Program-made: the position numbers and the translations under genes
Assembly (NCBI GenBank): GCA_019240405.1
Contig: JAFAYL010000013.1
Coordinates: forward strand, 1 to 64,000
DNA length: 64,000 nt
Direction of reading: 5' to 3'
Origin: Acidobacteriaceae bacterium
GTDB lineage: Bacteria > Acidobacteriota > Terriglobia > Bryobacterales > Bryobacteraceae
The notes under the pieces: generated by a model
What the model was told of the DNA's origin: nothing
Databases searched by the model: none
Seen by the model: only the letters and a program-made list of their open reading frames with translations
Part shown: positions 1 through 64,000 of the stretch, piece by piece
Position numbering within the stretch: the first letter of the stretch is position 1
Layout of the letters: every line of letters starts with the position of its first letter

Positions 1-240
1 CGATCGTTTGATTTGAACAATTACAAGATTGGCTTCTTTGTCGAGGCAGAGCAGATCGATGCGGAGGTTGGCGTCTTCCCAATTGCCGAAGTCTTCGGCC
101 AGAACTTTCAAATCGCTGGACAGTACTGAAATGTCCTGTCGAAGGAGCCGCTGAATATCCCTGCTTTTAAGGGCCTCGGAATCGAAGCGTGTTTCCGGGA
201 TTTGAATCAGGGCTTCGTCAGTGAGTTCAAAAAGAGCCAC
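1..240 (-). CDS. PD-(D/E)XK nuclease-like protein, N-terminal 80 codons (cut by window edge)
   Basis: Reading from a GTG at 240 with an AGGCAGGA-like ribosome site just upstream, the frame stays open to the window edge. The product starts VALFELTDEALIQIP and carries an acidic stretch EDFGNWED, then RIDLLCLDKEANLVIVQIKR at the cut end. The D-x(n)-hydrophobic-(E/Q)xK layout resembles PD-(D/E)XK nucleases of the NucS/DUF91 type. The usual E of ExK is Q here (QIK), a variant known in some families of this fold. The rest of the protein lies outside the window, so substrate and partners cannot be judged. Family placement is an inference from the motif; the open frame itself is clear. Confidence 0.65.
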   Translation of the reverse strand, partial: MALFELTDEALIQIPETRFDSEALKSRDIQRLLRQDISVLSSDLKVLAEDFGNWEDANLRIDLLCLDKEANLVIVQIKRS

Positions 241-535
241 TAATCCTGCCTCGCGCAATCCGAAGCGATCGGCGCTCGAGAGCGAAGCAGCCCCTTTTCA
301 CTGTTCAGCTCGGTAGTAAGCGAGACCTCACCAATGGTCACGAATCAGATAGTCCTCATCCTTTAAAACAGGATTCAATTTGGCTCTCGTAACGTGTCCG
401 GGGGGACTTGGAATCGTAACATACGTTAGAGGGTGAATCCTACGAGTTGTTATGGCGGCATAGTTCCTCCCTTCCTAGTACTTGGAAGGCCGCGCGGAAA
501 ACCTAACGGAAATGTGGGATTGGGAACGGGCGAGT
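241..535. other. Intergenic stretch, no gene recognised
   Basis: This stretch separates the truncated nuclease-like gene from the yraN stop codon. The short frames seen here on both strands have no recognisable motif or ribosome site, and no hairpin followed by a T run was found. It is probably the leader of the nuclease-like gene. Confidence 0.5.
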
Positions 536-1012
536 CTAGAACGCCCGACCGTCGAAGAATGCGTCTTGCTGGTGGATGATGGACGGAGGTTTGGTGAAGA
601 CGATCGAGATGGTATCGAAGCGAACTTCATTCCAAGGCACGCCGGCGCGAGTGGCATAGCTGCGAGCTGCCCGGACGATGTGTTTCTGCTTTTCGCTGTC
701 GATGGCGCGGTCGGGACTGCCAAACTCGGCTGAGGCGCGCGATTTTACTTCGATGAAGACCAGGGTGCCGTTGTCTCTGGCAATGATATCGACTTCGGCG
801 TCTCCGGCGGTGGGGCGGTAATTCCTCGCGACGACGGTAAAGCCGGCGCTTCGCAGGTAACGATGCGCAAGATCTTCACCGCGGCGGCCGAGCGCGGAAT
901 CCGCGGAGAGGGTGTATCGCTCGCGAATCTGTCTAGCGGAATCGCTTAATTTCCATACCAACTGGCGAGGGTGGATGAACCCGGGGAGCTTTTTACCACT
1001 TCCAGTTGCCAT
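536..1012 (-). CDS. yraN: YraN family (UPF0102) endonuclease-like protein
   Basis: Small restriction-endonuclease-fold protein of 158 residues. The core is typical: LGRRGEDLAHRYL (residues 41-53, Glu46), then D75 in EVDIIARD and E88/K90 in FIEVKSR, the catalytic D-(x)n-ExK triad of the fold. YraN proteins are usually about 120 residues, so the first 35-40 residues are extra. The only ATG is at 1012, which gives a 67-bp overlap with the end of the methyltransferase gene; a TTG at 961 is an alternative that shortens the overlap. Cellular role in bacteria is not firmly known; links to DNA processing have been proposed. It is the last gene of a minus-strand run behind the aminotransferase and methyltransferase. 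Confidence 0.85.
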   Translation of the reverse strand: MATGSGKKLPGFIHPRQLVWKLSDSARQIRERYTLSADSALGRRGEDLAHRYLRSAGFTVVARNYRPTAGDAEVDIIARDNGTLVFIEVKSRASAEFGSPDRAIDSEKQKHIVRAARSYATRAGVPWNEVRFDTISIVFTKPPSIIHQQDAFFDGRAF

Positions 1013-1587
1013 TCGATGAACTTGCCTCGGATGAGATAGCAGAGGTAGAACTCCCAGAAACGCCGGAATCGCGGGAAGCGATTCACCAGGAATTCGAAAC
1101 CTAGGGATCTCCAGAAAGCAAGTAACTTTACATGGGTTGAAATCTCACGGAAACGAGCGGGCGAGTAGTATCCAAAGCCGCCGTGGTCTTCGCCGAAATA
1201 GCGGAGCGAAAAGCTATTGAGATGCCAACGGTGAGTGGGGTCACAGAAAGAGCTGAAATCTGTGTAATGCGGCGTGACGATCACGAGCCGGCCGCCGGGC
1301 GCGAGCAGGCGGTGAAACTCTTCCATGGCGCGGATGATGTTCGTCAGGTGCTCGATGACGTGAACGGCGCGGATCTCTCGAAAAGAGTTTTCGCGGAAAG
1401 GGAACGGGAAATGGTCGAGATCGGCGAAAACGTCGGCCCGGGAGTGCGGGTTGCGATCGATACCGATGGCTCCCGGATATTTGTTGATCCCGCAGCCGAC
1501 GTCGAGGATGGGAAGTTGTTTTAGAGAGGAGGCGGTTGGAGCGGGCGCCTGGGTTTCAGCCTCTACCGTTGCTGAGCCTGCAGGCAC
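946..1587 (-). CDS. Class I SAM-dependent methyltransferase
   Basis: A 213-residue protein with a Rossmann methyltransferase core. Motif I is ILDVGCGINKYPGAIGID (about 27-44), followed by an acidic loop DLDHFPFPF and the post-motif HVIEHL, then LLAPGGRLVIVTPHY. This arrangement is typical of Methyltransf_11-type enzymes. The C-terminal third is rich in aromatic and basic residues (RFPRFRRFWEFYLCYLIR), suggesting a membrane-associated or lipid substrate, though this is only inference. The ATG at 1587 lies inside the 3' end of the aminotransferase gene (25-bp overlap), so the two are probably translationally coupled. Substrate unknown. Confidence 0.85.
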   Translation of the reverse strand: MPAGSATVEAETQAPAPTASSLKQLPILDVGCGINKYPGAIGIDRNPHSRADVFADLDHFPFPFRENSFREIRAVHVIEHLTNIIRAMEEFHRLLAPGGRLVIVTPHYTDFSSFCDPTHRWHLNSFSLRYFGEDHGGFGYYSPARFREISTHVKLLAFWRSLGFEFLVNRFPRFRRFWEFYLCYLIRGKFIEWQLEVVKSSPGSSTLASWYGN

Positions 1588-2909
1588 TGCTCCAGTGTAT
1601 CGATTGCGAAGTCGGCCTGTTCGCGCGTGATTACGAGTGGAGGGCAGAGGCGGATGCTGTTCGGGCCGGCGCCGAGGGTGAGCAACCCGCGCTCGAAGGC
1701 CATCATCTCAAGCTGATCGCGGAGGTGGGGAGCGCGCTCTTTGGTCTGCTGGTCGTAAACCATTTCGAAACCGATCATGAGGCCGAGTCCGCGGACATCG
1801 CCGACATACTTGAAGCGACGGGGCCAGCTTTTCATGCGGTCGAGCATGTAGGCGCCGAGTTCGGCTGCGTTGGCGATCAGCCCGTCTTCAAGCAGCTCGA
1901 TTGTGGTGAGCGAAGCGGCGATGGAGACCGGATTGCCGCCAAACGTGGAGGCATGGGCACCGGGGCCCCAATTCATAACATCGGCGCGCGCGACTGTAGC
2001 GCCGAGCGGCATTCCACTTGCGAGTCCCTTGGCTAGCGTGACAATGTCCGGCGTAACTCCGAAATGTTCGGAAGCAAACATCCGGCCTGTGCGGCCCATC
2101 CCGCATTGCACTTCATCGTGAATGAGAAGGATGCCGTATTTATCGGCGATGCGGCGCAGCTCCTGGTGGAATTTGGCGGGTGGAACGAGATAGCCGCCCT
2201 CGCCCTGGACGGGCTCGACCACAATGGCGGCGACCTCTTCGGCGGGAAGGATGGTTTTGAAGAGCTGGTCTTCGAGCACTTTCACGCACTCGACATCGCA
2301 AGTGGATGGATCTTTGGAGTAGGGGCAACGATAGCAGTAAGGAAACGGGATGTGGTGAACGGGCAGCATGGGATGGAAGCCGCGGCGCTGCACGACTTTG
2401 CTGCCGGTGAGTGAAAGCGCTCCCATGGTGCGGCCGTGAAATCCGCCGAGAAACGCGATGAATTTATCGCGGCCAGAGTGATAGCGGGCCATTTTGATGG
2501 CTGCTTCGATGGCTTCCGCGCCGGAGTTGCCGAAGTAAACGCGGCGATCGAGACCGCCGGGCGTGAGGGCAGCCAGCTTTTCGGCGAGGCGTACCAAGCC
2601 TTCGTAATAGAAATCTGTTCCCGACATGTGCAGGAACTCGGCGGCTTGCTTTTGAATCGCGCTAACGACGCGTGGATGAGAGTGGCCGGTTGCTACGACC
2701 GCAATGCCGGCGTTGAAATCGAGGAAGTGGTTTCCGTCGACATCCTCGACGATGGCTCCTTCTCCTCGCCTCACAACCAGCGGGTAGCACCGCGTGTAGG
2801 AAGGGGAGAGGACAGCGCGATCTCTTTCAATAATCTGCTTGGCTCTCGGACCTGGGAGAGAAGTCACCAGATTCGGGAGCAGTGAATCTACAGCAATCTG
2901 CTTCAGCAT
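1563..2909 (-). CDS. Class III PLP-dependent aminotransferase (acetylornithine/4-aminobutyrate type)
   Basis: A 448-residue fold-type I aminotransferase. Diagnostic pieces are GNSGAEAIEAA (phosphate binding), FHGRTMGALSLTGSK, the PLP-stacking HDEVQCGMGRTG and the Schiff-base lysine in DIVTLAKGLASGMPLGA. A Cys-rich insert CYRCPYSKDP...CDVECVK resembles the subgroup annotated as acetylornithine aminotransferase family in archaea and Acidobacteria rather than classical ArgD. The ATG at 2909 is chosen because GAGGG sits 6 nt upstream; a TTG at 2921 is possible. Known relatives act on ornithine, 4-aminobutyrate or serve as broad amino acid racemases, so the exact substrate is open. No arg genes flank it. 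Confidence 0.85.
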   Translation of the reverse strand: MLKQIAVDSLLPNLVTSLPGPRAKQIIERDRAVLSPSYTRCYPLVVRRGEGAIVEDVDGNHFLDFNAGIAVVATGHSHPRVVSAIQKQAAEFLHMSGTDFYYEGLVRLAEKLAALTPGGLDRRVYFGNSGAEAIEAAIKMARYHSGRDKFIAFLGGFHGRTMGALSLTGSKVVQRRGFHPMLPVHHIPFPYCYRCPYSKDPSTCDVECVKVLEDQLFKTILPAEEVAAIVVEPVQGEGGYLVPPAKFHQELRRIADKYGILLIHDEVQCGMGRTGRMFASEHFGVTPDIVTLAKGLASGMPLGATVARADVMNWGPGAHASTFGGNPVSIAASLTTIELLEDGLIANAAELGAYMLDRMKSWPRRFKYVGDVRGLGLMIGFEMVYDQQTKERAPHLRDQLEMMAFERGLLTLGAGPNSIRLCPPLVITREQADFAIDTLEQCLQAQQR

Positions 2910-3102
2910 AAGAACCCTCAATTCCTTTTTGAAAACCGCGAGAGATAGAGAGGCCGCGAGACGCTGAAGCTAGTCAGAGCCGAAGAGGGAGGGACGGGAG
3001 GTGGCCGGAACAGCCATACTTCTAGTTTAGAGGAAAGTGGGGTGGAATGGGTAGAGCCCCCAATGCCCAAACTCAGTTCATCACTCTGATTCGGTGGTTC
3101 GT

Positions 3103-6100
3103 TCACCAGGACAATTTCAGGCCGAATTGAATTTGACGGGAGGTCGTGGAAGTTGCTGTGATCACTCCGGCGGTTGGGGCGGGCGTTGTCGAGGCGGAAC
3201 TGAAGACGATGGTGTTGGGCGTGGCGAAGTTTGTGTGGTTCAGCACGTTGAAGAATTCAGCGCGGAACTGCAGCTTGACGCGCTCGGAAATCGTGGTGTC
3301 TTTGAGCAACGAGGTATCGAGTTCCGCGGAGCCGGGTCCCATCAGCACGTCTCTGCCGGCATTTCCGTAAGTTCCCGGCGCGGGCTGAATAAAGGCGTCG
3401 GGATTGAAGTACTGGTTCGGACTGCCGATGATTACGGGACCGATAAACGCCGGGTTCCAAGAGGGACGGATTGGGTTACGGGTGTCGCTGTTGTTGGTCG
3501 GATTGAATCCGAGCTGAGGGGTAAACGGAAAACCCGACTGGATGGTTGCGATGCCGCTCAGGGTCCAACCGGTTACGAGTTTTCCGCGCCAGCCGTAAAG
3601 ATTGTTGAGGAACGGCTTGCCACGGCCGAAGGGCAGCTCGTACAGGCCGTTGATCGCGGCTGAATGGCGAACGTCGGATGTGGAGGGCCCCCAATCCAGT
3701 TTCGGATTTCCTGGATACATGACGAATCCGGGAGCATTGACGCCCACACTGCTGTTCACAGCCGTTCCGTCGTCGAGACTTTTCGAAAAGGTGTAAACGC
3801 CACGGAGCTGGAGGCCACCCGAAAGATGATGAGTCACGTCGATGTTGAGCGCGTTATATGAGCTCACGCCTTCCGTGAGCCAGGTCGTCGTATTTGCTAA
3901 CGCAGGATTAGCGAGCTTCGCGCCGCTGGGGTAATACAGGGTTCCTGGGGTCAAGCTTGTGGGGCAGGGCGCCGCGGGGCAGACGGTCGGGAATGGCTCA
4001 TTGACGTCGGCAGAGAGAAGCTCGTGATAGCCGCGCGAGCCGTTATAGCCGATTCCGAGCGAAGTGCGCGGCGCAACGGCCTGCTCAATTTTGAAGCTAT
4101 ATGAAATCACGGTTGGAGTGTATGGATCGGGCTGGATCCCGCTGGGAGAAATGCGGCTGCCTGAGAGAGCTGCGATTCCGGGAGGTGTTGAAATGGCCGC
4201 GAGAGTCGCATTTTTGAACGCTTGCGTTGTGTTGAACGGCGCGTTTTGGTCGAGCCTATAGTCAAGATCGTCGAGCAGCGCGTTATAAATGCCGAAGCCA
4301 GCATGAAATACTGTCTGGCCTTTGCCGAACGGATCCCACGCGAGCGCTACGCGGGGTTGCGGCAAAAATTTTGCGCGGTTCACTGTGAGCGCGGAATCGC
4401 CGACGTGCGGATTCGTTTGGATGATTCCGTTCGAGAAGAGGTAATTGGAAGCGCGACTATGCGCTTCATTCCAGCCGTCGGTTGATTCGAAGCGGAAGCC
4501 AATTCGAAGGTTGAGGGTGTTGGTCAGCTTAATCGCGTCTTGCAAGAAGCCCGCGCCCTCGAGAGAGCGCCATCCGAGTTCGGTTGGAGATAAGACAACG
4601 CTGAAGGTCGACATCTTGCCTTGCAGAAAATTTTGCAGGCTGCCAAAGGAAGCCTGGCCGTACTGGTATTGCGCCAAGTTGTCATTGGCCTGGATACGTT
4701 CGAGCCAAACGCCTGCTTCCATCTGATGGCGTCCATGCATCCATGAAATATGATCGTCGTACGTGAATAGATTTCGAGCGGCGCGCAAGTTACTGCCTGC
4801 GTTTGTGCCGGCGCCTGTAATTTGAGAAGCGCCGTTTAGCGCCGTTCCGCCGCCGATGACAATTGCGCCGATGGGATCTCCGGGAACCCAACCGGGCACG
4901 TTCACTGAAGTCTCGCCGGTGAAAAAATAGCCAGCACGAGAGTATCCAAAACGCGCAGTGTTGAGAAGGCTTGGGGAAAAGACATGCTGCTCTTGAATGC
5001 TGGCGACCTGCTCGCGAAGCGTTTCAATGACGGTGCTTAGTGGATTCGCGGATGGCGTGTGGTCCGCGCTATCGTCGACTGTGTAGACGCCGAATAAGGT
5101 GTCACGGTCAGAGAAGGTGTGATCGAGGCGAGTTGTTCCGAAATCTTCACGAATGACTTGAAGTGGATGGCTGAACGCTTCTGCGATGCCGCTACCAAGA
5201 TCGGGGCCGTTCGGTTCGGGCCAAAGCGCAAACAGCGGCTGAACGCTTTTTGCCACACCGACGTATTTCACGTTGCCGTTTGTGCCCGGCAAGTAGCCTA
5301 GTCGCGCACTGCTGTCGGGCACAAGAGTGACATCGCTTTCGCCAAGATGCTGGCGATAACCTTCGTAATTGCCGAACAAGAATGTCTTGTCCTTTTGAAT
5401 CGGACCGCCAAGGGCTGCGCCAAAATTGTTGCGCTGAAACTGGGGAATACCGCCTTGATCGAAAAAATTGCGAGCGTCGAGATCGCTATTCCGGAGGAAT
5501 TCGTAGATGGAGCCGTGCAGTGTGTTGCCGCCTGAGGCGGTAACGATGCTCACTTGCCCACCGGGGCGCTTGCCGTATTCGGCGCCGTAGGTGTTCGAGA
5601 CCACGTTGAATTCGCGCACGGCATCGACGCCGAGCAACTGACCGCTCGCGCCGCCGGGCGTGAGATTGATCAGCGAAGCGCTGGTGTACTCGACTCCGTT
5701 GAGAAGAAACAGGTTCTCTTGCGGTCGCCGTCCCGCTATCGCGAACATGTTCCCGAGCGCGGAATTCGAGTTACCCACGGTGCCTGATCGTTCCGATGTG
5801 TAATTGACAACGCCGGGATTCAGCGTGATCAAGCCGTCGTAGCTCCGGCCATTCAGTGGGAGCTGCTTGACTTGTCGCTCGTTGACGACGCCGGAGATGT
5901 CCTGAGTAGCGAGCGACACCGTTGGTTGCGGTTCTTCGACGGTTACGATTTGCCGGATTTTACCCACGTGCAAGTTGAAATCGACAGTTATGTTCTGGCC
6001 GACCAGGAGCTCAATTCCGCTCTTGGTTTCAGGTGCGAAGCCTTGTTTTTCGACGCGGATTTCGTATTTGCCGACGACGAGCGATGGCGCGGCGTAGCGT

Positions 6101-6306
6101 CCGGCGCCGTCTGTGAGCAGGCGCCTCTCCGCTCCTGTTTCCGCGTTCTTGATGACGACGGCTGCGGCTGGAATCGGGCTGGTCGACTCGTCGGTGACCG
6201 TACCGAAGAGGGAAGCTCCGACGACTTGAGCGGGAGACGGTGTGGCTAGCCACAGGCTTCCGGCAGAAGTGCAGAACAGAAGGACAGCAAGTGAGTAACA
6301 CCTCAT
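3103..6306 (-). CDS. Oar-like TonB-dependent outer-membrane receptor with N-terminal CarboxypepD_reg domain
   Basis: A 1,067-residue outer-membrane protein. The signal peptide begins MRCYSLAVLLFC; then comes a carboxypeptidase-regulatory-like beta-sandwich (LFGTVTDESTSPIP through QGFAPETKSGIE), a plug region (VVNERQVKQLPLNGRSYDGL; GGQVSIVTASGGN) and a long barrel ending RQIQFGLKLSW with the terminal aromatic residue typical of barrel proteins. This is the large receptor class abundant in Acidobacteria; ligands are usually unknown and often glycans or peptides. The ATG at 6306 is preferred over an upstream GTG at 6348 because it starts a good signal peptide and sits about 10 nt after a promoter-like -10. 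The gene is divergent from cysD and shares its intergenic region, which holds a motif also found at the sulfite reductase locus, so sulfur-linked uptake is a possible role. Confidence 0.9.
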   Translation of the reverse strand: MRCYSLAVLLFCTSAGSLWLATPSPAQVVGASLFGTVTDESTSPIPAAAVVIKNAETGAERRLLTDGAGRYAAPSLVVGKYEIRVEKQGFAPETKSGIELLVGQNITVDFNLHVGKIRQIVTVEEPQPTVSLATQDISGVVNERQVKQLPLNGRSYDGLITLNPGVVNYTSERSGTVGNSNSALGNMFAIAGRRPQENLFLLNGVEYTSASLINLTPGGASGQLLGVDAVREFNVVSNTYGAEYGKRPGGQVSIVTASGGNTLHGSIYEFLRNSDLDARNFFDQGGIPQFQRNNFGAALGGPIQKDKTFLFGNYEGYRQHLGESDVTLVPDSSARLGYLPGTNGNVKYVGVAKSVQPLFALWPEPNGPDLGSGIAEAFSHPLQVIREDFGTTRLDHTFSDRDTLFGVYTVDDSADHTPSANPLSTVIETLREQVASIQEQHVFSPSLLNTARFGYSRAGYFFTGETSVNVPGWVPGDPIGAIVIGGGTALNGASQITGAGTNAGSNLRAARNLFTYDDHISWMHGRHQMEAGVWLERIQANDNLAQYQYGQASFGSLQNFLQGKMSTFSVVLSPTELGWRSLEGAGFLQDAIKLTNTLNLRIGFRFESTDGWNEAHSRASNYLFSNGIIQTNPHVGDSALTVNRAKFLPQPRVALAWDPFGKGQTVFHAGFGIYNALLDDLDYRLDQNAPFNTTQAFKNATLAAISTPPGIAALSGSRISPSGIQPDPYTPTVISYSFKIEQAVAPRTSLGIGYNGSRGYHELLSADVNEPFPTVCPAAPCPTSLTPGTLYYPSGAKLANPALANTTTWLTEGVSSYNALNIDVTHHLSGGLQLRGVYTFSKSLDDGTAVNSSVGVNAPGFVMYPGNPKLDWGPSTSDVRHSAAINGLYELPFGRGKPFLNNLYGWRGKLVTGWTLSGIATIQSGFPFTPQLGFNPTNNSDTRNPIRPSWNPAFIGPVIIGSPNQYFNPDAFIQPAPGTYGNAGRDVLMGPGSAELDTSLLKDTTISERVKLQFRAEFFNVLNHTNFATPNTIVFSSASTTPAPTAGVITATSTTSRQIQFGLKLSW

Positions 6307-6316
6307 TCTTAATAGA

Positions 6317-6344
6317 GTAATAGGTGAATACAGGGAGTTGTCAA
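6317..6344 (-). promoter_or_regulatory. Putative sigma-70 promoter of the TonB receptor
   Basis: On the minus strand TTGACA (6344-6339) is followed after 16 nt by TATTAC (6322-6317). The predicted transcript would start within a few bases of the ATG at 6306, so the mRNA would be nearly leaderless. The promoter lies beside the sulfur motif at 6355-6380. Prediction from consensus only. Confidence 0.5.
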
Positions 6345-6354
6345 GCACAAAATG

Positions 6355-6380
6355 CCTATAGTTCTATCGATTCAGTAGGG
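6355..6380. promoter_or_regulatory. Shared 26-bp sulfur-assimilation motif, copy 1
   Basis: CCTAT (6355-6359), CTATCGA (6364-6370) and TAGGG (6376-6380) recur with the same spacing at 12767-12792, between the sulfite reductase and precorrin-2 dehydrogenase genes; 20 of 26 positions are identical, and 7 of the next 9 also match. The ends (CCTA/TAGG) form an imperfect inverted repeat. It lies 20 bp before the cysD start, just behind the -35 of the divergent TonB gene. A TTGTCA at 6338 with a weak TTCTAT at 6362 could be the cysD promoter, placing the motif over the -10. Likely an operator for a cysteine/sulfate-responsive regulator; the regulator is not in the window. Confidence 0.6.
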
Positions 6381-6400
6381 ATTGTGGTAGGATACGGCTT

Positions 6401-7312
6401 GTGAATGCTCTAGCCCACTTGCGCCACCTGGAATCGGAAAGCATTCACATTTTGCGGGAGGTGGTTGCGGAATGCCAGCGGCCAGTCCTTTTGTATTCGA
6501 TCGGCAAAGACTCGTCTGTGCTTTTGCGCCTGGCCGAGAAGGCATTTTATCCGGGCCGGATCCCGTTTCCTCTGCTTCATATAGATACCGGGTACAAGTT
6601 CAAGGAAATGATCGAGTTTCGCGACCGGTATACGGCAAAGCTCGGCGTGAAGCTAATTGTTCAAAAGAACGAGCGAGCGCTTGAGGAAGGGGCGAATCCT
6701 TTTGCCTGGGGAACGCAGCGGTGCTGTGGCGCGCTGAAGACGACAGCTCTTTTGGATGCGTTACGGGGGGGTGGCTTTGATGCGGCAATCGGGGGAGCGC
6801 GCCGGGACGAAGAACGATCGCGCGCAAAGGAACGCGTGTTTTCATTTCGGGATGCGCGGGGTCAGTGGGATCCGCGGAACCAGCGGCCGGAGTTATGGAA
6901 CCTCTACAACACGCGCGTGCATCCGGGTGAGAGCTTGCGAGTGTTTCCGCTCTCGAATTGGACCGAAATCGACGTGTGGCGGTATATTCATGCGGAACAG
7001 ATTCCGATTGTCCCGCTGTATTTTGCGAAGCCGCGTTGGATGGTCGTGCGCGGCGACGCGCTGCTGCCGGTGGAGCATTTCTTGTCGGACGGCTCCGGAT
7101 ATCTTTCCGGCGAACGAGCAGAGCTTGTGATGTGCCGAATGCGGTCTCTCGGATGCACACCTTGCACGGGCGCCATACGATCCGATGCGGATACAGTGCC
7201 CGGCATTATTCAGGAATTAGTCGCGATGCGGAGATCAGAGCGGCAGAATCGGGTGATCGATCATGATCAGGATGGCTCGATGGAAGTGAAGAAGCAGGAA
7301 GGCTATTTCTAA
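6401..7312 (+). CDS. cysD: Sulfate adenylyltransferase subunit 2
   Basis: Catalytic small subunit of ATP sulfurylase, making adenosine 5'-phosphosulfate from sulfate and ATP with CysN. The 303-residue length is normal for CysD. The PP-loop is YSIGKDSS (32-39); other family signatures are [42 protein letters not shown] and the C-terminal [15 protein letters not shown] tail. GTG is the start, with AGGA 9 nt upstream. First gene of a cysDNH-tauE run; the stop TAA is directly followed by the cysN GTG, so the two subunits are translated together. The shared 26-bp motif sits just upstream. Confidence 0.97.
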
Positions 7313-8791
7313 GTGGCGACCGCAAGGATCCTGCCGATGGAAAACAGTTTCGAATACTTCCTGGAGCAGGAGAATGCTAAAGATCTGCTGCGATTTACGA
7401 CGGCGGGGAGCGTTGATGATGGGAAGTCGACGCTGATTGGCAGGTTGCTTTACGATTCACGCAACATATACGAGGATCAACTGGATTCCGTGGCAAAGGC
7501 TTCGGCAGGCCGGAATGCAGGAGCGATCGATTTTTCGCTCTTGACGGACGGGCTACGAGCGGAACGCGAGCAGGGGATCACGATTGACGTGGCGTATCGC
7601 TACTTCACGACTGCGCGCCGGAAATTCATCATTGCCGATACGCCCGGACATGAGCAGTACACGCGGAACATGGTGACGGGAGCATCGACTGCGGATCTGG
7701 CGATTGTGTTGGTCGATGCGAGGAAGGGGCTGCTGTCGCAATCGCGACGACATGCGTACATAGCTTCGCTGCTGGGGCTCCCGCAGATTGCTGTGGCGGT
7801 GAACAAGATGGATTTGGTGGGTTACGACCGGTCAGTGTTTGCGCAAATTGAAACCGATTTCCGGCGGTTCATTTCGCGTTTTCCGGCGATCACAACGACA
7901 TTCATTCCGATCAGCGCACTGAAAGGCGACAACGTGGTGGCTCGCACCGGAAACATGCCGTGGTATCACGGTCCGAGTTTGCTCGAGTATCTCGAGGAAG
8001 CACAAGTGGGGAATCGAGCTCGGCAAGCGCCATTCCGTTTTCCAGTGCAGCGGGTAGTGCGGCCGGACCAGCAGTTCCGTGGCTATTCGGGAACAGTCGC
8101 GTCGGGGTCGGTCGCTCCGGGGGATGCCGTGGTGCTGCTGCCTTCCGAAAGAACGACGAAGATCGGGCAGATTATTACTTTCGATGGGCACCTGAACGAA
8201 GCTTCGGCGGGACAGTCCATCACGGTAACGGTTGAGGATCAGGCCGATGTGAGCCGAGGAGATGTGATCGCGGCGCTTGACGCGCCACCTGAAATCTCGA
8301 ACTCGATTGAAGCAACGCTAGTTTGGCTAAGCGACACACCCGCAGAGGTGCGGAAGCGGTACCGACTGAAGCATACGACGCGGCAAGAATGGGCCGAACT
8401 GAAGCAAGTCAATTATCGAATTAACATCAATTCCCTGAAGCACGAGCCTGGGGAGGCGCTCGATATGAACGCGATCGGCGTTGTCGAGATCGAGACGGGC
8501 AGGCCGCTTGTGTTTGATCCGTACTCGCATAACCGGATGATGGGAAGTTTCATTCTGATTGATCCCGTGACGAATGGGACGGTTGCAGCGGGCTTGATTC
8601 AAGGTGCGGCGCGAAGGCCACGCAGCGGGGTGAATGGATTCGACCGGCCGACCTGGAGATTCGAAGGCGGCTCGCTGCTGTTGTCGGGTTTGGATGAATC
8701 GTTCGGGGACACGAAGCCGGAAGCGCTTGATGACCCGGAAGCTCTCGATGCGCTCAATCGTCTTTTAAAGCGGCTGAAAGTGAACCAGTGA
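7313..8791 (+). CDS. cysN: Sulfate adenylyltransferase subunit 1 (GTPase)
   Basis: Regulatory GTPase subunit of ATP sulfurylase. It has an EF-Tu-like G domain with GSVDDGKST (32-40), DTPGHEQY (109-116) and NKMD (164-167), followed by two beta-barrel domains. The 492-residue length shows there is no fused APS kinase (CysC), which fits the downstream APS-type reductase that does not need PAPS. The start could be GTG 7313, directly after the cysD stop with AGGAAGG ahead, or ATG 7337, which has its own AAGGA 8 nt upstream; ATG 7337 matches the usual MENSFEYFLEQE start. Confidence 0.96.
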   Translation: MATARILPMENSFEYFLEQENAKDLLRFTTAGSVDDGKSTLIGRLLYDSRNIYEDQLDSVAKASAGRNAGAIDFSLLTDGLRAEREQGITIDVAYRYFTTARRKFIIADTPGHEQYTRNMVTGASTADLAIVLVDARKGLLSQSRRHAYIASLLGLPQIAVAVNKMDLVGYDRSVFAQIETDFRRFISRFPAITTTFIPISALKGDNVVARTGNMPWYHGPSLLEYLEEAQVGNRARQAPFRFPVQRVVRPDQQFRGYSGTVASGSVAPGDAVVLLPSERTTKIGQIITFDGHLNEASAGQSITVTVEDQADVSRGDVIAALDAPPEISNSIEATLVWLSDTPAEVRKRYRLKHTTRQEWAELKQVNYRININSLKHEPGEALDMNAIGVVEIETGRPLVFDPYSHNRMMGSFILIDPVTNGTVAAGLIQGAARRPRSGVNGFDRPTWRFEGGSLLLSGLDESFGDTKPEALDDPEALDALNRLLKRLKVNQ

Positions 8792-9483
8792 ACTTGGGGA
8801 CGGCAGAGCTAGAAGAGAAAACCGCTGAAGCGCGCGAATCGATCTCTCTTGCTTTGGCCAAGAAAGGGGAGGCGTGTCTCACGTGCAGTTTTCAAGCCGA
8901 GGACATGGTGATGCTGCATCTCCTTCGAGAGTGGCTGCCGGACATACCGGTCCTCTTTCTTGAAACCGGGTATCACTTTCAGGAGACGTATCGCTACCGG
9001 GATGAGATGACGGCTCGGTACAAGCTCAACTTAGTGAATCTTTTCCCGGAACTGACCGTTCCAGAGCAGGAATCTCGATTTGGGCTGCTGTATCAAGCGG
9101 AGCCGGACGAATGTTGCAAATTGCGCAAAGTTCGTCCTTTGTTTCGCGCGCTTGAGAGATACGATGTCTGGTTCACCGGGCTTCGGCGCGTGCAGTCTCC
9201 GACGCGTGCGGGTCTAAAGGTTTTGGATCGATTTGCCTTGCCCTCAGGAAGGGAACTGCTCAAGGTAAACCCGCTTGCCGGATGGTTGGATAGAGATGTG
9301 TGGGAGTTTGCGCGGGCGCACGAGATTCCATTGTTGCCGCTCTATGCGCGAGGTTTCACGAGCATTGGCTGCGAACCGTGTACGGCGCTGCCGTCAGAGG
9401 CCGCGAACCCGCGGTCAGGGCGCTGGGCGGGGCGCAAGTTGGAATGCGGCATTCATATCGCCGGGGTGAGCGAGGTTCGGTGA
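8788..9483 (+). CDS. cysH: Adenylyl-sulfate (APS) reductase, thioredoxin-dependent, 4Fe-4S type
   Basis: Reduces APS to sulfite with thioredoxin. The 231-residue protein has the PAPS reductase fold (CSFQAEDMVMLHLL; FLETGYHFQETYRY). Cys109-Cys110 (ECC) with Cys195 and Cys198 (GCEPC) form the iron-sulfur ligand set of bacterial APS reductases, and KLECGIH (Cys220) is the catalytic C-terminal motif. The CC/CxxC pair marks it as APS rather than PAPS reductase, in line with the absence of cysC. Start GTG 8788 overlaps the cysN stop by 4 bp (GTGA), so the genes are coupled. Confidence 0.95.
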   Translation: MNLGTAELEEKTAEARESISLALAKKGEACLTCSFQAEDMVMLHLLREWLPDIPVLFLETGYHFQETYRYRDEMTARYKLNLVNLFPELTVPEQESRFGLLYQAEPDECCKLRKVRPLFRALERYDVWFTGLRRVQSPTRAGLKVLDRFALPSGRELLKVNPLAGWLDRDVWEFARAHEIPLLPLYARGFTSIGCEPCTALPSEAANPRSGRWAGRKLECGIHIAGVSEVR

Positions 9484-9484
9484 T

Positions 9485-10225
9485 ATGGAGTTGCTGCTCG
9501 GTTTCGTTGTTGCGCTAGCGATTTCGCTGACCGGCGTTGGGGCAGGGAGCATGATGACACCTTTGCTGATCTTGATGCTCGGTGTGCCACCCGCGACGGC
9601 AGTGGGCACGGCACTGGCTTTCGGCGCCATTGTGAAAGTGGCAGCGGTGCCGTTGTACGTGATTCGTGGTCACGTGAATTTGCGTGTGCTGGGCTTGCTT
9701 CTGGTGGGCGGACTACCGGGAGTGGTTGCGGGGGCGATTTTGCTCGACCGCTTAAAGCGCGGACCGTATTACGGAGTGCTGTACCTAGCGCTGGGGACGC
9801 TTATCGTTTCGACAGCGGTGTTCCATTTATATCGCGTCTTCCGGCCCAAGGAGCGGCCGTCGGGGGATAGGCGGTCTCGGCTTCTGCCGTGGTTTGCGTT
9901 TCCGATTGGAGCAGAGGTGGGATTTTCGTCGGCAGGCGCGGGGGCGTTGGGTTCGTTGTTGCTGTTGACGCTGACGCCGCTCACCGCAGTGGAAGTTATC
10001 GGAACGGATCTGTGCTTCGGATTGGGAGTCTCGCTAGTAGGCAGCCTTCTCCAGATTGGGGCAGGGAATTACGATGGGACATTGCTTTGGAAGCTCGCGA
10101 TTGGGGGGCTTTGCGGAGCCTTTACGGGTTCGCTGCTGGCGGGCCGCATCGCCCAGCGTCCGTTGCGGGTGGGATTGCTCGTGGTATTAATCGTGCTGGG
10201 CTGCCGGCTCGCGCTGCACGGGTGA
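9485..10225 (+). CDS. TauE/SafE family permease (sulfite/sulfonate or sulfate transport)
   Basis: A 246-residue integral membrane protein with about seven hydrophobic segments. The start has the TauE/SafE pattern of small residues: ALAISLTGVGAGSMMTPLLIL, then PPATAVGTALAFGAI, repeated in the second half as GAGALGSLLLLTL and AVEVIGTDLCFG. Family members move sulfite, sulfonates or sulfoacetate, and in some sulfate-assimilation clusters they are thought to import sulfate or export excess sulfite. It starts one base after the cysH stop, so it belongs to the cysDNH transcript. Direction and substrate are inference. Confidence 0.88.
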   Translation: MELLLGFVVALAISLTGVGAGSMMTPLLILMLGVPPATAVGTALAFGAIVKVAAVPLYVIRGHVNLRVLGLLLVGGLPGVVAGAILLDRLKRGPYYGVLYLALGTLIVSTAVFHLYRVFRPKERPSGDRRSRLLPWFAFPIGAEVGFSSAGAGALGSLLLLTLTPLTAVEVIGTDLCFGLGVSLVGSLLQIGAGNYDGTLLWKLAIGGLCGAFTGSLLAGRIAQRPLRVGLLVVLIVLGCRLALHG

Positions 10226-10305
10226 ATTCCCAATTCCGGACCTTTTTGGTGTATCATACCTAGTGCTATACTGACGCTTTAGCAAAAGTGCTTCCGTGAA
10301 GACAG

Positions 10306-10692
10306 GTGCGGGTATTCGAGAGCAAGCCGTTCATGCGATTCGCGAGAAAAGCGGGCATTGATGACGCAGCGCTTTGCGCGGCGGTGGGACAGATCAAGCG
10401 GGGACTCTACGCCGCGAATCTGGGCGGCGGTGTCGTAAAACACCGAATCGCCAGACGGGGTCAGGGTAAATCGGGTGGATTTCGGGTATTAATTGTTTTC
10501 GAGGCTGGTGCGAGCGCCTTCTTTGTTCATGGGTTCGCAAAAAATGAAAAAGGCGATATTCGACGTGACGAGTTACTCGCTCTAAAGAAACTTGCATCCG
10601 AATTATTGGCGTACGACGATAATGCGATCGCACGTGCCGTTAATTCTGGAGCGCTGATCGAGGTGTTCTGTGACGAAAAAACAATATCGTAA
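10306..10692 (+). CDS. RelE/HigB-like toxin of a type II toxin-antitoxin pair
   Basis: A 128-residue basic protein with the HigB-like sequence AAVGQIKRGLYAANLGGGVVKHRIARRGQGKSGGFRVLIVFEAG and FFVHGFAKNEKGDI, characteristic of the RelE/HigB superfamily annotated with DUF1044-like toxins. These toxins are ribosome-dependent mRNA endonucleases. GTG 10306 is the likely start. The downstream HTH gene overlaps by 23 bp, the toxin-first order typical of higBA. An imperfect inverted repeat with GTAT/ATAC ends lies at 10251-10271 together with a TATACT -10 at 10267, a good place for autoregulation by the antitoxin. Confidence 0.85.
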   Translation: MRVFESKPFMRFARKAGIDDAALCAAVGQIKRGLYAANLGGGVVKHRIARRGQGKSGGFRVLIVFEAGASAFFVHGFAKNEKGDIRRDELLALKKLASELLAYDDNAIARAVNSGALIEVFCDEKTIS

Positions 10693-10990
10693 TTCCGTGC
10701 TGGCTTCCGTGCACGAAACTGCTGAAGCGCTACATACTGCTGGTGTTATGGACAAGCGCACCATGCGCGAGTTCGATGGTTTGTGTCTTACGCCGGTGCG
10801 TCCTCTGAAACCAAAGGCGATCCGTGCGCTTCGGCTGCGGGAGGGCGCCAGTCAAGCCGTTTTTGCCAGATACCTAAACGTGACAACGGGTTCAGTGAGC
10901 CAATGGGAGCGGGGTGAGAAGCACCCAAACGGCGCCTCACTGAAACTACTGGCGCTAGTGGCGAAGAATGGGCTTCAGGCAGTAGCGTAA
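10670..10990 (+). CDS. HTH (XRE-type) antitoxin, HigA/NadS-like
   Basis: A 106-residue protein with a short N-terminal region, the linker FDGLCLTPVRPLKPKAIRAL and a C-terminal XRE helix-turn-helix (LREGASQAVFARYLNVTTGSVSQWERG, roughly residues 56-78). This layout is typical of antitoxins that pair with HigB-type toxins and repress their own promoter. It overlaps the toxin gene by 23 bp. The pair sits between the tauE-like gene and the convergent sulfite reductase gene, and so looks like an insertion into a sulfate assimilation locus. Confidence 0.85.
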   Translation: MTKKQYRNSVLASVHETAEALHTAGVMDKRTMREFDGLCLTPVRPLKPKAIRALRLREGASQAVFARYLNVTTGSVSQWERGEKHPNGASLKLLALVAKNGLQAVA

Positions 10991-11025
10991 GCTTTTCCGG
11001 ACGTGAAACGGCTGAAGTGTACGGC

Positions 11026-12729
11026 TTAACCTGCGACTCCGGCGGGGATGTGACCGGAGGGGTGGTCGCGCTCGACGGGCTGGAATTCGCCGCCTGCGAC
11101 CCAAGCGCGCAATTGGGCATCGGTGTGGCGGGCGAAAAATGCGCGCAGGTTTTCGGCGGGGAATTTTGCTTCAATATAGGCCCGGAGCAGACGCTCGATT
11201 GCGGCGGGCACCTCGGTTGCGACACAACGATAGCCGAGCGGTCGAGCAATGGATTGAAATGCGCCCACGCTGCCGCCGATGCAGAAGTAATATGCGTCGA
11301 CCCAGTGACCGTCGACCTTCAATTTTTTTCCTTCGATGCCGATATCCGAAATCCAGTGCTGGCCGCAACTATTGGGGCAGCCTGTGACGTGCAACTTGAG
11401 ATGCTGCTCGAATCCCGGTAAGCGCTCTTCCAACTCTTCGACGAGCCAGCGTGTGAACGTTTTCGTTTCTGTGATGCCGAGGCGGCAGAACTCCATTCCT
11501 GTGCAGGCGACTGCGCCCCGATGAAAAGCAGAGGCGCGCACGGGCAGGCCAATCAGGTCGAGTTCCTTGGCTAGCGTTTCGACGTTCCGTTCGGGCACAT
11601 TGATGACGACTAGATTCTGCATCGTCGTGGTGCGAAGCTCGCCTTCGGCAAACGCGTCGGCTAGCTGAGCTGCGGCTCGCATCTGCGTGGGGGTGATGCG
11701 GCCCCGCAGAACCGATGCTCCGACATAAAAATATCCGGGCCCCTTCTGGGCATGGATGCCGACATGATCGCGGTAAACATCAGGCGGCGGATTTTCGTGT
11801 TCGGCCGGGTCAAGTTGGAAACCGATCTGGCGCTCCAGTTCTTTCTGGAAGATCTCCTCAGTCCAGCCATGCAGTCTAAACAAATACTTCAGGCGCGCTC
11901 GCTCACGGTGTTGACGCAGAACACCGGCATCGCGGAAGATGCGCGTGACACCTGTGACGACAGCGGGCACTTGGTCCCAACGCACAAAGGCGTTCAGACG
12001 GCGCGCTAGGAATGGCTCTGCCGAAAGGCCGCCTCCAACTCGCAATGAAAAGCCAATTTCTTCGCTGCGATTGCGTTTTCGCGCGATTGCGGTCAAACCG
12101 ACATCGTTGATTTCCGGATAGCAACACCACGACTTGCATCCGGTGATGCAGATTTTGTACTTGCGGGGGAGATTATAGAAATCTGCGTTTCCGACGAGCA
12201 TGTCTGTTGAGCGCAACGCAAGGGGCGAAGCGTCACAAATCTCATCTGCATCGATGCCGGCTAGAGGACACCCTGTGATGTTGCGGGTGTCGTCGCCGCA
12301 AGCCGCCATAGTCGTCAGACCGCAACGCCAGAGCTGCTCGAAAACATCGACCAAATCGCCAGCGGCCACCCAGTGCAGTTGAATGTTGTGCCGGACCGTA
12401 ATGTCAGCCGTGCCACGCCCGTAACGGCCGGCGAGATCAGCGATCGTCCGCAGTTGGTGTGAAAACAGCAGGCCATTCGGAACCCTGATTCGAACCATAA
12501 AAAATGGAACGGAGAGTCCCTCGCCGCCTTTGCCGCCCATGACACCGGCTCCGTCACCCTGCGGATAAACACCCCACCAACGCAGGTAGGTGTTTCGCCA
12601 CTCAGGGGGAATCGCATCGTAGCCTTGACGGGCGAACTGACGGAATTCATCGAGACACTCCCAAGGATTTTTTTCAAGCTTGAGGCGCTCGGCACGTTGG
12701 GCTTTGGTTTCGTTCACAGCGGGAGACAC
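11026..12729 (-). CDS. Ferredoxin-type sulfite/nitrite reductase (siroheme and 4Fe-4S)
   Basis: Six-electron reductase of about 567 residues. Siroheme/cluster ligands are C409 and C415 (ACTGMEFC) and C451 and C455 (GCPNSC). Both ferrite-like repeats are present (FFMVRIRVPNGLLF, then GPGYFYVGASVLRGRITP). The family contains sulfite reductases and assimilatory nitrite reductases; the cys context argues for sulfite. GTG 12729 is chosen because it directly precedes SPAVNETKAQRAERLKLEK, the usual N-terminal region; the frame continues upstream without a better start. It is transcribed away from the precorrin-2 dehydrogenase gene, which helps make its siroheme, and shares the 26-bp motif with it. 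Confidence 0.93.
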   Translation of the reverse strand: MSPAVNETKAQRAERLKLEKNPWECLDEFRQFARQGYDAIPPEWRNTYLRWWGVYPQGDGAGVMGGKGGEGLSVPFFMVRIRVPNGLLFSHQLRTIADLAGRYGRGTADITVRHNIQLHWVAAGDLVDVFEQLWRCGLTTMAACGDDTRNITGCPLAGIDADEICDASPLALRSTDMLVGNADFYNLPRKYKICITGCKSWCCYPEINDVGLTAIARKRNRSEEIGFSLRVGGGLSAEPFLARRLNAFVRWDQVPAVVTGVTRIFRDAGVLRQHRERARLKYLFRLHGWTEEIFQKELERQIGFQLDPAEHENPPPDVYRDHVGIHAQKGPGYFYVGASVLRGRITPTQMRAAAQLADAFAEGELRTTTMQNLVVINVPERNVETLAKELDLIGLPVRASAFHRGAVACTGMEFCRLGITETKTFTRWLVEELEERLPGFEQHLKLHVTGCPNSCGQHWISDIGIEGKKLKVDGHWVDAYYFCIGGSVGAFQSIARPLGYRCVATEVPAAIERLLRAYIEAKFPAENLRAFFARHTDAQLRAWVAGGEFQPVERDHPSGHIPAGVAG

Positions 12730-12766
12730 AACTCTGGTAAACCTATTGACTTTAGACCAAGTATAT

Positions 12767-12792
12767 CCTATTTCTCTATCGAAACAATAGGG
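12767..12792. promoter_or_regulatory. Shared 26-bp sulfur-assimilation motif, copy 2
   Basis: Second copy of the element at 6355-6380: CCTAT (12767-12771), CTATCGA (12776-12782), TAGGG (12788-12792). Here the ends are a clean 6-bp inverted repeat, CCTATT and AATAGG, 13 nt apart. A TTGACT (12746) with TATTTC (12769) 17 nt later could be the promoter of the rightward precorrin-2 dehydrogenase gene, so the motif would cover the -10 and start site. It lies 37 bp before the sulfite reductase start on the other strand and so could govern both. Confidence 0.6.
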
Positions 12793-12811
12793 ATCATGGT
12801 AATCTTGAGTT

Positions 12812-13450
12812 GTGAGCGATGCGGTCCTTTTCCCTATGTTCTTGAAGCTCCAGGGCCGAAGCTGCCTGGTTGTAGGGGGTGGGACGACCGGCGAGCCGAA
12901 GATCGCCAGCTTGATACAGGCGGGCGGTGACGTAACGGTTATCGCGCCGGAAATAACGCAGCGGGTCAAGTCGTGGGCTGCCGAGTCGCGAATTTCCTGG
13001 AAGGCGCGTTTCTTTGCGGACGTGGACCTAGAGGGCTGTTTTTTGGTGATCGGGGCGACAAATGATGCTCAGGTTAACGAACGGGTGTTTCGTCAGGCGG
13101 AAGCACGCGGGATTTTGTGCAATGTGGTGGATGATCCTCCGCGATGCGATTTCTATTATCCGGCTGTGGTTCGGCGGGGCGCGCTGCAGATTGCGATCTC
13201 AACGGGCGGCTTCAGCCCGGCGCTTGCGCAGCGTTTGCGGCGGAAGTTAGAACGGCAATTCGGCCCGGAATACGCGGATTGGGTTGCGCAACTAGGGCGC
13301 GATCGGGATGGATTGCGAAGCAATCGCAATCTTTCTGCTGAGCGGCGCAGGCGCATGCTGCATAAGCAGGCAAGCGCATCGGAGTTTCGCAGGTTTGTCG
13401 CCAAGAGGCGGCAAGCGATGCAGAATCCGGAGGTCCCGAATGGCTGGTAA
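12812..13450 (+). CDS. Precorrin-2 dehydrogenase / sirohydrochlorin ferrochelatase (Met8p/CysG-N type)
   Basis: Makes siroheme from precorrin-2 by NAD-dependent oxidation and iron insertion. The 212-residue protein has the Rossmann start FLKLQGRSCLVVGGGTTGEPK (10-30) and the active-site motif NVVDDPPRCDF with the key Asp, followed by PAVVRRGALQIAISTGGFSPALAQRLR. The segment after GGG is normally close to xVAxRK; here it reads TTGEPK, so two conserved residues differ. Start is GTG 12812. The gene overlaps the methyltransferase gene by 11 bp and is divergent from sulfite reductase, the siroheme user. Confidence 0.92.
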   Translation: MSDAVLFPMFLKLQGRSCLVVGGGTTGEPKIASLIQAGGDVTVIAPEITQRVKSWAAESRISWKARFFADVDLEGCFLVIGATNDAQVNERVFRQAEARGILCNVVDDPPRCDFYYPAVVRRGALQIAISTGGFSPALAQRLRRKLERQFGPEYADWVAQLGRDRDGLRSNRNLSAERRRRMLHKQASASEFRRFVAKRRQAMQNPEVPNGW

Positions 13451-14231
13451 GGTGTACATTGTCGGCGCGGGGCCAGGTGATCCGGAATTATTAACGTTGA
13501 GAGCTGTCCGGCTGCTGGGGGCAGCCGACGTCGTGCTGCATGACGAATTAGTGAATCCGGAGGTGCTCGAGTTCGCGCGGGCGGATGCAATCGTTGAGAA
13601 TGTGGGGAAACGATCCGGGTGCAAGCATTATCCGCAAGCGGCAATTCACGCGAGCATGGTATTCCACGCGAGCGAGGGCAGATGTGTCGTGCGGCTGAAA
13701 GGCGGGGATCCATCGCTCTTTGGGCGCTTGGGAGAAGAACTGGCCGCGTTACGAGAGGCGCAAATCGATTTCGAAATCATTCCGGGGATTACAGCGGCGC
13801 TTGCGTGCGCGGCGGAGGCCAGAATTCCATTGACCGACCGCGCGGCTGCTCCTTCGGTCGTATTTCTTTCCGGTCATCGCTGTTCGGCGGATATGCAGCC
13901 GGACTGGGAAGCTGCTGTTGCGAGCGGGAGCACCATTGTGCTTTACATGCCGGGTCACTGCGGGGGCGCTGCCGAGCGGTTAATGGCGGCGGGCATGCGA
14001 TCTGATGTGCCTTGCGTGATCGTGGCGAATGCGAGTCTTGGGAATCAACAGGTCTTTCGGGCCACACTCGACGGGATCGTCGATCTTCGAATAAACGGCA
14101 GTCCGAAGCTCATGATCGTCGGAGAAGTGACGCGCGAGCCGGAGGTACGCGTTGAGGAAGAGATGTGGCTCGCGCCGATTACTTCAGCGCACCTTCAACA
14201 GCGCCGACCAGCGCTGGATCCTCGGGTGTGA
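13440..14231 (+). CDS. cobA: Uroporphyrinogen-III C-methyltransferase
   Basis: Converts uroporphyrinogen III to precorrin-2 with two SAM. The 263-residue protein has the classical GKVYIVGAGPGDPELLTLRA start, VLHDELV, VVRLKGGDPSLFGR and EIIPGITAALACAAEARIPLTDR motifs. ATG 13440 is preceded by GGAGG 8 nt upstream and overlaps the end of the dehydrogenase gene by 11 bp. With the preceding gene it supplies siroheme for the sulfite reductase encoded on the other strand. Its last 53 bp overlap the end of the convergent glutathione peroxidase gene. Confidence 0.95.
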   Translation: MAGKVYIVGAGPGDPELLTLRAVRLLGAADVVLHDELVNPEVLEFARADAIVENVGKRSGCKHYPQAAIHASMVFHASEGRCVVRLKGGDPSLFGRLGEELAALREAQIDFEIIPGITAALACAAEARIPLTDRAAAPSVVFLSGHRCSADMQPDWEAAVASGSTIVLYMPGHCGGAAERLMAAGMRSDVPCVIVANASLGNQQVFRATLDGIVDLRINGSPKLMIVGEVTREPEVRVEEEMWLAPITSAHLQQRRPALDPRV

Positions 14232-14727
14232 CATCCGGCTCGAATCTGGCGAGTATTTTGCCGTCACGCGAAATCAGAAATTTGGTGAAGTTCCACTTGA
14301 TCTCGCCGCCTGTGGAAGGGTTGGCAGTCTTGTCGGTCAGGTACTCGTAAAGCGGCGCAATATCGTTTCCGGCGACGGAGACTTTCGCCATCATCGGGAA
14401 TGTCACGTCGTATTTGCGCTTGCAAAATACTTTGATTTCCGAGTTTGTTCCCGGCTCCTGCTGACCGAAATTGTTGGCCGGAATGCCAACGATGACGAAG
14501 CCTTGGTCTTTATACTTCCGGTATAACGCCTCGAGTCCGGCGTACTGTGGCGTGTAGCCGCACCGACTGGCTACATTCACGAGCATCACGACTTTGCCCT
14601 TAAGTTGCGACAGCGGCACGGGTTCCATGTCGATGGACATGAGTTTGTAATCGTAAATGGAGGAAGCCGGTGATAGGCGCGCAGAACCGGCAAGAACGGC
14701 AGCGAGAACAAGTACAGACTTGAGCAT
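14179..14727 (-). CDS. Secreted glutathione peroxidase family protein
   Basis: Thiol peroxidase of 182 residues with an N-terminal signal peptide (MLKSVLVLAAVLAGSARLSPAS). The catalytic triad is visible: Cys56 in NVASRCGYT, Gln in NNFGQQEPG (near 89) and Trp145 in IKWNFTKF. Cys rather than selenocysteine is used. Bacterial homologues reduce hydroperoxides with thioredoxin-like donors; the signal peptide implies periplasmic action. Its 3' end overlaps the convergent methyltransferase gene by 53 bp. Confidence 0.93.
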   Translation of the reverse strand: MLKSVLVLAAVLAGSARLSPASSIYDYKLMSIDMEPVPLSQLKGKVVMLVNVASRCGYTPQYAGLEALYRKYKDQGFVIVGIPANNFGQQEPGTNSEIKVFCKRKYDVTFPMMAKVSVAGNDIAPLYEYLTDKTANPSTGGEIKWNFTKFLISRDGKILARFEPDVTPEDPALVGAVEGALK

Positions 14728-14839
14728 GGAACGGCCTCCTTGGGCCGGAAGACTTCTATTTTACGGCGGCGGCATCGGTGTAGCGCGAAGCTGTCACCAA
14801 AAGATCCAGGAATTAATCTAGGAAGCGGACGAAAACCAT

Positions 14840-15889
14840 ATGCAAGCCCTCACGATTATCCCCGGCAAGCCAAATTCTGCGTCGGTCCAAGATGTTCCGG
14901 AGCCTCCGCAAAAAGATGGAAGCGTTTTAGTTCGCGCGCTTGGACTCGGCATCTGCGGAACCGATTTTGAATTAATTTCCGCCGAGTACGGGTGGCCTCC
15001 CGCAGGCAAGGATTATCTAATTTTAGGACACGAGTCGTTAGGGCGGGTTGAGGAGGCGCCGAAGGACAGCGGATTCGCGAAAGGTGACCTCGTGGTGGGA
15101 ATTGTCCGTCATCCTGATCCGGTTCCCTGCGTGGCGTGCGCCGCGGGCGAATGGGATATGTGCCGCAACGGGCAGTATACGGAGCGCGGCATTAAAGAGC
15201 GGGATGGGTTCGGCTCGGAGAGGTTTCGGAATGAGCCTGAGTTTTTGGTGAAGTTAGATCCCGGCTTGGGAGAGCTTGGAGTGCTAATGGAGCCGGCGAG
15301 CATTCTCGCGAAGGCTTGGGACCATATTACGCGCATCGGCGAACGCGCCAAATGGCAGCCGCGGACAGTGCTTGTCACTGGGGCGGGTCCGATTGGATTG
15401 CTCGCAGCTTTGATGGGCCATCAGCGCGGGCTCGAAGTGCATGTGCTGGATCGCGTGCAAGAAGGGCTGAAGCCGCAACTTGTCGGCGATCTCGGCGCGA
15501 CGTATCATACGGGTCCGCTTCAAGAATTGAAATTTCGTCCAGACGTGACCATCGAATGCACGGGCGTAGCTTCGGTGATTGTTGAAGCGATTAACCATAT
15601 GGGAAATGACGGAATCTTGTGCCTGGCGGGCGTTTCTTCGCACGGGCAAAACGAAACGCTCGATATTGGAACGATTAACCGGACGATGGTGCTGGAGAAC
15701 AGCGTGATTTTCGGTTCAGTGAATGCAAACCGGAGGCACTACGAAATGGCGGAGCGGTCGTTGTGCAAGGCGGATCGGGGCTGGTTGTCACGCTTAATAA
15801 CGCGTCGGGAGCCGCTATCACGCTGGCAGGAAGCTCTGCAACGTAAGCCTGACGATATTAAAGTGGTTCTCCAGTTTGCTGCGGCCTGA
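14840..15889 (+). CDS. Zinc-dependent glucose 1-dehydrogenase
   Basis: Medium-chain dehydrogenase of 349 residues. Catalytic zinc ligands are Cys39 (GICGTDFE), His64-Glu65 (LGHESLGRV) and Glu near EPASILAKAWD. The coenzyme motif is VTGAGPIGLLAAL. The HPDPVPCVACAAGEWDMC segment and the C-terminal GSVNANRRHYEMA are hallmarks of the sugar dehydrogenase GdhI group, which oxidises glucose or galactose to lactones with NAD(P). ATG 14840 is the only good start. It stands 29 bp before a GH15 glycosidase gene, suggesting glucose release and oxidation in one unit. Confidence 0.88.
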   Translation: MQALTIIPGKPNSASVQDVPEPPQKDGSVLVRALGLGICGTDFELISAEYGWPPAGKDYLILGHESLGRVEEAPKDSGFAKGDLVVGIVRHPDPVPCVACAAGEWDMCRNGQYTERGIKERDGFGSERFRNEPEFLVKLDPGLGELGVLMEPASILAKAWDHITRIGERAKWQPRTVLVTGAGPIGLLAALMGHQRGLEVHVLDRVQEGLKPQLVGDLGATYHTGPLQELKFRPDVTIECTGVASVIVEAINHMGNDGILCLAGVSSHGQNETLDIGTINRTMVLENSVIFGSVNANRRHYEMAERSLCKADRGWLSRLITRREPLSRWQEALQRKPDDIKVVLQFAAA

Positions 15890-15918
15890 GATAAAAGAAT
15901 TCTGGAGGCGGCGTTCCG

Positions 15919-17769
15919 ATGACACAGCTCATTGAAGATTACGCTTTGATCGGCAATAACGCCACGGCGGCGCTCGTTGGGCGGAATGGATCGATCGACT
16001 GGTTAAGCTTTCCGCGATTCGATTCGGCGGCCTGTTTTGCCGGGATGTTGGGGTCTCACGAGAATGGTCACTGGACGATTCAGCCCAAAGCGGAGCGCCC
16101 GGGTGTTCAGCGACGTTACCGGCAAGGGACTCTTGTTTTGGAGACTGAGTTCACGACGCCCGAAGGCACCGTGGTTTTAGTTGACTGCATGGACCGCCGT
16201 GGAGAGCACCAAGATGTGCTGCGGCTTGTGCGGGGCGTGAGCGGGCGTGTTCAGATGCGGATGGAGCTGGCGATTCGCTTCGAGTATGGGGCGGTGATTC
16301 CGTGGGTCAGCCGCCTCTCCGATAGCACGTTGAGCGCCGTTGCCGGTCCTGACCGAATCATCTTCAATGCGCCGATTCCGGTTCGCGGCGAGGATCTCAA
16401 GACTCGTGCTGAGTTCGTAGTAGGAGAAGGGCAAGAGATTCCATTCGCGTTGACCTGGTCGAGCTCCTTCAGCGCGCAGCCGCCCGAGCTAGATGTTGCT
16501 GCTGCAGTTGCGAACGTTACGAAAGCGTGGGAGAAGTGGTCGAGCAGATACAAGCAGGAAGGCCCATATGCGGAAGCCGTTCTCCGGTCGCTAATCACCT
16601 TAAAAGCGTTGACACACCACAGAACGGGCGGAATTGTGGCAGCGCCTACGACATCGCTCCCTGAAGAAATTGGCGGGGCACGAAATTGGGATTACCGGTT
16701 CTGCTGGCTGCGCGATTCCACGTTCACGTTATACGCGCTGATGGAAGCGGGATTCATCGACGAAGCGAAAGCATGGCGAGACTGGCTGCTGCGGGCTGTG
16801 GCAGGAAGCCCGGATCAAATGCAAATCATGTACGGCGTTGCCGGAGAGCGGCGATTGACGGAGTTCGAGTTGTCCGAGCTTCCAGGCTATGAAGGTTCGC
16901 AGCCGGTGCGAATCGGCAATGCCGCATCAGAGCAGTTGCAGTTGGACGTATATGGAGAAGTTCTGGACGCTTTTTATCAGGCGCGCCGGAGAGGAATGCC
17001 TCGCCTGGAAGTGGCGTGGTATTTGGAGCGAGCGCTGGTCAGCCACATCGAGAGGATCTGGAGCAAGCCGGATGACGGCATCTGGGAGATCCGCGGAAAA
17101 CGGCGGCATTTCGTGCATTCAAAAGTTATGGCGTGGGTAGCTGTAGACCGGGCGGTACGTACGATGCAAGAATTTGGCGAAGAGGGGCCGCTGGAGCGCT
17201 GGATTCGATTGCGCGCCGACATTCATGATGAAGTGTGCCGATTCGGATTCAGTCAAGACATAGGATCATTTGTGCAGTATTTTGGCGGCAAAGACCTGGA
17301 TGCGAGCCTGCTGATGCTGCCGCTGGTCGGGTTTCTTCCGCCGGAAGATCCGAGGATGCGCGGAACGGTGGCGGCGATAGAAAAACATTTGATGCCGGAC
17401 GGCTTTGTTGCCCGTTACGACACGCGGAGCGCGGTGGATGGAGTGCCGGGAAACGAAGGGGTGTTCTTGGCGTGCAGTTTCTGGTTAGTAGACAATTACG
17501 TGCTGCAACATCGTTACGATGAAGCCCGCGCTCTGTTTGAACGGCTGCTTTCGATCCGCAACGATGTGGGGCTGCTATCGGAGGAGTACGACCCGAGAGA
17601 GCGCCGTCAATTAGGAAATTTTCCGCAGGCGTTTTCGCATTTGGCGCTGGTGAATTCAGCGCATAACCTGAGCGCCGACACCAAGCCGGCCAGGCACCGC
17701 GCGGCTCGTAAGACGCCGGTTAAGCACGATCACACACTTACCACCCCTCTCGCTTCCGTAGAGAAGTAA
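15919..17769 (+). CDS. Glycoside hydrolase family 15 protein (glucoamylase/trehalase-like)
   Basis: A 616-residue cytoplasmic enzyme with no signal peptide. The N-terminal beta domain starts IEDYALIGNNATAALVGRNGSIDWLSFPRFDS, and the (alpha/alpha)6 barrel holds the signature GARNWDYRFCWLRDSTF (about 253-269) and, near the end, LLSEEYDP with the second catalytic Glu. GH15 enzymes of this architecture act on starch-type oligosaccharides or, in mycobacteria and some others, on trehalose. A GGAG ribosome site lies 9 bp before ATG 15919. The stop overlaps the convergent YfiT gene by 32 bp. Confidence 0.92.
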   Translation: MTQLIEDYALIGNNATAALVGRNGSIDWLSFPRFDSAACFAGMLGSHENGHWTIQPKAERPGVQRRYRQGTLVLETEFTTPEGTVVLVDCMDRRGEHQDVLRLVRGVSGRVQMRMELAIRFEYGAVIPWVSRLSDSTLSAVAGPDRIIFNAPIPVRGEDLKTRAEFVVGEGQEIPFALTWSSSFSAQPPELDVAAAVANVTKAWEKWSSRYKQEGPYAEAVLRSLITLKALTHHRTGGIVAAPTTSLPEEIGGARNWDYRFCWLRDSTFTLYALMEAGFIDEAKAWRDWLLRAVAGSPDQMQIMYGVAGERRLTEFELSELPGYEGSQPVRIGNAASEQLQLDVYGEVLDAFYQARRRGMPRLEVAWYLERALVSHIERIWSKPDDGIWEIRGKRRHFVHSKVMAWVAVDRAVRTMQEFGEEGPLERWIRLRADIHDEVCRFGFSQDIGSFVQYFGGKDLDASLLMLPLVGFLPPEDPRMRGTVAAIEKHLMPDGFVARYDTRSAVDGVPGNEGVFLACSFWLVDNYVLQHRYDEARALFERLLSIRNDVGLLSEEYDPRERRQLGNFPQAFSHLALVNSAHNLSADTKPARHRAARKTPVKHDHTLTTPLASVEK

Positions 17770-18286
17770 TCTGGGCGACGTGGTGACGGCTATGCCATGC
17801 ATACATGCCGAGCGTCCATTCTAAATTGATATTGCCCCACTCCGGGTGTTGAAACGTGCGCGCAAAATCGGCGTCAGTGAGTGACGTGAGCAGCGCCAGC
17901 CAGCGGGCATGTAACGCTTCGAGCAAATTGAGCGAGATCTCGATTGGCGCGGTTCTTGCGTCTGGAAGCTCGGCCCAAGCCGCTTCTTCGTAGGTCTTAA
18001 TTGCCGGCGAGTTTTCGGTTAGCGCGAGGCGGAAACGCACGTAACTGTTGAGGTGGCTATCGGGAAGATGATGGACGACCTGGCGCACTGTCCAGCCGCC
18101 GGGGCGATACGGGGTATCCAACTGATATTGATTCAGCCCTGCTACGGTCGCCCTGAGCTTCGCGGGCAATTCCTCGAGGTCGCGGAGCCAGTTTGCGCGA
18201 TTTTGCGCGGTGATGTGGGTAGCCGGTTCATAGCGGCCGATGGGATAGCGAAGATCTTGTTCGGAGGTTATGATTGAGGCGCTCAT
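17738..18286 (-). CDS. YfiT/BstA-type DinB superfamily protein (putative thiol S-transferase)
   Basis: A 182-residue four-helix DinB-like protein. It starts DLRYPIGRYEP, has a metal-binding WTVRQVVHHLPDSHLNSYVRFR stretch and ends MYAWHSRHHVAQIT, giving the three conserved His (one in each helix) of the YfiT group. In Bacillus and Staphylococcus YfiT/BstA transfers bacillithiol to electrophiles; in other phyla the thiol partner is not always known. No bacillithiol biosynthesis genes are in the window. The last 32 bp overlap the end of the GH15 gene in opposite orientation. Confidence 0.88.
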   Translation of the reverse strand: MSASIITSEQDLRYPIGRYEPATHITAQNRANWLRDLEELPAKLRATVAGLNQYQLDTPYRPGGWTVRQVVHHLPDSHLNSYVRFRLALTENSPAIKTYEEAAWAELPDARTAPIEISLNLLEALHARWLALLTSLTDADFARTFQHPEWGNINLEWTLGMYAWHSRHHVAQITSLRKREGW

Positions 18287-18627
18287 GGGTTGTGGATTCA
18301 GCGTAACGCAGTCTGCGCATGCGATTTGTCAAATGACCTAACGGCCGAGGAACTGGACCGCTTCGTTCATCAGCCACGGATTTTGGCCTTGGCGCGCGGT
18401 GACGGACCTGGACTTCACGGGCGAACAGGCGATCACCATCGTCGTCGCGGAGCGAATTGCATCTCCGGCTCTTTTGGATTTTCATGTTGCGATTACGTTC
18501 TGCAACGCTCATACGCCAATGTTCCTAGGCCCTCCGCCGGTGTTGCAAAACTTACCGGTTGTGAGACTAGGTCCGCCGGGCATCCACCTAGCGGCAAGCT
18601 ATACTGGCGACCGAGTGAAGAATCTAG
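18287..18627. other. Intergenic stretch with possible gene debris
   Basis: About 340 bp without a convincing gene. On the minus strand the frame ending with TAG at 18341 reads GQNPWLMNEAVQFLGR, which looks like a protein C-terminus, but the frame is closed by TGA about 60 codons upstream and no family is recognised. It may be the tail of a decayed gene. The right part contains the first of two direct repeats (18542-18575). Confidence 0.4.
18542..18575 (+). repeat. Direct repeat upstream of VOC gene, copy 1
   Basis: GCAAAACTTACC (18545-18556), TGAGACT (18562-18568) and GGTCCG (18570-18575) recur at 19077-19109 in the same orientation, with one single-base gap and a few substitutions. This copy ends 52 bp before the VOC start codon. 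It could be part of a shared promoter or operator, or the mark of an old mobile element; the sequence alone does not decide. Confidence 0.65.
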
Positions 18628-19020
18628 ATGACTGAGACCGTCACCGGCAAACAAATCACCCACCGATGGTACACGCGCCCCGTGCTCTTCGTGTCTGACG
18701 TGAACCGTGCTCTTCGTTTCTACGTCGACATGCTCGGCTTCGAGAAGCGCTGGCATGAGGGCGACGGCGCGGGCGGGGTCTGCCAAGTTTCTCGCTCAGA
18801 ATGCGAGATCATCCTTTGCGAGGAAGCTTCGCGAAGTGGTAAGGCGCGCCTGTATGTGGAACTGACCGTCGATGGACTCAGTGCGCTTCGTCGTGAGATC
18901 GTCGAGCATTCAGTTCCGAGCGAGAACTCATGGTGGGGTTCCGACGTGGTCAAGATCGTCGATCCCGACGGGAATGAGTTGCTGTTTCCCGCTGAATTTC
19001 AAACCACCATGGAACGGTGA
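18628..19020 (+). CDS. VOC superfamily (glyoxalase/bleomycin-resistance-like) protein
   Basis: A 130-residue protein with paired beta-alpha-beta-beta-beta modules: RPVLFVSDVNRALRFYVDMLGFEKRW at the start, SECEIILCEE in the middle, and DVVKIVDPDGNELLFPAEF at the end. These are the signatures of single-domain VOC proteins, including glyoxalase-like and bleomycin-binding proteins. Substrate cannot be read from sequence. ATG 18628 has no strong ribosome site. Near-identical direct repeats lie on both sides of the gene. Confidence 0.85.
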   Translation: MTETVTGKQITHRWYTRPVLFVSDVNRALRFYVDMLGFEKRWHEGDGAGGVCQVSRSECEIILCEEASRSGKARLYVELTVDGLSALRREIVEHSVPSENSWWGSDVVKIVDPDGNELLFPAEFQTTMER

Positions 19021-19076
19021 TTGCAACGGGCCGAATGCGTTAGCCGGTCTGAAATAGCCCAGCCGTGTTTTGCCCA

Positions 19077-19109
19077 GTCGCAAAACTTACCCATTTTGAG
19101 ACTGGTCCG
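19077..19109 (+). repeat. Direct repeat downstream of VOC gene, copy 2
   Basis: GCAAAACTTACC (19080-19091), TGAGACT (19097-19103) and GGTCCG (19104-19109) match copy 1 at 18542-18575. It lies about 40 bp before the start of the small membrane protein gene. Both copies thus precede a start codon by a short distance. Confidence 0.65.
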
Positions 19110-19148
19110 GATATGCGTCCATAAGATGTTAAGGAGATGATCGGCACA

Positions 19149-19391
19149 ATGAAGCGCGTTATCTACATCGCGATCGGTTTGGTGTTGATCGGCCTCGGAG
19201 CGTTCACGCGTACTATCAACGGCTCCCAAATTCAACCATGGCGGCGCGTTCTGCTTATTTCTGGTGGCCTTTTCGTTTTCTACTGCGGCGTAATGTATTA
19301 CCTGCCCCGATATCGCCGCCGCCGTCAAGAGCTAAATGACTTTCTCAATGACGCTGGGCGCGGAATGAGAGGGCATGGAAAATCACGCTAA
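19149..19391 (+). CDS. Small two-helix membrane protein, unknown function
   Basis: About 80 residues with two hydrophobic segments (VIYIAIGLVLIGLGAF and VLLISGGLFVFYCGVMYYL) followed by a basic tail YRRRRQELNDFLNDAGRG. AAGGAG at 19131-19136 serves either ATG 19149 (12-nt spacing) or the ATG 19137 touching it; 19149 is preferred. No family recognised. The arrangement suggests an inner-membrane protein with a cytoplasmic basic C-terminus. Confidence 0.65.
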   Translation: MKRVIYIAIGLVLIGLGAFTRTINGSQIQPWRRVLLISGGLFVFYCGVMYYLPRYRRRRQELNDFLNDAGRGMRGHGKSR

Positions 19392-19411
19392 ACTTTTGTC
19401 TTTTAACGGCG

Positions 19412-19540
19412 GTGCGAAATGGACATTTGTGCAACACACTTGACCCCGTCGGGACGTACAGCGAGCAAACCGCAAGGTAGATTCGAGGGGGAGGCTGGGG
19501 AACTCGCCAATCACAGCCGGGGCCGGACGGAACGCACGAT
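19412..19540 (+). mobile_element. Possible 5' remnant of a group II intron
   Basis: The segment begins GTGCG, like many bacterial group II introns, and contains CCCGTCGGGA, CAAACCGCAAGG, GGGAGGCTGGGGAACTCGCC, CAGCCGGGGCCGG and ACGGAACGCACGA in an order that resembles domain I of such ribozymes. No maturase frame and no domain V hairpin was found downstream, so at most a decayed 5' part remains. The 328-bp gap 19392-19719 otherwise holds only a TATATAG box near 19590 and the leader of the sigma factor gene. Recognition rests on remembered sequence patterns and needs a covariance-model search. Confidence 0.3.
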
Positions 19541-19719
19541 TAGCAAAGAATGTTTTTCGTGGCAACCGGAAAATTCGGGATCTGATCTGTTATATAGGCA
19601 CATGCGAGACGTAAGGCTGCGGGGAGAGTCCCCAACCCCAGGTGCAACTCCCAGAAAGCTCTCCTCGTGGCCCTCGCGCAAATGCCGTGGAGCGGAGCTA
19701 GGTCAAGCAGCGTAGCGGT

Positions 19720-20280
19720 ATGGAGCGGGGAAGTCTACTCGCATTGCCGGGCAGGCCATGGGAGGCGGAGTATTTGGAAGACACCTCGCTTCGCCGGCTA
19801 GTGTTGGAGCACTACGACAGAGAGCACGTTTCACTGCGCCGGTATCTTTTATTCCTCGGGGTGGATTCCGAGACGGCGCGCGAGATCGTACAAGAGAGTT
19901 TTTTGAGGCTCCATGAGCACTTGCTCGCCGATGGCGATCGTCCGAATTTGCGCGCCTGGTTGTTTCGCGTGGCGCATAACTTGGCGCGGAATGCGCAGCA
20001 GTCATTTCACGCGAGTCGAACGGATTCGCTGGGGGATTCGGCGGCAGCAGTTAAAGCGCGCGCGACCATTGAGTCTCCGGAGCAGAAGCTGCTGGTGGAA
20101 GAGCGCACAGAACGCGTGCGTCGCGCGATGGACGAGCTTGGCACGGCGCAGAAGCAGTGCCTGTTATTGAGAGCAGAAGGACTCAAGTATCGCGAGATTG
20201 CCGAGGTGCTGAACCTCGCCGTATCAACGGTTGGCGAGAACATTCAGCGCGGCCTCGAGAGGCTGAAGGAAGTGATATGA
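19720..20280 (+). CDS. ECF-type RNA polymerase sigma factor
   Basis: A 186-residue sigma-70 family protein with region 2 (YLLFLGVDSETAREIVQESFLRLHEHL, then RAWLFRVAHNLARNAQQ) and region 4 (AMDELGTAQKQCLLLRAEGLKYREIAEVLNLAVSTVGENIQRGL). No sigma 1.1 or 3, so it is an extracytoplasmic-function type. The stop overlaps the ATG of the next gene by 4 bp, the normal pairing with a cognate anti-sigma factor. A secreted protein follows and may be a target. Confidence 0.9.
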   Translation: MERGSLLALPGRPWEAEYLEDTSLRRLVLEHYDREHVSLRRYLLFLGVDSETAREIVQESFLRLHEHLLADGDRPNLRAWLFRVAHNLARNAQQSFHASRTDSLGDSAAAVKARATIESPEQKLLVEERTERVRRAMDELGTAQKQCLLLRAEGLKYREIAEVLNLAVSTVGENIQRGLERLKEVI

Positions 20281-20894
20281 AAAACGGTAATCATCTGAAA
20301 GATGAGCTATTGGTGAAAGCTCTTGACGATGAGCTATCTGAAGCCGAGGCTGCGCGAGTTGGCTTGCATTTGTCCAATTGCGATGAGTGTTCGCGGAAAT
20401 ACAGCCAGTATCGGAGTGTATCGAACCGGCTCGAGGGGCTGATGGCCGGGATTGCCACGCAGCGGGTATACGGTGAGCGCGAATCGTTGAAAAAGAAGTT
20501 AGACCCGCATCAAGGAGGACTCCGGGCGAACACCTTCGATAAAGGCTTGCGGCGCTTTGGCTGGGGAATGGCGATCGCCGCGACGCTGGCCATCGGGATT
20601 ACTCTTGCGCCCCGGACAAATTCTCCGAAGAGCGAGCCTGGCGGTGTTTCCCAAGATTCTGGAATTTTTGAAGTTGACGGCGAGACATTCGTGCCACTGC
20701 CTTATTCAAATGCGGATTTGCCGTTGACGGCGCCTCACATATTGCAAATGCGCGTTCCTGCCTCGTCGCTCGCTTCAGCAGGAATTACGGTCGGACCGAT
20801 GCCGAGCGAGATGGGTACTGACCGCTCAGTGTTGGCGGATGTTCTGGTAGGAACCGACGGCCAGCCGCTTGGCGTGCACGTGGTCGAGGAATAA
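20277..20894 (+). CDS. Membrane anti-sigma factor with zinc-finger-like N-terminus
   Basis: 205 residues. The N-terminal anti-sigma domain has ELLVKALDDELSEAEAARVGLHLSNCDECSRK, with the HxxxCxxC pattern (H-L-S-N-C-D-E-C) of zinc-binding anti-sigma domains. One hydrophobic segment (FGWGMAIAATLAIGITLAP) separates it from a periplasmic domain that includes VDGETFVPLPYSNADLPLTAP and RVPASSLASAGI. ATG 20277 overlaps the sigma factor stop (ATGA). The periplasmic part probably senses an envelope signal. Confidence 0.85.
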   Translation: MKNGNHLKDELLVKALDDELSEAEAARVGLHLSNCDECSRKYSQYRSVSNRLEGLMAGIATQRVYGERESLKKKLDPHQGGLRANTFDKGLRRFGWGMAIAATLAIGITLAPRTNSPKSEPGGVSQDSGIFEVDGETFVPLPYSNADLPLTAPHILQMRVPASSLASAGITVGPMPSEMGTDRSVLADVLVGTDGQPLGVHVVEE

Positions 20895-20932
20895 ACGAAT
20901 TTCCGGGAGTTGGCTTTACGGAGAGATATGAA

Positions 20933-21748
20933 ATGAGAAAGATCAGATTAGCTGTTTTGGCTGCGTTCGTAGTCCCGATCGCAGCGTATTCACAGGGTGG
21001 ACCACCGCCAGATGGCCCACCTCCGACCGGCGGACCGCCGCATCATATGTTCGGGCGGGGGCCTGATGCATTCAGGCACTCGTGGAAGATTGTTACGGGC
21101 GCGCCCTATTCCGCTACGGCCACCGATCATTTTTTGCAGACTTTGGAGGGGGGCAATACGATTGAACGCTCGACCACTTCCGAAGTAGCCCGGGACAGTC
21201 AAGGGCGCACTTACACGAAGGAAATCATTCCAGGCGGGCCATGGGCTTCGGAAGCAGGTTCAAAAACGGTTGTGTTCATCACGGACCCCGTTGCCGGCTA
21301 CAGCTACGTTTTACATCCCGATAAGAAGATGGCGACGCGGCGTCCGTTGAAGACTCCGCCGGAGCGAGATCAGGCCGGGGAGGAGCATTCGCGGTTGCGC
21401 AAGGCAGATCACGCGAAAGCACACGGGAACGATGTCACGGAAACGGATCTGGGCTCGAAGGAAATTGCCGGCGTGGGCGTGGCGCAAGGGAGGAGCATCA
21501 CTCGTACGATTCCAGCAGGCCGTATAGGAAACGCACAGCCGATCGTATCGACGAGCGAGGTTTGGTATTCGCCCGAACTGCAAACGGTCGTGCTCTCAAA
21601 GCACAACGATCCGCGAATGGGACAGTCAACATATACGTTGAGCAACATCCAACGCGGTGAGCCGAATCCTGCTCTGTTCCAAGTGCCATCTGATTACAAG
21701 ATCGAGGACGCTCCAGCAAGGCATGGACGCCCCGACGGTCCTGAGTAG
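20933..21748 (+). CDS. Secreted protein of unknown function in the ECF sigma operon
   Basis: 271 residues with signal peptide MRKIRLAVLAAFVVPIAAYS and a Pro/Gly-rich start (GGPPPDGPPPTGGPPHH). The rest alternates beta-strand-like sequence, for example GAPYSATATDHFLQTLEGGN, RDSQGRTYTKEIIPG and STSEVWYSPELQTVVLSKHNDPR. The YSA-T..TLxDG/GN pattern with a later 'RTIPAG' resembles acidobacterial secreted proteins whose role is not known. A GGAGAGAT site is close upstream of ATG 20933. It is probably part of the sigma/anti-sigma transcript, which ends at the hairpin 21780-21820. Confidence 0.75.
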   Translation: MRKIRLAVLAAFVVPIAAYSQGGPPPDGPPPTGGPPHHMFGRGPDAFRHSWKIVTGAPYSATATDHFLQTLEGGNTIERSTTSEVARDSQGRTYTKEIIPGGPWASEAGSKTVVFITDPVAGYSYVLHPDKKMATRRPLKTPPERDQAGEEHSRLRKADHAKAHGNDVTETDLGSKEIAGVGVAQGRSITRTIPAGRIGNAQPIVSTSEVWYSPELQTVVLSKHNDPRMGQSTYTLSNIQRGEPNPALFQVPSDYKIEDAPARHGRPDGPE

Positions 21749-21779
21749 TTTCCCACTAACCACTGAGCTGTAGTAAGAT

Positions 21780-21820
21780 CCTCCTGACCCGATCCCGTGC
21801 GGCGAGTCAGGAGGTTTTTT
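21780..21820 (+). terminator. Terminator-like hairpin whose 3' arm is the rhaI ribosome binding site
   Basis: CCTCCTGAC (21780-21788) pairs perfectly with GTCAGGAGG (21806-21814) across a 17-nt loop and is followed by six T (21815-21820). It fits a rho-independent terminator for the upstream operon. The same 3' arm contains AGGAGG, placed 4 nt before the TTG at 21819 that starts the next gene, so the hairpin would also hide that ribosome site in any read-through transcript. Confidence 0.8.
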
Positions 21821-23012
21821 GCGTCAAGGCGAGAAAGAAGAGCGAGTAAGGAACGCACTCGAAGCGTTTCGAATCGAGGTTCCGTCGTGGGGATTTGCCA
21901 ATACCGGAACGCGCTTTGGGAAATTCCTGCAGCCTGGCGCAGCGACTTCGATTGAAGAAAAATTTGCCGATGCCGGCGAGGTGCACAAGCTCACCGGAAT
22001 ATGTCCGACGATTGCTTTGCACGTGCTGTGGGATTTGCCCCATGGCAAGCAAAGTGTCGATGAGATCCGCGCGTTGGCGACGAAACATGGCGTTCGACCG
22101 GGCTCCATAAATCCAAACACGTTTCAAGATCAGGAATACAAGCATGGCTCCTTTGGGAATCCCGATGGAGCGGTGAGGAGGCGAGCGCTCGATCATGTAC
22201 TGGACAGTATTGAGATTGCGAAACGCCTCGGGAGCCGGGACGTGTCGCTGTGGTTTGCCGATGGGTCTAATTATCCGGGAAGCGCCAATATCCGCCAACG
22301 AAAGGCGTGGTTTGTGGAAGAATTGCGCGAGACGCACCGGTCGTTAGCGGCGGAGCAGCGGATTCTTTTGGAATACAAGCCGTTCGAGCCCGCATTTTAC
22401 CACACGGATATCGCGGATTGGGGCATGTCATCGCTTCTGGCGCGAGCGGCGGGTCCGCAAACAAAGGTGCTCGTAGACACAGGCCATCACTATGCAGCGC
22501 AAAACATCGAACAGATCGTGGCGTGGCTGTTGAGCGAAGACATGCTCGGCGGGTTTCATTTCAACGACCGGCGTTATGCGGATGATGATCTGACTATCGG
22601 ATCCATTGATCCGTATCAAGTGTTTCGCATCTTTCACGAGATCGCGTTCTTCGAATGGGAGACCGGAACGAAGCCCGACATCGCTTACATGATTGACCAA
22701 AGCCCGAATATTAAGGGAAAGATGGAAGCGACCGTGCAGACCGTGATGGCGGCGCAAGAGCTATTTGGGAAGGCGGCGCTGGTGGATCACAAGCGGCTGA
22801 GCGAAGCGCAAGATAAGTCTGAGGTGGTGGCTGCGGAAGAATGCCTCAAAGAGGCGTTTGCGACGGATGTGCGGCCGATCATCGAACAGTGGCGCAAATC
22901 GAAGGGGTTGCCTGCGGATCCGCTGAGAGCTTTGTATGAGAGCAGTTATGTCGAGAAGATTTCGCGAGAGCGGAGGGAGAAGAACAAGGGGGCAACATCA
23001 TCGTATGCGTAA
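21819..23012 (+). CDS. RhaI-type sugar isomerase (L-rhamnose isomerase-like TIM barrel)
   Basis: About 397 residues. Sequence features match the xylose-isomerase-like TIM-barrel family of RhaI proteins: VPSWGFANTGTRFGKF near the start, FADAGEVHKLTGICPTIALHVLWD, VSLWFADGSNYPGSANIRQRK, the metal-site stretch LVDTGHHYAAQNIEQI and GFHFNDRRYADDDLTIGSIDPYQVFRIF. These enzymes interconvert L-rhamnose and L-rhamnulose. TTG 21819 is the only usable start and has AGGAGG 4 nt upstream; the frame upstream to the stop at 21776 offers no ATG or GTG. No rhaB or rhaD is adjacent. Confidence 0.85.
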   Translation: MRQGEKEERVRNALEAFRIEVPSWGFANTGTRFGKFLQPGAATSIEEKFADAGEVHKLTGICPTIALHVLWDLPHGKQSVDEIRALATKHGVRPGSINPNTFQDQEYKHGSFGNPDGAVRRRALDHVLDSIEIAKRLGSRDVSLWFADGSNYPGSANIRQRKAWFVEELRETHRSLAAEQRILLEYKPFEPAFYHTDIADWGMSSLLARAAGPQTKVLVDTGHHYAAQNIEQIVAWLLSEDMLGGFHFNDRRYADDDLTIGSIDPYQVFRIFHEIAFFEWETGTKPDIAYMIDQSPNIKGKMEATVQTVMAAQELFGKAALVDHKRLSEAQDKSEVVAAEECLKEAFATDVRPIIEQWRKSKGLPADPLRALYESSYVEKISRERREKNKGATSSYA

Positions 23013-23032
23013 GGAGTCGATGGTTATAGCAT

Positions 23033-23236
23033 TCAGCGAACGTGCAGCGTTCGGCTGATCCATACTAAGTAGCGCGAAAGGGAGACGCGTTCGGTCCACA
23101 AGAAATGGAAGAATGAAACCGCAGTGATGGATTCGGCGGGCAGGCCCGAATACGTTTCAATTCGCCAGCGCAGGTAAGGAGACTGCCACGGGCGGAATCG
23201 ATGGCCTCGAAGCGCGGTCCAGAGAAACCGAATCAC
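23033..23236 (-). CDS. Small conserved acidobacterial protein, unknown function
   Basis: 67 residues, rich in Trp, Arg and Tyr: FLWTALRGHRFRPWQSPYL, RWRIETYSGL and FFHFLWTERVSLSRYL. The pattern RxxRFRPWxSPYLRWRIETY...ITA is, from memory, shared by small hypothetical proteins in Acidobacteria. ATG 23236 overlaps the stop of the preceding VWFA gene by 4 bp (ATGA), which supports real translation as third gene of that operon. Function unknown. Confidence 0.6.
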   Translation of the reverse strand: MIRFLWTALRGHRFRPWQSPYLRWRIETYSGLPAESITAVSFFHFLWTERVSLSRYLVWISRTLHVR

Positions 23237-24216
23237 GGATTCGGAGAGGCCGAGGCATTCGTAACGGGAAGGGCCGCCGCGCGCTTCGCGTTTTCCGAAT
23301 CCGGCGTCGCGTAGTAACCAGAACGCGTGCGGACAACCGGCTTGCCCGGCGCATCCACTGTCACCTTAATTTGGCGGTAGCTGCCATCGAGGGCTTGGAT
23401 ATTGGGAGAGTACGCGATGGTGTACTGGTTGCGAATATCGTGAGCGATCTCGACTGCCAGTGATTGCACTTCGTTTACGTCTTTGGGATAGAACGCAAGC
23501 CCGCCCGTCGCTGAAGTCAATTCATTCAACGCACGCCGGGCTTTAGCCGCCTCGCGCCGTTCTTCATCTGTAAAAAGCCCGATCGCGTAAACGAGCGTGT
23601 CACCCTGATTCGAGCGGGCCACCACTTTTTCGAGCGAGACGTTACTGGCATTGTCATTCCCATCCGTAATGACCATCAACACTTTCTTGTCTTTCTTGGC
23701 TTCGGCTCGGATGTAGTCGAGTGACATATTGATGGCGTCGCGCATTGCGGTGCCGCCGCGCGAATCGATGCGGGCCAACCCTTGCTCCATCCTGTGTATG
23801 TCATTAGTGAACGGGACGTCAAGGTAAGCGTCGTCATTGAAGTTGACGATGAATACTTCGTCCTGAGGATTCGAGGCGCGGACCAACGCGACTGCCGCGG
23901 CTTCGACGCGAGCCCGCTTGGTCGACATACTGCCGCTGTCATCGATGATGATGCCAAGCGAAACCGGGACGTCTTCGCGCCTGAAAATTTTCACCTGCTG
24001 CAGTTGTCCGTTCTCAAAAATCTTAAACGCGTTCTGATTCAGGTTGGTGAGGAGCTTCCCCTTTCGATCGGTGACGCTCGCGTGCAATACTACGAGGCGC
24101 GTGTCAGCGCGGAACTGAGCCAGGAGAGAAACGGCGAAAAGACTCGCGAATAACCCCGCAAGCGCCGTCTTTTTCGTGAACAGAAGGACTGAGAATTTAT
24201 TACTGCGTCGGTGCAT
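23233..24216 (-). CDS. VWFA-related secreted protein, acidobacterial type (second of two)
   Basis: 327 residues with an N-terminal hydrophobic signal (TALAGLFASLFAVSLLAQ). A short beta-domain (LVVLHASVTDRKGKLLTNL, FKIFENGQLQQV) leads into a von Willebrand A domain with a MIDAS motif DDSGSMS (92-98), SRGGTAMRDAI and VLMVITDGNDNAS. This is the arrangement of the VWFA-related acidobacterial family; roles are unknown, probably adhesion or protein interaction at the cell surface. Its start overlaps the end of the upstream paralogue by 17 bp. Confidence 0.88.
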   Translation of the reverse strand: MHRRSNKFSVLLFTKKTALAGLFASLFAVSLLAQFRADTRLVVLHASVTDRKGKLLTNLNQNAFKIFENGQLQQVKIFRREDVPVSLGIIIDDSGSMSTKRARVEAAAVALVRASNPQDEVFIVNFNDDAYLDVPFTNDIHRMEQGLARIDSRGGTAMRDAINMSLDYIRAEAKKDKKVLMVITDGNDNASNVSLEKVVARSNQGDTLVYAIGLFTDEERREAAKARRALNELTSATGGLAFYPKDVNEVQSLAVEIAHDIRNQYTIAYSPNIQALDGSYRQIKVTVDAPGKPVVRTRSGYYATPDSENAKRAAALPVTNASASPNP

Positions 24217-25294
24217 AATAACCCAGCCGGAAGTAAGCCTTGAGAGGCGGGAGACCTCGCGGCTGGTTCAGTTTCACCTGAACGCGGCGATATTTTCCGT
24301 CGCGCTCACGATTCTTCGGTGTGTAGCCGAGGATGTATTCGTTCCGCAGCTCAATTCCGATTTTCGCCGCGATATCCGGAAGTTCGGTGACGTTTTCCAC
24401 GGCGTACTCGCGGCCACCGGTCTGCTCGGCCAATTCATTTAGAAGGCCGGGTCCCGCGGCCTCTTCCGGAGTGCGGCCGCGATTTGCTATCGATTCAAAG
24501 ATGCCGATTGCAAAGATTTGAACGTCGGCTTCTCGAACGGCGTTTTTGATTTCTGTTTCGGTGTACCGGCTGCTATTATCGCCGCCATCGGAGATGATGA
24601 GAATCGCCTTTCGAGGATTGTGCGCCTTTTTCATTTCGTGCATGGCGAGATAGACGCCGTCCAAGAGCGCCGTACGGCCTTTTGATTGAGTGAAGGTGAG
24701 AGCGCTTTGAATCTTGTCCGTATCGGTGGTAAACGGGACGACGAGCTGCGGACGATCGTTGAACTGAACCAGAAAGAATTCGTCGGCGGGATTGGCGGTC
24801 TTGAAGAACTCCGTCGCAGCTTGGCGCGACTTCTGTAGTTTAGATCCCATGCTTCCGCTTGTATCGAAGACGAGGCCGATGGAGAGCGGCGCGTCTTCAC
24901 TAGAGAACTGGGTAATCGTCTGCTCCATTTTGTCTTCGTAGAGCCTAAAATGCTCCTTTTCGAGGCCGGTGACGAAACGGTTGAGCGGATCGGTGACGGT
25001 TACGTTGATCAGGACGAGCGTCTTGTCGACGCGGATATTGGCGGGACGCGAGCTGACGGCGGGCTCCGCTGAGACTGGCTTGCGCGATTCGACTGCGACT
25101 GGTTCATCGGGTACGGTCGCGACCGATGGAGCTGAAACCGCAGGAGCTGCAGGGTTGTTTTGAAAGCGGCACCAGGCGCTTCCTGCGAGGGCCAAGCATA
25201 GCAGGGCCGCAGCGCTTGCCGAACCGGACGCGAAGATCGTACGCGGGGCGAGGGCGTAGAGAGAAAAGATGCGAGACAAGAGCTGCGTCCGCAT
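24200..25294 (-). CDS. VWFA-related secreted protein, acidobacterial type (first of two)
   Basis: 364 residues. After a signal region (ASAAALLCLALAGSAWC) and a Pro/Ser/Val-rich linker (about 45-85) come the beta-domain (LVLINVTVTDPLNRFVTGL, FRLYEDKMEQTI) and a VWA domain with MIDAS motif DTSGSMG (144-150), SKGRTALLDGV and ILIISDGGDNSSR. It is a paralogue of the next gene and precedes it with a 17-bp overlap; together with the 67-residue protein they form a three-gene unit. The conserved tail YTPKNRERDGKYRRVQVKL matches the equivalent region of the paralogue. Confidence 0.88.
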   Translation of the reverse strand: MRTQLLSRIFSLYALAPRTIFASGSASAAALLCLALAGSAWCRFQNNPAAPAVSAPSVATVPDEPVAVESRKPVSAEPAVSSRPANIRVDKTLVLINVTVTDPLNRFVTGLEKEHFRLYEDKMEQTITQFSSEDAPLSIGLVFDTSGSMGSKLQKSRQAATEFFKTANPADEFFLVQFNDRPQLVVPFTTDTDKIQSALTFTQSKGRTALLDGVYLAMHEMKKAHNPRKAILIISDGGDNSSRYTETEIKNAVREADVQIFAIGIFESIANRGRTPEEAAGPGLLNELAEQTGGREYAVENVTELPDIAAKIGIELRNEYILGYTPKNRERDGKYRRVQVKLNQPRGLPPLKAYFRLGYYAPTQ

Positions 25295-25409
25295 GTAAGT
25301 TGATGCTTCTGACCCGATGATAACACCGGAGGAGCGGGGTTGAAACCGTGGCCCAACCGAATGTTGTTCGAGGCGGTTTTGGGGAACTAGCCAGCTTTTG
25401 CCCTGAACG

Positions 25410-25486
25410 TGGTGGGCCCGAGAGAACTCGAATCTCTGACCTCCGCCGTGTCAAGGCGGCGCTCTAACCAACTGAGCTACGGGCCC
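25410..25486 (-). tRNA. tRNA-Val (anticodon GAC), CCA encoded
   Basis: On the minus strand the cloverleaf begins GGGCCCG at 25486, with D arm GCTC/GAGC, anticodon stem CCGCC/GGCGG around loop TTGACAC (anticodon GAC, Val codon GTC), T arm with TTCGA, and acceptor 3' strand CGGGCCC followed by A and an encoded CCA at 25412-25410. All stems pair fully by eye. It stands alone between the VWFA operon and the M28 peptidase gene. Confidence 0.95.
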
Positions 25487-25535
25487 GTGATGCGCATCAC
25501 CAACTTATCATGCGTTCGTTCGGCACTAGCGCAGC

Positions 25536-27200
25536 ATGATACAACAAAGAACTATGCGCCGAACTCTAACAGCATCGCTCATTCTGACATCTTGCCTCGC
25601 ACGTCTACAAGCGGAAGACAAAACACTCGAGGTCGTACATCAAATCAAAGCCGAGGCGTTCGACAACTCGAAAGTGATGGAGCACCTCTCGTATCTGGCC
25701 GATATGTACGGACCGCGCCTGACCGCCTCGCCTGAGTTTCAGCAGGCAGCAGATTGGGCAATGTCGCGCCTGAAAGAGTACGGCGTCGCAAATGTGCACG
25801 CAGAAAAATGGGGACCATTTGGCCGGAGTTGGTCTCTGCAGAACTTTACATTAGAAATGACTGCTCCCCGCTATTCCCATTTGGTCGCCTTCCCCTTGGC
25901 CTGGAGCGCGCCCACCAACGGGGCCCAGAGTGGGGATCTTCTGTTCGCCCCTATGAAGCAGGGCAAGTTCGGCGACATCACTGAGAATAAGAAGGAACTC
26001 AAGGAATACGAAGCCACGTGGAAAGGCAAGCTCAAGGGCAAGATCGTCTTGGTCAGTGAGGCAAAGATGCCAAAACCCTCTGAGAAGCCTTTGTTCCGGC
26101 GCTACACGGATGCGGAGTTAGCCGATATTGGGAAATCGCCTGAGCCCAGCATTCGACGAAATATTCCCATTGATCAAGTCAAAATTCCAAGCGACGAAGA
26201 GGAAGCTTACAAGTATTTTGAAAGCCTTCCCGAGGCAACAATCGACCAGATCATTGACCAGTTTTTCGAATTGATCAATGAGATGGGGCGGTTTTTTCAT
26301 GATGAGGGTGCGGTCGGCATAATCCGCGCTGATCAGCGCGCGCATAACGGTCTGCTCTTCGCTGAATCTGCCGGCTCGCACAAGGCGAAAGATCCTATGG
26401 CTCCGCCCACCTTCGTAGTCACCGAGGAGCAATACTCCAGAATGACCAGGCTGATTGAAAAGAAACAGGCAGTTTCGGTTCGCATGAATCTTCAAGCAAA
26501 GGCTTCCACTCAAGATATCGACGGTCTGGATATCATCGGTGAAATTCCAGGACAAAAGAAGCCCGATCAAGTGGTGATGATTGGAGCGCACTACGATTCC
26601 TGGCACTCAGGCACTGGCGCTACGGATAATGGCGCGGGTAGCGCGGTGATGATTGAAGTCATGCGCATTCTAAAGGCGCAGAACCTGAAAATGGACCGCA
26701 CTGTCCGTATTGGATTGTGGAGTGGAGAAGAGCAGGGCCTGTATGGATCGAAGGCCTACGTGAAGGCACATTTCGCGGACCCGAAGACGATGCAGGTGAA
26801 GCCCGAGCACTCTCAGCTTGATGCTTATTTAAATCTGGATAACGGAAGCGGGAGAATTCGCGGGGTCTATTTACAAGGAAACGACGCCGCCCGGCCGCTG
26901 TTCGAGAAGTGGTTGGAGCCCTTCCGCGATTTAGGTGTCACAACAATGTCGCTCAAGAACACCGGGGGAACGGATCACTTGTCGTTTGATGCGGTTGGAC
27001 TGCCCGGATTCCAGTTCATTCAGGATCCGTTGGATTACAACAGTGTCACTCATCATTCGGATATGGATACTTACGATCACGCGGTTCCCGAGGATTTGAT
27101 GCAGGCTTCCGCAGTAATTGCGACGCTCGTATACGACATCGCAAACGCGGATGAAGAAATGCCGCGCAAGCCATTACCACTCGCTTCAGAGGCCAAGTAG
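25536..27200 (+). CDS. Secreted M28 family metallopeptidase
   Basis: 554 residues. Signal peptide RRTLTASLILTSCLARLQA, then an N-terminal lid/PA-like insert, then the di-zinc aminopeptidase core: GAHYDSWHSG, ATDNGAGSA, GLWSGEEQGLYGSKAY, YLNLDNG and the final ligand in VTHHSDMDTYDHA. These correspond to the H, D, E, E/D and H zinc ligands of the M28 family. Start may be ATG 25536 or the ATG at 25554, which begins the cleaner signal peptide; neither has a strong ribosome site. Likely a periplasmic aminopeptidase or carboxypeptidase. Confidence 0.92.
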   Translation: MIQQRTMRRTLTASLILTSCLARLQAEDKTLEVVHQIKAEAFDNSKVMEHLSYLADMYGPRLTASPEFQQAADWAMSRLKEYGVANVHAEKWGPFGRSWSLQNFTLEMTAPRYSHLVAFPLAWSAPTNGAQSGDLLFAPMKQGKFGDITENKKELKEYEATWKGKLKGKIVLVSEAKMPKPSEKPLFRRYTDAELADIGKSPEPSIRRNIPIDQVKIPSDEEEAYKYFESLPEATIDQIIDQFFELINEMGRFFHDEGAVGIIRADQRAHNGLLFAESAGSHKAKDPMAPPTFVVTEEQYSRMTRLIEKKQAVSVRMNLQAKASTQDIDGLDIIGEIPGQKKPDQVVMIGAHYDSWHSGTGATDNGAGSAVMIEVMRILKAQNLKMDRTVRIGLWSGEEQGLYGSKAYVKAHFADPKTMQVKPEHSQLDAYLNLDNGSGRIRGVYLQGNDAARPLFEKWLEPFRDLGVTTMSLKNTGGTDHLSFDAVGLPGFQFIQDPLDYNSVTHHSDMDTYDHAVPEDLMQASAVIATLVYDIANADEEMPRKPLPLASEAK

Positions 27201-27213
27201 CGATTTGAGGCGC

Positions 27214-27675
27214 TCAGACCTGAAGCTGAGTAAAGTCTATGTGGCTGCGCCTATCGCGCCACTCGGCGCTGGTCAGCAATTTGGGTCCTACCTCGATCAG
27301 TCGCGGCAGCAGATCGAAAATCGTCGATGGCGACCACTGCGTACCTTTGCGCGTCCGATAACCGCGCTGGTTTAGGTCCGCCGCAATCTGAGTGAGCCGT
27401 TTCTCGATTACGATTTTTTCTAAAATGAGCAACAAAACAGTTGTTTCGATAGGATTGGGTTCGAGGCGCAATCCATCTTCCGCGATGCGAAGCCCGTAGG
27501 GAATCTCTTCCGTTGGGAGCTTTGTTTCGAATGAGGTCTGGTAAGGCTGATCGTCCGCGGCCTCTACTTCTCGCACCCATTCGATTGCGGCTATGCTCCA
27601 ACCCTCGGCCGCCCTTTTCATGAAGTAATCCAAGGTGATTGGTCCCGCCACCAATTCACGGCTATGCTGTGTCAT
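27214..27675 (-). CDS. Recombinase-domain-like small protein
   Basis: About 153 residues. The C-terminal half, with ILEKIVIEKRLTQIAADLN and RGYRTRKGTQWSPSTIFDLL, resembles the 'recombinase' DNA-binding domain found behind serine resolvase catalytic domains. No catalytic serine domain is present, so it is not a functional recombinase. Similar stand-alone proteins are, from memory, chromosomal in Acidobacteria. ATG 27675 is chosen since GAGGT lies 7 nt upstream; an upstream in-frame ATG at 27771 has no such site. It may be a DNA-binding regulator. Confidence 0.6.
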   Translation of the reverse strand: MTQHSRELVAGPITLDYFMKRAAEGWSIAAIEWVREVEAADDQPYQTSFETKLPTEEIPYGLRIAEDGLRLEPNPIETTVLLLILEKIVIEKRLTQIAADLNQRGYRTRKGTQWSPSTIFDLLPRLIEVGPKLLTSAEWRDRRSHIDFTQLQV

Positions 27676-27834
27676 CGAGAGTACCTCGAGTTTGCGGACG
27701 CAATTTCGATGCCAAGTTTCACCAGCCAAAGCGCATGCGTAATTTAACACACGCTTAGCTTCAGCGTGCATTTTTGGGAATCTCTGTGTCGCGCTTGGGA
27801 TGCACGATCGTCTGCGAGGCTAGACTGAAAGCGC

Positions 27835-29910
27835 ATGCACGCCAACGCTCTGATTCATGAGAAAAGCCCCTACCTGCGCCAGCATGCGCAAAATCCAGTT
27901 GACTGGATGCCTTGGGGTGACAAGGCATTTGAGAAAGCGCGCAACGAGGATAAGCCCATTTTCCTGTCAGTTGGCTACTCCACTTGTCATTGGTGTCACG
28001 TAATGGCGCATGAGTCGTTCGAGGACGAAGGTGTCGCCGAAATTTTGAATCGGGACTTTGTACCCGTCAAAGTGGACCGCGAGGAGCGTCCGGATGTCGA
28101 TCGCATCTACATGCTGTTCGTGCAGGCATCCACGGGAAGCGGCGGATGGCCTATGTCCGTTTGGCTCACGCCGCACCTCAAACCGTTTTTCGGCGGCACG
28201 TATTTTCCACCAGATTCGCGCTACGGCCGGCCGGGTTTCCGCCAACTACTTCAGCAATTGGCGCATGCCTGGAAGCACGAGCGCGAGAAGGTTGAGGGCT
28301 CGAGTTTACACGTGGTCGAGCAACTTCGCTCGCTCGCCGAGCCAGGTGCGCGGGCAGATATGCCCGAACGAGAGCCGTTTGAAAGAGCCTTCTGGCAGTT
28401 TCGGCGGATGTTCGATACGAAATGGGGCGGCTTCGGGAATGCGCCTAAGTTTCCTCGGCCTGTGGTGTTGAACTATCTGCTCCGGTATCACCTTCGGGAA
28501 CATAGTGAGGAAGCGCTCGACATGGTTACCGCGACTTTGCGAGCCATGGCGGCGGGCGGCATGCACGATCAGCTCGGCGGCGGTTTTCATCGCTATTCGG
28601 TGGATGAGCGATGGTTTGTGCCGCACTTCGAAAAGATGCTCTATGATCAAGCGCAACTGGCGATTGCCTATCTAGAGGCATACCAAGTCACCCAGGATGC
28701 GGCGTTCGCGGACGTTGCGCGGGATATTTTTTCGTATGTACTTCGAGATCTAACCGACAAAAGCGGCGCGTTCTATTCCGCGGAGGACGCCGACAGCCCC
28801 GACCCTGAGAATCCGCCGCATTCACGCGAAGGCGCGTTTTACGTTTGGAAGAAAAATGAGGTTGACGATCTGCTGGGCGAGGCAGATGCTGCGCTTTTCT
28901 GCGTCCGTTACGGAGTTCGCGGCGCCGGCAATGTCACCCAGGACCCGCACGGTGAGTTCACGGGGCACAATATTCTCTACGAAGTCGTGAGCTTGGATGA
29001 TGCTGCCCACCAGAGTGGGATTGCACCAGCCGAAGCACACCATGTGTTGGAACGGGCTCAGCAAACGTTATTCACGGCCAGGAGTAAGCGCCCTCGGCCC
29101 CACTTGGATTCGAAAATTCTTACGTCTTGGAATGGACTGATGATCTCGGCGCTTGCGAAGGGCTACATCGTATTGCGCGAAATTGAATACCTGAGGGCGG
29201 CACAACGTGCGGCGTCGTTTCTGCTCTCCACAATGTACGACTCGCAATCCGGTAGGCTTTTGAGACGGTTCTGCGAAGGCGAAGCGGCCGTTCCGGCTTT
29301 TCTGGATGATTATGCCTTCTTCATACAAGCGCTGCTTGATTTGTTCGAAGCGTCATTTGAATCTCTCTACGTGGAGACGGCCATTGATTTGGCGCACAGA
29401 GGCCTCGCGCAATTTGAAGATAACGAGCAGGGCGGATTTTTCAGCACGATCGCTGATGCAAATGATCTGCTCCTGCGGATGAAGGACGATTATGACGGAG
29501 CCGAGTCCTCGGGGAATTCCGTCGCAGCAGATGTGCTGTTGCGGCTCGCGCATCTCACGGGAGACACCACTTTCAGCGACCGCGCCAAGGGGTGTCTGCG
29601 CTGGTTTGCTCCGAGGCTCGGTGCCCAGCCCACAATGGCACCTCAAGCCCTTGTTGCGTTAGGGCGCTGGCTCATGGAACCAGAACAAGTGATCATCCGC
29701 TGTGCCGAGATCGGTCCTGACATCGAAACCCTACTCGCCGAAAGGCACGGAAAGTTCTCGCCCTATTCTGTCGCACTGGCGCTTTCGGATGCGGCAGCCA
29801 ATGAGTTGGCCCGCAGCGCCCCGTTTCTTGCCTCGCTCGAGCGAAAAGGAAGGATTACGGTTTACGAATGCCGGAACTTTGTTTGCGAGCTGCCCAAAGT
29901 GATGAACTGA
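27835..29910 (+). CDS. YyaL-type thioredoxin-like / glycosidase-like protein (DUF255)
   Basis: 691 residues. The N-terminal thioredoxin-like domain starts [23 protein letters not shown] and has the CHWCHVM motif (Cys51, Cys54), typical of the DUF255/spermatogenesis-associated protein 20 family. An (alpha/alpha)6 barrel resembling N-acylglucosamine 2-epimerases follows: [52 protein letters not shown]. Biochemical role is unknown in bacteria. The stop lies 5 bp from the end of the convergent Hfq-like gene. Confidence 0.93.
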
Positions 29911-29915
29911 TCGCG

Positions 29916-30236
29916 CTATTCCGGTTCGGCCTTGTAAAGATACTTGATGCAATGTTTGTAGAGCATCAGGTTTGGGCCGTTCTCCCGGTTTAGCTTGAGA
30001 CAGTCGCGATCATACCACTCAATGATGCCTTCGAGCTGCTCTCCATCGGTCAGGACCACAATCATGTGAGTCTTCGCCTGCATTTGTTTTGAGTAGTAAA
30101 ACTGCTCGGCATTGGTCTGCTCGGGCGGAGTATTCTTCTTTGCTGCTGGCGGCCTGCGCAATAGCTCTCTCACCTCTCCTGTAGGCGGGTGAATTGGTCG
30201 TCTGATGAGCGCTTCAGGGCGCTTCTCCTCTCTCAT
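29916..30236 (-). CDS. Hfq-like RNA chaperone with long N-terminal extension
   Basis: 106 residues. The last about 65 form an Sm/Hfq-like domain: [39 protein letters not shown] and [11 protein letters not shown]. The Sm2 YKHxI motif of Hfq is kept as YKHCI (93-97), while the Sm1 part is divergent ([10 protein letters not shown] in place of the usual QG..x.FD.F). The first 40 residues are basic and Pro-rich and have no equivalent in standard Hfq. ATG 30236 has GAGG 5 nt upstream, so the extension looks real. It is downstream of holB on the same strand, not beside miaA or hflX. Confidence 0.7.
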
Positions 30237-30298
30237 TTTTTCCTCACGTGATTTTGGAAAATCTTCGAGCTGCCCGTTGAGTGGATCGCAATTGCCAA

Positions 30299-31363
30299 TT
30301 AGGCGTGTGCGTTCGTCGCGGGGTTACGCTCATTAATGTAGCGCAGACGAATTACGAAAGCATCAAGAGCGGGAATCTTTTGTATATTCCGCCGCATCAT
30401 TTCCACCAGCTCATCCAAAAAAACCAGCGCGCGCTCGATCCACGCAAAGCTGACGGCTTCCGAAATAGCCTCGATTCGCCGCTGGACGTCCCGATTCTTG
30501 AGAGCCTCCTTACCGTGCCGCACTTTTAAGATATCTTCGATCAATCCATAAGTGATTTTCAGATAAGGCTCGAGCTTTTCGGATTTGCGGCTGCCAAAAG
30601 ACTCCGATTGCTGAACCCATGTGGAAAACGGACTGATTCCAGCGCCACATTCCAGGGCCGCCAATGCCACGCTGCGCCGCCCGCGAAGCTCTTCAACATC
30701 GAGAAGCGCTGCGATACCCGGGCTACCTTCCGATAGAGCAATACGAGTCTCCACGTCCGCTAATTTTCGGGTAGTTAGAAACTCGCGCATCTCGGCGTCA
30801 TTCAGCCGGTTCATCTCTAGCACAAGGGAACGCGACCGGATGGTTGGCAGAAGATCGTAGACATTTTCTGTAGTCGCAATGATAACGAGATGTTCGGGAG
30901 GTTCTTCAAGCAGCTTCAGCAAAGAATTGGCAGCTTGTTCGTTGGCCCGCTCGAGATGGTCAACAAGGAAGACGCGGTATGTTCCGCGAAGAGGTTTGAA
31001 TTGCGCCCGTGTCCTCAGTAATCTCATCTGCTGTATTGTTAACTGCCGCAGCGGTCCGTCGGGAGCGAAGGTCACAAAATCGGGATGAGTGGAAAACAAT
31101 AACGGATCTTCGGCCCGCTTTTCGGAAGTCCATTTCTCTCGCTGTTCGACAGTTTCGGCGTTGGCGGCCAAACTCAAATCGTCCCGTTCGATTTTGGCTG
31201 CATCGCCTAACAATACGGCGCCGAAGCGGCGTGCGAGCGTAGCTTTTCCAACACCGTCGGGGCCACTCAGAAGGATCGTCTGAGCGATCCGGCCGTGCTC
31301 GACCATCCGCATGAGAGATTCCACCACTTTGGAATTGCCGTAGAAATTACTTAACGCATGCAT
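30299..31363 (-). CDS. holB: DNA polymerase III delta' subunit-like clamp-loader ATPase
   Basis: 354 residues of the AAA+ clamp-loader family: [38 protein letters not shown] (Walker [10 protein letters not shown]), [31 protein letters not shown] (Walker B region, sensor/SRC-like stretch) and [16 protein letters not shown]. The zinc-binding Cys cluster of gamma/tau is absent, in keeping with a delta' subunit. ATG 31363, 12 bp after the tmk stop codon, is a better start than an upstream ATG at 31423 that would overlap tmk. The tmk-holB order is common in bacteria. Confidence 0.9.
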
Positions 31364-31374
31364 TCGTGATTTTG

Positions 31375-32046
31375 CTACTTTGTCTGGCTCCGTGCAGGAA
31401 CAAACTGGCTTACTTCGGTCCAAACTCTTTCAGCTATCATGTCGCGATCGCCTTCGCCGTCTACGAAACGAAAACGGCGGGGCTCAAGCTGGGCAATCTT
31501 CCTGTAGCCCTCGCTCACGCGTCGATGAAAATTGAGCGATTGAAGGTCGATGCGTGCTTCATTAGCATCATCGCCGCTCCATTGATTCCTCGAATCCGCA
31601 CGAGCCAGCCCTTTCTCAAGATCGATGGTTAGACAAATGGTCAGATCAGGCGCCAGCGAACCGAGTGCCAGGCGATGTGCTGCCAGTACAGTTTCGAATC
31701 CTAGTCCGCGAGCTTCGCCCTGATATGCGAGAGTCGAATCGGTGAAGCGATCTGATACAACAATCTCGCCGCGTGTAAGGGCCGGAATAATGATCTCGTT
31801 TGCAGCCTGTGTCCTGGAGGCAAACATCAGAAGCAGCTCGGTCATGCTCGCCATTTCATGATGAACGGGGTCAAGCAGAATGCGCCGGATTTGCTTGCCG
31901 ATACGCGTTGCGCCGGGCTCCTGGTTTTCAGTCACAGTCAGACCCTCGCTGCGCAAGCGATTCACGAGCAGGCGCATTTGAGTGGATTTCCCACTGCCCT
32001 CGGTACCTTCAAAGCTGATGAAAAGGCCTGGGTACGCCTTCATCAA
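31375..32046 (-). CDS. tmk: Thymidylate kinase
   Basis: 223 residues; phosphorylates dTMP to dTDP. P-loop FEGTEGSGKST (13-23), the DRY-like DRFTDSTLAYQGEARGLG motif for the LID/substrate site and EPGATRIGKQIR are all present. The catalytic DR region reads VVSDRFTDS. It sits between the UDG gene (9-bp gap) and holB in the housekeeping run. Either of two initial ATGs (M1, M2) could start it. Confidence 0.95.
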   Translation of the reverse strand: MMKAYPGLFISFEGTEGSGKSTQMRLLVNRLRSEGLTVTENQEPGATRIGKQIRRILLDPVHHEMASMTELLLMFASRTQAANEIIIPALTRGEIVVSDRFTDSTLAYQGEARGLGFETVLAAHRLALGSLAPDLTICLTIDLEKGLARADSRNQWSGDDANEARIDLQSLNFHRRVSEGYRKIAQLEPRRFRFVDGEGDRDMIAERVWTEVSQFVPARSQTK

Positions 32047-32055
32047 AGCGCGCCT

Positions 32056-32793
32056 TCAGTCATAAACGAAATGCAGCAAGGTTCTCAGATCTTCCCAGGC
32101 TTCGCGCTTTGCGACCTGGTTGTATTGCCGCAGAAGATATGACGGATGATACGTCACCATTACCGGGATTCCATGCCACTTGTGCCACTTTCCTCTGGAT
32201 TTGGTGATACCCTCTTTCACGTTCAGCAGAGCCTTCATTGCTGTCGAGCCGAGGACGCAAATAGCCTTCGGCTGGATCGCCATGAGCTGGCGAACCAGAA
32301 ACTGGCCGCAGATCTCCATCTCGTCCGGAAGTGGGGTGCGATTGTCTGGCGGCCGGCACTTCACGACATTACAGATATACACATCGGCTCTGCGGATGGG
32401 TATTCCCTCGCGCGCAGCCGTGTTGTCGATCATTTGAGTTAATAGTTGTCCAGCCCGCCCCACAAACGGTAATCCTTGCTCGTCTTCTTCCGCTCCGGGG
32501 CCTTCTCCAACAAACACCAGTTTCGATTGCTCATTGCCTGATCCAAATACGACAGTCTGACGAGCCGCGCATAGGCGGCACCGTCTACAATCGCCGATAT
32601 CAGCGCGTATCTTTGCCAAGGTGTCGCGATCAGGAGCAAGACTGGGCAGCACCGCGAAATCGGCCGCTACGCTTACTGATCCGTGTTTGTGTTCGAATTG
32701 GGCCGGAGCTACGGCAGGAGAGCGCTTATAAATGAAGCGAACGCCCAAATCACGATACAGCTCCAGTTGCGAGCGAATTTGCTCTCTGGTCAT
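32056..32793 (-). CDS. Family 4 uracil-DNA glycosylase (4Fe-4S)
   Basis: 245 residues; removes uracil from DNA. Iron-sulfur ligands are likely Cys69, Cys72, Cys146 (KCRPPDNR) and Cys162. Motifs are VFVGEGPGAEEDEQGLPFVG (water-activating region) and HPSYLLR near the end. The first 45 residues (ELYRDLGVRFIYKR) are an extension before the usual start of the fold. It lies 9 bp upstream of tmk and 12 bp downstream of coaBC. Confidence 0.93.
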   Translation of the reverse strand: MTREQIRSQLELYRDLGVRFIYKRSPAVAPAQFEHKHGSVSVAADFAVLPSLAPDRDTLAKIRADIGDCRRCRLCAARQTVVFGSGNEQSKLVFVGEGPGAEEDEQGLPFVGRAGQLLTQMIDNTAAREGIPIRRADVYICNVVKCRPPDNRTPLPDEMEICGQFLVRQLMAIQPKAICVLGSTAMKALLNVKEGITKSRGKWHKWHGIPVMVTYHPSYLLRQYNQVAKREAWEDLRTLLHFVYD

Positions 32794-32805
32794 CCGGGGT
32801 TCCGG

Positions 32806-34029
32806 CTAGACAGGGCTCTCGACCGATCGAATCGTCAAACGCAGCACGGCTACTTGATCCAGAATTTGTTCAGCAATTTCACGCTTATCGGCAGGTCCCG
32901 CGTGAATAACCTGACCGGAGCGGATGACCATATCGACTTCATTTTGATCCGCCTCGAACCCCACTCCCTCCTGACTCACCAAATTTGCGACAACCATATC
33001 GCAGTTCTTGGTGATCATCTTGCGACGGGCCTCTTCGAGCAGATTTTGTGTCTCGGCAACGAACCCTATCAGCAGGCGGTCTCCCTTAAGCTGTCCGATT
33101 TCAGCCAGAATGTCGGGTGTCGGGTCGAGCTCGAGTGAGACCCGCGCAGCCGTCTTCTTCAATTTTTGTTGGGGAACGCTTGAGACATAGTAATCGGCAA
33201 CAGCCGCATTCTTGATGATCATCGTCGCTTCTGCCAGGTGATCCATTACGGCCTTGCGCATTTCGCTCGCGGTGCGAACGGAAATCACCTCTGTGTTGTG
33301 CGGCGGGGGGAGGTTCACCGGACCCGAAATCAGCAGCACTCTAGCGCCCCGTTTTGCTGCTGCCGAAGCGAGCGCATAACCCATTTTTCCGCTGGAACGA
33401 TTGCTGATGTAGCGCACCGGATCAAGCGGCTCCTGGGTTGGCCCCGCGGTCAACAAAAGGACCTCGCCTTCGAAATCTCTCTTCTGACGCTTGAGGGAAT
33501 CTACGCGCTCGGCGATTCGCACCGGATCGGCGAGCCTGCCCTCGCCCATCGTTCCGCAGGCGAGCCAGCCTGAATCCGGCTCAATGATCACACACCCACG
33601 CTCGCGTAAGATTTCGATATTTGCCTGTGTAGCCGGATGCTGCCACATGGCGTTATTCATCGCCGGCGCGAGAATGACTTGGCCGGTAAAAGCTAGATAC
33701 AGAGTTGAGACGAAATCATCACTCAACCCATGCGCAAACTTCGCGAGCAGATCTGCCGTTGCCGGAGCGACAACAAGGGCGTCGTTTTCTTTCGCCACCG
33801 CGATGTGCTCAACTGCGCTTGAAAGTGTATCCTGCGCGCTGGTTTGGGAGAATAAGCCGGTAATGACTTTGTGATTGGTCAGCGCAGCAAATGTGAGGGG
33901 TTGAATGAATTCCTGGGCTGCGCGCGTCAAGATTACCTGAACTTCATGACCAAGCTGCTGTAAAGCGCGTGCGACCTCGGCCGACTTGTAAGCGGCGATC
34001 CCTCCGCCGACCCCAAGTGCGATGCGCAT
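32806..34029 (-). CDS. coaBC: Bifunctional phosphopantothenoylcysteine decarboxylase/synthase
   Basis: 407 residues; two steps of coenzyme A synthesis. The N-terminal flavin domain has GVGGGIAAYKSAEVARALQ, APAMNNAMW and the catalytic-Cys loop GWLACGTMGEGRLAD. The C-terminal CTP-dependent synthase has LLTAGPTQEPLDPVRYISNRSSGKMGYALA and VKNAAVADYY-like IKNAAVADYYVSS. It follows rpoZ by 6 bp, a conserved bacterial order. Confidence 0.96.
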   Translation of the reverse strand: MRIALGVGGGIAAYKSAEVARALQQLGHEVQVILTRAAQEFIQPLTFAALTNHKVITGLFSQTSAQDTLSSAVEHIAVAKENDALVVAPATADLLAKFAHGLSDDFVSTLYLAFTGQVILAPAMNNAMWQHPATQANIEILRERGCVIIEPDSGWLACGTMGEGRLADPVRIAERVDSLKRQKRDFEGEVLLLTAGPTQEPLDPVRYISNRSSGKMGYALASAAAKRGARVLLISGPVNLPPPHNTEVISVRTASEMRKAVMDHLAEATMIIKNAAVADYYVSSVPQQKLKKTAARVSLELDPTPDILAEIGQLKGDRLLIGFVAETQNLLEEARRKMITKNCDMVVANLVSQEGVGFEADQNEVDMVIRSGQVIHAGPADKREIAEQILDQVAVLRLTIRSVESPV

Positions 34030-34035
34030 TTGGCG

Positions 34036-34272
34036 CTACTCCGAAACCGGCTCTGCCTCTTCGCGAGAACCGTCGCTGTACGGAACCAGGCCGCGGCGCA
34101 CTTCCTCCATACTCAACACGGTCGGCTTTTTGTTTGCTGCAGGCAACACGCTTCGCTGTCCGTTCTGCAGTTGCCTCGCCCGTTTCGCGGCAACGATGAT
34201 GAACCTATAGGTGCTTGCATCCGGATCATCCGGAATGGCATAGAGTACATTCGTTTTTGGCTTCTCTAACAT
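34036..34272 (-). CDS. rpoZ: RNA polymerase omega subunit
   Basis: 78 residues starting MLEKPKTNVLYAIPD, with the family core STYRFIIVAAKRARQLQNG and then KKPTVLSMEEV. GGAGAAGAA sits right before ATG 34272; an upstream in-frame ATG at 34353 lies too far and adds a region without similarity. It stands between gmk and coaBC in the standard gmk-rpoZ-coaBC order, which supports the call. Confidence 0.93.
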   Translation of the reverse strand: MLEKPKTNVLYAIPDDPDASTYRFIIVAAKRARQLQNGQRSVLPAANKKPTVLSMEEVRRGLVPYSDGSREEAEPVSE

Positions 34273-34367
34273 TTCTTCTCCAAACTCTTGTGAACTCCGT
34301 TCGCGTACGACGTCTTGTATTTCTGTCTCGCCCTGGTTGACAAACCGGCACACTCAGGGCGATTCGC

Positions 34368-34994
34368 TTAAAACAGCCAGGATGAGTCCTGCCCGAAACT
34401 CCTCAGGATCGGCTTTATTTGATCTTCCATGCGAATCCGGCGTACCCGTTCCGCTTTGATGATGGCTGTCAATGTATTTACCGATTCCTCAAGCCGGCGA
34501 TTCACGAGCACATAATCGTACTGCGTGTAATTGCGGATCTCTTCGGCCGCATCTCTGAGCCGCCGCTCGATGACTTCTTCCGAGTCCTCCGATCGCGCCC
34601 GCAATCGCTGTTCGAGAATCTCCCGGGAAGGGGCCAGGACAAATATGCTCACGGCTTCCGGGATTCTCTCTTTCAATTGTCTCGCACCCTGGACGTCAAT
34701 GTCGAGTATGAGATCCATGCCGTCGGTTTCAGCCTGCTCCAGAGCGCTGCGGTGCGTTCCATAGCAGTTCCCGAACACCTCCGCATGTTCGAGAAATTCG
34801 CCTCGCTGAGCGCGCTCTTTGAACTCCTGCGGGGAGATGTAGACATAATCCTCGCCCGGTTTCTCGTTTCCGCGGATCGCGCGTGTCGTGTACGAAACCG
34901 AGAAGCGTAAATTCGGGTCTTTGGCCAGCAGCGACGCGACTAGCGTCGATTTTCCAGATCCGGACGGCGCCGAAATGATGAACACGGTGGTCAT
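34368..34994 (-). CDS. gmk: Guanylate kinase
   Basis: About 208 residues; converts GMP to GDP. The start MTTVFIISAPSGSGKSTLV holds the P-loop (SAPSGSGKST), followed by RFSVSYTTRAIRGNEKPGEDYVYI (GMP binding) and ILDIDVQGARQL. ATG 34994 is preferred; upstream in-frame starts to 35051 would overlap yicC and add non-conserved residues. It lies between yicC and rpoZ. Confidence 0.95.
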   Translation of the reverse strand: MTTVFIISAPSGSGKSTLVASLLAKDPNLRFSVSYTTRAIRGNEKPGEDYVYISPQEFKERAQRGEFLEHAEVFGNCYGTHRSALEQAETDGMDLILDIDVQGARQLKERIPEAVSIFVLAPSREILEQRLRARSEDSEEVIERRLRDAAEEIRNYTQYDYVLVNRRLEESVNTLTAIIKAERVRRIRMEDQIKPILRSFGQDSSWLF

Positions 34995-35043
34995 GCGTTC
35001 CACAGAGATCCGGCCTTCTACAAGTACGGATTCTTCAGACCGG

Positions 35044-35985
35044 CTATTCAAGATTCAGAGCCTGCTCGCGTATCTTTTCGATGTTAGCCTTGATCCCCAG
35101 CGCCAGATTCGTTATCGCCAGTTCTGCGTCCCCCGCTCCCGAAGTTTTCGACAAAATCGTGTTTGTCTCGCGATTCATCTCTTGCAATAAAAAATCGAGC
35201 CGTTTTCCGATTTCACCGCCAGTAGAAAACGTGCGGCGCAACTCTTCTGTATGTACTTTAAGGCGAATCAACTCTTCTTCCAAATCCGATCGGTCCGCAA
35301 GCACGGCGGCTTCTTCGGCTAAGCGGCTCTCGCTAATACCAGCCTCGCCCGCTAGCGCCCGCAATCGCTCGCGTAAGCTTTCGTGGAAGTGCGATCGCGC
35401 CTCCAGTCGGAGCCCTTCGATCTTCTGGGTGCTTTCCGCGATTTTGGCCAGCTCAGGTTTGAGGCCGGAATATAAAGCCTGTCCTTCCCGCTCCCTATAC
35501 GCGTTCAATTCATCGGTACACGCCACGAGCGTACTCATTAACTCCTGCTCGAATCCCTCATCGAACGGTTTTGCTTCGCGTATACCGTTGAACACTCCGG
35601 GTATGGCGAATAGCGCGTTGAGATCCGGCTTACACTCCAGGCCGAAATCAAGGCACGCCCGGTTAAAGGAGCCTAAGTAATGACTGAGCAGAGCCTGATT
35701 GTAAGATTCTGCCTCTGATCCCGGGTCGCGCTTGAGCGACATGCGAACTTCGACGTGTCCGCGCGCGAGCTTATGTTTCAGAAAGCCTCTAATTCCGTTT
35801 TCAAAAACAGCGAGCTCGCCAGGTTGATGAAAGTGCAGGTCGAGCCCGCGATGATTCACGCTCCGCAGGCTAATGGTCAGTTCCCCGGCGCTGGTTTGCC
35901 CCCGCGCTAAGGCGAAACCAGTCATGCTGCGAATCGGCGCAGTGACGTGGCGAGGCTCTGAAACCTCACCCGTTGACCTCACCAA
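35044..35985 (-). CDS. yicC: YicC family endoribonuclease-like protein
   Basis: 313 residues with the YicC hallmarks: IRSMTGFALARG near the start, SVNHRGLDLHFHQP, FLKHKLARGHVEVRMSLK, and the C-terminal IGKRLDFLLQEMNRETNTILSKTS. E. coli YicC is reported as an endoribonuclease. TAAGGAG lies 7 nt before TTG 35985 and 10 nt before GTG 35982; either can start the gene, giving a 20-residue extension before the usual MTGFA. It is followed by gmk, the usual neighbour. Confidence 0.93.
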   Translation of the reverse strand: MVRSTGEVSEPRHVTAPIRSMTGFALARGQTSAGELTISLRSVNHRGLDLHFHQPGELAVFENGIRGFLKHKLARGHVEVRMSLKRDPGSEAESYNQALLSHYLGSFNRACLDFGLECKPDLNALFAIPGVFNGIREAKPFDEGFEQELMSTLVACTDELNAYREREGQALYSGLKPELAKIAESTQKIEGLRLEARSHFHESLRERLRALAGEAGISESRLAEEAAVLADRSDLEEELIRLKVHTEELRRTFSTGGEIGKRLDFLLQEMNRETNTILSKTSGAGDAELAITNLALGIKANIEKIREQALNLE

Positions 35986-36009
35986 AACCGGCTCCTTACA
36001 GGGTGTTCG

Positions 36010-37836
36010 CTATCCGACAACCACATTGGTGTCCATGTGCTGCAGCTCGTTTAGCCGGGAATAAATGCCGCCTGCCGCGATCAATTGATCGTGAGTGCCG
36101 GTTTCGGTAATCCTGCCGGCATCGAGCACCACAATCTTGTCGGCCTGCCGTATCGTCGAAAGGCGGTGAGCGATCACAAGGACTGTCCGCTTTTTCATCA
36201 AGGCATTCAATGCTTGCTGGACCAGCCTCTCGGATTCCGTGTCCAAATGCGAAGTGGCTTCATCCAAGATCAGAATCGGCGCGTCTTTTAACAAGGCTCG
36301 CGCGATCGCTATGCGCTGCCTCTGCCCTCCGCTGAGCTTGACTCCTCTCTCGCCAATGGATGTTTGATAACCACGGGGCAGTCTCTGAATAAATTCATCC
36401 GCCAGCGCAGTTGTCGCTGCCGCATACACGTCTTCTTCCTTTGCGTCAGGTCGGCCGTAAGCGATGTTGTCGAACACAGTATCGTTGAACAGAAAAGTGT
36501 CCTGGGCCACAATGCTGATGCTTTCACGGAGGCTGCTTAGCCGTATATCCCGTACGTCCTTGCCGTCAATGCGAACAGCGCCGCCGGTCACGTCATAGAA
36601 GCGCGGCACCAGGTTCACCAAGGTGGTCTTTCCGGCGCCGCTAGGTCCCACGAGCGCCACCACCTCGCCAAGTTTCACCTCGAGATTGATTCCATCGAGC
36701 ACTATCCGGTCCGCAACGGCCGGATAGTGGAAACCGACATTATCGAACCGGATATTCTTCTCCAGCTTCGTCATCCGAACCGCATTGGGCCTGTCCATGA
36801 CGTCAGTCTGTCTGTCGAGGTATTCAAAGACTTTCAGTGCCGCACCGATTCCTTGTTGAAAGATATTGTGAATTCCTGTGAGCCGTTTGATGGGCTCGTA
36901 AAGCATCACAAGTGCGAGTACAAAACCGGTGAATTTCCCGGCCGTCATAGTCGCGCTTTTCACTTGCAACCGCGCGAACGTTAGTAATAGGACAATCGTT
37001 ACCGCGCCCAAGAACTCGATAATCGGCGATGCTACTGCCTGCTGTGCGACATATCTCAAGTTTCCGGTCTTAAGGCGCTGCGCGGCCAGCCGGAAACGCT
37101 TCGATTCATAATCCTCTGCCCCAAAGCTCTTCACTACTTGATGTCCCGTGATTGTTTCCTGGAGTATTTGGGTCAGTCCGGCTGCCATATCTTGCGCATG
37201 GCGCGTTATGCGGCGGATCCGGCGGCCTAATCGAACGGTGAGGAACGCAACGACGGGGAACACCACCAAGCTGATCAGAGATAGTTTCCAGTCAATTGTG
37301 ATCATCGCGAGCAGGAGGAAAAATGCCGTGAACATCTGTCGAAGCCAATCGGCGAGCATCGTGGAAACCGAGACCTGGATCTTGTCGATATCGTTCATGA
37401 TGGACGACATGATGCGTCCGGTCGTCTGGTCTTCGAAAAACTGCGCGTCTTGGCGCAGAACACGGTCGTAAACCTCCTGACGAAGGTCCATCACGGCACT
37501 AATTCCGACCCAATTCACCAGGTAATTGCCGAGATAGTCGCAAACTCCTTTTGCGATAAAGCAAATCAGGATGCCGACCGCCACCATTGTCCAGATGTTG
37601 TGAACAAAAGACGGAACAATGTCGCTCAGGTAGATCCGCGTACTCGTGTGAGGGATTTCAAAGAGAATGGCCGGTGTATTCGGTGCACTGGGTTTTAACA
37701 CGCGCTCGAATATGAGCGGGATGAGCTTGACAAGCAGTCCTTGTGAAAGGCCGACGACAGCCATGAACACGACAGAGGCCAGCAGGGCTGGTACGTACGG
37801 CTTTGCATAGCGCAGGAGTCGAAAGAGTTCCTTCAA
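36010..37836 (-). CDS. MsbA-like ABC exporter (fused membrane and ATPase domains)
   Basis: About 608 residues. Six hydrophobic segments form the exporter membrane domain (for example LLASVVFMAVVGLSQGLLV and MFTAFFLLLAMITIDWKLSL). The ATPase domain has Walker A GPSGAGKTT (about 395-403), signature LSGGQRQR and Walker B ILDEATSHLD. The likely start is TTG 37836, which overlaps the glycosyltransferase stop (TTGA) and has GAGG 7 nt upstream. The pairing with a heptosyltransferase-like gene favours a lipid A or glycolipid flippase. Confidence 0.92.
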   Translation of the reverse strand: MKELFRLLRYAKPYVPALLASVVFMAVVGLSQGLLVKLIPLIFERVLKPSAPNTPAILFEIPHTSTRIYLSDIVPSFVHNIWTMVAVGILICFIAKGVCDYLGNYLVNWVGISAVMDLRQEVYDRVLRQDAQFFEDQTTGRIMSSIMNDIDKIQVSVSTMLADWLRQMFTAFFLLLAMITIDWKLSLISLVVFPVVAFLTVRLGRRIRRITRHAQDMAAGLTQILQETITGHQVVKSFGAEDYESKRFRLAAQRLKTGNLRYVAQQAVASPIIEFLGAVTIVLLLTFARLQVKSATMTAGKFTGFVLALVMLYEPIKRLTGIHNIFQQGIGAALKVFEYLDRQTDVMDRPNAVRMTKLEKNIRFDNVGFHYPAVADRIVLDGINLEVKLGEVVALVGPSGAGKTTLVNLVPRFYDVTGGAVRIDGKDVRDIRLSSLRESISIVAQDTFLFNDTVFDNIAYGRPDAKEEDVYAAATTALADEFIQRLPRGYQTSIGERGVKLSGGQRQRIAIARALLKDAPILILDEATSHLDTESERLVQQALNALMKKRTVLVIAHRLSTIRQADKIVVLDAGRITETGTHDQLIAAGGIYSRLNELQHMDTNVVVG

Positions 37837-38747
37837 GCGTGGGCCTCTTCGAGCATGTGCAAGCGCTCGAGCGCAGCAATCACTCTCGATACGCTGACTT
37901 CGCCCAGACCGTGTGGCGCGGCGATCACTTGTGCTTCCGTGCGCCAAGGTCTCCAAATCTTTGGATCCGACGTTCCGAACAGGACTACGCTGGGGACGAG
38001 GAAAGCGGCTGCCATATGTGCCGGGCCGCTGTCGTTGCCAACGAAAACCGCGGCTTTCGAAAGCAATGCTTTCAGTTCCGCTAAACTTCCCCGGAAGACC
38101 TGATGAGGCTCGAAGCATGTCGCGTCATCATCTTTGCCGGCGAGGAAAATTGGAGTGATGTTCCAGAGCTTCAGGTATCGGGCCACTTCGCAGAACCGAT
38201 CAGCCGGCCATCGCTTCTCCGGGGCCGAAGCGAAAGCGTGAAGGACTGCATATCGGCCTTTTGCTGACGATTGAGTTGTGAATAGTTGCGCGGGGGGCAC
38301 GCGCTGGACCGGAACGCCGAGCGCGAACACAGCCGCCGCGAGATGCTCGGCGGTATGCACCTTGCGCTTGACCCCAATAATCTCTTGCGCGCCGCCGATC
38401 TTCACGTTATACGTGAAGGCGAAACTGTGATGCGCAAATCCAGCGCGCCATCGAGCTCCTGAAAGCGTCGTTATCCACTGGCTTCGCGTTCCGCCGTGAA
38501 GATTCAGGCAGAGGTCAGGTTTCCAGCTCCTGATAGCGGTCGCAGACGGAGGAAGTACTTCAACAACCGCAGGATTGCCTTCGAATACAGGTTCAAAGGC
38601 CTTTTCGACGACAACGCTGATTTGAAGATCAGGCCGACTCTGATTCAGCAATCGGAGCGCGGGCGTTGTGAGCACGCAATCTCCCAAGGAGCGCAGGCGA
38701 ATGACACACAGCCGCCCGCGTACCGGAAATTGCTCCAGAATCGTCAT
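37833..38747 (-). CDS. Glycosyltransferase family 9 (heptosyltransferase-like)
   Basis: 304 residues. GT9 features are VIRLRSLGDCVLTTPALRLL at the start, CLNLHGGTRSQWITTLSGARWRAGF and the donor-site stretch FVGNDSGPAHMAAAFLVPSVVLFGTSDPKIW. These enzymes usually add heptose to lipopolysaccharide inner core. ATG 38747 begins 7 nt after the stop of the Trm112-like gene, and the stop overlaps the ABC exporter start by 4 bp, so the three are co-transcribed. Confidence 0.92.
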   Translation of the reverse strand: MTILEQFPVRGRLCVIRLRSLGDCVLTTPALRLLNQSRPDLQISVVVEKAFEPVFEGNPAVVEVLPPSATAIRSWKPDLCLNLHGGTRSQWITTLSGARWRAGFAHHSFAFTYNVKIGGAQEIIGVKRKVHTAEHLAAAVFALGVPVQRVPPAQLFTTQSSAKGRYAVLHAFASAPEKRWPADRFCEVARYLKLWNITPIFLAGKDDDATCFEPHQVFRGSLAELKALLSKAAVFVGNDSGPAHMAAAFLVPSVVLFGTSDPKIWRPWRTEAQVIAAPHGLGEVSVSRVIAALERLHMLEEAHA

Positions 38748-38754
38748 CGAAATG

Positions 38755-38925
38755 CTAAGGCTCGACAGTTGCTTGATCGACCAACATGACCGGAATATCG
38801 TCTCGGATGGGATAAACGCGCTTGCACTCTACACACTTCAGCCCGCTTCCATCCTCTTTGAGAATCAGTTGAGCTTTGCAGACGGGGCAGACAAGAATTG
38901 CGAGGAGCTCTTGAGGGACGGCCAT
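38755..38925 (-). CDS. Trm112-like zinc-ribbon protein (YcaR family)
   Basis: A short frame of 56 residues. It begins MAVPQELLAILVCPVCK and continues with LKCVECKRVYPIRDDIPVML, giving two CxxC pairs and the YPIRDDIPVML ending typical of YcaR/UPF0434. Proteins of this type are small zinc-ribbon partners of methyltransferases in eukaryotes; the bacterial role is unclear, though they commonly sit by lipopolysaccharide genes such as lpxK and kdsB. Here the next gene is a GT9 enzyme, 7 nt away. Confidence 0.9.
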   Translation of the reverse strand: MAVPQELLAILVCPVCKAQLILKEDGSGLKCVECKRVYPIRDDIPVMLVDQATVEP

Positions 38926-39005
38926 CCGAACATCTTAGTTTATCAGCGCTCGGCGACTGTTCGCGAGTTCCTGGGCAACCCTGTTCGGCAGTGCCGAGCG
39001 CGATC

Positions 39006-40538
39006 TTAGCCAATCGGACGCCATCTCCGGCCCTCCCGCGCAAGCATCTCTTCTGCCGCAGCAGGCCCATCAATTCCTGCTGCGTAATTCGGGAAGTCGC
39101 CCGGCGGATTCATACCCCATCCATCTAATACGGGCTGCACGACACGCCAACCCGCTTCAATGTTGTCAGCGCGTTGAAAAAGTGTCGCATCTCCAATCAT
39201 TACATCGTAAAGGAGCGTCTCATAGCCGGTATTGGGTGCCGTTCCGAAATAGTCCTGATACTTGAAATCCATTCGGACATCGCCAAGTTTGGTGACTGGG
39301 CCGGGGATCTTCGCACCGAACTCCAGGGCAATTCCTTCGTCTGGCTGAATGCGAACAAGCAACCAATTGGGCGCCGGGTTGCGAACTGCGGTGTACCGGA
39401 AAAGAGCGCATGGCGCTTCCTTGAAGCGTATTGCGATTTGAGTTTTGCGTCGCGCCAACCGCTTACCCGTGCGCACATAAAACGGAACATCCGCCCAGCG
39501 CCAGTTCTCGATTGCTAGCTTCATGGCAACATATGTTTCCGTGCGCGAATCCGGCGCTACGTGCGGCTCCTCGCGATATCCCGCAACGTGCTTGCCATCG
39601 ATTTCGCCCGGTCCGTACTGCCCGCGGACCGCGGTACACGAGACTTGATCAGGCTGGCAGATCCGGATCGACTCAATGACTTTGGCCTTTTCCGCGCGCA
39701 CCGCATCCGCGCTGAAAGAGCTCGGCGCTTCCATGGCCGTCATTGCGACAAGCTGGAACACGTGATTCGGAACCATATCGCGCAGGGCGCCGGTCTTCTC
39801 GTAAAAGGCGCCGCGCTGCTCCACTCCAACTGTTTCCGCTGCGGTAATCTGCACATGATCGATCCGATCGCGATTCCAGACCGGCTCGAAGAACCCGTTC
39901 GCAAACCGGAACATCATGATATTCTGAACGGTTTCTTTTCCCAGGTAATGATCGATCCGGTAAATCTGTTCTTCCCTCAAGACCGCAAGAATCCGTTGAT
40001 TCAATTCGTGCGCAGAAGCGAGATCATGTCCAAAAGGCTTCTCAATCACCACGCGCCGCCAACAATTTCCGGTTTCACATGTAAGGCAGCTCTTGCCTAA
40101 ATGCTCGACAACCGGGCCGAAAAATTGCGGCGCCACTGCAAGATAGAAAAGGTAATTGCCGGCCGTTCCACGGCTGGCATCCTGCTCATGTAATTTGGCT
40201 TTGAGCTTCTCGTACATCTCGGAATTATTCAAGTCGCCGCGAAAATACGACATCCGCGAGGTCAGCCAGTTCCACGCATTTTGATCCACGTGAGCCGATT
40301 CTCCGGCCGGTTTCACGAATTCCTGCAGCATCTCCCGAAAAGACCCGCGCCACTCGTCATCGCTCTTCTCAGCGATATCCACGCCCGTGATCGCAAACTC
40401 CTCAGGGAGGAGCTTGGCGCACGCGAGATTATAGAGAGCCGGCACCACCAGCCTCTTTGTGAGATCGCCCGCGGCTCCAAAAATAACCATGGAACACGGT
40501 CCAGCCGGTTTGGGCGTGCTCGGGTTTTGGTCGCTCAT
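39006..40538 (-). CDS. zwf: Glucose-6-phosphate 1-dehydrogenase
   Basis: 510 residues; first step of the oxidative pentose phosphate or Entner-Doudoroff route. The NADP site is VIFGAAGDLTKRLVVPALYNL, the substrate lysine lies in RVVIEKPFGHDL and the catalytic His in RIDHYLGKETVQN. The C-terminal GTAPNTGYETLLYDVMIGDATLFQRAD is also typical. It stands alone, 68 bp from the RNase T2 gene and 80 bp from the Trm112-like gene. Confidence 0.96.
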   Translation of the reverse strand: MSDQNPSTPKPAGPCSMVIFGAAGDLTKRLVVPALYNLACAKLLPEEFAITGVDIAEKSDDEWRGSFREMLQEFVKPAGESAHVDQNAWNWLTSRMSYFRGDLNNSEMYEKLKAKLHEQDASRGTAGNYLFYLAVAPQFFGPVVEHLGKSCLTCETGNCWRRVVIEKPFGHDLASAHELNQRILAVLREEQIYRIDHYLGKETVQNIMMFRFANGFFEPVWNRDRIDHVQITAAETVGVEQRGAFYEKTGALRDMVPNHVFQLVAMTAMEAPSSFSADAVRAEKAKVIESIRICQPDQVSCTAVRGQYGPGEIDGKHVAGYREEPHVAPDSRTETYVAMKLAIENWRWADVPFYVRTGKRLARRKTQIAIRFKEAPCALFRYTAVRNPAPNWLLVRIQPDEGIALEFGAKIPGPVTKLGDVRMDFKYQDYFGTAPNTGYETLLYDVMIGDATLFQRADNIEAGWRVVQPVLDGWGMNPPGDFPNYAAGIDGPAAAEEMLAREGRRWRPIG

Positions 40539-40606
40539 ACGTACTTATTCTCTCTTTGCTGCCTCCATTCGCATCGGCACGCGCTCATGGCGGTTAGTGT
40601 GAGCAG

Positions 40607-41272
40607 TTACGGAATCGGTCTAACGAAAATTTGAGCTGCGCGGCAGTCTCGCATATTCCAAGCGCAGGGGTGAGGGTCTAATCCCCTTGTCAGACAGACT
40701 CGCACTTCGCGCAATTCACCCTGACGGCATAGAACTCGCAAGGCGGAAAGCCCGCGGAGGTGATTGAAACCTGCAAATCTTCTTTCAATTTCCACAGGGC
40801 TCGTTTCTACTGCATGATGTAAGGCCCGGTAGAAAGCGGGCACTCCGATTCGTTCAGCGGCGCGCCGGACCGTCCTAAAATAATCGTCCACTGATAACCC
40901 CGTGCATGAGCCATGAGTACGCCATTCATGTTGGATCAAACCAGAATCGGACATAAGCGGCAGCATTTGATCGACGATCTCGGTCCTCACAGGCGGCACC
41001 GGAGCGCAATTCTCGAGGCGCTGACCTGCGTTGCGCTCCGGCCATAATCCATGCACTATGAACCCGGTCTCGCGTCCCGCGGCGCACTCGCCCGATTTGC
41101 GATTTTCACCCTCATGAGCGCAAAATGAAGGCGCCCATGAGAAAGCGAGTACATAATAATCGAACTCACCAGGAACTCCGGACGAGCTGGATGTATGTTG
41201 GCGGCCGACGCAGCTCGCCTGAGTGAGTAGCAGGCAAACGATTAAACCGGCACGGGCTTGGTGTCTTGCCAT
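40607..41272 (-). CDS. Secreted RNase T2 family ribonuclease
   Basis: 221 residues. A signal sequence (ARAGLIVCLLLTQASC) is followed by CAS-1 FIVHGLWPE (catalytic His74) and CAS-2 IQHEWRTHGSCTG (Glu116 and His120), the active site of T2 ribonucleases. YYVLAFSWAPSFC at 39-51 is the conserved N-terminal strand. The Cys at 21 might be a lipobox Cys, but the preceding residues (TQAS) are atypical. ATG 41272 is chosen because it starts the signal peptide; longer upstream frames overlap the divergent gene. Periplasmic RNA degradation is the likely role. Confidence 0.9.
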   Translation of the reverse strand: MARHQARAGLIVCLLLTQASCVGRQHTSSSSGVPGEFDYYVLAFSWAPSFCAHEGENRKSGECAAGRETGFIVHGLWPERNAGQRLENCAPVPPVRTEIVDQMLPLMSDSGLIQHEWRTHGSCTGLSVDDYFRTVRRAAERIGVPAFYRALHHAVETSPVEIERRFAGFNHLRGLSALRVLCRQGELREVRVCLTRGLDPHPCAWNMRDCRAAQIFVRPIP

Positions 41273-41315
41273 GCTAACCAACAATGTATAGCGGAGACCG
41301 ATCTGCAGAGGTGGG

Positions 41316-41807
41316 ATGTACAGTAATTTGACAGGAGCCGTCACTCTGCCAGGTATTGGCGAACAACTCGCTTTCCTATTTATCTTGGGGCTTCCGATTG
41401 CCTCCATTGCCTGGACGATCACGCACGAAGATATCTTTCGTGAAGTGCATGACTGGTGCAAGCACAACAGTGAAAGTTGCAGCCGACTTTATAAGCGCAA
41501 GTTTTTCTATCTCTTTACCTGCGAATATTGCTTTAGTCATTACGTGGCGGTTCTGTTCCTGATCGTCACCCGGTTCAGAATGCTCTATTCCGACTGGCGC
41601 GGCTATCTGATTTCCGGGTTTGCGCTGGTCTGGGTTGCGAATGTGTATATGAATCTCTATTCGCGCGTACGCCTCGACATTAAGCGTGAGCGCGTCGAGA
41701 TCGCGGCCAAAGAGAACCAGAAAACGGAGCAGGAACCTTCACCGGCGCTTGTGGTTCCTTCGGAAGCATTGCCGAAAACACCGGAACCAGACCACGTGCG
41801 TCAATAA
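41316..41807 (+). CDS. Membrane protein with CEYC motif, unknown function
   Basis: 163 residues with three hydrophobic segments (QLAFLFILGLPIASIAWTIT, YVAVLFLIVTRF, LISGFALVWVANVYMNLY) and a charged C-terminal tail. FTCEYCFSHYVAVLF resembles the CPyCxxxW loop of small DUF1360-like membrane proteins. The gene starts 43 bp from the divergent RNase T2 gene and shares its promoter region. No function can be assigned. Confidence 0.65.
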   Translation: MYSNLTGAVTLPGIGEQLAFLFILGLPIASIAWTITHEDIFREVHDWCKHNSESCSRLYKRKFFYLFTCEYCFSHYVAVLFLIVTRFRMLYSDWRGYLISGFALVWVANVYMNLYSRVRLDIKRERVEIAAKENQKTEQEPSPALVVPSEALPKTPEPDHVRQ

Positions 41808-41889
41808 CGCCGCTATCACGAGGTGCCGCCTGTCTATTCCGCGGGTTCGGAGAGCCGCTCGGATTCGGATCGTATCTTGCCGTCGATCG

Positions 41890-43512
41890 CTACTCGCCCA
41901 TCACCTTCCGCTTGTCTTCAGGCGTTAGCTGATCGTAGAGTTCCGTAAATACCGCGTTCGTCCAGCCGAATCCGGCCTGGTTCGCGCTATATCCGAAGTG
42001 GATCTTTGCCGCGACATTCGATCCGCCTTGCACCACATCGTACTTCTCGACAATGTATCCCTGCCGTTCGAATTCGCGGCGCACAAGCGACAGAAACTTC
42101 ATCGAGATTCGCTCGGCATCGTCGGGATAGCCGTACCGACGCAAGCCCTCAACCGCGATCATTTGCAGCGGCGCCCACCCGAACGGCGAATCCCACTGAT
42201 TGCCGCTTACGTACGTGCTGGTTTGGAGTCCGCCCGCTTTTTCGAACAGCGATAAATTCTGTTGAACTCTCGCGGCTTGCTCTTTGCTCGCAAGTCCTGC
42301 CCATAGTGGATAAAACGTGGTCAGGAAGGGATAATGCCGCACCCGGTGATGCACAAAATCGTAATCGTAGTACAAGCCCTCTTTTTCGTCCCACATCAGG
42401 CGGTTCATCTTTTCCGCGCGTGCCTCGGCCCGCTTGCGCCACGCTTCGACCTCGCCGTCGCGGCCCAACTTACTAAGAATCTCGCCGGTTTGGGTTTCCA
42501 TCACATACAAGAGTGAGTTCAGGCATACCGGATCGTAATGAATGATGTCGATATTGAATGCCCCAAACCGGTTCGATGGGTCAAACCCCGATTCGCGCAT
42601 CGAACGATCACCCTTATAAAACAGCATCGTGAGCTCGTTCGTCTTCCGATCGTAATATTGGCTCACATCGTAATCGGTGATCTCATGCGTTCGAAAATAC
42701 TCTTTCACCAAGTCGTAGTGTGTTCTTCCCGCAGCATCGCGCTCCGCCGAAACCACCTCCGGAGCTGGCCCCTCGCCTAAATCGAAGTAGCGCGATAACC
42801 CCGTTTCAGGAGTCAGGTGCGGCTCTGTTGTAAAGAACTCGTAATAACGTTGAATCAACGGCAGGGAATCCTCGAGCCACTTGCGATCCTGCGTCTTCTG
42901 GTACACGCCGAGCACCATTTGGGTCAGAAACGGAGGTTGCGAGCGGCTCAGATAATAGGTCCGGTTCGCGTTCAATACCTTCCCGTAATTGCGCACTTCG
43001 TATCGGAAGTTGTCTGCCATGTCTTTCGCCAGCTTCAGCTCTCCGTCCCGCAGCAATCCGACTTGAATGAAGTAGCTGTCCCACCCGTACATCTCATTGA
43101 AGCGGCCGCCTGGCACAACGTATGGTTTCGGCAGATACAGCAATCCTTGCTCGCGAAGCGAGGATAGATTTTCGGGTAACTGGCGGATCTCGATTTTCCC
43201 GTAATCGGATGCTTGCATCTCCTGATGAAGCGCGTTCTCGACAGCCCGTACATCGTCGGTATGCGGTATGTAGACCGGCCAGCGGCCGTCCGGGAGCGGC
43301 TGAAATTTGGGATCCACTGCGGCTTTTGCAAGATCTCGATTCGACCGCGTCAATACGCCCCACGTCTGCTTGATGTAATCGAGAATCGATTGCGATGGCG
43401 CGGCTTGCGGAGACTGGTTTTGCGCGCACAACACTGCCGCGCCTGCGACGATCATGGCCGCGAGAACGGCCGACAGGGTTTCCGCGCACTTTTTCCACGT
43501 AGGCGATCTCAT
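41890..43512 (-). CDS. Periplasmic alpha,alpha-trehalase
   Basis: 540 residues with an N-terminal signal segment (LSAVLAAMIVAGAAVLCAQ). Both GH37 signatures are present: PGGRFNEMYGWDSYF (about 136-150) and QWDSPFGWAP (about 436-445), as well as GESGWDFxxR-like RESGFDPSNRFGAF. These identify a trehalase that splits trehalose to glucose. It lies 16 bp downstream of the lipase maturation factor gene. With the GH15 enzyme at 15.9 kb it suggests use of external and internal disaccharides. Confidence 0.93.
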   Translation of the reverse strand: MRSPTWKKCAETLSAVLAAMIVAGAAVLCAQNQSPQAAPSQSILDYIKQTWGVLTRSNRDLAKAAVDPKFQPLPDGRWPVYIPHTDDVRAVENALHQEMQASDYGKIEIRQLPENLSSLREQGLLYLPKPYVVPGGRFNEMYGWDSYFIQVGLLRDGELKLAKDMADNFRYEVRNYGKVLNANRTYYLSRSQPPFLTQMVLGVYQKTQDRKWLEDSLPLIQRYYEFFTTEPHLTPETGLSRYFDLGEGPAPEVVSAERDAAGRTHYDLVKEYFRTHEITDYDVSQYYDRKTNELTMLFYKGDRSMRESGFDPSNRFGAFNIDIIHYDPVCLNSLLYVMETQTGEILSKLGRDGEVEAWRKRAEARAEKMNRLMWDEKEGLYYDYDFVHHRVRHYPFLTTFYPLWAGLASKEQAARVQQNLSLFEKAGGLQTSTYVSGNQWDSPFGWAPLQMIAVEGLRRYGYPDDAERISMKFLSLVRREFERQGYIVEKYDVVQGGSNVAAKIHFGYSANQAGFGWTNAVFTELYDQLTPEDKRKVMGE

Positions 43513-43528
43513 CTAATTCACCTCTCTC

Positions 43529-45007
43529 CTATTGGGCCGCCAGCCAGCCCTCTTCCTGGAGGATCTGACGAAAGCCGGGCGTATCGAGTGATACCGCAGG
43601 GAAATAATATCGCGTTAGCGTTCGTTTCCACCACGCGCCAGTGCGTTTCCTCTCTTCGAGAGAGGTGAAGTGATACTCGTAGAGCAGCGCCCGAACATAG
43701 CGCGGGGGCCGCTGCGGAAATGGATTCGTGCGCAGCAGGCTTAGTGTCGCGGCATCATTCTGAAGCAGCTTGCCGACGAAATTGACGAACCATGGATAGT
43801 CCTGATAGCTCGACATCGCCGCAAACCACATCAGCCAGTCGAGCCGCAGATGATAGGGGGCGATTTGCGGCGGCATTCGATTTACATCGCCCGGCTTCCC
43901 TTTAAATTCGTATTCGCGCCAGCGAGTCCCGCTCGTGATCACCGGCTCATCTGTACCCTCGACGACCACCTCATATCGCGGTCGCGTGATACTTCCAAAT
44001 GCGCCATAGGTCCCAACTAGATGTAAGGGATTGAAGTTGAGGTTCATGATCTGGCGGGCGGAGAGCATATTTAGGACAACGGGAACGCTTAAGGCGGCGA
44101 CGAGCACGGCGATCGCGATATGAAAACCTTCGAACAGGCGTCCAGGCGTATGCATCGGGGGTGTTGGTAACGCGATCACTGCCGAGAGAAATTTGCCGTC
44201 GATTGTAGAAAAGGCCAAAAAAAGCGTTAGCCAATTCAGCCACGATAGATTGCCGCTCGCGATGATCGAAAGCTGAAAGAGAATCGTAATCAGCCCCGCC
44301 CCACCTGCGAACGGCTGCGGCAGGAAATAGAAAAACGGAACGATCAGTTCGGAAAAGTGGTTGAACAACACCCCGCCTTTATTCACCCATTGCGGCGCCA
44401 GATGAAAATACCAGCTCAGCGGGTTCGGCATGGGCTGGGTCTCATAGTGATAATCGAGGCAGGTAAGGTCGCGCCAGCATGGATCGCCCCGCAATTTGAT
44501 CAGCCCCGCGCCGAACATGATCCGAAACAGCAGCCACCGGAAAATCCAGATTGGGATTCGCGACGGCACCACATCGGAAGCCCCAAGAAACATCGCGAAA
44601 AAACAGGCTTCGAGCAGGATCGATTCCCACCCGAAGCCGTAGAACGTCTGCCCCACATTGACGAACGATAAATAGAGAATGTAGATGGCTGCCCACACGC
44701 AAACCGATACCAACGTTCCAAAGCGTTCTGAGACCCCAGTGATCACGAGACACGAAAGCAGAATTCCGAGCCATGCCGCCGTCGTGAACGCTGCATCGCG
44801 CGGAAAAAGATAAAACAGACTGGGGGTTTGCACGAACCGTACTTGCTTGACTAAAATCGGCACTGGTAATAAGCCGCGCTCGCCGAGCAGCGGCCGGAAT
44901 TGATTCAGCGCAACAAGAAATGCCACCAGGCAAATCACGCCGAGTCCACGATAGAGGAGCAGCCTCGTTACCCAGAGGCCCCGAAGGTCTTCCATCTCAA
45001 CCAACAA
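43529..45007 (-). CDS. Lipase maturation factor-like membrane protein
   Basis: 492 residues with several transmembrane helices in the first 330, for example VICLVAFLVALNQF and FTTAAWLGILLSCLVIT. Family features are RLLLYRGLGVICLVAFLVALNQFRPLLGERGL-type start, RWLLFRIMFGAGLIKLRGDPCWRDLTCLDYHYETQPMPNPLSWY, and the C-terminal soluble part with YEFKGKPGDVNRMPPQIAPYHLRLDWLMWF. The animal homologue LMF1 assists folding of lipases; the bacterial role is not established. It precedes the trehalase gene by 16 bp. Confidence 0.9.
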   Translation of the reverse strand: MLVEMEDLRGLWVTRLLLYRGLGVICLVAFLVALNQFRPLLGERGLLPVPILVKQVRFVQTPSLFYLFPRDAAFTTAAWLGILLSCLVITGVSERFGTLVSVCVWAAIYILYLSFVNVGQTFYGFGWESILLEACFFAMFLGASDVVPSRIPIWIFRWLLFRIMFGAGLIKLRGDPCWRDLTCLDYHYETQPMPNPLSWYFHLAPQWVNKGGVLFNHFSELIVPFFYFLPQPFAGGAGLITILFQLSIIASGNLSWLNWLTLFLAFSTIDGKFLSAVIALPTPPMHTPGRLFEGFHIAIAVLVAALSVPVVLNMLSARQIMNLNFNPLHLVGTYGAFGSITRPRYEVVVEGTDEPVITSGTRWREYEFKGKPGDVNRMPPQIAPYHLRLDWLMWFAAMSSYQDYPWFVNFVGKLLQNDAATLSLLRTNPFPQRPPRYVRALLYEYHFTSLEERKRTGAWWKRTLTRYYFPAVSLDTPGFRQILQEEGWLAAQ

Positions 45008-45037
45008 GATACGCGATCTAGACAGCGGTTAGGAGAA

Positions 45038-45457
45038 TTATTCGCCTATGATTTTCACGAGCACGCGCTTCCGCCGCCGCCCGTCAAATTCGCCGTAGAA
45101 AACCTGTTCCCAAGGGCCGAAATCAAGCCGCCCCTTCGTGACCGCCACCACAACTTCGCGCCCCATCACTTGCCGCTTCAGGTGTGCGTCTGCGTTGTCT
45201 TCGCCGGTCCGGTTATGGCGGTATTGCGCAACCGGCTCATGAGGCGCAAGCTCCTCCAGCCATTTCTCATAGTCATGGTGCAAGCCCGGCTCATCGTCAT
45301 TGATGAACACGGAAGCCGTGATGTGCATGGCATTCACCAGCACGAATCCCTCACTGACACCGCTCTCCTGCAGACACTTGCTCACGTCACTGGTGATGTT
45401 AATGAACGCGCGCCGGGATGGCACATCGAACCATAGCTCTTTGCGATAGCTCTTCAC
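45038..45457 (-). CDS. YjbQ family protein (secondary thiamine-phosphate synthase-like)
   Basis: 139 residues. The family core is [32 protein letters not shown] and [45 protein letters not shown], with conserved metal-binding His in MHITASV and GLHHDY. YjbQ proteins have a weak thiamine-phosphate synthase activity that may not be their main task. The gene has 33 bp to the divergent CPBP protease gene. Confidence 0.93.
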
Positions 45458-45490
45458 CGGTTCCTCCGTCTACTTTAGTGTTACGTCCTT

Positions 45491-46366
45491 ATGTTGACGC
45501 CGGTCCTTCTGCTTTGTCTCTTGCTCGTGCTTCTCCACCGTGGCTTTCAGAGAGGATTACGCATGATCGTCATCCGGCAGCCGCCCGTTCTATTTGTGGC
45601 TCCAATGCTGCTTAGCGTTCTGTTCTGTGCAACAGCGATTTACTACGGAGTTTTGAGCGGGGCGCTCGCAATGCTGGTGGCTGTTTATACCTTCGTGCCA
45701 ACGGTTTGCATCTACGCCCAAATTGCAATGCGAGCAAAGACACCTTCACTGCTTGATTTCATCGTGATCCTCATGCTGTGGCTGCCGCTCGAGCTATCAG
45801 CGGGAGCCTCACTCGTCCCACGCTCCGTTCAAGGCGTTCTCCATGCCACCGCCTATGGAATCGCCATCACTCTCGGAGTGTTCCTATTCCTAATTGCACG
45901 CCAATGGGACGGGATGAAATACAACTTATTCGAAAGCTGGCGCGACCTCCGCAATATCACGCTTGGTTACGCATCCGCGTTTGTATTGATCATCCCGTTC
46001 GGACTGTGGATCGGCTTCCTTCCCGCCCCGCACGGTCCCCGCGTCTCGCTCGAACAAGGCGCATTCCGCTTTTTGCTCACGTTCTTTGGAACAGCTCTCC
46101 CGGAAGAGATCCTCTTTCGTGTCTTGATTCAAAACTGGATCTTACACGCGATTCGTCAGCCTTGGCTTGCTGTTGCCATCAGCGCCTTGATTTTCGGCGT
46201 GTCGCACCTGAACAATGCACCCGGCCCGCTACCGAACTGGCGCTATATGGCAGTCGCGACCATCGCCGGGGCTATCTTTGGGACACTCTTCCTGCGCTCC
46301 ACAAGCATCTTTGCTTCAGTGGCTGTCCACGCCGCCGTCAACACAACAAAGCATCTCTTCTTTTGA
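45491..46366 (+). CDS. CPBP family intramembrane metalloprotease
   Basis: 291 residues and about seven hydrophobic segments. The Abi/CPBP signature is LPEEILFRVLIQNW (about 199-212, with the Glu-Glu and Arg of EExxxR) followed by ISALIFGVSHLNNAPGP with the catalytic His, and the final FLRSTSIFASVAVHAAVN. Homologues include CAAX-prenyl-like proteases and bacteriocin self-immunity proteins. Convergent with the S9 peptidase gene, 2 bp between stops. Confidence 0.9.
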   Translation: MLTPVLLLCLLLVLLHRGFQRGLRMIVIRQPPVLFVAPMLLSVLFCATAIYYGVLSGALAMLVAVYTFVPTVCIYAQIAMRAKTPSLLDFIVILMLWLPLELSAGASLVPRSVQGVLHATAYGIAITLGVFLFLIARQWDGMKYNLFESWRDLRNITLGYASAFVLIIPFGLWIGFLPAPHGPRVSLEQGAFRFLLTFFGTALPEEILFRVLIQNWILHAIRQPWLAVAISALIFGVSHLNNAPGPLPNWRYMAVATIAGAIFGTLFLRSTSIFASVAVHAAVNTTKHLFF

Positions 46367-46368
46367 AA

Positions 46369-48393
46369 TCACTGACCTGTGATGGGAGCATTTTCGCCGG
46401 GCTGCCCTAAATACCGGTCGAACCATGCGAGAGTCCGCCGCAACACATCCACTCGATCTTTCGGGTCATGAAAAGCGTGTCCTTCCCCGGGATAAACCAC
46501 GAGCCCTGTCGGAACATTTAAGGCCTTCAACGCGTGCCAGAATTCGAACGATTGCGGGGCAGGGCATTCGCCATCGCGCTCGCCGACAACAACCAACGTC
46601 GGCGTCTTCACCTGTTTGATGAACTCAATCGGTGAGCTCTTCGCGTACACCGCCGGATCGTCGTATACTGAGGCGCCGAAGTACGGGATCATCCACTCGT
46701 CAATCGAATTCTCGCCGTAATAGCTTTTCCAATTGGCTATGCCCGCTCCCGCGACTGCGGCGCGAAAACGATTCGTCTGCGTAACGGTCCACATTGTCAT
46801 GAATCCGCCATAACTCCAGCCGGTGACGCCAATGCGATTCAGGTCAATGGGTACCTTCTTCAAGACGGTATCAACGCCAGCCAAAATGTCGCGGAGATCG
46901 CCGTGACCGAAATCCTTGACGTTTGCTTTTGTAAACGCCTCACCTTCTCCATAACTGCCCCTCGGGTTCGGAAAGAAAACGAAATAACCCAGCCCGGCCA
47001 TCACCGACATATCGAACCGAGCGGAAGGCCACGAGGCCGTCTTCAGTCCTGCCGGCCCTCCATGGATTTCCACCACCATCGGGTAACGTTTGGCGGGATC
47101 GAAATTCTCGGGATATACCAGCCATCCTTGAACCCGGGATCCTTCGTCATCCCAGAGCACACTTTCGGCTTTGCCCCAATGCGGTTGCTGCGAAGCATTC
47201 GATTCGGTCAACTGTTTCCAGTTTCCGATCGGGCCCGCCCAGACTTCCGGAGCCCGCTCCCACGAAGAACGCACCACCGCGCTCGTTTTTCCGTCTTTGG
47301 CCAGCGAGAAATTCGGAAAGTTTCCAGCGTAGTGTATGCCCTCGCTGCCTTTCCATAAGGTTTCCGTCTCACCCGTATCGGCGTTCAAAGTTGAAATCGC
47401 ACTCCCGCCGTCAACGGATTCGGTGAAGACAAGCTCCCTATCACTGTGCCAAAGTAAACCGCTCGGCGAACTATTCCTTCCCTCCGTGAGATCGCGTGCT
47501 TCTCCACCCTCGCTTTGAATCACAAAAATATTGCCGCCATTAAATCCTGCATCGCTCATCAGTCCTCCGATAAACGCGATGCGCTTTCCGTCCGGCGACC
47601 ATCGCGGAACCGCAAGCTGCCGGTCCGCTGGAGGATCGTAGACCGAATGCATTTCTCCCGCTTCTATCGAACCTTCATAAAGCTTTGCGGTCCACCAATT
47701 GTTGTCGCCTGGACCCGGCGCAGCCAGTGCTGCAAAACGGCGAGCATCCGGTGACCAATCGAATTCATAAACGTTCAACTCCGAGGGCGAGACTTGGTGC
47801 ATTGATCCGTTGCCCAGATCCACAACCGCAATTCGCTGGTTGTGAATGTCGCTTCCGATCACGCCGGTTTGTGGAGGAACAGCCTCGAGCGGCCCGCCTC
47901 CACCACCGTTTTCCGCATACAGAACAGCGAGGCGGCGGCCATCGGGTGACCACCGGATATCTGTCATATAGCCTTTCAAATGGGTGAGCTGATGCGGCTT
48001 GCCGCCTCTCACGGACCAGATATAAACTTGCTCATCGCCCTCGGCGGTCGCGTTCGCAAGAAAAGCAAGTTGACTGCTATCGGGAGACCAAGCCGCGCCG
48101 TGCTCTCGATAGAATTCTTCGCTCGCGTTCACTTTAATGCGCTCCGGTTTCGCGGAAGGACGCTTCCATTCAAGAACGTAGATGTTCGTATTTCGCTCGC
48201 CTGTGCGCGCCGGTTGGGCCCAGCTCACCCGCTGTCCATCGGGCGAGATCGTCACATCTTCGAATGACTGAACCTGCTCCAGCTGCTTGAGCACGCTGTC
48301 GATTTTTGGACTCTGTGGACAGGCCGGAGTGATTCCAAGCACCACCCAGGCGCACGTAGAAAGACCTGAGCAAGTACGACGTCTCATGTTCAT
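46369..48393 (-). CDS. S9 family prolyl oligopeptidase-type peptidase
   Basis: 674 residues with a short signal region (CAWVVLGITPACPQS). A WD/PD40-like beta-propeller (VSWAQPARTGERNTNIYVLEW, RWSPDGRRLAVLY, PRWSPDGKRIAFIGG) precedes an alpha/beta hydrolase domain with nucleophile GWSYGGFMTM (Ser near 526), Asp in VVGERDGECPAPQS and His in YPGEGHAFHDP. Acylaminoacyl-peptidase or dipeptidyl peptidase activity is likely, in the periplasm. Confidence 0.93.
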   Translation of the reverse strand: MNMRRRTCSGLSTCAWVVLGITPACPQSPKIDSVLKQLEQVQSFEDVTISPDGQRVSWAQPARTGERNTNIYVLEWKRPSAKPERIKVNASEEFYREHGAAWSPDSSQLAFLANATAEGDEQVYIWSVRGGKPHQLTHLKGYMTDIRWSPDGRRLAVLYAENGGGGGPLEAVPPQTGVIGSDIHNQRIAVVDLGNGSMHQVSPSELNVYEFDWSPDARRFAALAAPGPGDNNWWTAKLYEGSIEAGEMHSVYDPPADRQLAVPRWSPDGKRIAFIGGLMSDAGFNGGNIFVIQSEGGEARDLTEGRNSSPSGLLWHSDRELVFTESVDGGSAISTLNADTGETETLWKGSEGIHYAGNFPNFSLAKDGKTSAVVRSSWERAPEVWAGPIGNWKQLTESNASQQPHWGKAESVLWDDEGSRVQGWLVYPENFDPAKRYPMVVEIHGGPAGLKTASWPSARFDMSVMAGLGYFVFFPNPRGSYGEGEAFTKANVKDFGHGDLRDILAGVDTVLKKVPIDLNRIGVTGWSYGGFMTMWTVTQTNRFRAAVAGAGIANWKSYYGENSIDEWMIPYFGASVYDDPAVYAKSSPIEFIKQVKTPTLVVVGERDGECPAPQSFEFWHALKALNVPTGLVVYPGEGHAFHDPKDRVDVLRRTLAWFDRYLGQPGENAPITGQ

Positions 48394-48451
48394 TATTCGC
48401 TCCCGTTCGAACCGAAACGCCTTATTCTACAGCGCAAGCCTGCGAATCGAA

Positions 48452-48889
48452 TTATGGACTCGGCACGCCGCGCCCAGCTTTTGTTCGCTTCTGCTCTTCG
48501 CGCCGCTCGCGGTTTTCTTGCTCTCGCATGCGTTGTTCGCGTTCCGCAACTAGTTGCTCGTAAGCCCGCACCTGTTGGGGGCTCAAAATCGACTTCACCT
48601 TGCTGATCTGCTCTTCTTTGATTTTGAGCATCGCGGGGTGTTGCAAATCTCGGAGCGCTTTGTATTTTGCTTTTGTCTCATCGAGAATTGTCTCGAGATG
48701 GCTTAACTGAGCCGGCGTCAGGTGAACCCTTGATTGCATTTCCGAGATATAGCGGTGGCGGAAATCTTCTGCATTCTTCGCGCTTACCGGGATACCTGCG
48801 AAATAACGGTAGGCGAGAGCTCCGGCTCCGGCGCCACAGCAGAACAGCACCAGTGCCAATAGGCCCGCGGTCCACTTACTGCGGTGCAC
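48452..48889 (-). CDS. CpxP/Spy-like periplasmic protein in ECF sigma operon
   Basis: 145 residues: membrane anchor or signal (LLALVLFCCGAGAGALAYRYF), then a helical region MQSRVHLTPAQLSHLETILD and SKVKSILSPQQVRAYEQLVAEREQRMREQE. The paired LTPxQ / LSPxQ motifs are typical of Spy/CpxP-like heavy-metal-sensor proteins, which monitor or chaperone misfolded envelope proteins. Its start overlaps the anti-sigma-like gene by 14 bp. The C-terminus is highly charged (ENRERREEQKRTKAG). Confidence 0.75.
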   Translation of the reverse strand: MHRSKWTAGLLALVLFCCGAGAGALAYRYFAGIPVSAKNAEDFRHRYISEMQSRVHLTPAQLSHLETILDETKAKYKALRDLQHPAMLKIKEEQISKVKSILSPQQVRAYEQLVAEREQRMREQENRERREEQKRTKAGRGVPSP

Positions 48890-49217
48890 GTTCTCTCTCG
48901 TCGTTACTGCTCCTCACCGCTTCCGTGTAATAGATCTTCTCGGCCGTGTGATCCGCCGCGAGCGCGTCAGCATAGGTCGGAGGAAGGAGACGGGTTTGCG
49001 GCCCGGTCAGCAAATTCAAAAGCAGGAAGAGAAGGCAAATCGCGGCCGAAGCCGTCATCGCCGCGCGCGCGAGGTTTTGGAAAGTAAACCAGAAATCACG
49101 GCGCTTGTCGATTCTTTCCCACAACCCTGGCATGAACCGCGGCCCAGCCTCCACGTCCGGGCAAGCAGTCCGATACCGTCCGAAGAGATCGTTCAACCCC
49201 TTATCATCATTACTCAC
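48876..49217 (-). CDS. Small membrane anti-sigma-like protein
   Basis: 113 residues: a cytoplasmic N-terminal half (LNDLFGRYRTACPDVEAGPRFMPGLWERIDKRRDFWF), one membrane segment (AAMTASAAICLLFLLLNLL) and a short outside tail. Position between an ECF sigma gene (4-bp overlap with its stop) and a CpxP-like gene suggests it is the anti-sigma factor, although it lacks the zinc-finger HxxxCxxC pattern. Similar small proteins accompany ECF sigma genes in Acidobacteria; this role is inference. Confidence 0.65.
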   Translation of the reverse strand: MSNDDKGLNDLFGRYRTACPDVEAGPRFMPGLWERIDKRRDFWFTFQNLARAAMTASAAICLLFLLLNLLTGPQTRLLPPTYADALAADHTAEKIYYTEAVRSSNDERERAPQ

Positions 49218-49792
49218 GGCAATCTCCCATTCGCAACCGCGACGTTATAGGCCTTCAGCACCCGTTGCCGCGCTCTGAAGAGGCGCACCTTCAAAGCGTT
49301 TTCACTCACCCTATAAATCTTCTCTAATTCCTTTAATGAAAGGCCCTCTACTTCTTTGAGGGTCAAAAGCAACCGGTCTTGCTCTGTTACATGTCCAAAT
49401 AGCTCGTTCACAAAGTCCCGGATGCGCGCCTTTTCTCGCTCCTGCGTTTGCTGCTTACTACCGGCGAGTGAATCTGCGGCCAATACCTGCTGCTCGCTCA
49501 AGTCCGCCATCAGCGATTCGCTCCGTCGCCGGGCTCGCCGCAGGTAATCGTACGACGCGTTCACCGTCAGCCGGTACAGCCACGGCTCGAATAATTCCGC
49601 CGACCGAAGCTGATCGAGCGAATCATACAGCCTGACGAAAACCTCCTGCGCCACATCCTCCACGTCTTCCGGACGCCCAATCAGCCGCGAAATCGTGCCC
49701 AGAATGCGCCTTCGGTAAGCCAGAACAATTCGGTTAAATGCACCGTGATCACCTGCTCGCGCATTCTCAATCAGCCCTGGCTCGACAAGCAT
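49214..49792 (-). CDS. ECF-type RNA polymerase sigma factor
   Basis: 192 residues with region 2 (FNRIVLAYRRRILGTISRLIGRPEDVEDVAQEVFVRLYDSLDQL, then EPWLYRLTVNASYDYLRRARR) and region 4 (LTLKEVEGLSLKELEKIYRVSENALKVRLFRARQRVLKAY). The region between is acidic and short, as in ECF factors. It heads a three-gene unit with the membrane anti-sigma-like and the CpxP-like protein, probably an envelope stress module. Confidence 0.92.
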   Translation of the reverse strand: MLVEPGLIENARAGDHGAFNRIVLAYRRRILGTISRLIGRPEDVEDVAQEVFVRLYDSLDQLRSAELFEPWLYRLTVNASYDYLRRARRRSESLMADLSEQQVLAADSLAGSKQQTQEREKARIRDFVNELFGHVTEQDRLLLTLKEVEGLSLKELEKIYRVSENALKVRLFRARQRVLKAYNVAVANGRLP

Positions 49793-49853
49793 ACCGGTAA
49801 ACGCCCGCCGCGAGCCGTTTCGATCTACTTAGGCGCTACGGCAACTCGTTAGG

Positions 49854-50084
49854 TTACAGGAGAACATGCTCGTGATTCGGAAGATGGCCCGTGCATCGCG
49901 GATGAAGCAGTTCGATTCGTTGTTGTGAATCAAAAGCATCCCCAGCCGAGATCCCTGGCGTGCGGCGTAGTTCCAGCTCATGAATCGCGGCCTCAACGGC
50001 CGATCTTTGCGCGTATAGCTCTTCAAGCGTAAGCCGGAGCACCGCGTATCCCCGGCTTCTGCACGAGGTCCTTCCGTGCGGCAT
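49854..50084 (-). CDS. Doubtful small open frame, unknown
   Basis: About 76 residues from ATG 50084, with GAGAG close upstream. VLRLTLEELYAQRSAVEAAIHELELRRT looks like a genuine amphipathic helix and gives the only hint of coding. The rest (GISAGDAFDSQQRIELLHPRC) is not recognised. It could equally be chance. Confidence 0.25.
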   Translation of the reverse strand: MPHGRTSCRSRGYAVLRLTLEELYAQRSAVEAAIHELELRRTPGISAGDAFDSQQRIELLHPRCTGHLPNHEHVLL

Positions 50085-50169
50085 AAGCTCTCTTGTACAT
50101 CGAATCTGTTCTGAGATCAAGCTAGAAAGTGCAATTAGTCCTTTTATATTAAGCACCTACAAATTTTGC

Positions 50170-50199
50170 TTGCATCGTGATTGCAATTTGTGATATAAG
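50170..50199 (+). promoter_or_regulatory. Putative promoter of the xre-nfeD-flotillin-pspA operon
   Basis: TTGCAT (50170-50175) and TATAAG (50194-50199) are 18 nt apart, giving a leader of about 17 nt before ATG 50223. The element TTGC plus ATTGCAATTTGTGAT around it is AT-rich, and half-sites GTGAT occur at 50177 and 50190 in direct repetition, a possible binding site for the encoded XRE protein. Confidence 0.5.
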
Positions 50200-50222
50200 A
50201 TTAGCAGATTGCGATAAACACC

Positions 50223-50705
50223 ATGACGGTTGGAGAAAAGCTTCGGTACTTGCGTCTCGTCGAGGGACACCTCCGAGGCTTGAACCGCGAGATGACCCAA
50301 AAAGAGCTGGTCGCCGCGATCCGGCGCGAACTGAAACGCTCCATCAGCCAATCCTATATTTCGCAACTGGAAAGTAGCCAGCGGAAACACTTTACGAACA
50401 CGACGCGCTTGCTGCTCGCCAAGTTCTTTCGCGTGCATCCGGGATATCTCGTGGATGATCCCGAAGGTTTTCACACAGAATTGATCAGCGATCTCCGGCT
50501 CGAAGAAGACAAGCTTGATCTCTGGCTGATTCAGGGCGCCGAGCGCTTTCGGCGCGATCCCCAATTATCAGAAGCGCTACTGAAACTAGCGCAACACGAT
50601 GATTCGCGGAAGTGCGTTTTGCTTCTTCGCGCTGTTCTCGAGACACCGGAACTGGTGCACCGGCTATGGGAGGTATTGCAACCCGAGGAGGCGATGACCG
50701 CATGA
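50223..50705 (+). CDS. XRE family transcriptional regulator
   Basis: 160 residues. The N-terminal helix-turn-helix covers about 1-75 with MTVGEKLRYLRLVEGHL, MTQKELVAAIRREL and SISQSYISQLESSQRKHFTNTTRLLLAKFF. The C-terminal helical region (LEEDKLDLWLIQGAERFRRDP) has no catalytic motif. The stop overlaps the ATG of the NfeD-like gene by 4 bp. It probably controls the following membrane-stress genes; XRE-type control of pspA is known from ClgR in actinobacteria, so this is a plausible parallel, not proof. Confidence 0.88.
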   Translation: MTVGEKLRYLRLVEGHLRGLNREMTQKELVAAIRRELKRSISQSYISQLESSQRKHFTNTTRLLLAKFFRVHPGYLVDDPEGFHTELISDLRLEEDKLDLWLIQGAERFRRDPQLSEALLKLAQHDDSRKCVLLLRAVLETPELVHRLWEVLQPEEAMTA

Positions 50706-51268
50706 GCTGGTCCAATATCTATTTACTTTGCTTCACTGTAGGCGCGCTGTGGAGTCTGGCCGCTGTTCTGCTGGGCGGCATGCATCTCGGCCATTCCGGT
50801 CACGTTGGGCCCGCGCACGGACATGCTCATGTCCATTCACACTCCGGTCACTGGCTTAGCAGAATGATCAATCCCAGTTTTGCCGCCGTTTTTTTGGCGT
50901 GGTTTGGCGGAGTAGGATATCTGCTCACGCGGCACTCCGGCGTTCAGTTCTGGATCACGCTCCTTCTGGCGATAGCTCTCGGCGTTTTCGGCGCCTGGAT
51001 TTTGTCAAAATTTCTCCGTTTTCTTCAATCTCGGGAGCAGCCCCTCGATCCGGCTGATTACGAAATGGTTGGAGTGTTGGGAAGGGTATCAAGCCCGATT
51101 CGCCCTAACGGAATCGGCGAAGTGATTTATGTCCGCGATGGCGCGCGGACGCCGATATTCGCGCGCAGCGAAGACGGGAAAGAGATTGGGCGTGGCGAAG
51201 AAGTAGTTGTCACGCGCTACGAAAAGGGAATTGCGTATGTACGCACCTGGGAGGCAATGACCCAGTAA
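50702..51268 (+). CDS. NfeD-like membrane protein with His-rich loop
   Basis: 188 residues. Three hydrophobic segments (IYLLCFTVGALWSLAAVLLGG; FAAVFLAWFGGVGYLL; WITLLLAIALGVFGAWIL) precede a C-terminal OB-fold typical of NfeD (MVGVLGRVSSPIRPNGIGEVIYV to GEEVVVTRYEKGIAYVRTW). A His-rich stretch lies between the first two segments (residues about 28-50: HLGHSGH, HGHAHVHSHSGH), with roughly ten His, possibly metal-binding. ATG 50702 overlaps the XRE stop (ATGA). NfeD proteins partner with SPFH proteins; the flotillin gene follows. Confidence 0.88.
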   Translation: MSWSNIYLLCFTVGALWSLAAVLLGGMHLGHSGHVGPAHGHAHVHSHSGHWLSRMINPSFAAVFLAWFGGVGYLLTRHSGVQFWITLLLAIALGVFGAWILSKFLRFLQSREQPLDPADYEMVGVLGRVSSPIRPNGIGEVIYVRDGARTPIFARSEDGKEIGRGEEVVVTRYEKGIAYVRTWEAMTQ

Positions 51269-51312
51269 GTACCCGAATTCGGGGTGCTGAATCATTGCAA
51301 AAGGAGACTACG

Positions 51313-52749
51313 ATGTCGTACGAAACATTCATTATCGCCGGGGTCATGGTGCTAACGCTGTTAGCGCTGATGATGACCATGGCGACCCTCTATCGAAAAG
51401 CAGGTCCGCACGAAGCCTTGATCGTTTACGGCTTTCGTGGAACACGGATTGTCAAAGGCAGAGGAACAGTCATTTTTCCGATGGTCGAAAACTTCCGCCA
51501 GCTTTCATTGCAGCTCATGTCTTTCGACGTCGCGCCGCAACAGGATCTTTACACGAAACAAGGCGTGGCCGTGACGGTCGAGGCCGTAGCTCAGATCAAA
51601 GTGAAAAGCGACCCTGAGTCGATTCAAACCGCGGCCGAGCAGTTTCTCACGAAATCCGATCAGGCGCGCGAAGGGCTGATCCGGCTGGTCATGGAAGGCC
51701 ACCTGCGCGGCATCATCGGCCAGCTTTCGGTGGAGCAGATCGTGAAAGAGCCGGAAATGGTCGGCGACCGCATGCGCGCCACGTGCGCGGATGATATGGG
51801 CAAGATGGGCCTCGAGGTCGTCTCGTTCACCATTAAAGAAGTTCGCGACAAGAACGACTACATCACCAATATGGGCCGCCCCGATGTCGCCCGGATTAAG
51901 CGGGATGCCGATGTGGCGGCAGCCGAAGCGGAGCGAGACACCGCGATCCGGCGTGCCGATGCGCTACGCGCCTCCGCTGTCGCGAAGGCCCAAGCCGACC
52001 AGGAACGAGTTATGGCCGAGGCGCTCTCTTTGGCCAAGCAGGCCGAAGCGCAGCGCGATCTCGAAATCAAGAAGGCACAGTACATCGAATCCATCAAACG
52101 GCAGCAGGCGCAAGCCGACAAGGCCTACGACATTCAAGCCAATGTGATGCAGCAGCAGGTCACGACGGAAGCGGTCAAGATCCGTCAAGTCGAAAAGGAA
52201 CAGGAGATCAAGGTTCAGGAAGCCGAGATCCAGCGCAACGAAAAAGAGCTGATCGCTAAGGTACTGAAGAATGCCGAAATTGAACGCCAAAGGATCGAGA
52301 TGCTTGCCGAAGCCGCTCGTCGCAAGATGACGATCGAAGCGGAAGGAGCGGCGGCGGCCACGCGGCTACAGGGCGAAGCGGACGCCGACATCATCCTCAA
52401 GAAAGGCGAGGCAGAAGCCAAAGCCATGAACGTGAAGGCGGAGGCTTACCAGGAGTGGAACCAGGCTGCGGTGGTCGACAAGCTAATCACGGGTTTGCCG
52501 GAAGTGGTTAAAGCGATGGCTTCGCCGCTTTCGAACATCGACAAGATCACCATCGTTTCGACAGGCGACGGCAATGCCGCCGGCATGAGCAAAATCACCG
52601 GTGACATGACGAAAATCGCTGCGCAGATTCCGGCCCTGTTCGAGACGCTTTCGGGCATGCAAATGTCCGACCTGTTAGGAAAAGTTCGCGGTATACGTGA
52701 CCGTTCGGCCAGCGACATCAAGCCGAATGGCCCAAACAGCAATTCATAA
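51313..52749 (+). CDS. Flotillin (SPFH/band 7 family) scaffold protein
   Basis: 478 residues. A single N-terminal membrane segment (FIIAGVMVLTLLALMMTMATL) is followed by the SPFH domain (HEALIVYGFRGTRIVKGRGTVIFP, LQLMSFDVAPQQDLYTKQGVAVTVEAVAQIKV) and a long Ala/Glu-rich coiled-coil region (about 190-390) with many EAxR and AEA repeats, ending in LPEVVKAMASPLSNIDKITIVSTG. These are marks of flotillins that organise membrane microdomains. ATG 51313 has AAGGAG 7 nt upstream. Confidence 0.94.
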   Translation: MSYETFIIAGVMVLTLLALMMTMATLYRKAGPHEALIVYGFRGTRIVKGRGTVIFPMVENFRQLSLQLMSFDVAPQQDLYTKQGVAVTVEAVAQIKVKSDPESIQTAAEQFLTKSDQAREGLIRLVMEGHLRGIIGQLSVEQIVKEPEMVGDRMRATCADDMGKMGLEVVSFTIKEVRDKNDYITNMGRPDVARIKRDADVAAAEAERDTAIRRADALRASAVAKAQADQERVMAEALSLAKQAEAQRDLEIKKAQYIESIKRQQAQADKAYDIQANVMQQQVTTEAVKIRQVEKEQEIKVQEAEIQRNEKELIAKVLKNAEIERQRIEMLAEAARRKMTIEAEGAAAATRLQGEADADIILKKGEAEAKAMNVKAEAYQEWNQAAVVDKLITGLPEVVKAMASPLSNIDKITIVSTGDGNAAGMSKITGDMTKIAAQIPALFETLSGMQMSDLLGKVRGIRDRSASDIKPNGPNSNS

Positions 52750-52761
52750 AAGGAGTACACC

Positions 52762-53424
52762 ATGGCGCTATTAGAGCGAGTCACAACGCTGATCAAGGCC
52801 AATGTGAATGACCTGATCGACAAGGCTGAGAACCCGGAGAAGCTGGTGAAACAGCTTCTCCTCGACATGCAGAACCAGTTCATGCAAGTCAAAACGCAGG
52901 TGGCGATCGCGATTGCCGACCAGCATCTGCTCGAAAAGAAGCAACACGAGAATCTGGACGCCCAAAAGGATTGGGTGCGAAAGGCCGAGCTAGCGCTCGA
53001 GAAGAACCAAGAAGACCTAGCTCGGGTGGCTCTCGAGCGATCCCTCACGTACGAGAACGCCGCGCACAACTTCGCGCAGCAGATCGAGGATCAATCGCAC
53101 CAGGTTCAGTTGTTGCGGGACGCTTTGCATAAGCTCGAACAAAAAATGACTGAGACGAAGGCGAAAGCGGATTTGCTCGTCGCCCAGCATCGTCGCGCGC
53201 GGCTTGCCATACGATCCGGAACGACTGCCCTAAAGGACTTTGAGAGCGACGCAGCTTTCGACCGCTTAAGGCTCAAGGTGTCCGAATCGGAAGCATTGGG
53301 TTTAGGGCACAATGCCGTTGGAGAGCCCGGCCCGGAGCAGCGGCTTGCGGCGCTTGAAAGGGCGGATCAGGTGGAGCGTTTGTTAGCGGATTTGCGAACG
53401 AAGACGGCACAACAGACGCGCTGA
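52762..53424 (+). CDS. pspA: PspA/IM30 family membrane-stress protein
   Basis: 220 residues, almost all helical: LLERVTTLIKANVNDLIDKAENPEKLVKQLLLDMQNQFMQVKTQVA at the start, then long coiled coil with heptads (EQKMTETKAKADLLVAQHRRARLAI). This is the ESCRT-III-like PspA fold that binds stressed membranes. AAAGGAG lies 9 nt upstream of ATG 52762, 12 bp after the flotillin stop. With XRE, NfeD and flotillin upstream, the operon looks like a membrane-integrity response unit. Confidence 0.93.
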   Translation: MALLERVTTLIKANVNDLIDKAENPEKLVKQLLLDMQNQFMQVKTQVAIAIADQHLLEKKQHENLDAQKDWVRKAELALEKNQEDLARVALERSLTYENAAHNFAQQIEDQSHQVQLLRDALHKLEQKMTETKAKADLLVAQHRRARLAIRSGTTALKDFESDAAFDRLRLKVSESEALGLGHNAVGEPGPEQRLAALERADQVERLLADLRTKTAQQTR

Positions 53425-53431
53425 AAGCGGG

Positions 53432-55075
53432 TTACTCGTCGCGGAGCACTTGCATGGGTTCGAGCTGTGCAGCGCGGATCGAGGGCAGGAACGAGGCCAG
53501 AGCCGCTACGCTCAAGACGAGCAACACGACAGTGACCCAGGTTTGGGGATCAGTCGTCGATACTCCGTAGAGCAAGCCAGTAAGACCACGCGAGAATGCG
53601 GCCGCGAGGCACAGTCCGGCGGCGCAGCCAAGCATGGAAACGCTGAGTCCCTTGAGTAAAAACTGGGTGACGATCTGTCCTCGCAAAGCGCCCAGGGCTA
53701 GCCGCAAGCCGACCTCCCGTTTCCGGAGCGTTACGAAATAGCTTAAAGTGCCGTAGACTCCGACGCTCGCGAGCAAGATTGCAGTCACAGCAAAAAGTGC
53801 CAGCAGAACGGTGCGCAAGCGATCCTCTGCCAAATTGTCTGAAAGATGTTGCTCGAGCGGAGAGATGTCGAACACCGATCGCGAAGGGTCAAGCTGATGT
53901 ATCTTGTGGCGCACGGCTTCAGCCATAGTAATCGGATCGCCTTGCGTGCGGACCAGGAACAAGGGGCTCGGAGTGGGTGCGCTCGCGCACCAATAGATGG
54001 TTGGAATCGGTGAGCGATTTAGCCCCTCCTCGCGAGCGTCCGCCACAATTCCCCGGATCTCGGAGGGGGCCATGCCGAACGGGTTTGGGATTTCTTCGAG
54101 GTGATGACCGACGGCTCTAGATTCACTGAGGTATTTGTCCGCGAAACTCCGATTCACGACGGCCCGAGGATTAAGAGAGTTGACGCAGCCCTGACCCGCT
54201 AACAGCGGAATGTGCATGGTTTGGAAGTACCCGTTTGAAACCACGCGACTATGGGCCATGATTTTGCCTTCGCTTGGGGCCCGGTCCTCGACCAAACATC
54301 TACATCGCGATCAGGAAATAGAAAGGACGCCGGCATAATGCCAACGATTGTGCGCGCGTGTTTCTCGAGCCGGATTCGCTTTCCTATCGTATTCGGGTCC
54401 GCATGGAAACGGCGCCGCCAAAAGCGATCGCTGATCAGAACGGCGTCAGGTCCGCCAGTGTTCTTCCTCACGCGTAAAATCGCGGCCGAGAACTGGGGAA
54501 ACCCCCCAGACCTGCAGGAACCGCGGGGCTACCAAGGCCGTTGTTATCTTCTCGGGAAGCGCACCGGAGGTTTCCGAGCCGTCATTCAGGTACCAGCCCG
54601 AGATCGCCTGAAACGTCGTATTCAGCCGGTTCCAGTCTTCCAGGCGGGGAGGTGCAACGAATATGTTTGAAACTCTACCCTGAAGATCATGTTGCCGCAC
54701 CAGTATGAGCTCATCGCTTTCAGGAAAGGGAAGAGGGCGCAAGAGAATTGCGTCAATAGCCGAGAAAACTGCTGTGTTTGCGCCGATGCCAAGGGCGAGC
54801 GTGAGAATGACGGCTGCCGAGAAGGACGGCGACTTGCGAATTAGCCGAATCCCCGATCTGAGGTTTGCGATCGTATTTTCGAGGGTAGCGAAACGATGCA
54901 CATCGCGCAGATCTTCCTTGATTTGTTCTCGCCCTCCGAAGTCGAGCATTGCTTCCCTGTGCGCCTGATCGCGCGTTAATCCGGCAGCGACCTTCTCTTC
55001 GATAAGCCGCTCGATGTGATAGCGAAGCTCAGAATCGAGCTGTGTTTCGGCGGGGCGTCTTTTAAAAAACCGCAT
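53432..55075 (-). pseudogene. Broken MacB-like ABC permease (acidobacterial orphan permease type)
   Basis: Three frames on the minus strand carry parts of one permease. The first (from ATG 55075) gives MRFFKRRPAETQLDSELRYHIE, a membrane helix AAVILTLALGIGANTAVFSAIDAILL and a periplasmic part up to GRDFTREEEHW; the second frame continues with GGPDAVLISDRFWRRRF and DRDVDVW after a frameshift near 54450-54470; the third (53432-54295) has the C-terminal half, VVEDRAPSEGK to FLPSIRAAQLEPMQVLRDE. A typical family member has about 800 residues and eight helices; here about 300 middle residues are missing. Probably non-functional. Confidence 0.85.
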
Positions 55076-55086
55076 TCCGATTGCTC

Positions 55087-55422
55087 CTACCGCGCAGTCT
55101 CCAGAATCAAGCTGACCGCATCGGCGAGGCGGCGCCAGTTCGATTCTTCTGCAGCAAGCTGCCGGCATCCTTTGGCAGAAAGGCGATAGAACTTCGCTTG
55201 CCGGCCGTTTTCCGACTCGCCCCAATCCGCTTCGAGCCAGCCGCGCGTTTCCAGCCGGTGTAGAGCCGGATAGAGGGATCCTTGCTGCACTTGCAGCACT
55301 TCTTTTGAAATCTGGCGGATGCGCTGCGAGATGCCGTACCCGTGAACTGGACCGAGGGCGACGATCTTCAGGATGAGCATGTCCAGAGTGCCTTGCAGCA
55401 GGTCCGATTTTTCAGATTGCAG
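55087..55422 (-). CDS. PadR family transcriptional regulator, probable CTG start
   Basis: About 111 residues. The first ATG (55380) would begin at MLILKIVALGPVHGYGIS, but the frame continues upstream as LQSEKSDLLQGTLD, the usual N-terminus of PadR proteins. A CTG at 55422 with AGGGAG 6 nt upstream fits as the start codon. The winged helix (QGSLYPALHRLETRGWLEADWG) and a C-terminal helix are normal for small PadR proteins. Next to it lies the orphan permease gene it would control; a perfect inverted repeat covers its promoter. Confidence 0.85.
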   Translation of the reverse strand: MQSEKSDLLQGTLDMLILKIVALGPVHGYGISQRIRQISKEVLQVQQGSLYPALHRLETRGWLEADWGESENGRQAKFYRLSAKGCRQLAAEESNWRRLADAVSLILETAR

Positions 55423-55440
55423 GGGAGTCTCCCTATGTCT

Positions 55441-55475
55441 TTCTACATATACTGCTCAGATATGTAGAATGTCAA
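55441..55475 (-). promoter_or_regulatory. padR promoter with PadR operator palindrome
   Basis: TTCTACATAT (55441-55450) and ATATGTAGAA (55460-55469) form a perfect 10-bp inverted repeat with a 9-nt spacer. On the minus strand TTGACA (55475-55470) and TATATG (55451-55446), 18 nt apart, make a near-consensus promoter; the palindrome covers the spacer and the -10. The transcript would begin close to 55440. This is the expected layout for autorepression by PadR. Confidence 0.75.
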
Positions 55476-55484
55476 GGAGAAGCT

Positions 55485-56729
55485 TCAGTCAATCGCTACT
55501 TGCGGCTCTGGAACCGGCTCGATCCTGCCAAGCAGAAAAATGTAAGCCGTGATGCCCGCGATCAAAACGACCGCCGCCGCCGCAAAGGCGCGAGAGAACG
55601 AATTGCTCGGGCCGGCGAAGTAGCCCGTCAAAATCGGAGCGAAGATGGCCGCAAGCTGGTTTCCGAAATTCAAAATACCCCCGACTCGGCCGACGCTCTC
55701 ATGAGGCGCGATGAGCGATGGAATTGACCAACCGACGGGCGCGGCTGCAGAAAGGCCGCCGAGGGAGATCGTGATCCAGAGCATCGCGACAGCGGGATTT
55801 CGGGCGAAGATTGCGCCTGCGATCGCTAGTCCGAGAGCGGTTCCGCCGATCAAGATGGTTTGGCGCACGATGCTGTCCGAATAGCCCCGCTTGATCAACG
55901 CGTCGACAAGCCATCCGCCGACGAAGAGATCGGTCGCGGTGGCGAACAGCCAGGGCACGCTCGTGTACAACACCGAGTGCGCCAGGTCTAAATGGAGCGA
56001 TGAGAAATAGCTGGGCAGCCAAGCGAGCAAAAGATAGAAGCAGTAGTTGTATGCAGCAAATCCGATGGTCAAGCCCCAAACCTTTCGCCGCGCGAGCAAA
56101 TAGCTCAATGGCGCGCCTTTCGAGGTATCAGTCTCTGCGGCCCGATGCGAACCGCCCTCGTTGATATACCGCGATTCCACTTCAGAGAGAGCACTATCGT
56201 CCTTCGGATCTCGATATATCAGATAGAAAGCAAAGAAGAATAGCAGGCTCGCGAATCCTGTGACCGCAAAACTCCACCGCCAACCTACGCGAAGCAGGAT
56301 GAGCCCCAGACCCGTAACCCCAAGCGCAGTTCCAAATTTCGCGGCGGAATCAAAAAAGGCGGTTGACAGGCTGCGCTCTTGCCGGGGAAACCAGTAACCT
56401 GTCGCCTTTGCGTATGCAGGAAATGTAGGCGCCTCGCCAACGCCTAACAGAAGGCGCATTCCTAGAAACGTACGGATGCCAGGCGCGAGGCCTGCTCCAA
56501 AGGAAGCGATGCTCCAAATGAGTGCGCTGATTCTGCCAATCGTTCGCACGCCGAAGCGATCGAGCAGCACACCCATTGGCAACTGGAGCGAAGCGTACGT
56601 CCAGCTATAGGCGCTTGAGATATAGCCGAACGCAACGTTTGAAATGCCGAACTCGAGGTGGAGGGCATCGCGGGCAACGGACAAATTCACACGGTCCAAG
56701 TAGTTCACCAGAACACCCAGGCCGAGCAA
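55485..56729 (-). CDS. MFS transporter, anion:cation symporter (hexuronate/glucarate-like)
   Basis: 414 residues with twelve predicted helices. The N-terminal GVLVNYLDRVNLSVARDALHLEFGIS and TYASLQLPMGVLLDRFGVR are the marks of the ACS family, which takes up sugar acids such as hexuronates, galactarate or phthalate. TTG 56729 has GGAGG 9 nt upstream. The frame upstream encodes IPHRRWRIAVL, the conserved start of the family, but contains no ATG or GTG back to the TAA at 56793. It lies between padR and the GYD gene. Confidence 0.85.
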   Translation of the reverse strand: MLGLGVLVNYLDRVNLSVARDALHLEFGISNVAFGYISSAYSWTYASLQLPMGVLLDRFGVRTIGRISALIWSIASFGAGLAPGIRTFLGMRLLLGVGEAPTFPAYAKATGYWFPRQERSLSTAFFDSAAKFGTALGVTGLGLILLRVGWRWSFAVTGFASLLFFFAFYLIYRDPKDDSALSEVESRYINEGGSHRAAETDTSKGAPLSYLLARRKVWGLTIGFAAYNYCFYLLLAWLPSYFSSLHLDLAHSVLYTSVPWLFATATDLFVGGWLVDALIKRGYSDSIVRQTILIGGTALGLAIAGAIFARNPAVAMLWITISLGGLSAAAPVGWSIPSLIAPHESVGRVGGILNFGNQLAAIFAPILTGYFAGPSNSFSRAFAAAAVVLIAGITAYIFLLGRIEPVPEPQVAID

Positions 56730-56792
56730 TACGGCGATCCTCCACCGCCTATGGGGGATTTGAGCTGTTAAATCGGGAATACCGGAGTGGCC

Positions 56793-57131
56793 TTACGCGG
56801 TGGCTGCGGCGGTCACGGGCTTGTACCCGGAAGTCGCAGCTTGCTTCAGTGCTTCTAATCCTTCCTGGGTGGTTAACAAGGGAGTAGTCTTTACGTTTCG
56901 GCAGGCTCCTCCGGCTGCAACAGCCATAGCGAATGCCGCAGCGGCAACGTTGTTGGGCAATTCGGCTACGCCTACAACATCGTACTCGCCGAAAGACATC
57001 CAGAAACGTTCAATTCGCCCGCCGAGCTTTTGAACTGCAGTCCCCACGACCTCGGCACGATCATGCGGATTCTTAACCAATGACGCCCAAGCCTCCGGTG
57101 TGTAAGAAACCTGGATCAAATAGCTAGCCAT
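56793..57131 (-). CDS. GYD domain protein
   Basis: 112 residues. The domain start YLIQVSYTPEAWASLVKNPHDRAEVV and GRIERFWMSFGEYDVVGVAELPNNVAAAAFAMAVAAGG are typical of the GYD family (named for the Gly-Tyr-Asp motif; here GEYD). It belongs to the ferredoxin-like dimeric alpha-beta fold group. Function is unknown. ATG 57131 has GGAGG nearby; the gene precedes the MFS gene on the same strand by 63 bp. Confidence 0.88.
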   Translation of the reverse strand: MASYLIQVSYTPEAWASLVKNPHDRAEVVGTAVQKLGGRIERFWMSFGEYDVVGVAELPNNVAAAAFAMAVAAGGACRNVKTTPLLTTQEGLEALKQAATSGYKPVTAAATA

Positions 57132-57274
57132 GACGTTTTACCTCCTCCGGGATGATATATCAACCGCCTTAGTCCCTACAAGTCCCACCTATCCCCCAAA
57201 AGGAAATGCTTTAGGCGGCAGTACAGAAGTTCGCCTTATCCGCCGATGAATCTAGGTAGGAAGTATCACTCGTA

Positions 57275-58684
57275 ATGCTCAGTCTGATTCAGCGCATAAA
57301 CCCGTTCGCACTGCAATTATCAGCGCGGGAGGCGGTCATGCTTGGGGTCGCGTGCATCCTCTTAATGGCTGCGCTCGTTTGCGTCGGTGTGCTTTATATC
57401 CGCTTGCGGCGCGGAATGCGCGCCATGGGAACAAAGCTCGCTGAAGAAGCCAGTTTGAAAGAAGCGGCAGAGCGAGCCAATCGCGCGAAAAGCGACTTTC
57501 TGACTCATGTGAGCCATGAGATCCGGACGCCCATGAACGGCATCATGGGATTCACTGAACTGGCCTTAAGAAGCGATCTGAGCTCCGAACTTCGTGAGTA
57601 TCTCGACACAGTGCGCACGTCAGCGGAATGGTTGATGCAGATCGTCACTGAAATTCTTGATTTTGCCCGCATCGAAGCCGGAAGGCTCGAACTCGACAAC
57701 ACGGAATTCGTATTTGCCGAGTGTATTGGCTCGGCGATTAAGTTTGTTCAACAGGCTGCCGATTTGAAACGGTTGCGGATGGCATTCAAAATCGATCCAC
57801 TGATTCCGGCTCGGGTTTCTGGCGATCCGACACGATTGCGTCAAGTATTAGTTAACCTTCTTGATAACGCCGTGAAGTTCACCACAACGGGCAGCGTCAT
57901 GCTTTCCGCTACGCTTGAATCCAACGATGCAAAGGGGGTTAGCGTTCGATTGTCAATCGCAGATACCGGTATGGGCATATCGGCTGAGAAGCAGGCATTG
58001 ATCTTTGAGCCATTCCGGCTGGCTGACGGGTCGCTTAACAAGAACTATGGCGGAGCCGGGCTCGGACTCGCGATTTCAAGCCGTCTCGTGGCGCTGATGG
58101 GCGGAACAATGGACGTGCTGAGCCAGATCGGGGCGGGCGCGACGTTTCGCTTCGCTGTGCGACTGCAGAACGCCCAGAACTCCGGTGCTATCGAGAAGCC
58201 GCAGCCGCCTGCAAAGGCTATACCTTCGAAGGCGACTCGACGGGGCCACGCGCTGTCGATTCTCGTCGCCGAGGATAACCCGGTGAATTTGCGCTTAGTT
58301 ACCCGGCTCCTTGAATCAGTAGGACACAGCATCACTTCCGCAGCCAACGGAAGAGAGGCTGTTCATCTGTTTTCACGAGAAGCATTCGATCTGATTTTGA
58401 TGGACGTAGAGATGCCCGAGATGGACGGCTTTCAAGCGACCGCAGCGATCCGGTCAACTGAGACGCCCGGCACGCGCGTTCCAATATATGCGCTCACGGC
58501 ACACGCCCAACCGGGAGACCGGGAGAAATGTCTTTCAGCCGGCATGGATGGCTATCTATCGAAACCGATCCAAGTGGATGATCTTGTGAAGATTGTTGGG
58601 AGCATTGCCTCGCGCCAGAAGAAATATTCCGAATCCCCGGCTTCGTCGGAGAGGGGGAAAGCGCTTGAACTCGCAGAAAAATGA
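57275..58684 (+). CDS. Hybrid sensor histidine kinase with C-terminal receiver domain
   Basis: 469 residues. A short N-terminus contains one or two hydrophobic segments (EAVMLGVACILLMAALVCVGVLYI), followed by HisKA with the H box HVSHEIRTPMNGIMGF (His81), the HATPase domain (LVNLLDNAVKFTT, IADTGMGIS, GGAGLGLAISSRLVALMGG) and a REC domain (LVAEDNPVNLRLV; phosphoacceptor Asp near 376 in LILMDVEMPEMDGF; Lys in GYLSKPI). There is no HPt domain or partner response regulator nearby. The gene is divergent from the GYD gene. Confidence 0.93.
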   Translation: MLSLIQRINPFALQLSAREAVMLGVACILLMAALVCVGVLYIRLRRGMRAMGTKLAEEASLKEAAERANRAKSDFLTHVSHEIRTPMNGIMGFTELALRSDLSSELREYLDTVRTSAEWLMQIVTEILDFARIEAGRLELDNTEFVFAECIGSAIKFVQQAADLKRLRMAFKIDPLIPARVSGDPTRLRQVLVNLLDNAVKFTTTGSVMLSATLESNDAKGVSVRLSIADTGMGISAEKQALIFEPFRLADGSLNKNYGGAGLGLAISSRLVALMGGTMDVLSQIGAGATFRFAVRLQNAQNSGAIEKPQPPAKAIPSKATRRGHALSILVAEDNPVNLRLVTRLLESVGHSITSAANGREAVHLFSREAFDLILMDVEMPEMDGFQATAAIRSTETPGTRVPIYALTAHAQPGDREKCLSAGMDGYLSKPIQVDDLVKIVGSIASRQKKYSESPASSERGKALELAEK

Positions 58685-58703
58685 TTTGAATACGGACTGG
58701 TGT

Positions 58704-59072
58704 TCAGCTGCCACTTTCGGCGGACTTGTCCGGTCCAGTATCGGCCGCCCAGTCGTCAGCAGGGACATCACCGATATGCGTCAATCCTAGCCTCCCATCG
58801 GTAGGCTCGACCACTTCCATGCCGAAGTCGTCGCGAAGTTCCTCGTCCGCGTCGAATCGGCGATCGGGCGATTGCTTAATGGAACTAGCACCGCCGAGGC
58901 TTGTGGGATTGACCGTGGGTTGCGCGGGACCAGTGCCCGTTTGAGTGGGCCGGGCTTGGTTGTCGCCAGTGTCTTCGCGATCTCCGCGATGGATGCCGCT
59001 GTCATACGGCGCGAGACGCATAGCGAGCGGGTACGAAATATCCGGCGGAAGATTGATTGATTGCCTGCCCAT
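58704..59072 (-). CDS. Acidic hypothetical protein, likely acidobacterial
   Basis: 122 residues, rich in Asp, Gly and Pro: RLAPYDSGIHRGDREDTGDNQ, DRRFDADEELRDDFGMEVVEP and RLGLTHIGDVPADDWAADTG. The ending GLTHIGDVPADDWAADTG is reminiscent of small acidobacterial hypothetical proteins. No domain known. The start may be ATG 59072 or the ATG at 59021. Convergent with the histidine kinase gene. Confidence 0.55.
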   Translation of the reverse strand: MGRQSINLPPDISYPLAMRLAPYDSGIHRGDREDTGDNQARPTQTGTGPAQPTVNPTSLGGASSIKQSPDRRFDADEELRDDFGMEVVEPTDGRLGLTHIGDVPADDWAADTGPDKSAESGS

Positions 59073-59150
59073 GAGAAAAAAGCTTACCTCAAAGGATGGA
59101 TTATGGTTCGCGCAGGTTTGTTTCCCGGAGAAGCGAGGTCTCCAATGAAT

Positions 59151-60869
59151 CTAGGCCCAGTAATGATTCCGGCCACCAGGGCAACCTTTTCCGTCGGTAA
59201 CACTTGTGAGTACATCGTTTGCCGCTGTCAGGTCGCGGCTGTAGCATTCGCCTTTGGAATCGCTGAAGAAATAGTGTTGGGCGCTACTTTGATCCTGGTG
59301 TCCGGTGATCTGAAAGGATGAATTGATATCCAGGATATCTCTCGCCGAGACAGTGTTCGAGAGGTTGCTCGAGTACACGAGCGAGCCATTCCATTTATCT
59401 GCGTTGTTCTCGAGATATCTTTGATTGATTTTTGTCGCCTGAGCCAGAGAGCCGTCTGAATTGGGAGTGAGCGCGATGTCAACGGTCAGGGGGAATGACA
59501 GTTTCTTCTCGCTTTCGGTAACGACTCCTCCATTCGTAACCCAGGTCTTTAGAGTCAGCTTTGTTGATTGCGCGATATCCTGCACATACCGGGTCGCGTT
59601 TATTGTGAAGTCTTGTGCATTGCTGAAATCCATCGTCTGGTTCAGACGAGTTTGAACTTTCCCGTGAGACGTGTTCACATAACCTGCGATGGTGAAGTCT
59701 CTCGAAGAGCTCACGGTGACGGTTCCGCTAATGTTTGAACCGGATGTTTTCAAGTTTTCCTTGACGTTGGGCGAGGGTTCAGCGGAGAGCGTGTTCTCAG
59801 TTAGCTCGCCGGTAACTTGTTTCGATCCATGATCGAGATAAAGAAACAGCGTCGCCGTAGCGTTGAAGTAGTTGTTTACGTTATAAACGCTCATCCCAAT
59901 TTCATGAGTGTGGCCGTCGCTTAACAGGCCTGCGAACGGCGTCAAATCGACGCGGTATGGCGCGAAGTTCAACGTCTGAACTCCGGGGATGGGGCGCCAC
60001 AGGTAAGGATCGATTCCACCGGTGAATATCCATGGATAGACGGGCGCCACGCCTGCGGGTTTGCCGTCAATGCTGATTTCGGTTTCGCGAAAAGCGGTAT
60101 TTCCGCAGCTCTGCAGTTCTGTTGCAACGTCGTTGGGAACACAGGTGTACCAGAATTCGTCGTTGGACTGGCTCTGCGCAAAAACGTCAAAGTACGCTCG
60201 CTCGATATTGGTCGGCAGCGAGTACGTTTGGGTTAGCTGACTAGCTGGGGTGGCAAGGATCTGTGCTCCCGCAACGTTCGGAAATGCGAGGACGACGTCA
60301 GGCGTTAACGGCGCATGCTCACCCTGGCAGAGCGGATAGAATCTGAGACCGGCGCTCCCATGAATGATGCCCGTGTAGGTGCTGTTGACCAGATTGCCGA
60401 GCTCGACTTCGCCAGCTTGCGGCTGCTCTAAGAGTGCGGTGTAATCGGTCAGATCACGTTCCACGTGCCAGCTCGGGCTGAGGTGTTTTGAGGGCTCGGC
60501 GGTGGTGCCGAAATAAACCGTGACGTTGCCGATCTGTATTTCGCCGGTTCGATCATACTGCCGTCCAGCCGTGACCGAGAAATCTGCGGTAAACACGATC
60601 TTGGCCCAAGGCCCAGGGCAAGCGGCCGGCGGATTGTATGTGAAGGTCTGCGTGTTGAAGTTCTCGAAAAGGTAATTGGAAAAGAGCTTCACGTCACAGG
60701 GCGTGACATTCGGATGCTGAATGGGCGGATCCGCTGTGACGGTATCCGGCGAGCCTATGTTTGGCGAACCACCGGAATTGCTTTGCGCGGTGGCGCACGC
60801 CGGTATCAAAATCAAGCTACCGATCAAAGTCAGAATCAAGTTGCAATCGAGAATCTGGGGACGTCGCAT
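59151..60869 (-). CDS. Secreted PNGase A-type peptide:N-glycanase
   Basis: 572 residues with signal peptide (LILTLIGSLILIPACATAQ). Hallmarks of the PNGase A family are SNYLFENFNTQTFTYNPP, CPGPWAKIVFTADFSVTAGRQYDRTG, FWYTCVPND, SCGNTAFRETEISIDGKPAGVAPVYPW and IFTGGIDPYLWRPIPGVQTLNF. Plant and fungal members remove N-glycans from glycopeptides; acidobacterial PNGase H+ from Terriglobus belongs to the same family. Several Cys suggest periplasmic folding. ATG 60869 begins the signal peptide; a longer frame upstream overlaps the divergent gene. Confidence 0.9.
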   Translation of the reverse strand: MRRPQILDCNLILTLIGSLILIPACATAQSNSGGSPNIGSPDTVTADPPIQHPNVTPCDVKLFSNYLFENFNTQTFTYNPPAACPGPWAKIVFTADFSVTAGRQYDRTGEIQIGNVTVYFGTTAEPSKHLSPSWHVERDLTDYTALLEQPQAGEVELGNLVNSTYTGIIHGSAGLRFYPLCQGEHAPLTPDVVLAFPNVAGAQILATPASQLTQTYSLPTNIERAYFDVFAQSQSNDEFWYTCVPNDVATELQSCGNTAFRETEISIDGKPAGVAPVYPWIFTGGIDPYLWRPIPGVQTLNFAPYRVDLTPFAGLLSDGHTHEIGMSVYNVNNYFNATATLFLYLDHGSKQVTGELTENTLSAEPSPNVKENLKTSGSNISGTVTVSSSRDFTIAGYVNTSHGKVQTRLNQTMDFSNAQDFTINATRYVQDIAQSTKLTLKTWVTNGGVVTESEKKLSFPLTVDIALTPNSDGSLAQATKINQRYLENNADKWNGSLVYSSNLSNTVSARDILDINSSFQITGHQDQSSAQHYFFSDSKGECYSRDLTAANDVLTSVTDGKGCPGGRNHYWA

Positions 60870-60909
60870 AGCAGGTTCACGATAGCACAGGTTTCGTATC
60901 GTAGAGTGG

Positions 60910-61779
60910 ATGAACTCATCCGTTGAAAGGCTCGTATTTATCGGGGTCATTTGCATCGCCGGAGCACGTGCCCAGAATCTTTCTGTCAAATGGGAGGAGC
61001 TCACCGCCGCGGATTTTCAAAAGGCGATCGGAAAGAGTCAGGGTACGTGCGTGCTGCCGTTTGGAATCATCGAGAAGCATGGGCCGCAGTTGCCTCTGGG
61101 GACGGATCTGATAAATGTCCGCTACGTTTCGCAGCATGCGGCGGAGCAAGAGTACGCGGTTATTTTTCCTGAATACTATTTCGGCCAAATCTTCGAAGCT
61201 AAGCATGAGCCGGGTACGGTCGCGTACAGCGCGCGCATGCAGATGGAGCTGCTGCAGGAGACGACTGACGAGATGGCGCGAAATGGCTGCAAGAAGGTTC
61301 TGATTGTAAACGGCCATGGCGGTAATAACAACTTTCTGCCGTACTTCGCGCAGTCGCAGTTGGCAGCTCTGCGCGACTATGTGGTTTATGTCTTTTCGCA
61401 TGCCCGGTACCCCGCAGGGCGGCCGGCGCTGAAGTCGACAGTTGATATGCATGCGGGTGAATCGGAGACTTCGCACACGATGATTTCGCGGCCTGATCTG
61501 GTGCATTTGGATCGCGCGGCAAGCGAATCGGGCGGCGATCAGAAGCGGTTGAATCTTCCGGAGGGGGTCTACACAGGAATTTGGTGGTACGCGCGTTTCC
61601 CAAATCATTATGCGGGCGAGGGCGCGGCCGCAACTAGGGAACTCGGCGAGTTTGATATGAAGGCGTGGACGGATCAGGTGGCGGGGGCCATTCGTGCCGT
61701 CAAGGCTGACCAAGAGAGCCTGCGCCTGCAAACCGAGTTCTTCGAGGGATCGAAGCATCCGATCGAAACGAAACAATAG
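60910..61779 (+). CDS. Secreted creatininase family amidohydrolase
   Basis: 289 residues with N-terminal signal peptide ([15 protein letters not shown]). Creatininase-family motifs are [49 protein letters not shown] and [14 protein letters not shown], providing Glu, His and Asp metal ligands. Members act on creatinine or on formamide intermediates in cofactor synthesis; export makes a degradative role more likely. It is divergent from the PNGase gene, 40 bp apart. Confidence 0.9.
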
Positions 61780-61799
61780 GCTCCTTGGAAACTTTGAAT

Positions 61800-62105
61800 A
61801 TGTTAGTCGTTCATGTTCACGTACACGTAAAACCTTTATTCATTGACGCATTCCGCGAAGCGACGCTGGAAAATGCGCGGAATAGCATTCAAGAGCGTGG
61901 GATTGCCCGGTTTGATGTGCTTCAAGACTCTCACGATCCGACTCATTTCGTGCTTATCGAGGTATATCGGACGGCCGACGCCCCCGCGCGCCATAAGGAG
62001 ACGGCTCACTACCAAGCGTGGCGGGATAGCGTAACGGAGATGATGACCGAACCTAGGAGCAGCGTTCAATTTACTAACCTGTTTCCACCCGACGAAAGTT
62101 GGTGA
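61800..62105 (+). CDS. Antibiotic biosynthesis monooxygenase (ABM) domain protein
   Basis: 101 residues from ATG 61800: [56 protein letters not shown] and [18 protein letters not shown]. This is the LsrG/YgiN-like ABM fold, dimeric alpha-beta barrel proteins such as quinol monooxygenases. The 5' VHVHVHV stretch is unusual. The stop overlaps the ATG of the alcohol dehydrogenase gene by one base (TGATG), so they are co-translated. Confidence 0.88.
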
Positions 62106-63256
62106 TGCAATTTGATTTCGCTACCTCGGCGCGAGTTGTATTTGCGCGAGGAGCAATCGCTCAATTGCCGAGTATTGTCGGTGAGTTCGGCAGACGAGTG
62201 CTGCTTGTTACGGGGCGCGATTCCAGGCGCGCCTCGAAGCTGGTTGGCGAACTGCAGCGGGCCGGCATCGAAGTCTTTGTTTTTGCGGTGGATGGCGAGC
62301 CGACGCTGGAAATTGTCCGACAGGGCGTGAAGTCTGCGCGAGAGCGCGCTGAAGTTGTGACCGGCTTCGGCGGAGGGAGCGCGATTGATGCCGCCAAAGC
62401 GATCGCGGCACTGGCTCCGAATTCCGGCGAGCCGCTCGACTATTTGGAGATTATCGGCAAGGGACACGCTCTCGAACGCTCCACGTTGCCGTTCATCGCT
62501 GTTCCGACAACTGCGGGAACGGGCGCCGAAGTGACGCGCAATGCGGTCCTCGATTCGCCCGAGCATGGAATCAAAGCGAGTTTGCGGAGCCCGCAGATGC
62601 TTGCGAAAGCGGCGTTGATTGATCCTGAATTGACCCTAAATCTGCCGGCGAACCTGACCGCCAGCACGGGTTTAGATGCATTGACGCAACTGATTGAGCC
62701 CTACGTTTCAGCTCGCGCAAACCCGCTCACGGATATGTTTTGCGTGGAAGGAATGAAAGGCGTTGCAAGGTTCTTAAAGATTGCCTACCGGGACGGCCAA
62801 AATTGCGAAGCGCGCGAGTCCATGTCTTTTGCTAGTCTGTTGGGCGGTCTGGCGCTGGCTAATGCAGGACTTGGGGTGGTGCACGGTTTCGCGGCACCTC
62901 TTGGCGGGATGCTTCACGCCGCCCACGGCGCGTTGTGCGCGGCTGTGTTGCCGCATGGGATGGCGATGAATATTCGCGCGCTGAGGGATCGCGCTCCTGG
63001 CGATAGCGCGATCGAACGATATCGGAAAATTGCGCGAATTTTGACAGGCAACTCGACAGCCGAACCCGAGGATGGAGCGGAATGGGTCGGCGTCCTTTGT
63101 CAGGACCTTTCAATTGCACCTCTTCGCGCGCACGGTCTCGAGGCGCTGCAAATACCTGTGCTCGTCGCAAGGGCTGCCAGAGCAAACAGCATGAAGGGCA
63201 ACCCCGTTGAGTTGAGTCAAGCCGAATTGACGGAAATCGCTGAGCGGGCGCTGTGA
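62105..63256 (+). CDS. Iron-containing alcohol dehydrogenase
   Basis: 383 residues, group III dehydrogenase. The NAD-binding GFGGGSAIDAAKAIA, the IAVPTTAGTGAEVTRNAV stretch and the metal-binding His of VVHGFAAPLGGMLHAAHGALCAAVLPHGM are clear. Substrates vary (maleylacetate, lactaldehyde, hydroxybutyrate). ATG 62105 shares its A with the TGA of the ABM gene; upstream TTG 62099 and GTG 62102 are alternatives. The ABM-dehydrogenase pair points to a small oxidative degradation unit. Confidence 0.92.
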   Translation: MQFDFATSARVVFARGAIAQLPSIVGEFGRRVLLVTGRDSRRASKLVGELQRAGIEVFVFAVDGEPTLEIVRQGVKSARERAEVVTGFGGGSAIDAAKAIAALAPNSGEPLDYLEIIGKGHALERSTLPFIAVPTTAGTGAEVTRNAVLDSPEHGIKASLRSPQMLAKAALIDPELTLNLPANLTASTGLDALTQLIEPYVSARANPLTDMFCVEGMKGVARFLKIAYRDGQNCEARESMSFASLLGGLALANAGLGVVHGFAAPLGGMLHAAHGALCAAVLPHGMAMNIRALRDRAPGDSAIERYRKIARILTGNSTAEPEDGAEWVGVLCQDLSIAPLRAHGLEALQIPVLVARAARANSMKGNPVELSQAELTEIAERAL

Positions 63257-63260
63257 ACGG

Positions 63261-63290
63261 AAAGGGACGAGGCGCGTGCCTCGCCCCTAC
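63261..63290 (+). repeat. GC-rich palindrome after the dehydrogenase gene
   Basis: The core GAGGC-GCGT-GCCTC, extended by GGG and CCCC on the sides, forms a hairpin, without a following T run. Palindromes of similar make-up (GAGGC...GCCTCGCCCCTAC) are scattered in many bacterial genomes, so this may be a dispersed repeat rather than a terminator. Confidence 0.45.
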
Positions 63291-63325
63291 TTGAGGGGAC
63301 GTTTGTAAGCTGAGGGTATCTTCTA

Positions 63326-64000
63326 ATGCGATTTGTTACTCGTTGTTTCACAGGTATCCTGCTGCTCGGCGGCGTTGTGATGAGCTTGCCTGCTCAAAGC
63401 GCGAACACGAATGTCACGCGCACGACGCTCGACAATGGTCTGCGCGTCGTAATTATTCGCGATGAGCTCGCTCCTGTTGTCACAATCGAAGACAACTACC
63501 TGGTAGGCGCTGACGAGACACCGGCAGGATTTCCGGGCATGGCGCATGCTCAGGAGCACATGACATTTCGAGGATGTTCGGGGCTGAGCGCCGATCAAAT
63601 CGCGGCGATCTACGCGCAGTTGGGATCCGACCAGAATGCGCAAACACAGCAGAACGTAACGCAGTACTTCGCGACGGTTCTCACGAAAGACCTGGATATC
63701 GCGCTTCGCGTGGATGCCGCCTGCATGGCAGATATTGGCGACACGCAAGAGGAGTGGGCCGCCGAACGGGGAGCGATTGAGCAGGAAGTTGCGCGCGATC
63801 TCTCGAATCCAACTTACAAATTCATCACTCGCCTCAACAAGGATTTATTTGCGGGCACGCCATACGAACATGACGCGCTGGGTACGAAAGCGTCCTTCGA
63901 TCAAACGACGGGCGAAATGTTGAAGAAGTTCTATCGCAACTGGTATGCGCCGAACAACGCGATTCTGGTGATCACTGGGGATATCGATCCTGCTTCGACG
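63326..64000 (+). CDS. M16 family zinc peptidase, N-terminal part (cut by window edge)
   Basis: The frame from ATG 63326 runs 225 codons to the window end. Signal peptide TRCFTGILLLGGVVMSLPAQS is followed by NVTRTTLDNGLRVVIIRDELAP, the inverted zinc motif HAQEHM (HxxEH) at about residues 72-77, and the second Glu in ERGAIEQEVARDL. LKKFYRNWYAPNNAILVITGDID is the usual end of the first M16 half. It is 69 bp downstream of the dehydrogenase gene. The C-terminal half is outside the window. Confidence 0.92.
   Translation, partial: MRFVTRCFTGILLLGGVVMSLPAQSANTNVTRTTLDNGLRVVIIRDELAPVVTIEDNYLVGADETPAGFPGMAHAQEHMTFRGCSGLSADQIAAIYAQLGSDQNAQTQQNVTQYFATVLTKDLDIALRVDAACMADIGDTQEEWAAERGAIEQEVARDLSNPTYKFITRLNKDLFAGTPYEHDALGTKASFDQTTGEMLKKFYRNWYAPNNAILVITGDIDPAST

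Follow-up and report, generated by a model that had tools for sequence, protein, structure and literature searches.

Two short intergenic regions of an Acidobacteriaceae genome, each between divergent genes and both next to genes of sulfur assimilation, carry closely similar 26-bp stretches, which raises the question of whether a common regulator acts on them and, if so, which. The DNA analysed is a stretch of 64,000 nucleotides, here called the window. The original prediction was that the motif occurs only at these two start regions and could place four transcripts (TonB receptor, cysDNH-tauE, sulfite reductase and siroheme genes) under one regulator encoded outside the window, possibly of Rrf2/CymR-like or LysR type. 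We find that the copies are a true regulatory signal which this account partly misread, and we put at roughly 70% the probability that they belong to the operator set of a family-wide sulfur and cysteine regulon, governed by a CymR-like Rrf2 repressor with a CysK switch.

The genes concerned and the two copies are as follows:

3103–6306, minus strand: TonB-dependent-receptor-like outer membrane protein (CarboxypepD_reg and OMP_b-brl_4 domains by Pfam; probable start at 6306)
6401–7312, plus strand: cysD (NCBIfam, above cut-off)
7313–8791, plus strand: cysN (NCBIfam, above cut-off)
8788–9483, plus strand: cysH (NCBIfam, above cut-off)
9485–10225, plus strand: TauE/SafE family exporter (Pfam)
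11026–12717, minus strand: sulfite/nitrite reductase-family protein (Pfam NIR_SIR; a sulfite reductase by context only)
12812–13450, plus strand: siroheme synthase, N-terminal-type (CysG-N; NCBIfam, above cut-off)
13437–14231, plus strand: uroporphyrinogen-III C-methyltransferase (NCBIfam, above cut-off)
6355–6380, plus strand: motif copy 1, CCTATAGTTCTATCGATTCAGTAGGG, taken to be a degenerate operator of cysD that spans the −35 region
12767–12792: motif copy 2, CCTATTTCTCTATCGAAACAATAGGG, contained in the operator at 12765–12792

The reductase at 11026–12717 reaches no NCBIfam equivalog cut-off, its best match being ferredoxin-nitrite reductase with 376.8 of the 594 bits required.

Two motif copies and their recurrence

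A recount confirms that the copies agree without gaps at 20 of 26 positions and that seven of the nine positions directly after the motif also match; the inverted repeat at the ends of copy 2 is present, with 6-bp arms CCTATT/AATAGG, and each copy does lie between divergent genes. When a 26-bp frame is slid along the two intergenic stretches, each of 94 bp, the best match is 21/26, whereas in 1500 pairs of dinucleotide shuffles of both stretches the best match averaged 15.3 with a maximum of 20, which was reached once (21 in none). The next best match to copy 1 within the 64-kb window has 17/26 positions, and the whole genome (4,447,216 bases in 63 contigs) holds no third copy within three mismatches of the 20 shared letters. 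A search for the exact motif in 200 genomes, this one included, returned 15 places outside this genome, all with three mismatches, against 13 for a reversed-pattern control, so among these 200 genomes the exact string is confined to this one. A looser consensus, CTATCGAnnnAnTAGnnATnnTG, was tried and rejected, having 79 places in this genome against 56 for its control, and visual inspection of 28 further loci there brought up no recognisable sulfur-gene promoter.

That the motif occurs only at the two start regions thus holds for close copies and fails for the degenerate site that underlies them, of which this genome has a stronger example at 6299–6326 and others on contigs C28 and C14. The unit is a 28-bp palindrome rather than the 26-bp string. 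Loss of the motif in relatives had been named as grounds for discarding the prediction; the exact string is indeed lost there and the degenerate operator persists, and the check, applied to the exact string, would have misled.

A degenerate palindrome, its sites and its genes

The refined motif is a degenerate 28-bp palindrome of 17 bits, CACCnnAATnTCnATnGAnATTnnGGTG, derived from 50 cysD upstream regions (30 loci and 20 from 40 further listed places) and 16 upstream regions of sulfite/nitrite reductase genes of two types. An expectation-maximisation (EM) search for a 20-bp motif scored 235 on 35 family-level cysD upstreams and 347 on all 66 upstreams, against maxima of 73 and 85 respectively in six shuffled sets each, run with fewer restarts than were allowed for the real data. 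Of the 66 upstreams, 53 contain a site scoring 9 bits or more and 13 lack one. In a leave-one-out test, which took the register of the motif from the full set and then dropped each sequence from the matrix in turn, at least 12 bits were reached by 35/50 cysD upstreams (15/50 miss) and 9/16 reductase upstreams, the background rate at 12 bits being 20 of 1819 blocks of 150 bp (about 1%). No Rfam families were found in 15 loci. In the window, the operators and the promoter elements beside them are:

6299–6326: strongest operator in the window, CACCTCATTCTTAATAGAGTAATAGGTG; it overlaps the probable ATG (6306–6304) of the TonB-type receptor
6385–6393, plus strand: extended −10 of cysD, TGGTAGGAT, 7 nt ahead of the GTG start; the gene appears to be leaderless
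12760–12765, minus strand: possible −10 of the sulfite/nitrite reductase gene, TATACT (judged from sequence)
12765–12792: operator between the divergent sulfite/nitrite reductase and siroheme genes, containing copy 2
12797–12805, plus strand: extended −10 of the siroheme synthase gene, TGGTAATCT, 6 nt before the GTG start (judged from sequence)

Scored with a matrix that excludes this genome's own sites, the two top positions of the 64-kb window fall in the two cys intergenic regions, 6299–6326 coming first with 19.4 bits and 12765–12792 second with 14.5 bits. The first of these, the strongest site, had been overlooked by the original prediction, whose copy 1 is a weak site with only 3.4 bits in the operator register. 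Twenty shuffled windows gave maxima of 10.8–19.0 bits (mean 14.6); 6299–6326 stands out by its score, and for copy 2 it is the combination of position and score that carries weight. A second model, R1, likewise built without the genome's own sites, ranks 12765–12792 first and 6299–6326 second with modest E-values (0.19 and 0.24), and a symmetric model, R2, ranks a coding palindrome at 14625–14642 above both operators. The 16-bp core of copy 1 starts 42 bases before the cysD start codon, and in 13 of 14 other compared cysD upstreams the best site starts 41–47 bases before the start; copy 1 can be read as a degenerate cysD operator, placed where relatives have theirs.

The matching positions downstream of the motif were correctly counted and are an extended −10 rather than an extension of the motif, so that the similarity of the copies is in part that of promoters and not of regulator sites. 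The element TGNTANNNT is present in 14 of 15 compared cysD upstreams (13 of the genus, this one included, and two of the nearest other genus), lying 6–7 nt before the start in 10/14 and 9–12 nt before it in 4/14; a TANNNT some 12 bp ahead of the start codon is a published sign of leaderless bacterial genes, according to the available text of PMC3160421. Several of the promoters overlapped by operators appear to be leaderless. A TTGTTT at 16-bp spacing from TATACT, within the operator at 12765–12792, is a possible −35.

The genes that carry sites support the proposal that the TonB-type receptor, cysDNH-tauE, sulfite/nitrite reductase-family and siroheme transcripts can all come under a shared sulfur regulon. 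Across 17 genomes of the genus, this one included, R2 found 39 distinct places at E ≤ 10, five of them training promoters. Eighteen of the other 34 precede seven TonB-type receptors, four sulfur enzymes, three PIG-L deacetylases and four ANTAR-domain genes, 4/34 face other genes or none, and about 12/34 fall within called ORFs and look like chance hits. Five of the receptors are 68–71% identical to that of the window, and in their five genomes the sites overlap the starts or lie within about 60 bp of them; a sixth is 40% identical and the seventh was recognised by Pfam. The sulfur enzymes are two rhodaneses, one CysH and one cysteine dioxygenase-rhodanese fusion, the last with its start some 150–215 bp from the site and a second site between. 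The PIG-L deacetylases are closest to bacillithiol BshB1, below its cut-off (97–105 vs 182.5 bits), and the ANTAR-domain genes have their sites about 100–140 bp upstream. In the genome under study one of these three PIG-L deacetylase genes (C14) has two upstream sites, of 17.2 and 16.4 bits, and a rhodanese gene (C28) has one of 13.5 bits, found with R1; a second cysD (C25) has no operator (1.5 bits). Whole-genome searches here returned three places with R1 and one distinct place with R2, the window sites being in neither, a weakness due to the pre-filter. The genus search scored 150 of 230–854 first-look candidates in each of the 17 genomes and missed the window sites, which leaves the list of regulon members incomplete.

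A candidate regulator beside cysK

As had been predicted, the cys part of the window showed no candidate regulator. Of the two types named, the Rrf2/CymR-like one has positive evidence, from a search confined to Rrf2 proteins. Two Rrf2 proteins of this genome score above the Pfam cut-off. One, on contig C1, is SUF/IscR-like and lies beside an iscS-like gene (the neighbour identified by eye). The other, on contig C24, has no cysteines and is followed after four bases by a cysK that passes the cysteine synthase A cut-off of TIGR01139 (450.6 vs 350.95 bits). The C24 protein belongs to the Rrf2 superfamily (TIGR00738, 95.5 bits, cut-off 73.3; PF02082, 94.8 bits, cut-off 30); its best equivalog match is the CymR model NF047409, at 82.3 bits below the cut-off of 195, and it likewise falls below the cut-off of the IscR model TIGR02010 (66 vs 207.55 bits). 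On this evidence it would work like CymR but fails the CymR membership cut-off.

Orthologs of this protein (E ≤ 1e-15) are present in 111 of 120 genomes of the family, this one included, in 19/20 others of the order and in 14/60 elsewhere in the class. At all 30 loci inspected the next ORF after rrf2 has a cysteine-synthase N-terminus, and all 30 Rrf2 proteins end in isoleucine (20 in NWEI, nine in NWDI and one in DWNI), with no cysteine in 25 of them and one in five. A C-terminal isoleucine anchors CysE in CysK, and such motifs have been reported for partners that include CymR, according to the available text of PMC12895370 and PMC4961446. The rrf2-cysK upstream regions themselves carry an operator of at least 12 bits in 9 of 30 cases, against about 1% of background blocks; that of this genome has no site (−0.4 bits). 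The CysK-linked Rrf2 of C24, outside the window, is to judge from these sequences the likeliest regulator of the palindrome.

Such a repressor would turn sulfur acquisition down when cysteine suffices. With ample cysteine, CysK would grip the C-terminal ...YVPNWEI tail of the repressor, and the CysK–Rrf2 complex, bound to an operator that overlaps the promoter region from −35 to +1, would block transcription of the genes that activate sulfate, reduce sulfite and make siroheme, and of the gene for the TonB-type receptor. In sulfur shortage, O-acetylserine would accumulate, CysK would let go and the genes would be derepressed. We infer that the receptor imports organosulfur compounds.

The alternative that survives best, unlikely as we consider it, accepts the palindrome and assigns it to another regulator, either a LysR-type (CysB-like) protein acting on CTAT-N7-ATAG or the SUF/IscR-like Rrf2 of C1. 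The inner part of the palindrome has what we take to be the T-N11-A symmetry of LysR-type sites, this genome does hold a second Rrf2 protein, and in genome G068 a strong site before cysD (20.4 bits) goes with no match to the CysK-linked Rrf2, perhaps because the draft is incomplete. The LysR-like reading was dropped as first choice because the symmetry turned out to span 28 bp, which suits Rrf2 dimers; the site of NsrR, for comparison, is 23 bp long (PMC9338935, available text). The SUF-like Rrf2 gene has no site upstream in this genome (4.2 bits), while nearly a third of the rrf2-cysK upstreams have one.

It is quite improbable that the copies resemble each other merely through shared promoter sequence (an extended −10, a leaderless start or a promoter duplicated recently) and that no regulator is involved. 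An extended −10 does make up the final stretch of the match, and motif runs on small genus-only sets brought up promoter elements first, namely the extended −10 in the cysD set and the start region ATACTCTAGTATC in the reductase set; but the −10 comes downstream of the palindrome, which recurs in front of unrelated sulfur genes and of receptors, at distances from the start that vary. A chance match between two short AT-rich intergenic regions, which the poor operator score of copy 1 might suggest, has a negligible probability, since the shuffles and the leave-one-out test already make it unlikely and the site is conserved in relatives.

Other Terriglobia and known systems

A regulon under a CysK-linked Rrf2 repressor may be one of two ways in which related lineages control the same genes. 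In class genomes outside the order, 11/13 reductase orthologs are preceded by a short ORF with at least four cysteine codons (up to nine), followed in several cases by a terminator-like hairpin; the rate in 420-bp blocks drawn at random from those loci, with the leaders left in, is 100 of 1020. None of these 13 genomes has an Rrf2 match at E ≤ 1e-15, and none of four sulfite/nitrite reductase loci checked in the family has a cysteine-rich leader. In a survey of named cysD loci, in which 18 of 80 fetched were examined, three from Acidobacteriota MAGs (L101–L103) have operators of 14.6–23.2 bits, although L101 and L103, going by their lengths, duplicate contigs of two training genomes, which leaves only L102 as an independent case. 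In nine others, among them those of Granulicella sp. dw_53 and Edaphobacter lichenicola, the leader has five or more cysteines and no site scores above 7.4 bits. One mode of control, operator or leader attenuation, may have been exchanged for the other in these lineages. The wider proposition, that outside the Firmicutes an Rrf2 repressor senses cysteine through CysK, its invariant ...NW[E/D]I tail entering the active site of the enzyme, and controls besides sulfate assimilation also TonB-type receptors for presumed organosulfur uptake and thiol-related genes, while other Terriglobia use cysteine-codon attenuation, seems to us evenly balanced.

The analysis offers a testable sulfur regulator, operator and candidate regulon for common, little-studied soil bacteria. 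It connects outer-membrane receptors of uncertain cargo with the supply of sulfur, a hint at what they import, and sets beside each other two alternative solutions for the same genes in related lineages, a protein–operator switch and a leader-peptide attenuator. Among the titles and opening parts of abstracts that were covered, which mostly leave out subscription literature and are weak evidence of absence, there was no published Rrf2 or sulfur-assimilation regulon of Acidobacteria or Bryobacterales.

Cysteine-codon leader-peptide attenuation, for which there are candidates before the same genes in other Terriglobia, is based on RNA and the ribosome, whereas the signal described here is a DNA operator. 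With IscR and SUF-type Rrf2 regulators the C24 protein shares its superfamily and a similar palindrome length, but it lacks cysteine and is paired with cysK and not with iscS. The CymR–CysK system of Bacillus, Staphylococcus and Clostridium differs in phylum, and here the regulon includes outer-membrane TonB-type receptors, the promoters are apparently leaderless and the Rrf2 protein scores only 82 bits against the equivalog cut-off of 195. The likeness to that system rests on protein, gene order, tail and targets: an Rrf2 protein without Fe–S cysteines and with a C-terminal isoleucine tail of the kind reported for CymR (PMC12895370, available text), sulfur and cysteine genes as targets, and an rrf2-cysK order like that of C. 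acetobutylicum, where, in the available text of PMC3828012, the CymR candidate CAC2236 lies directly before the cysK gene CAC2235 and cysDN is a predicted target.

Cysteine-codon-rich upstream ORFs in Terriglobia
Short ORFs with many cysteine codons lie upstream of the sulfite/nitrite reductase gene (loci L009-L014 and L018-L022) and upstream of cysD (L104-L109, L111, L112 and L115) in Terriglobia; in Granulicella sp. dw_53, for instance, cysD is preceded by MISFTQTACRTCCNACCMACCCCVQTWV. Terminator-like hairpins are found 3' of several of these ORFs, which are candidate cysteine attenuators. An Rfam scan of 13 reductase loci returned no match.

Elements and genes near the operator
Several rrf2 genes have a conserved element, roughly CTnTAATCTCTAGTTnGATAnAGGAG, some 45 bp ahead of them (L283, L284 and L288-L290, upstream of rrf2-cysK). 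It is akin to the 28-bp operator yet distinct from it, and may be an operator variant serving autoregulation. In three genomes of the genus (G006, twice, G001 and G011), strong operator sites lie approximately 100-140 bp from genes of ANTAR-domain proteins (L294, L296, L303 and L312), which are possibly RNA-binding antiterminators and could provide a second regulatory layer.

Features beside the cys operons and their relatives
Window 10306-10990: two genes immediately 3' of tauE and between the two cys operons, one RelE-family toxin-like, the other coding for a helix-turn-helix protein
Window 14625-14642: near-perfect palindrome CATGTCGATGGACATG, within the ORF at 14179-14727
Own genome, locus L081 (G000:C25:44000-54000), 1346-4230: second cysD-cysN-like pair

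The first two genes are likely a toxin-antitoxin pair. The coding palindrome ranked top when the window was searched with the symmetric operator model R2, probably by chance. The second cysD-cysN-like pair shares 65% and 48% identity with cysD and cysN of the window, respectively, and has no operator upstream. The main NIR_SIR-family protein found in nine genus genomes is a different one from that of the window (L233-L235, L237, L238, L240-L242 and L244), and a recurring ATACTCTAGTATC element is present at the start codon of several of these differing genes.
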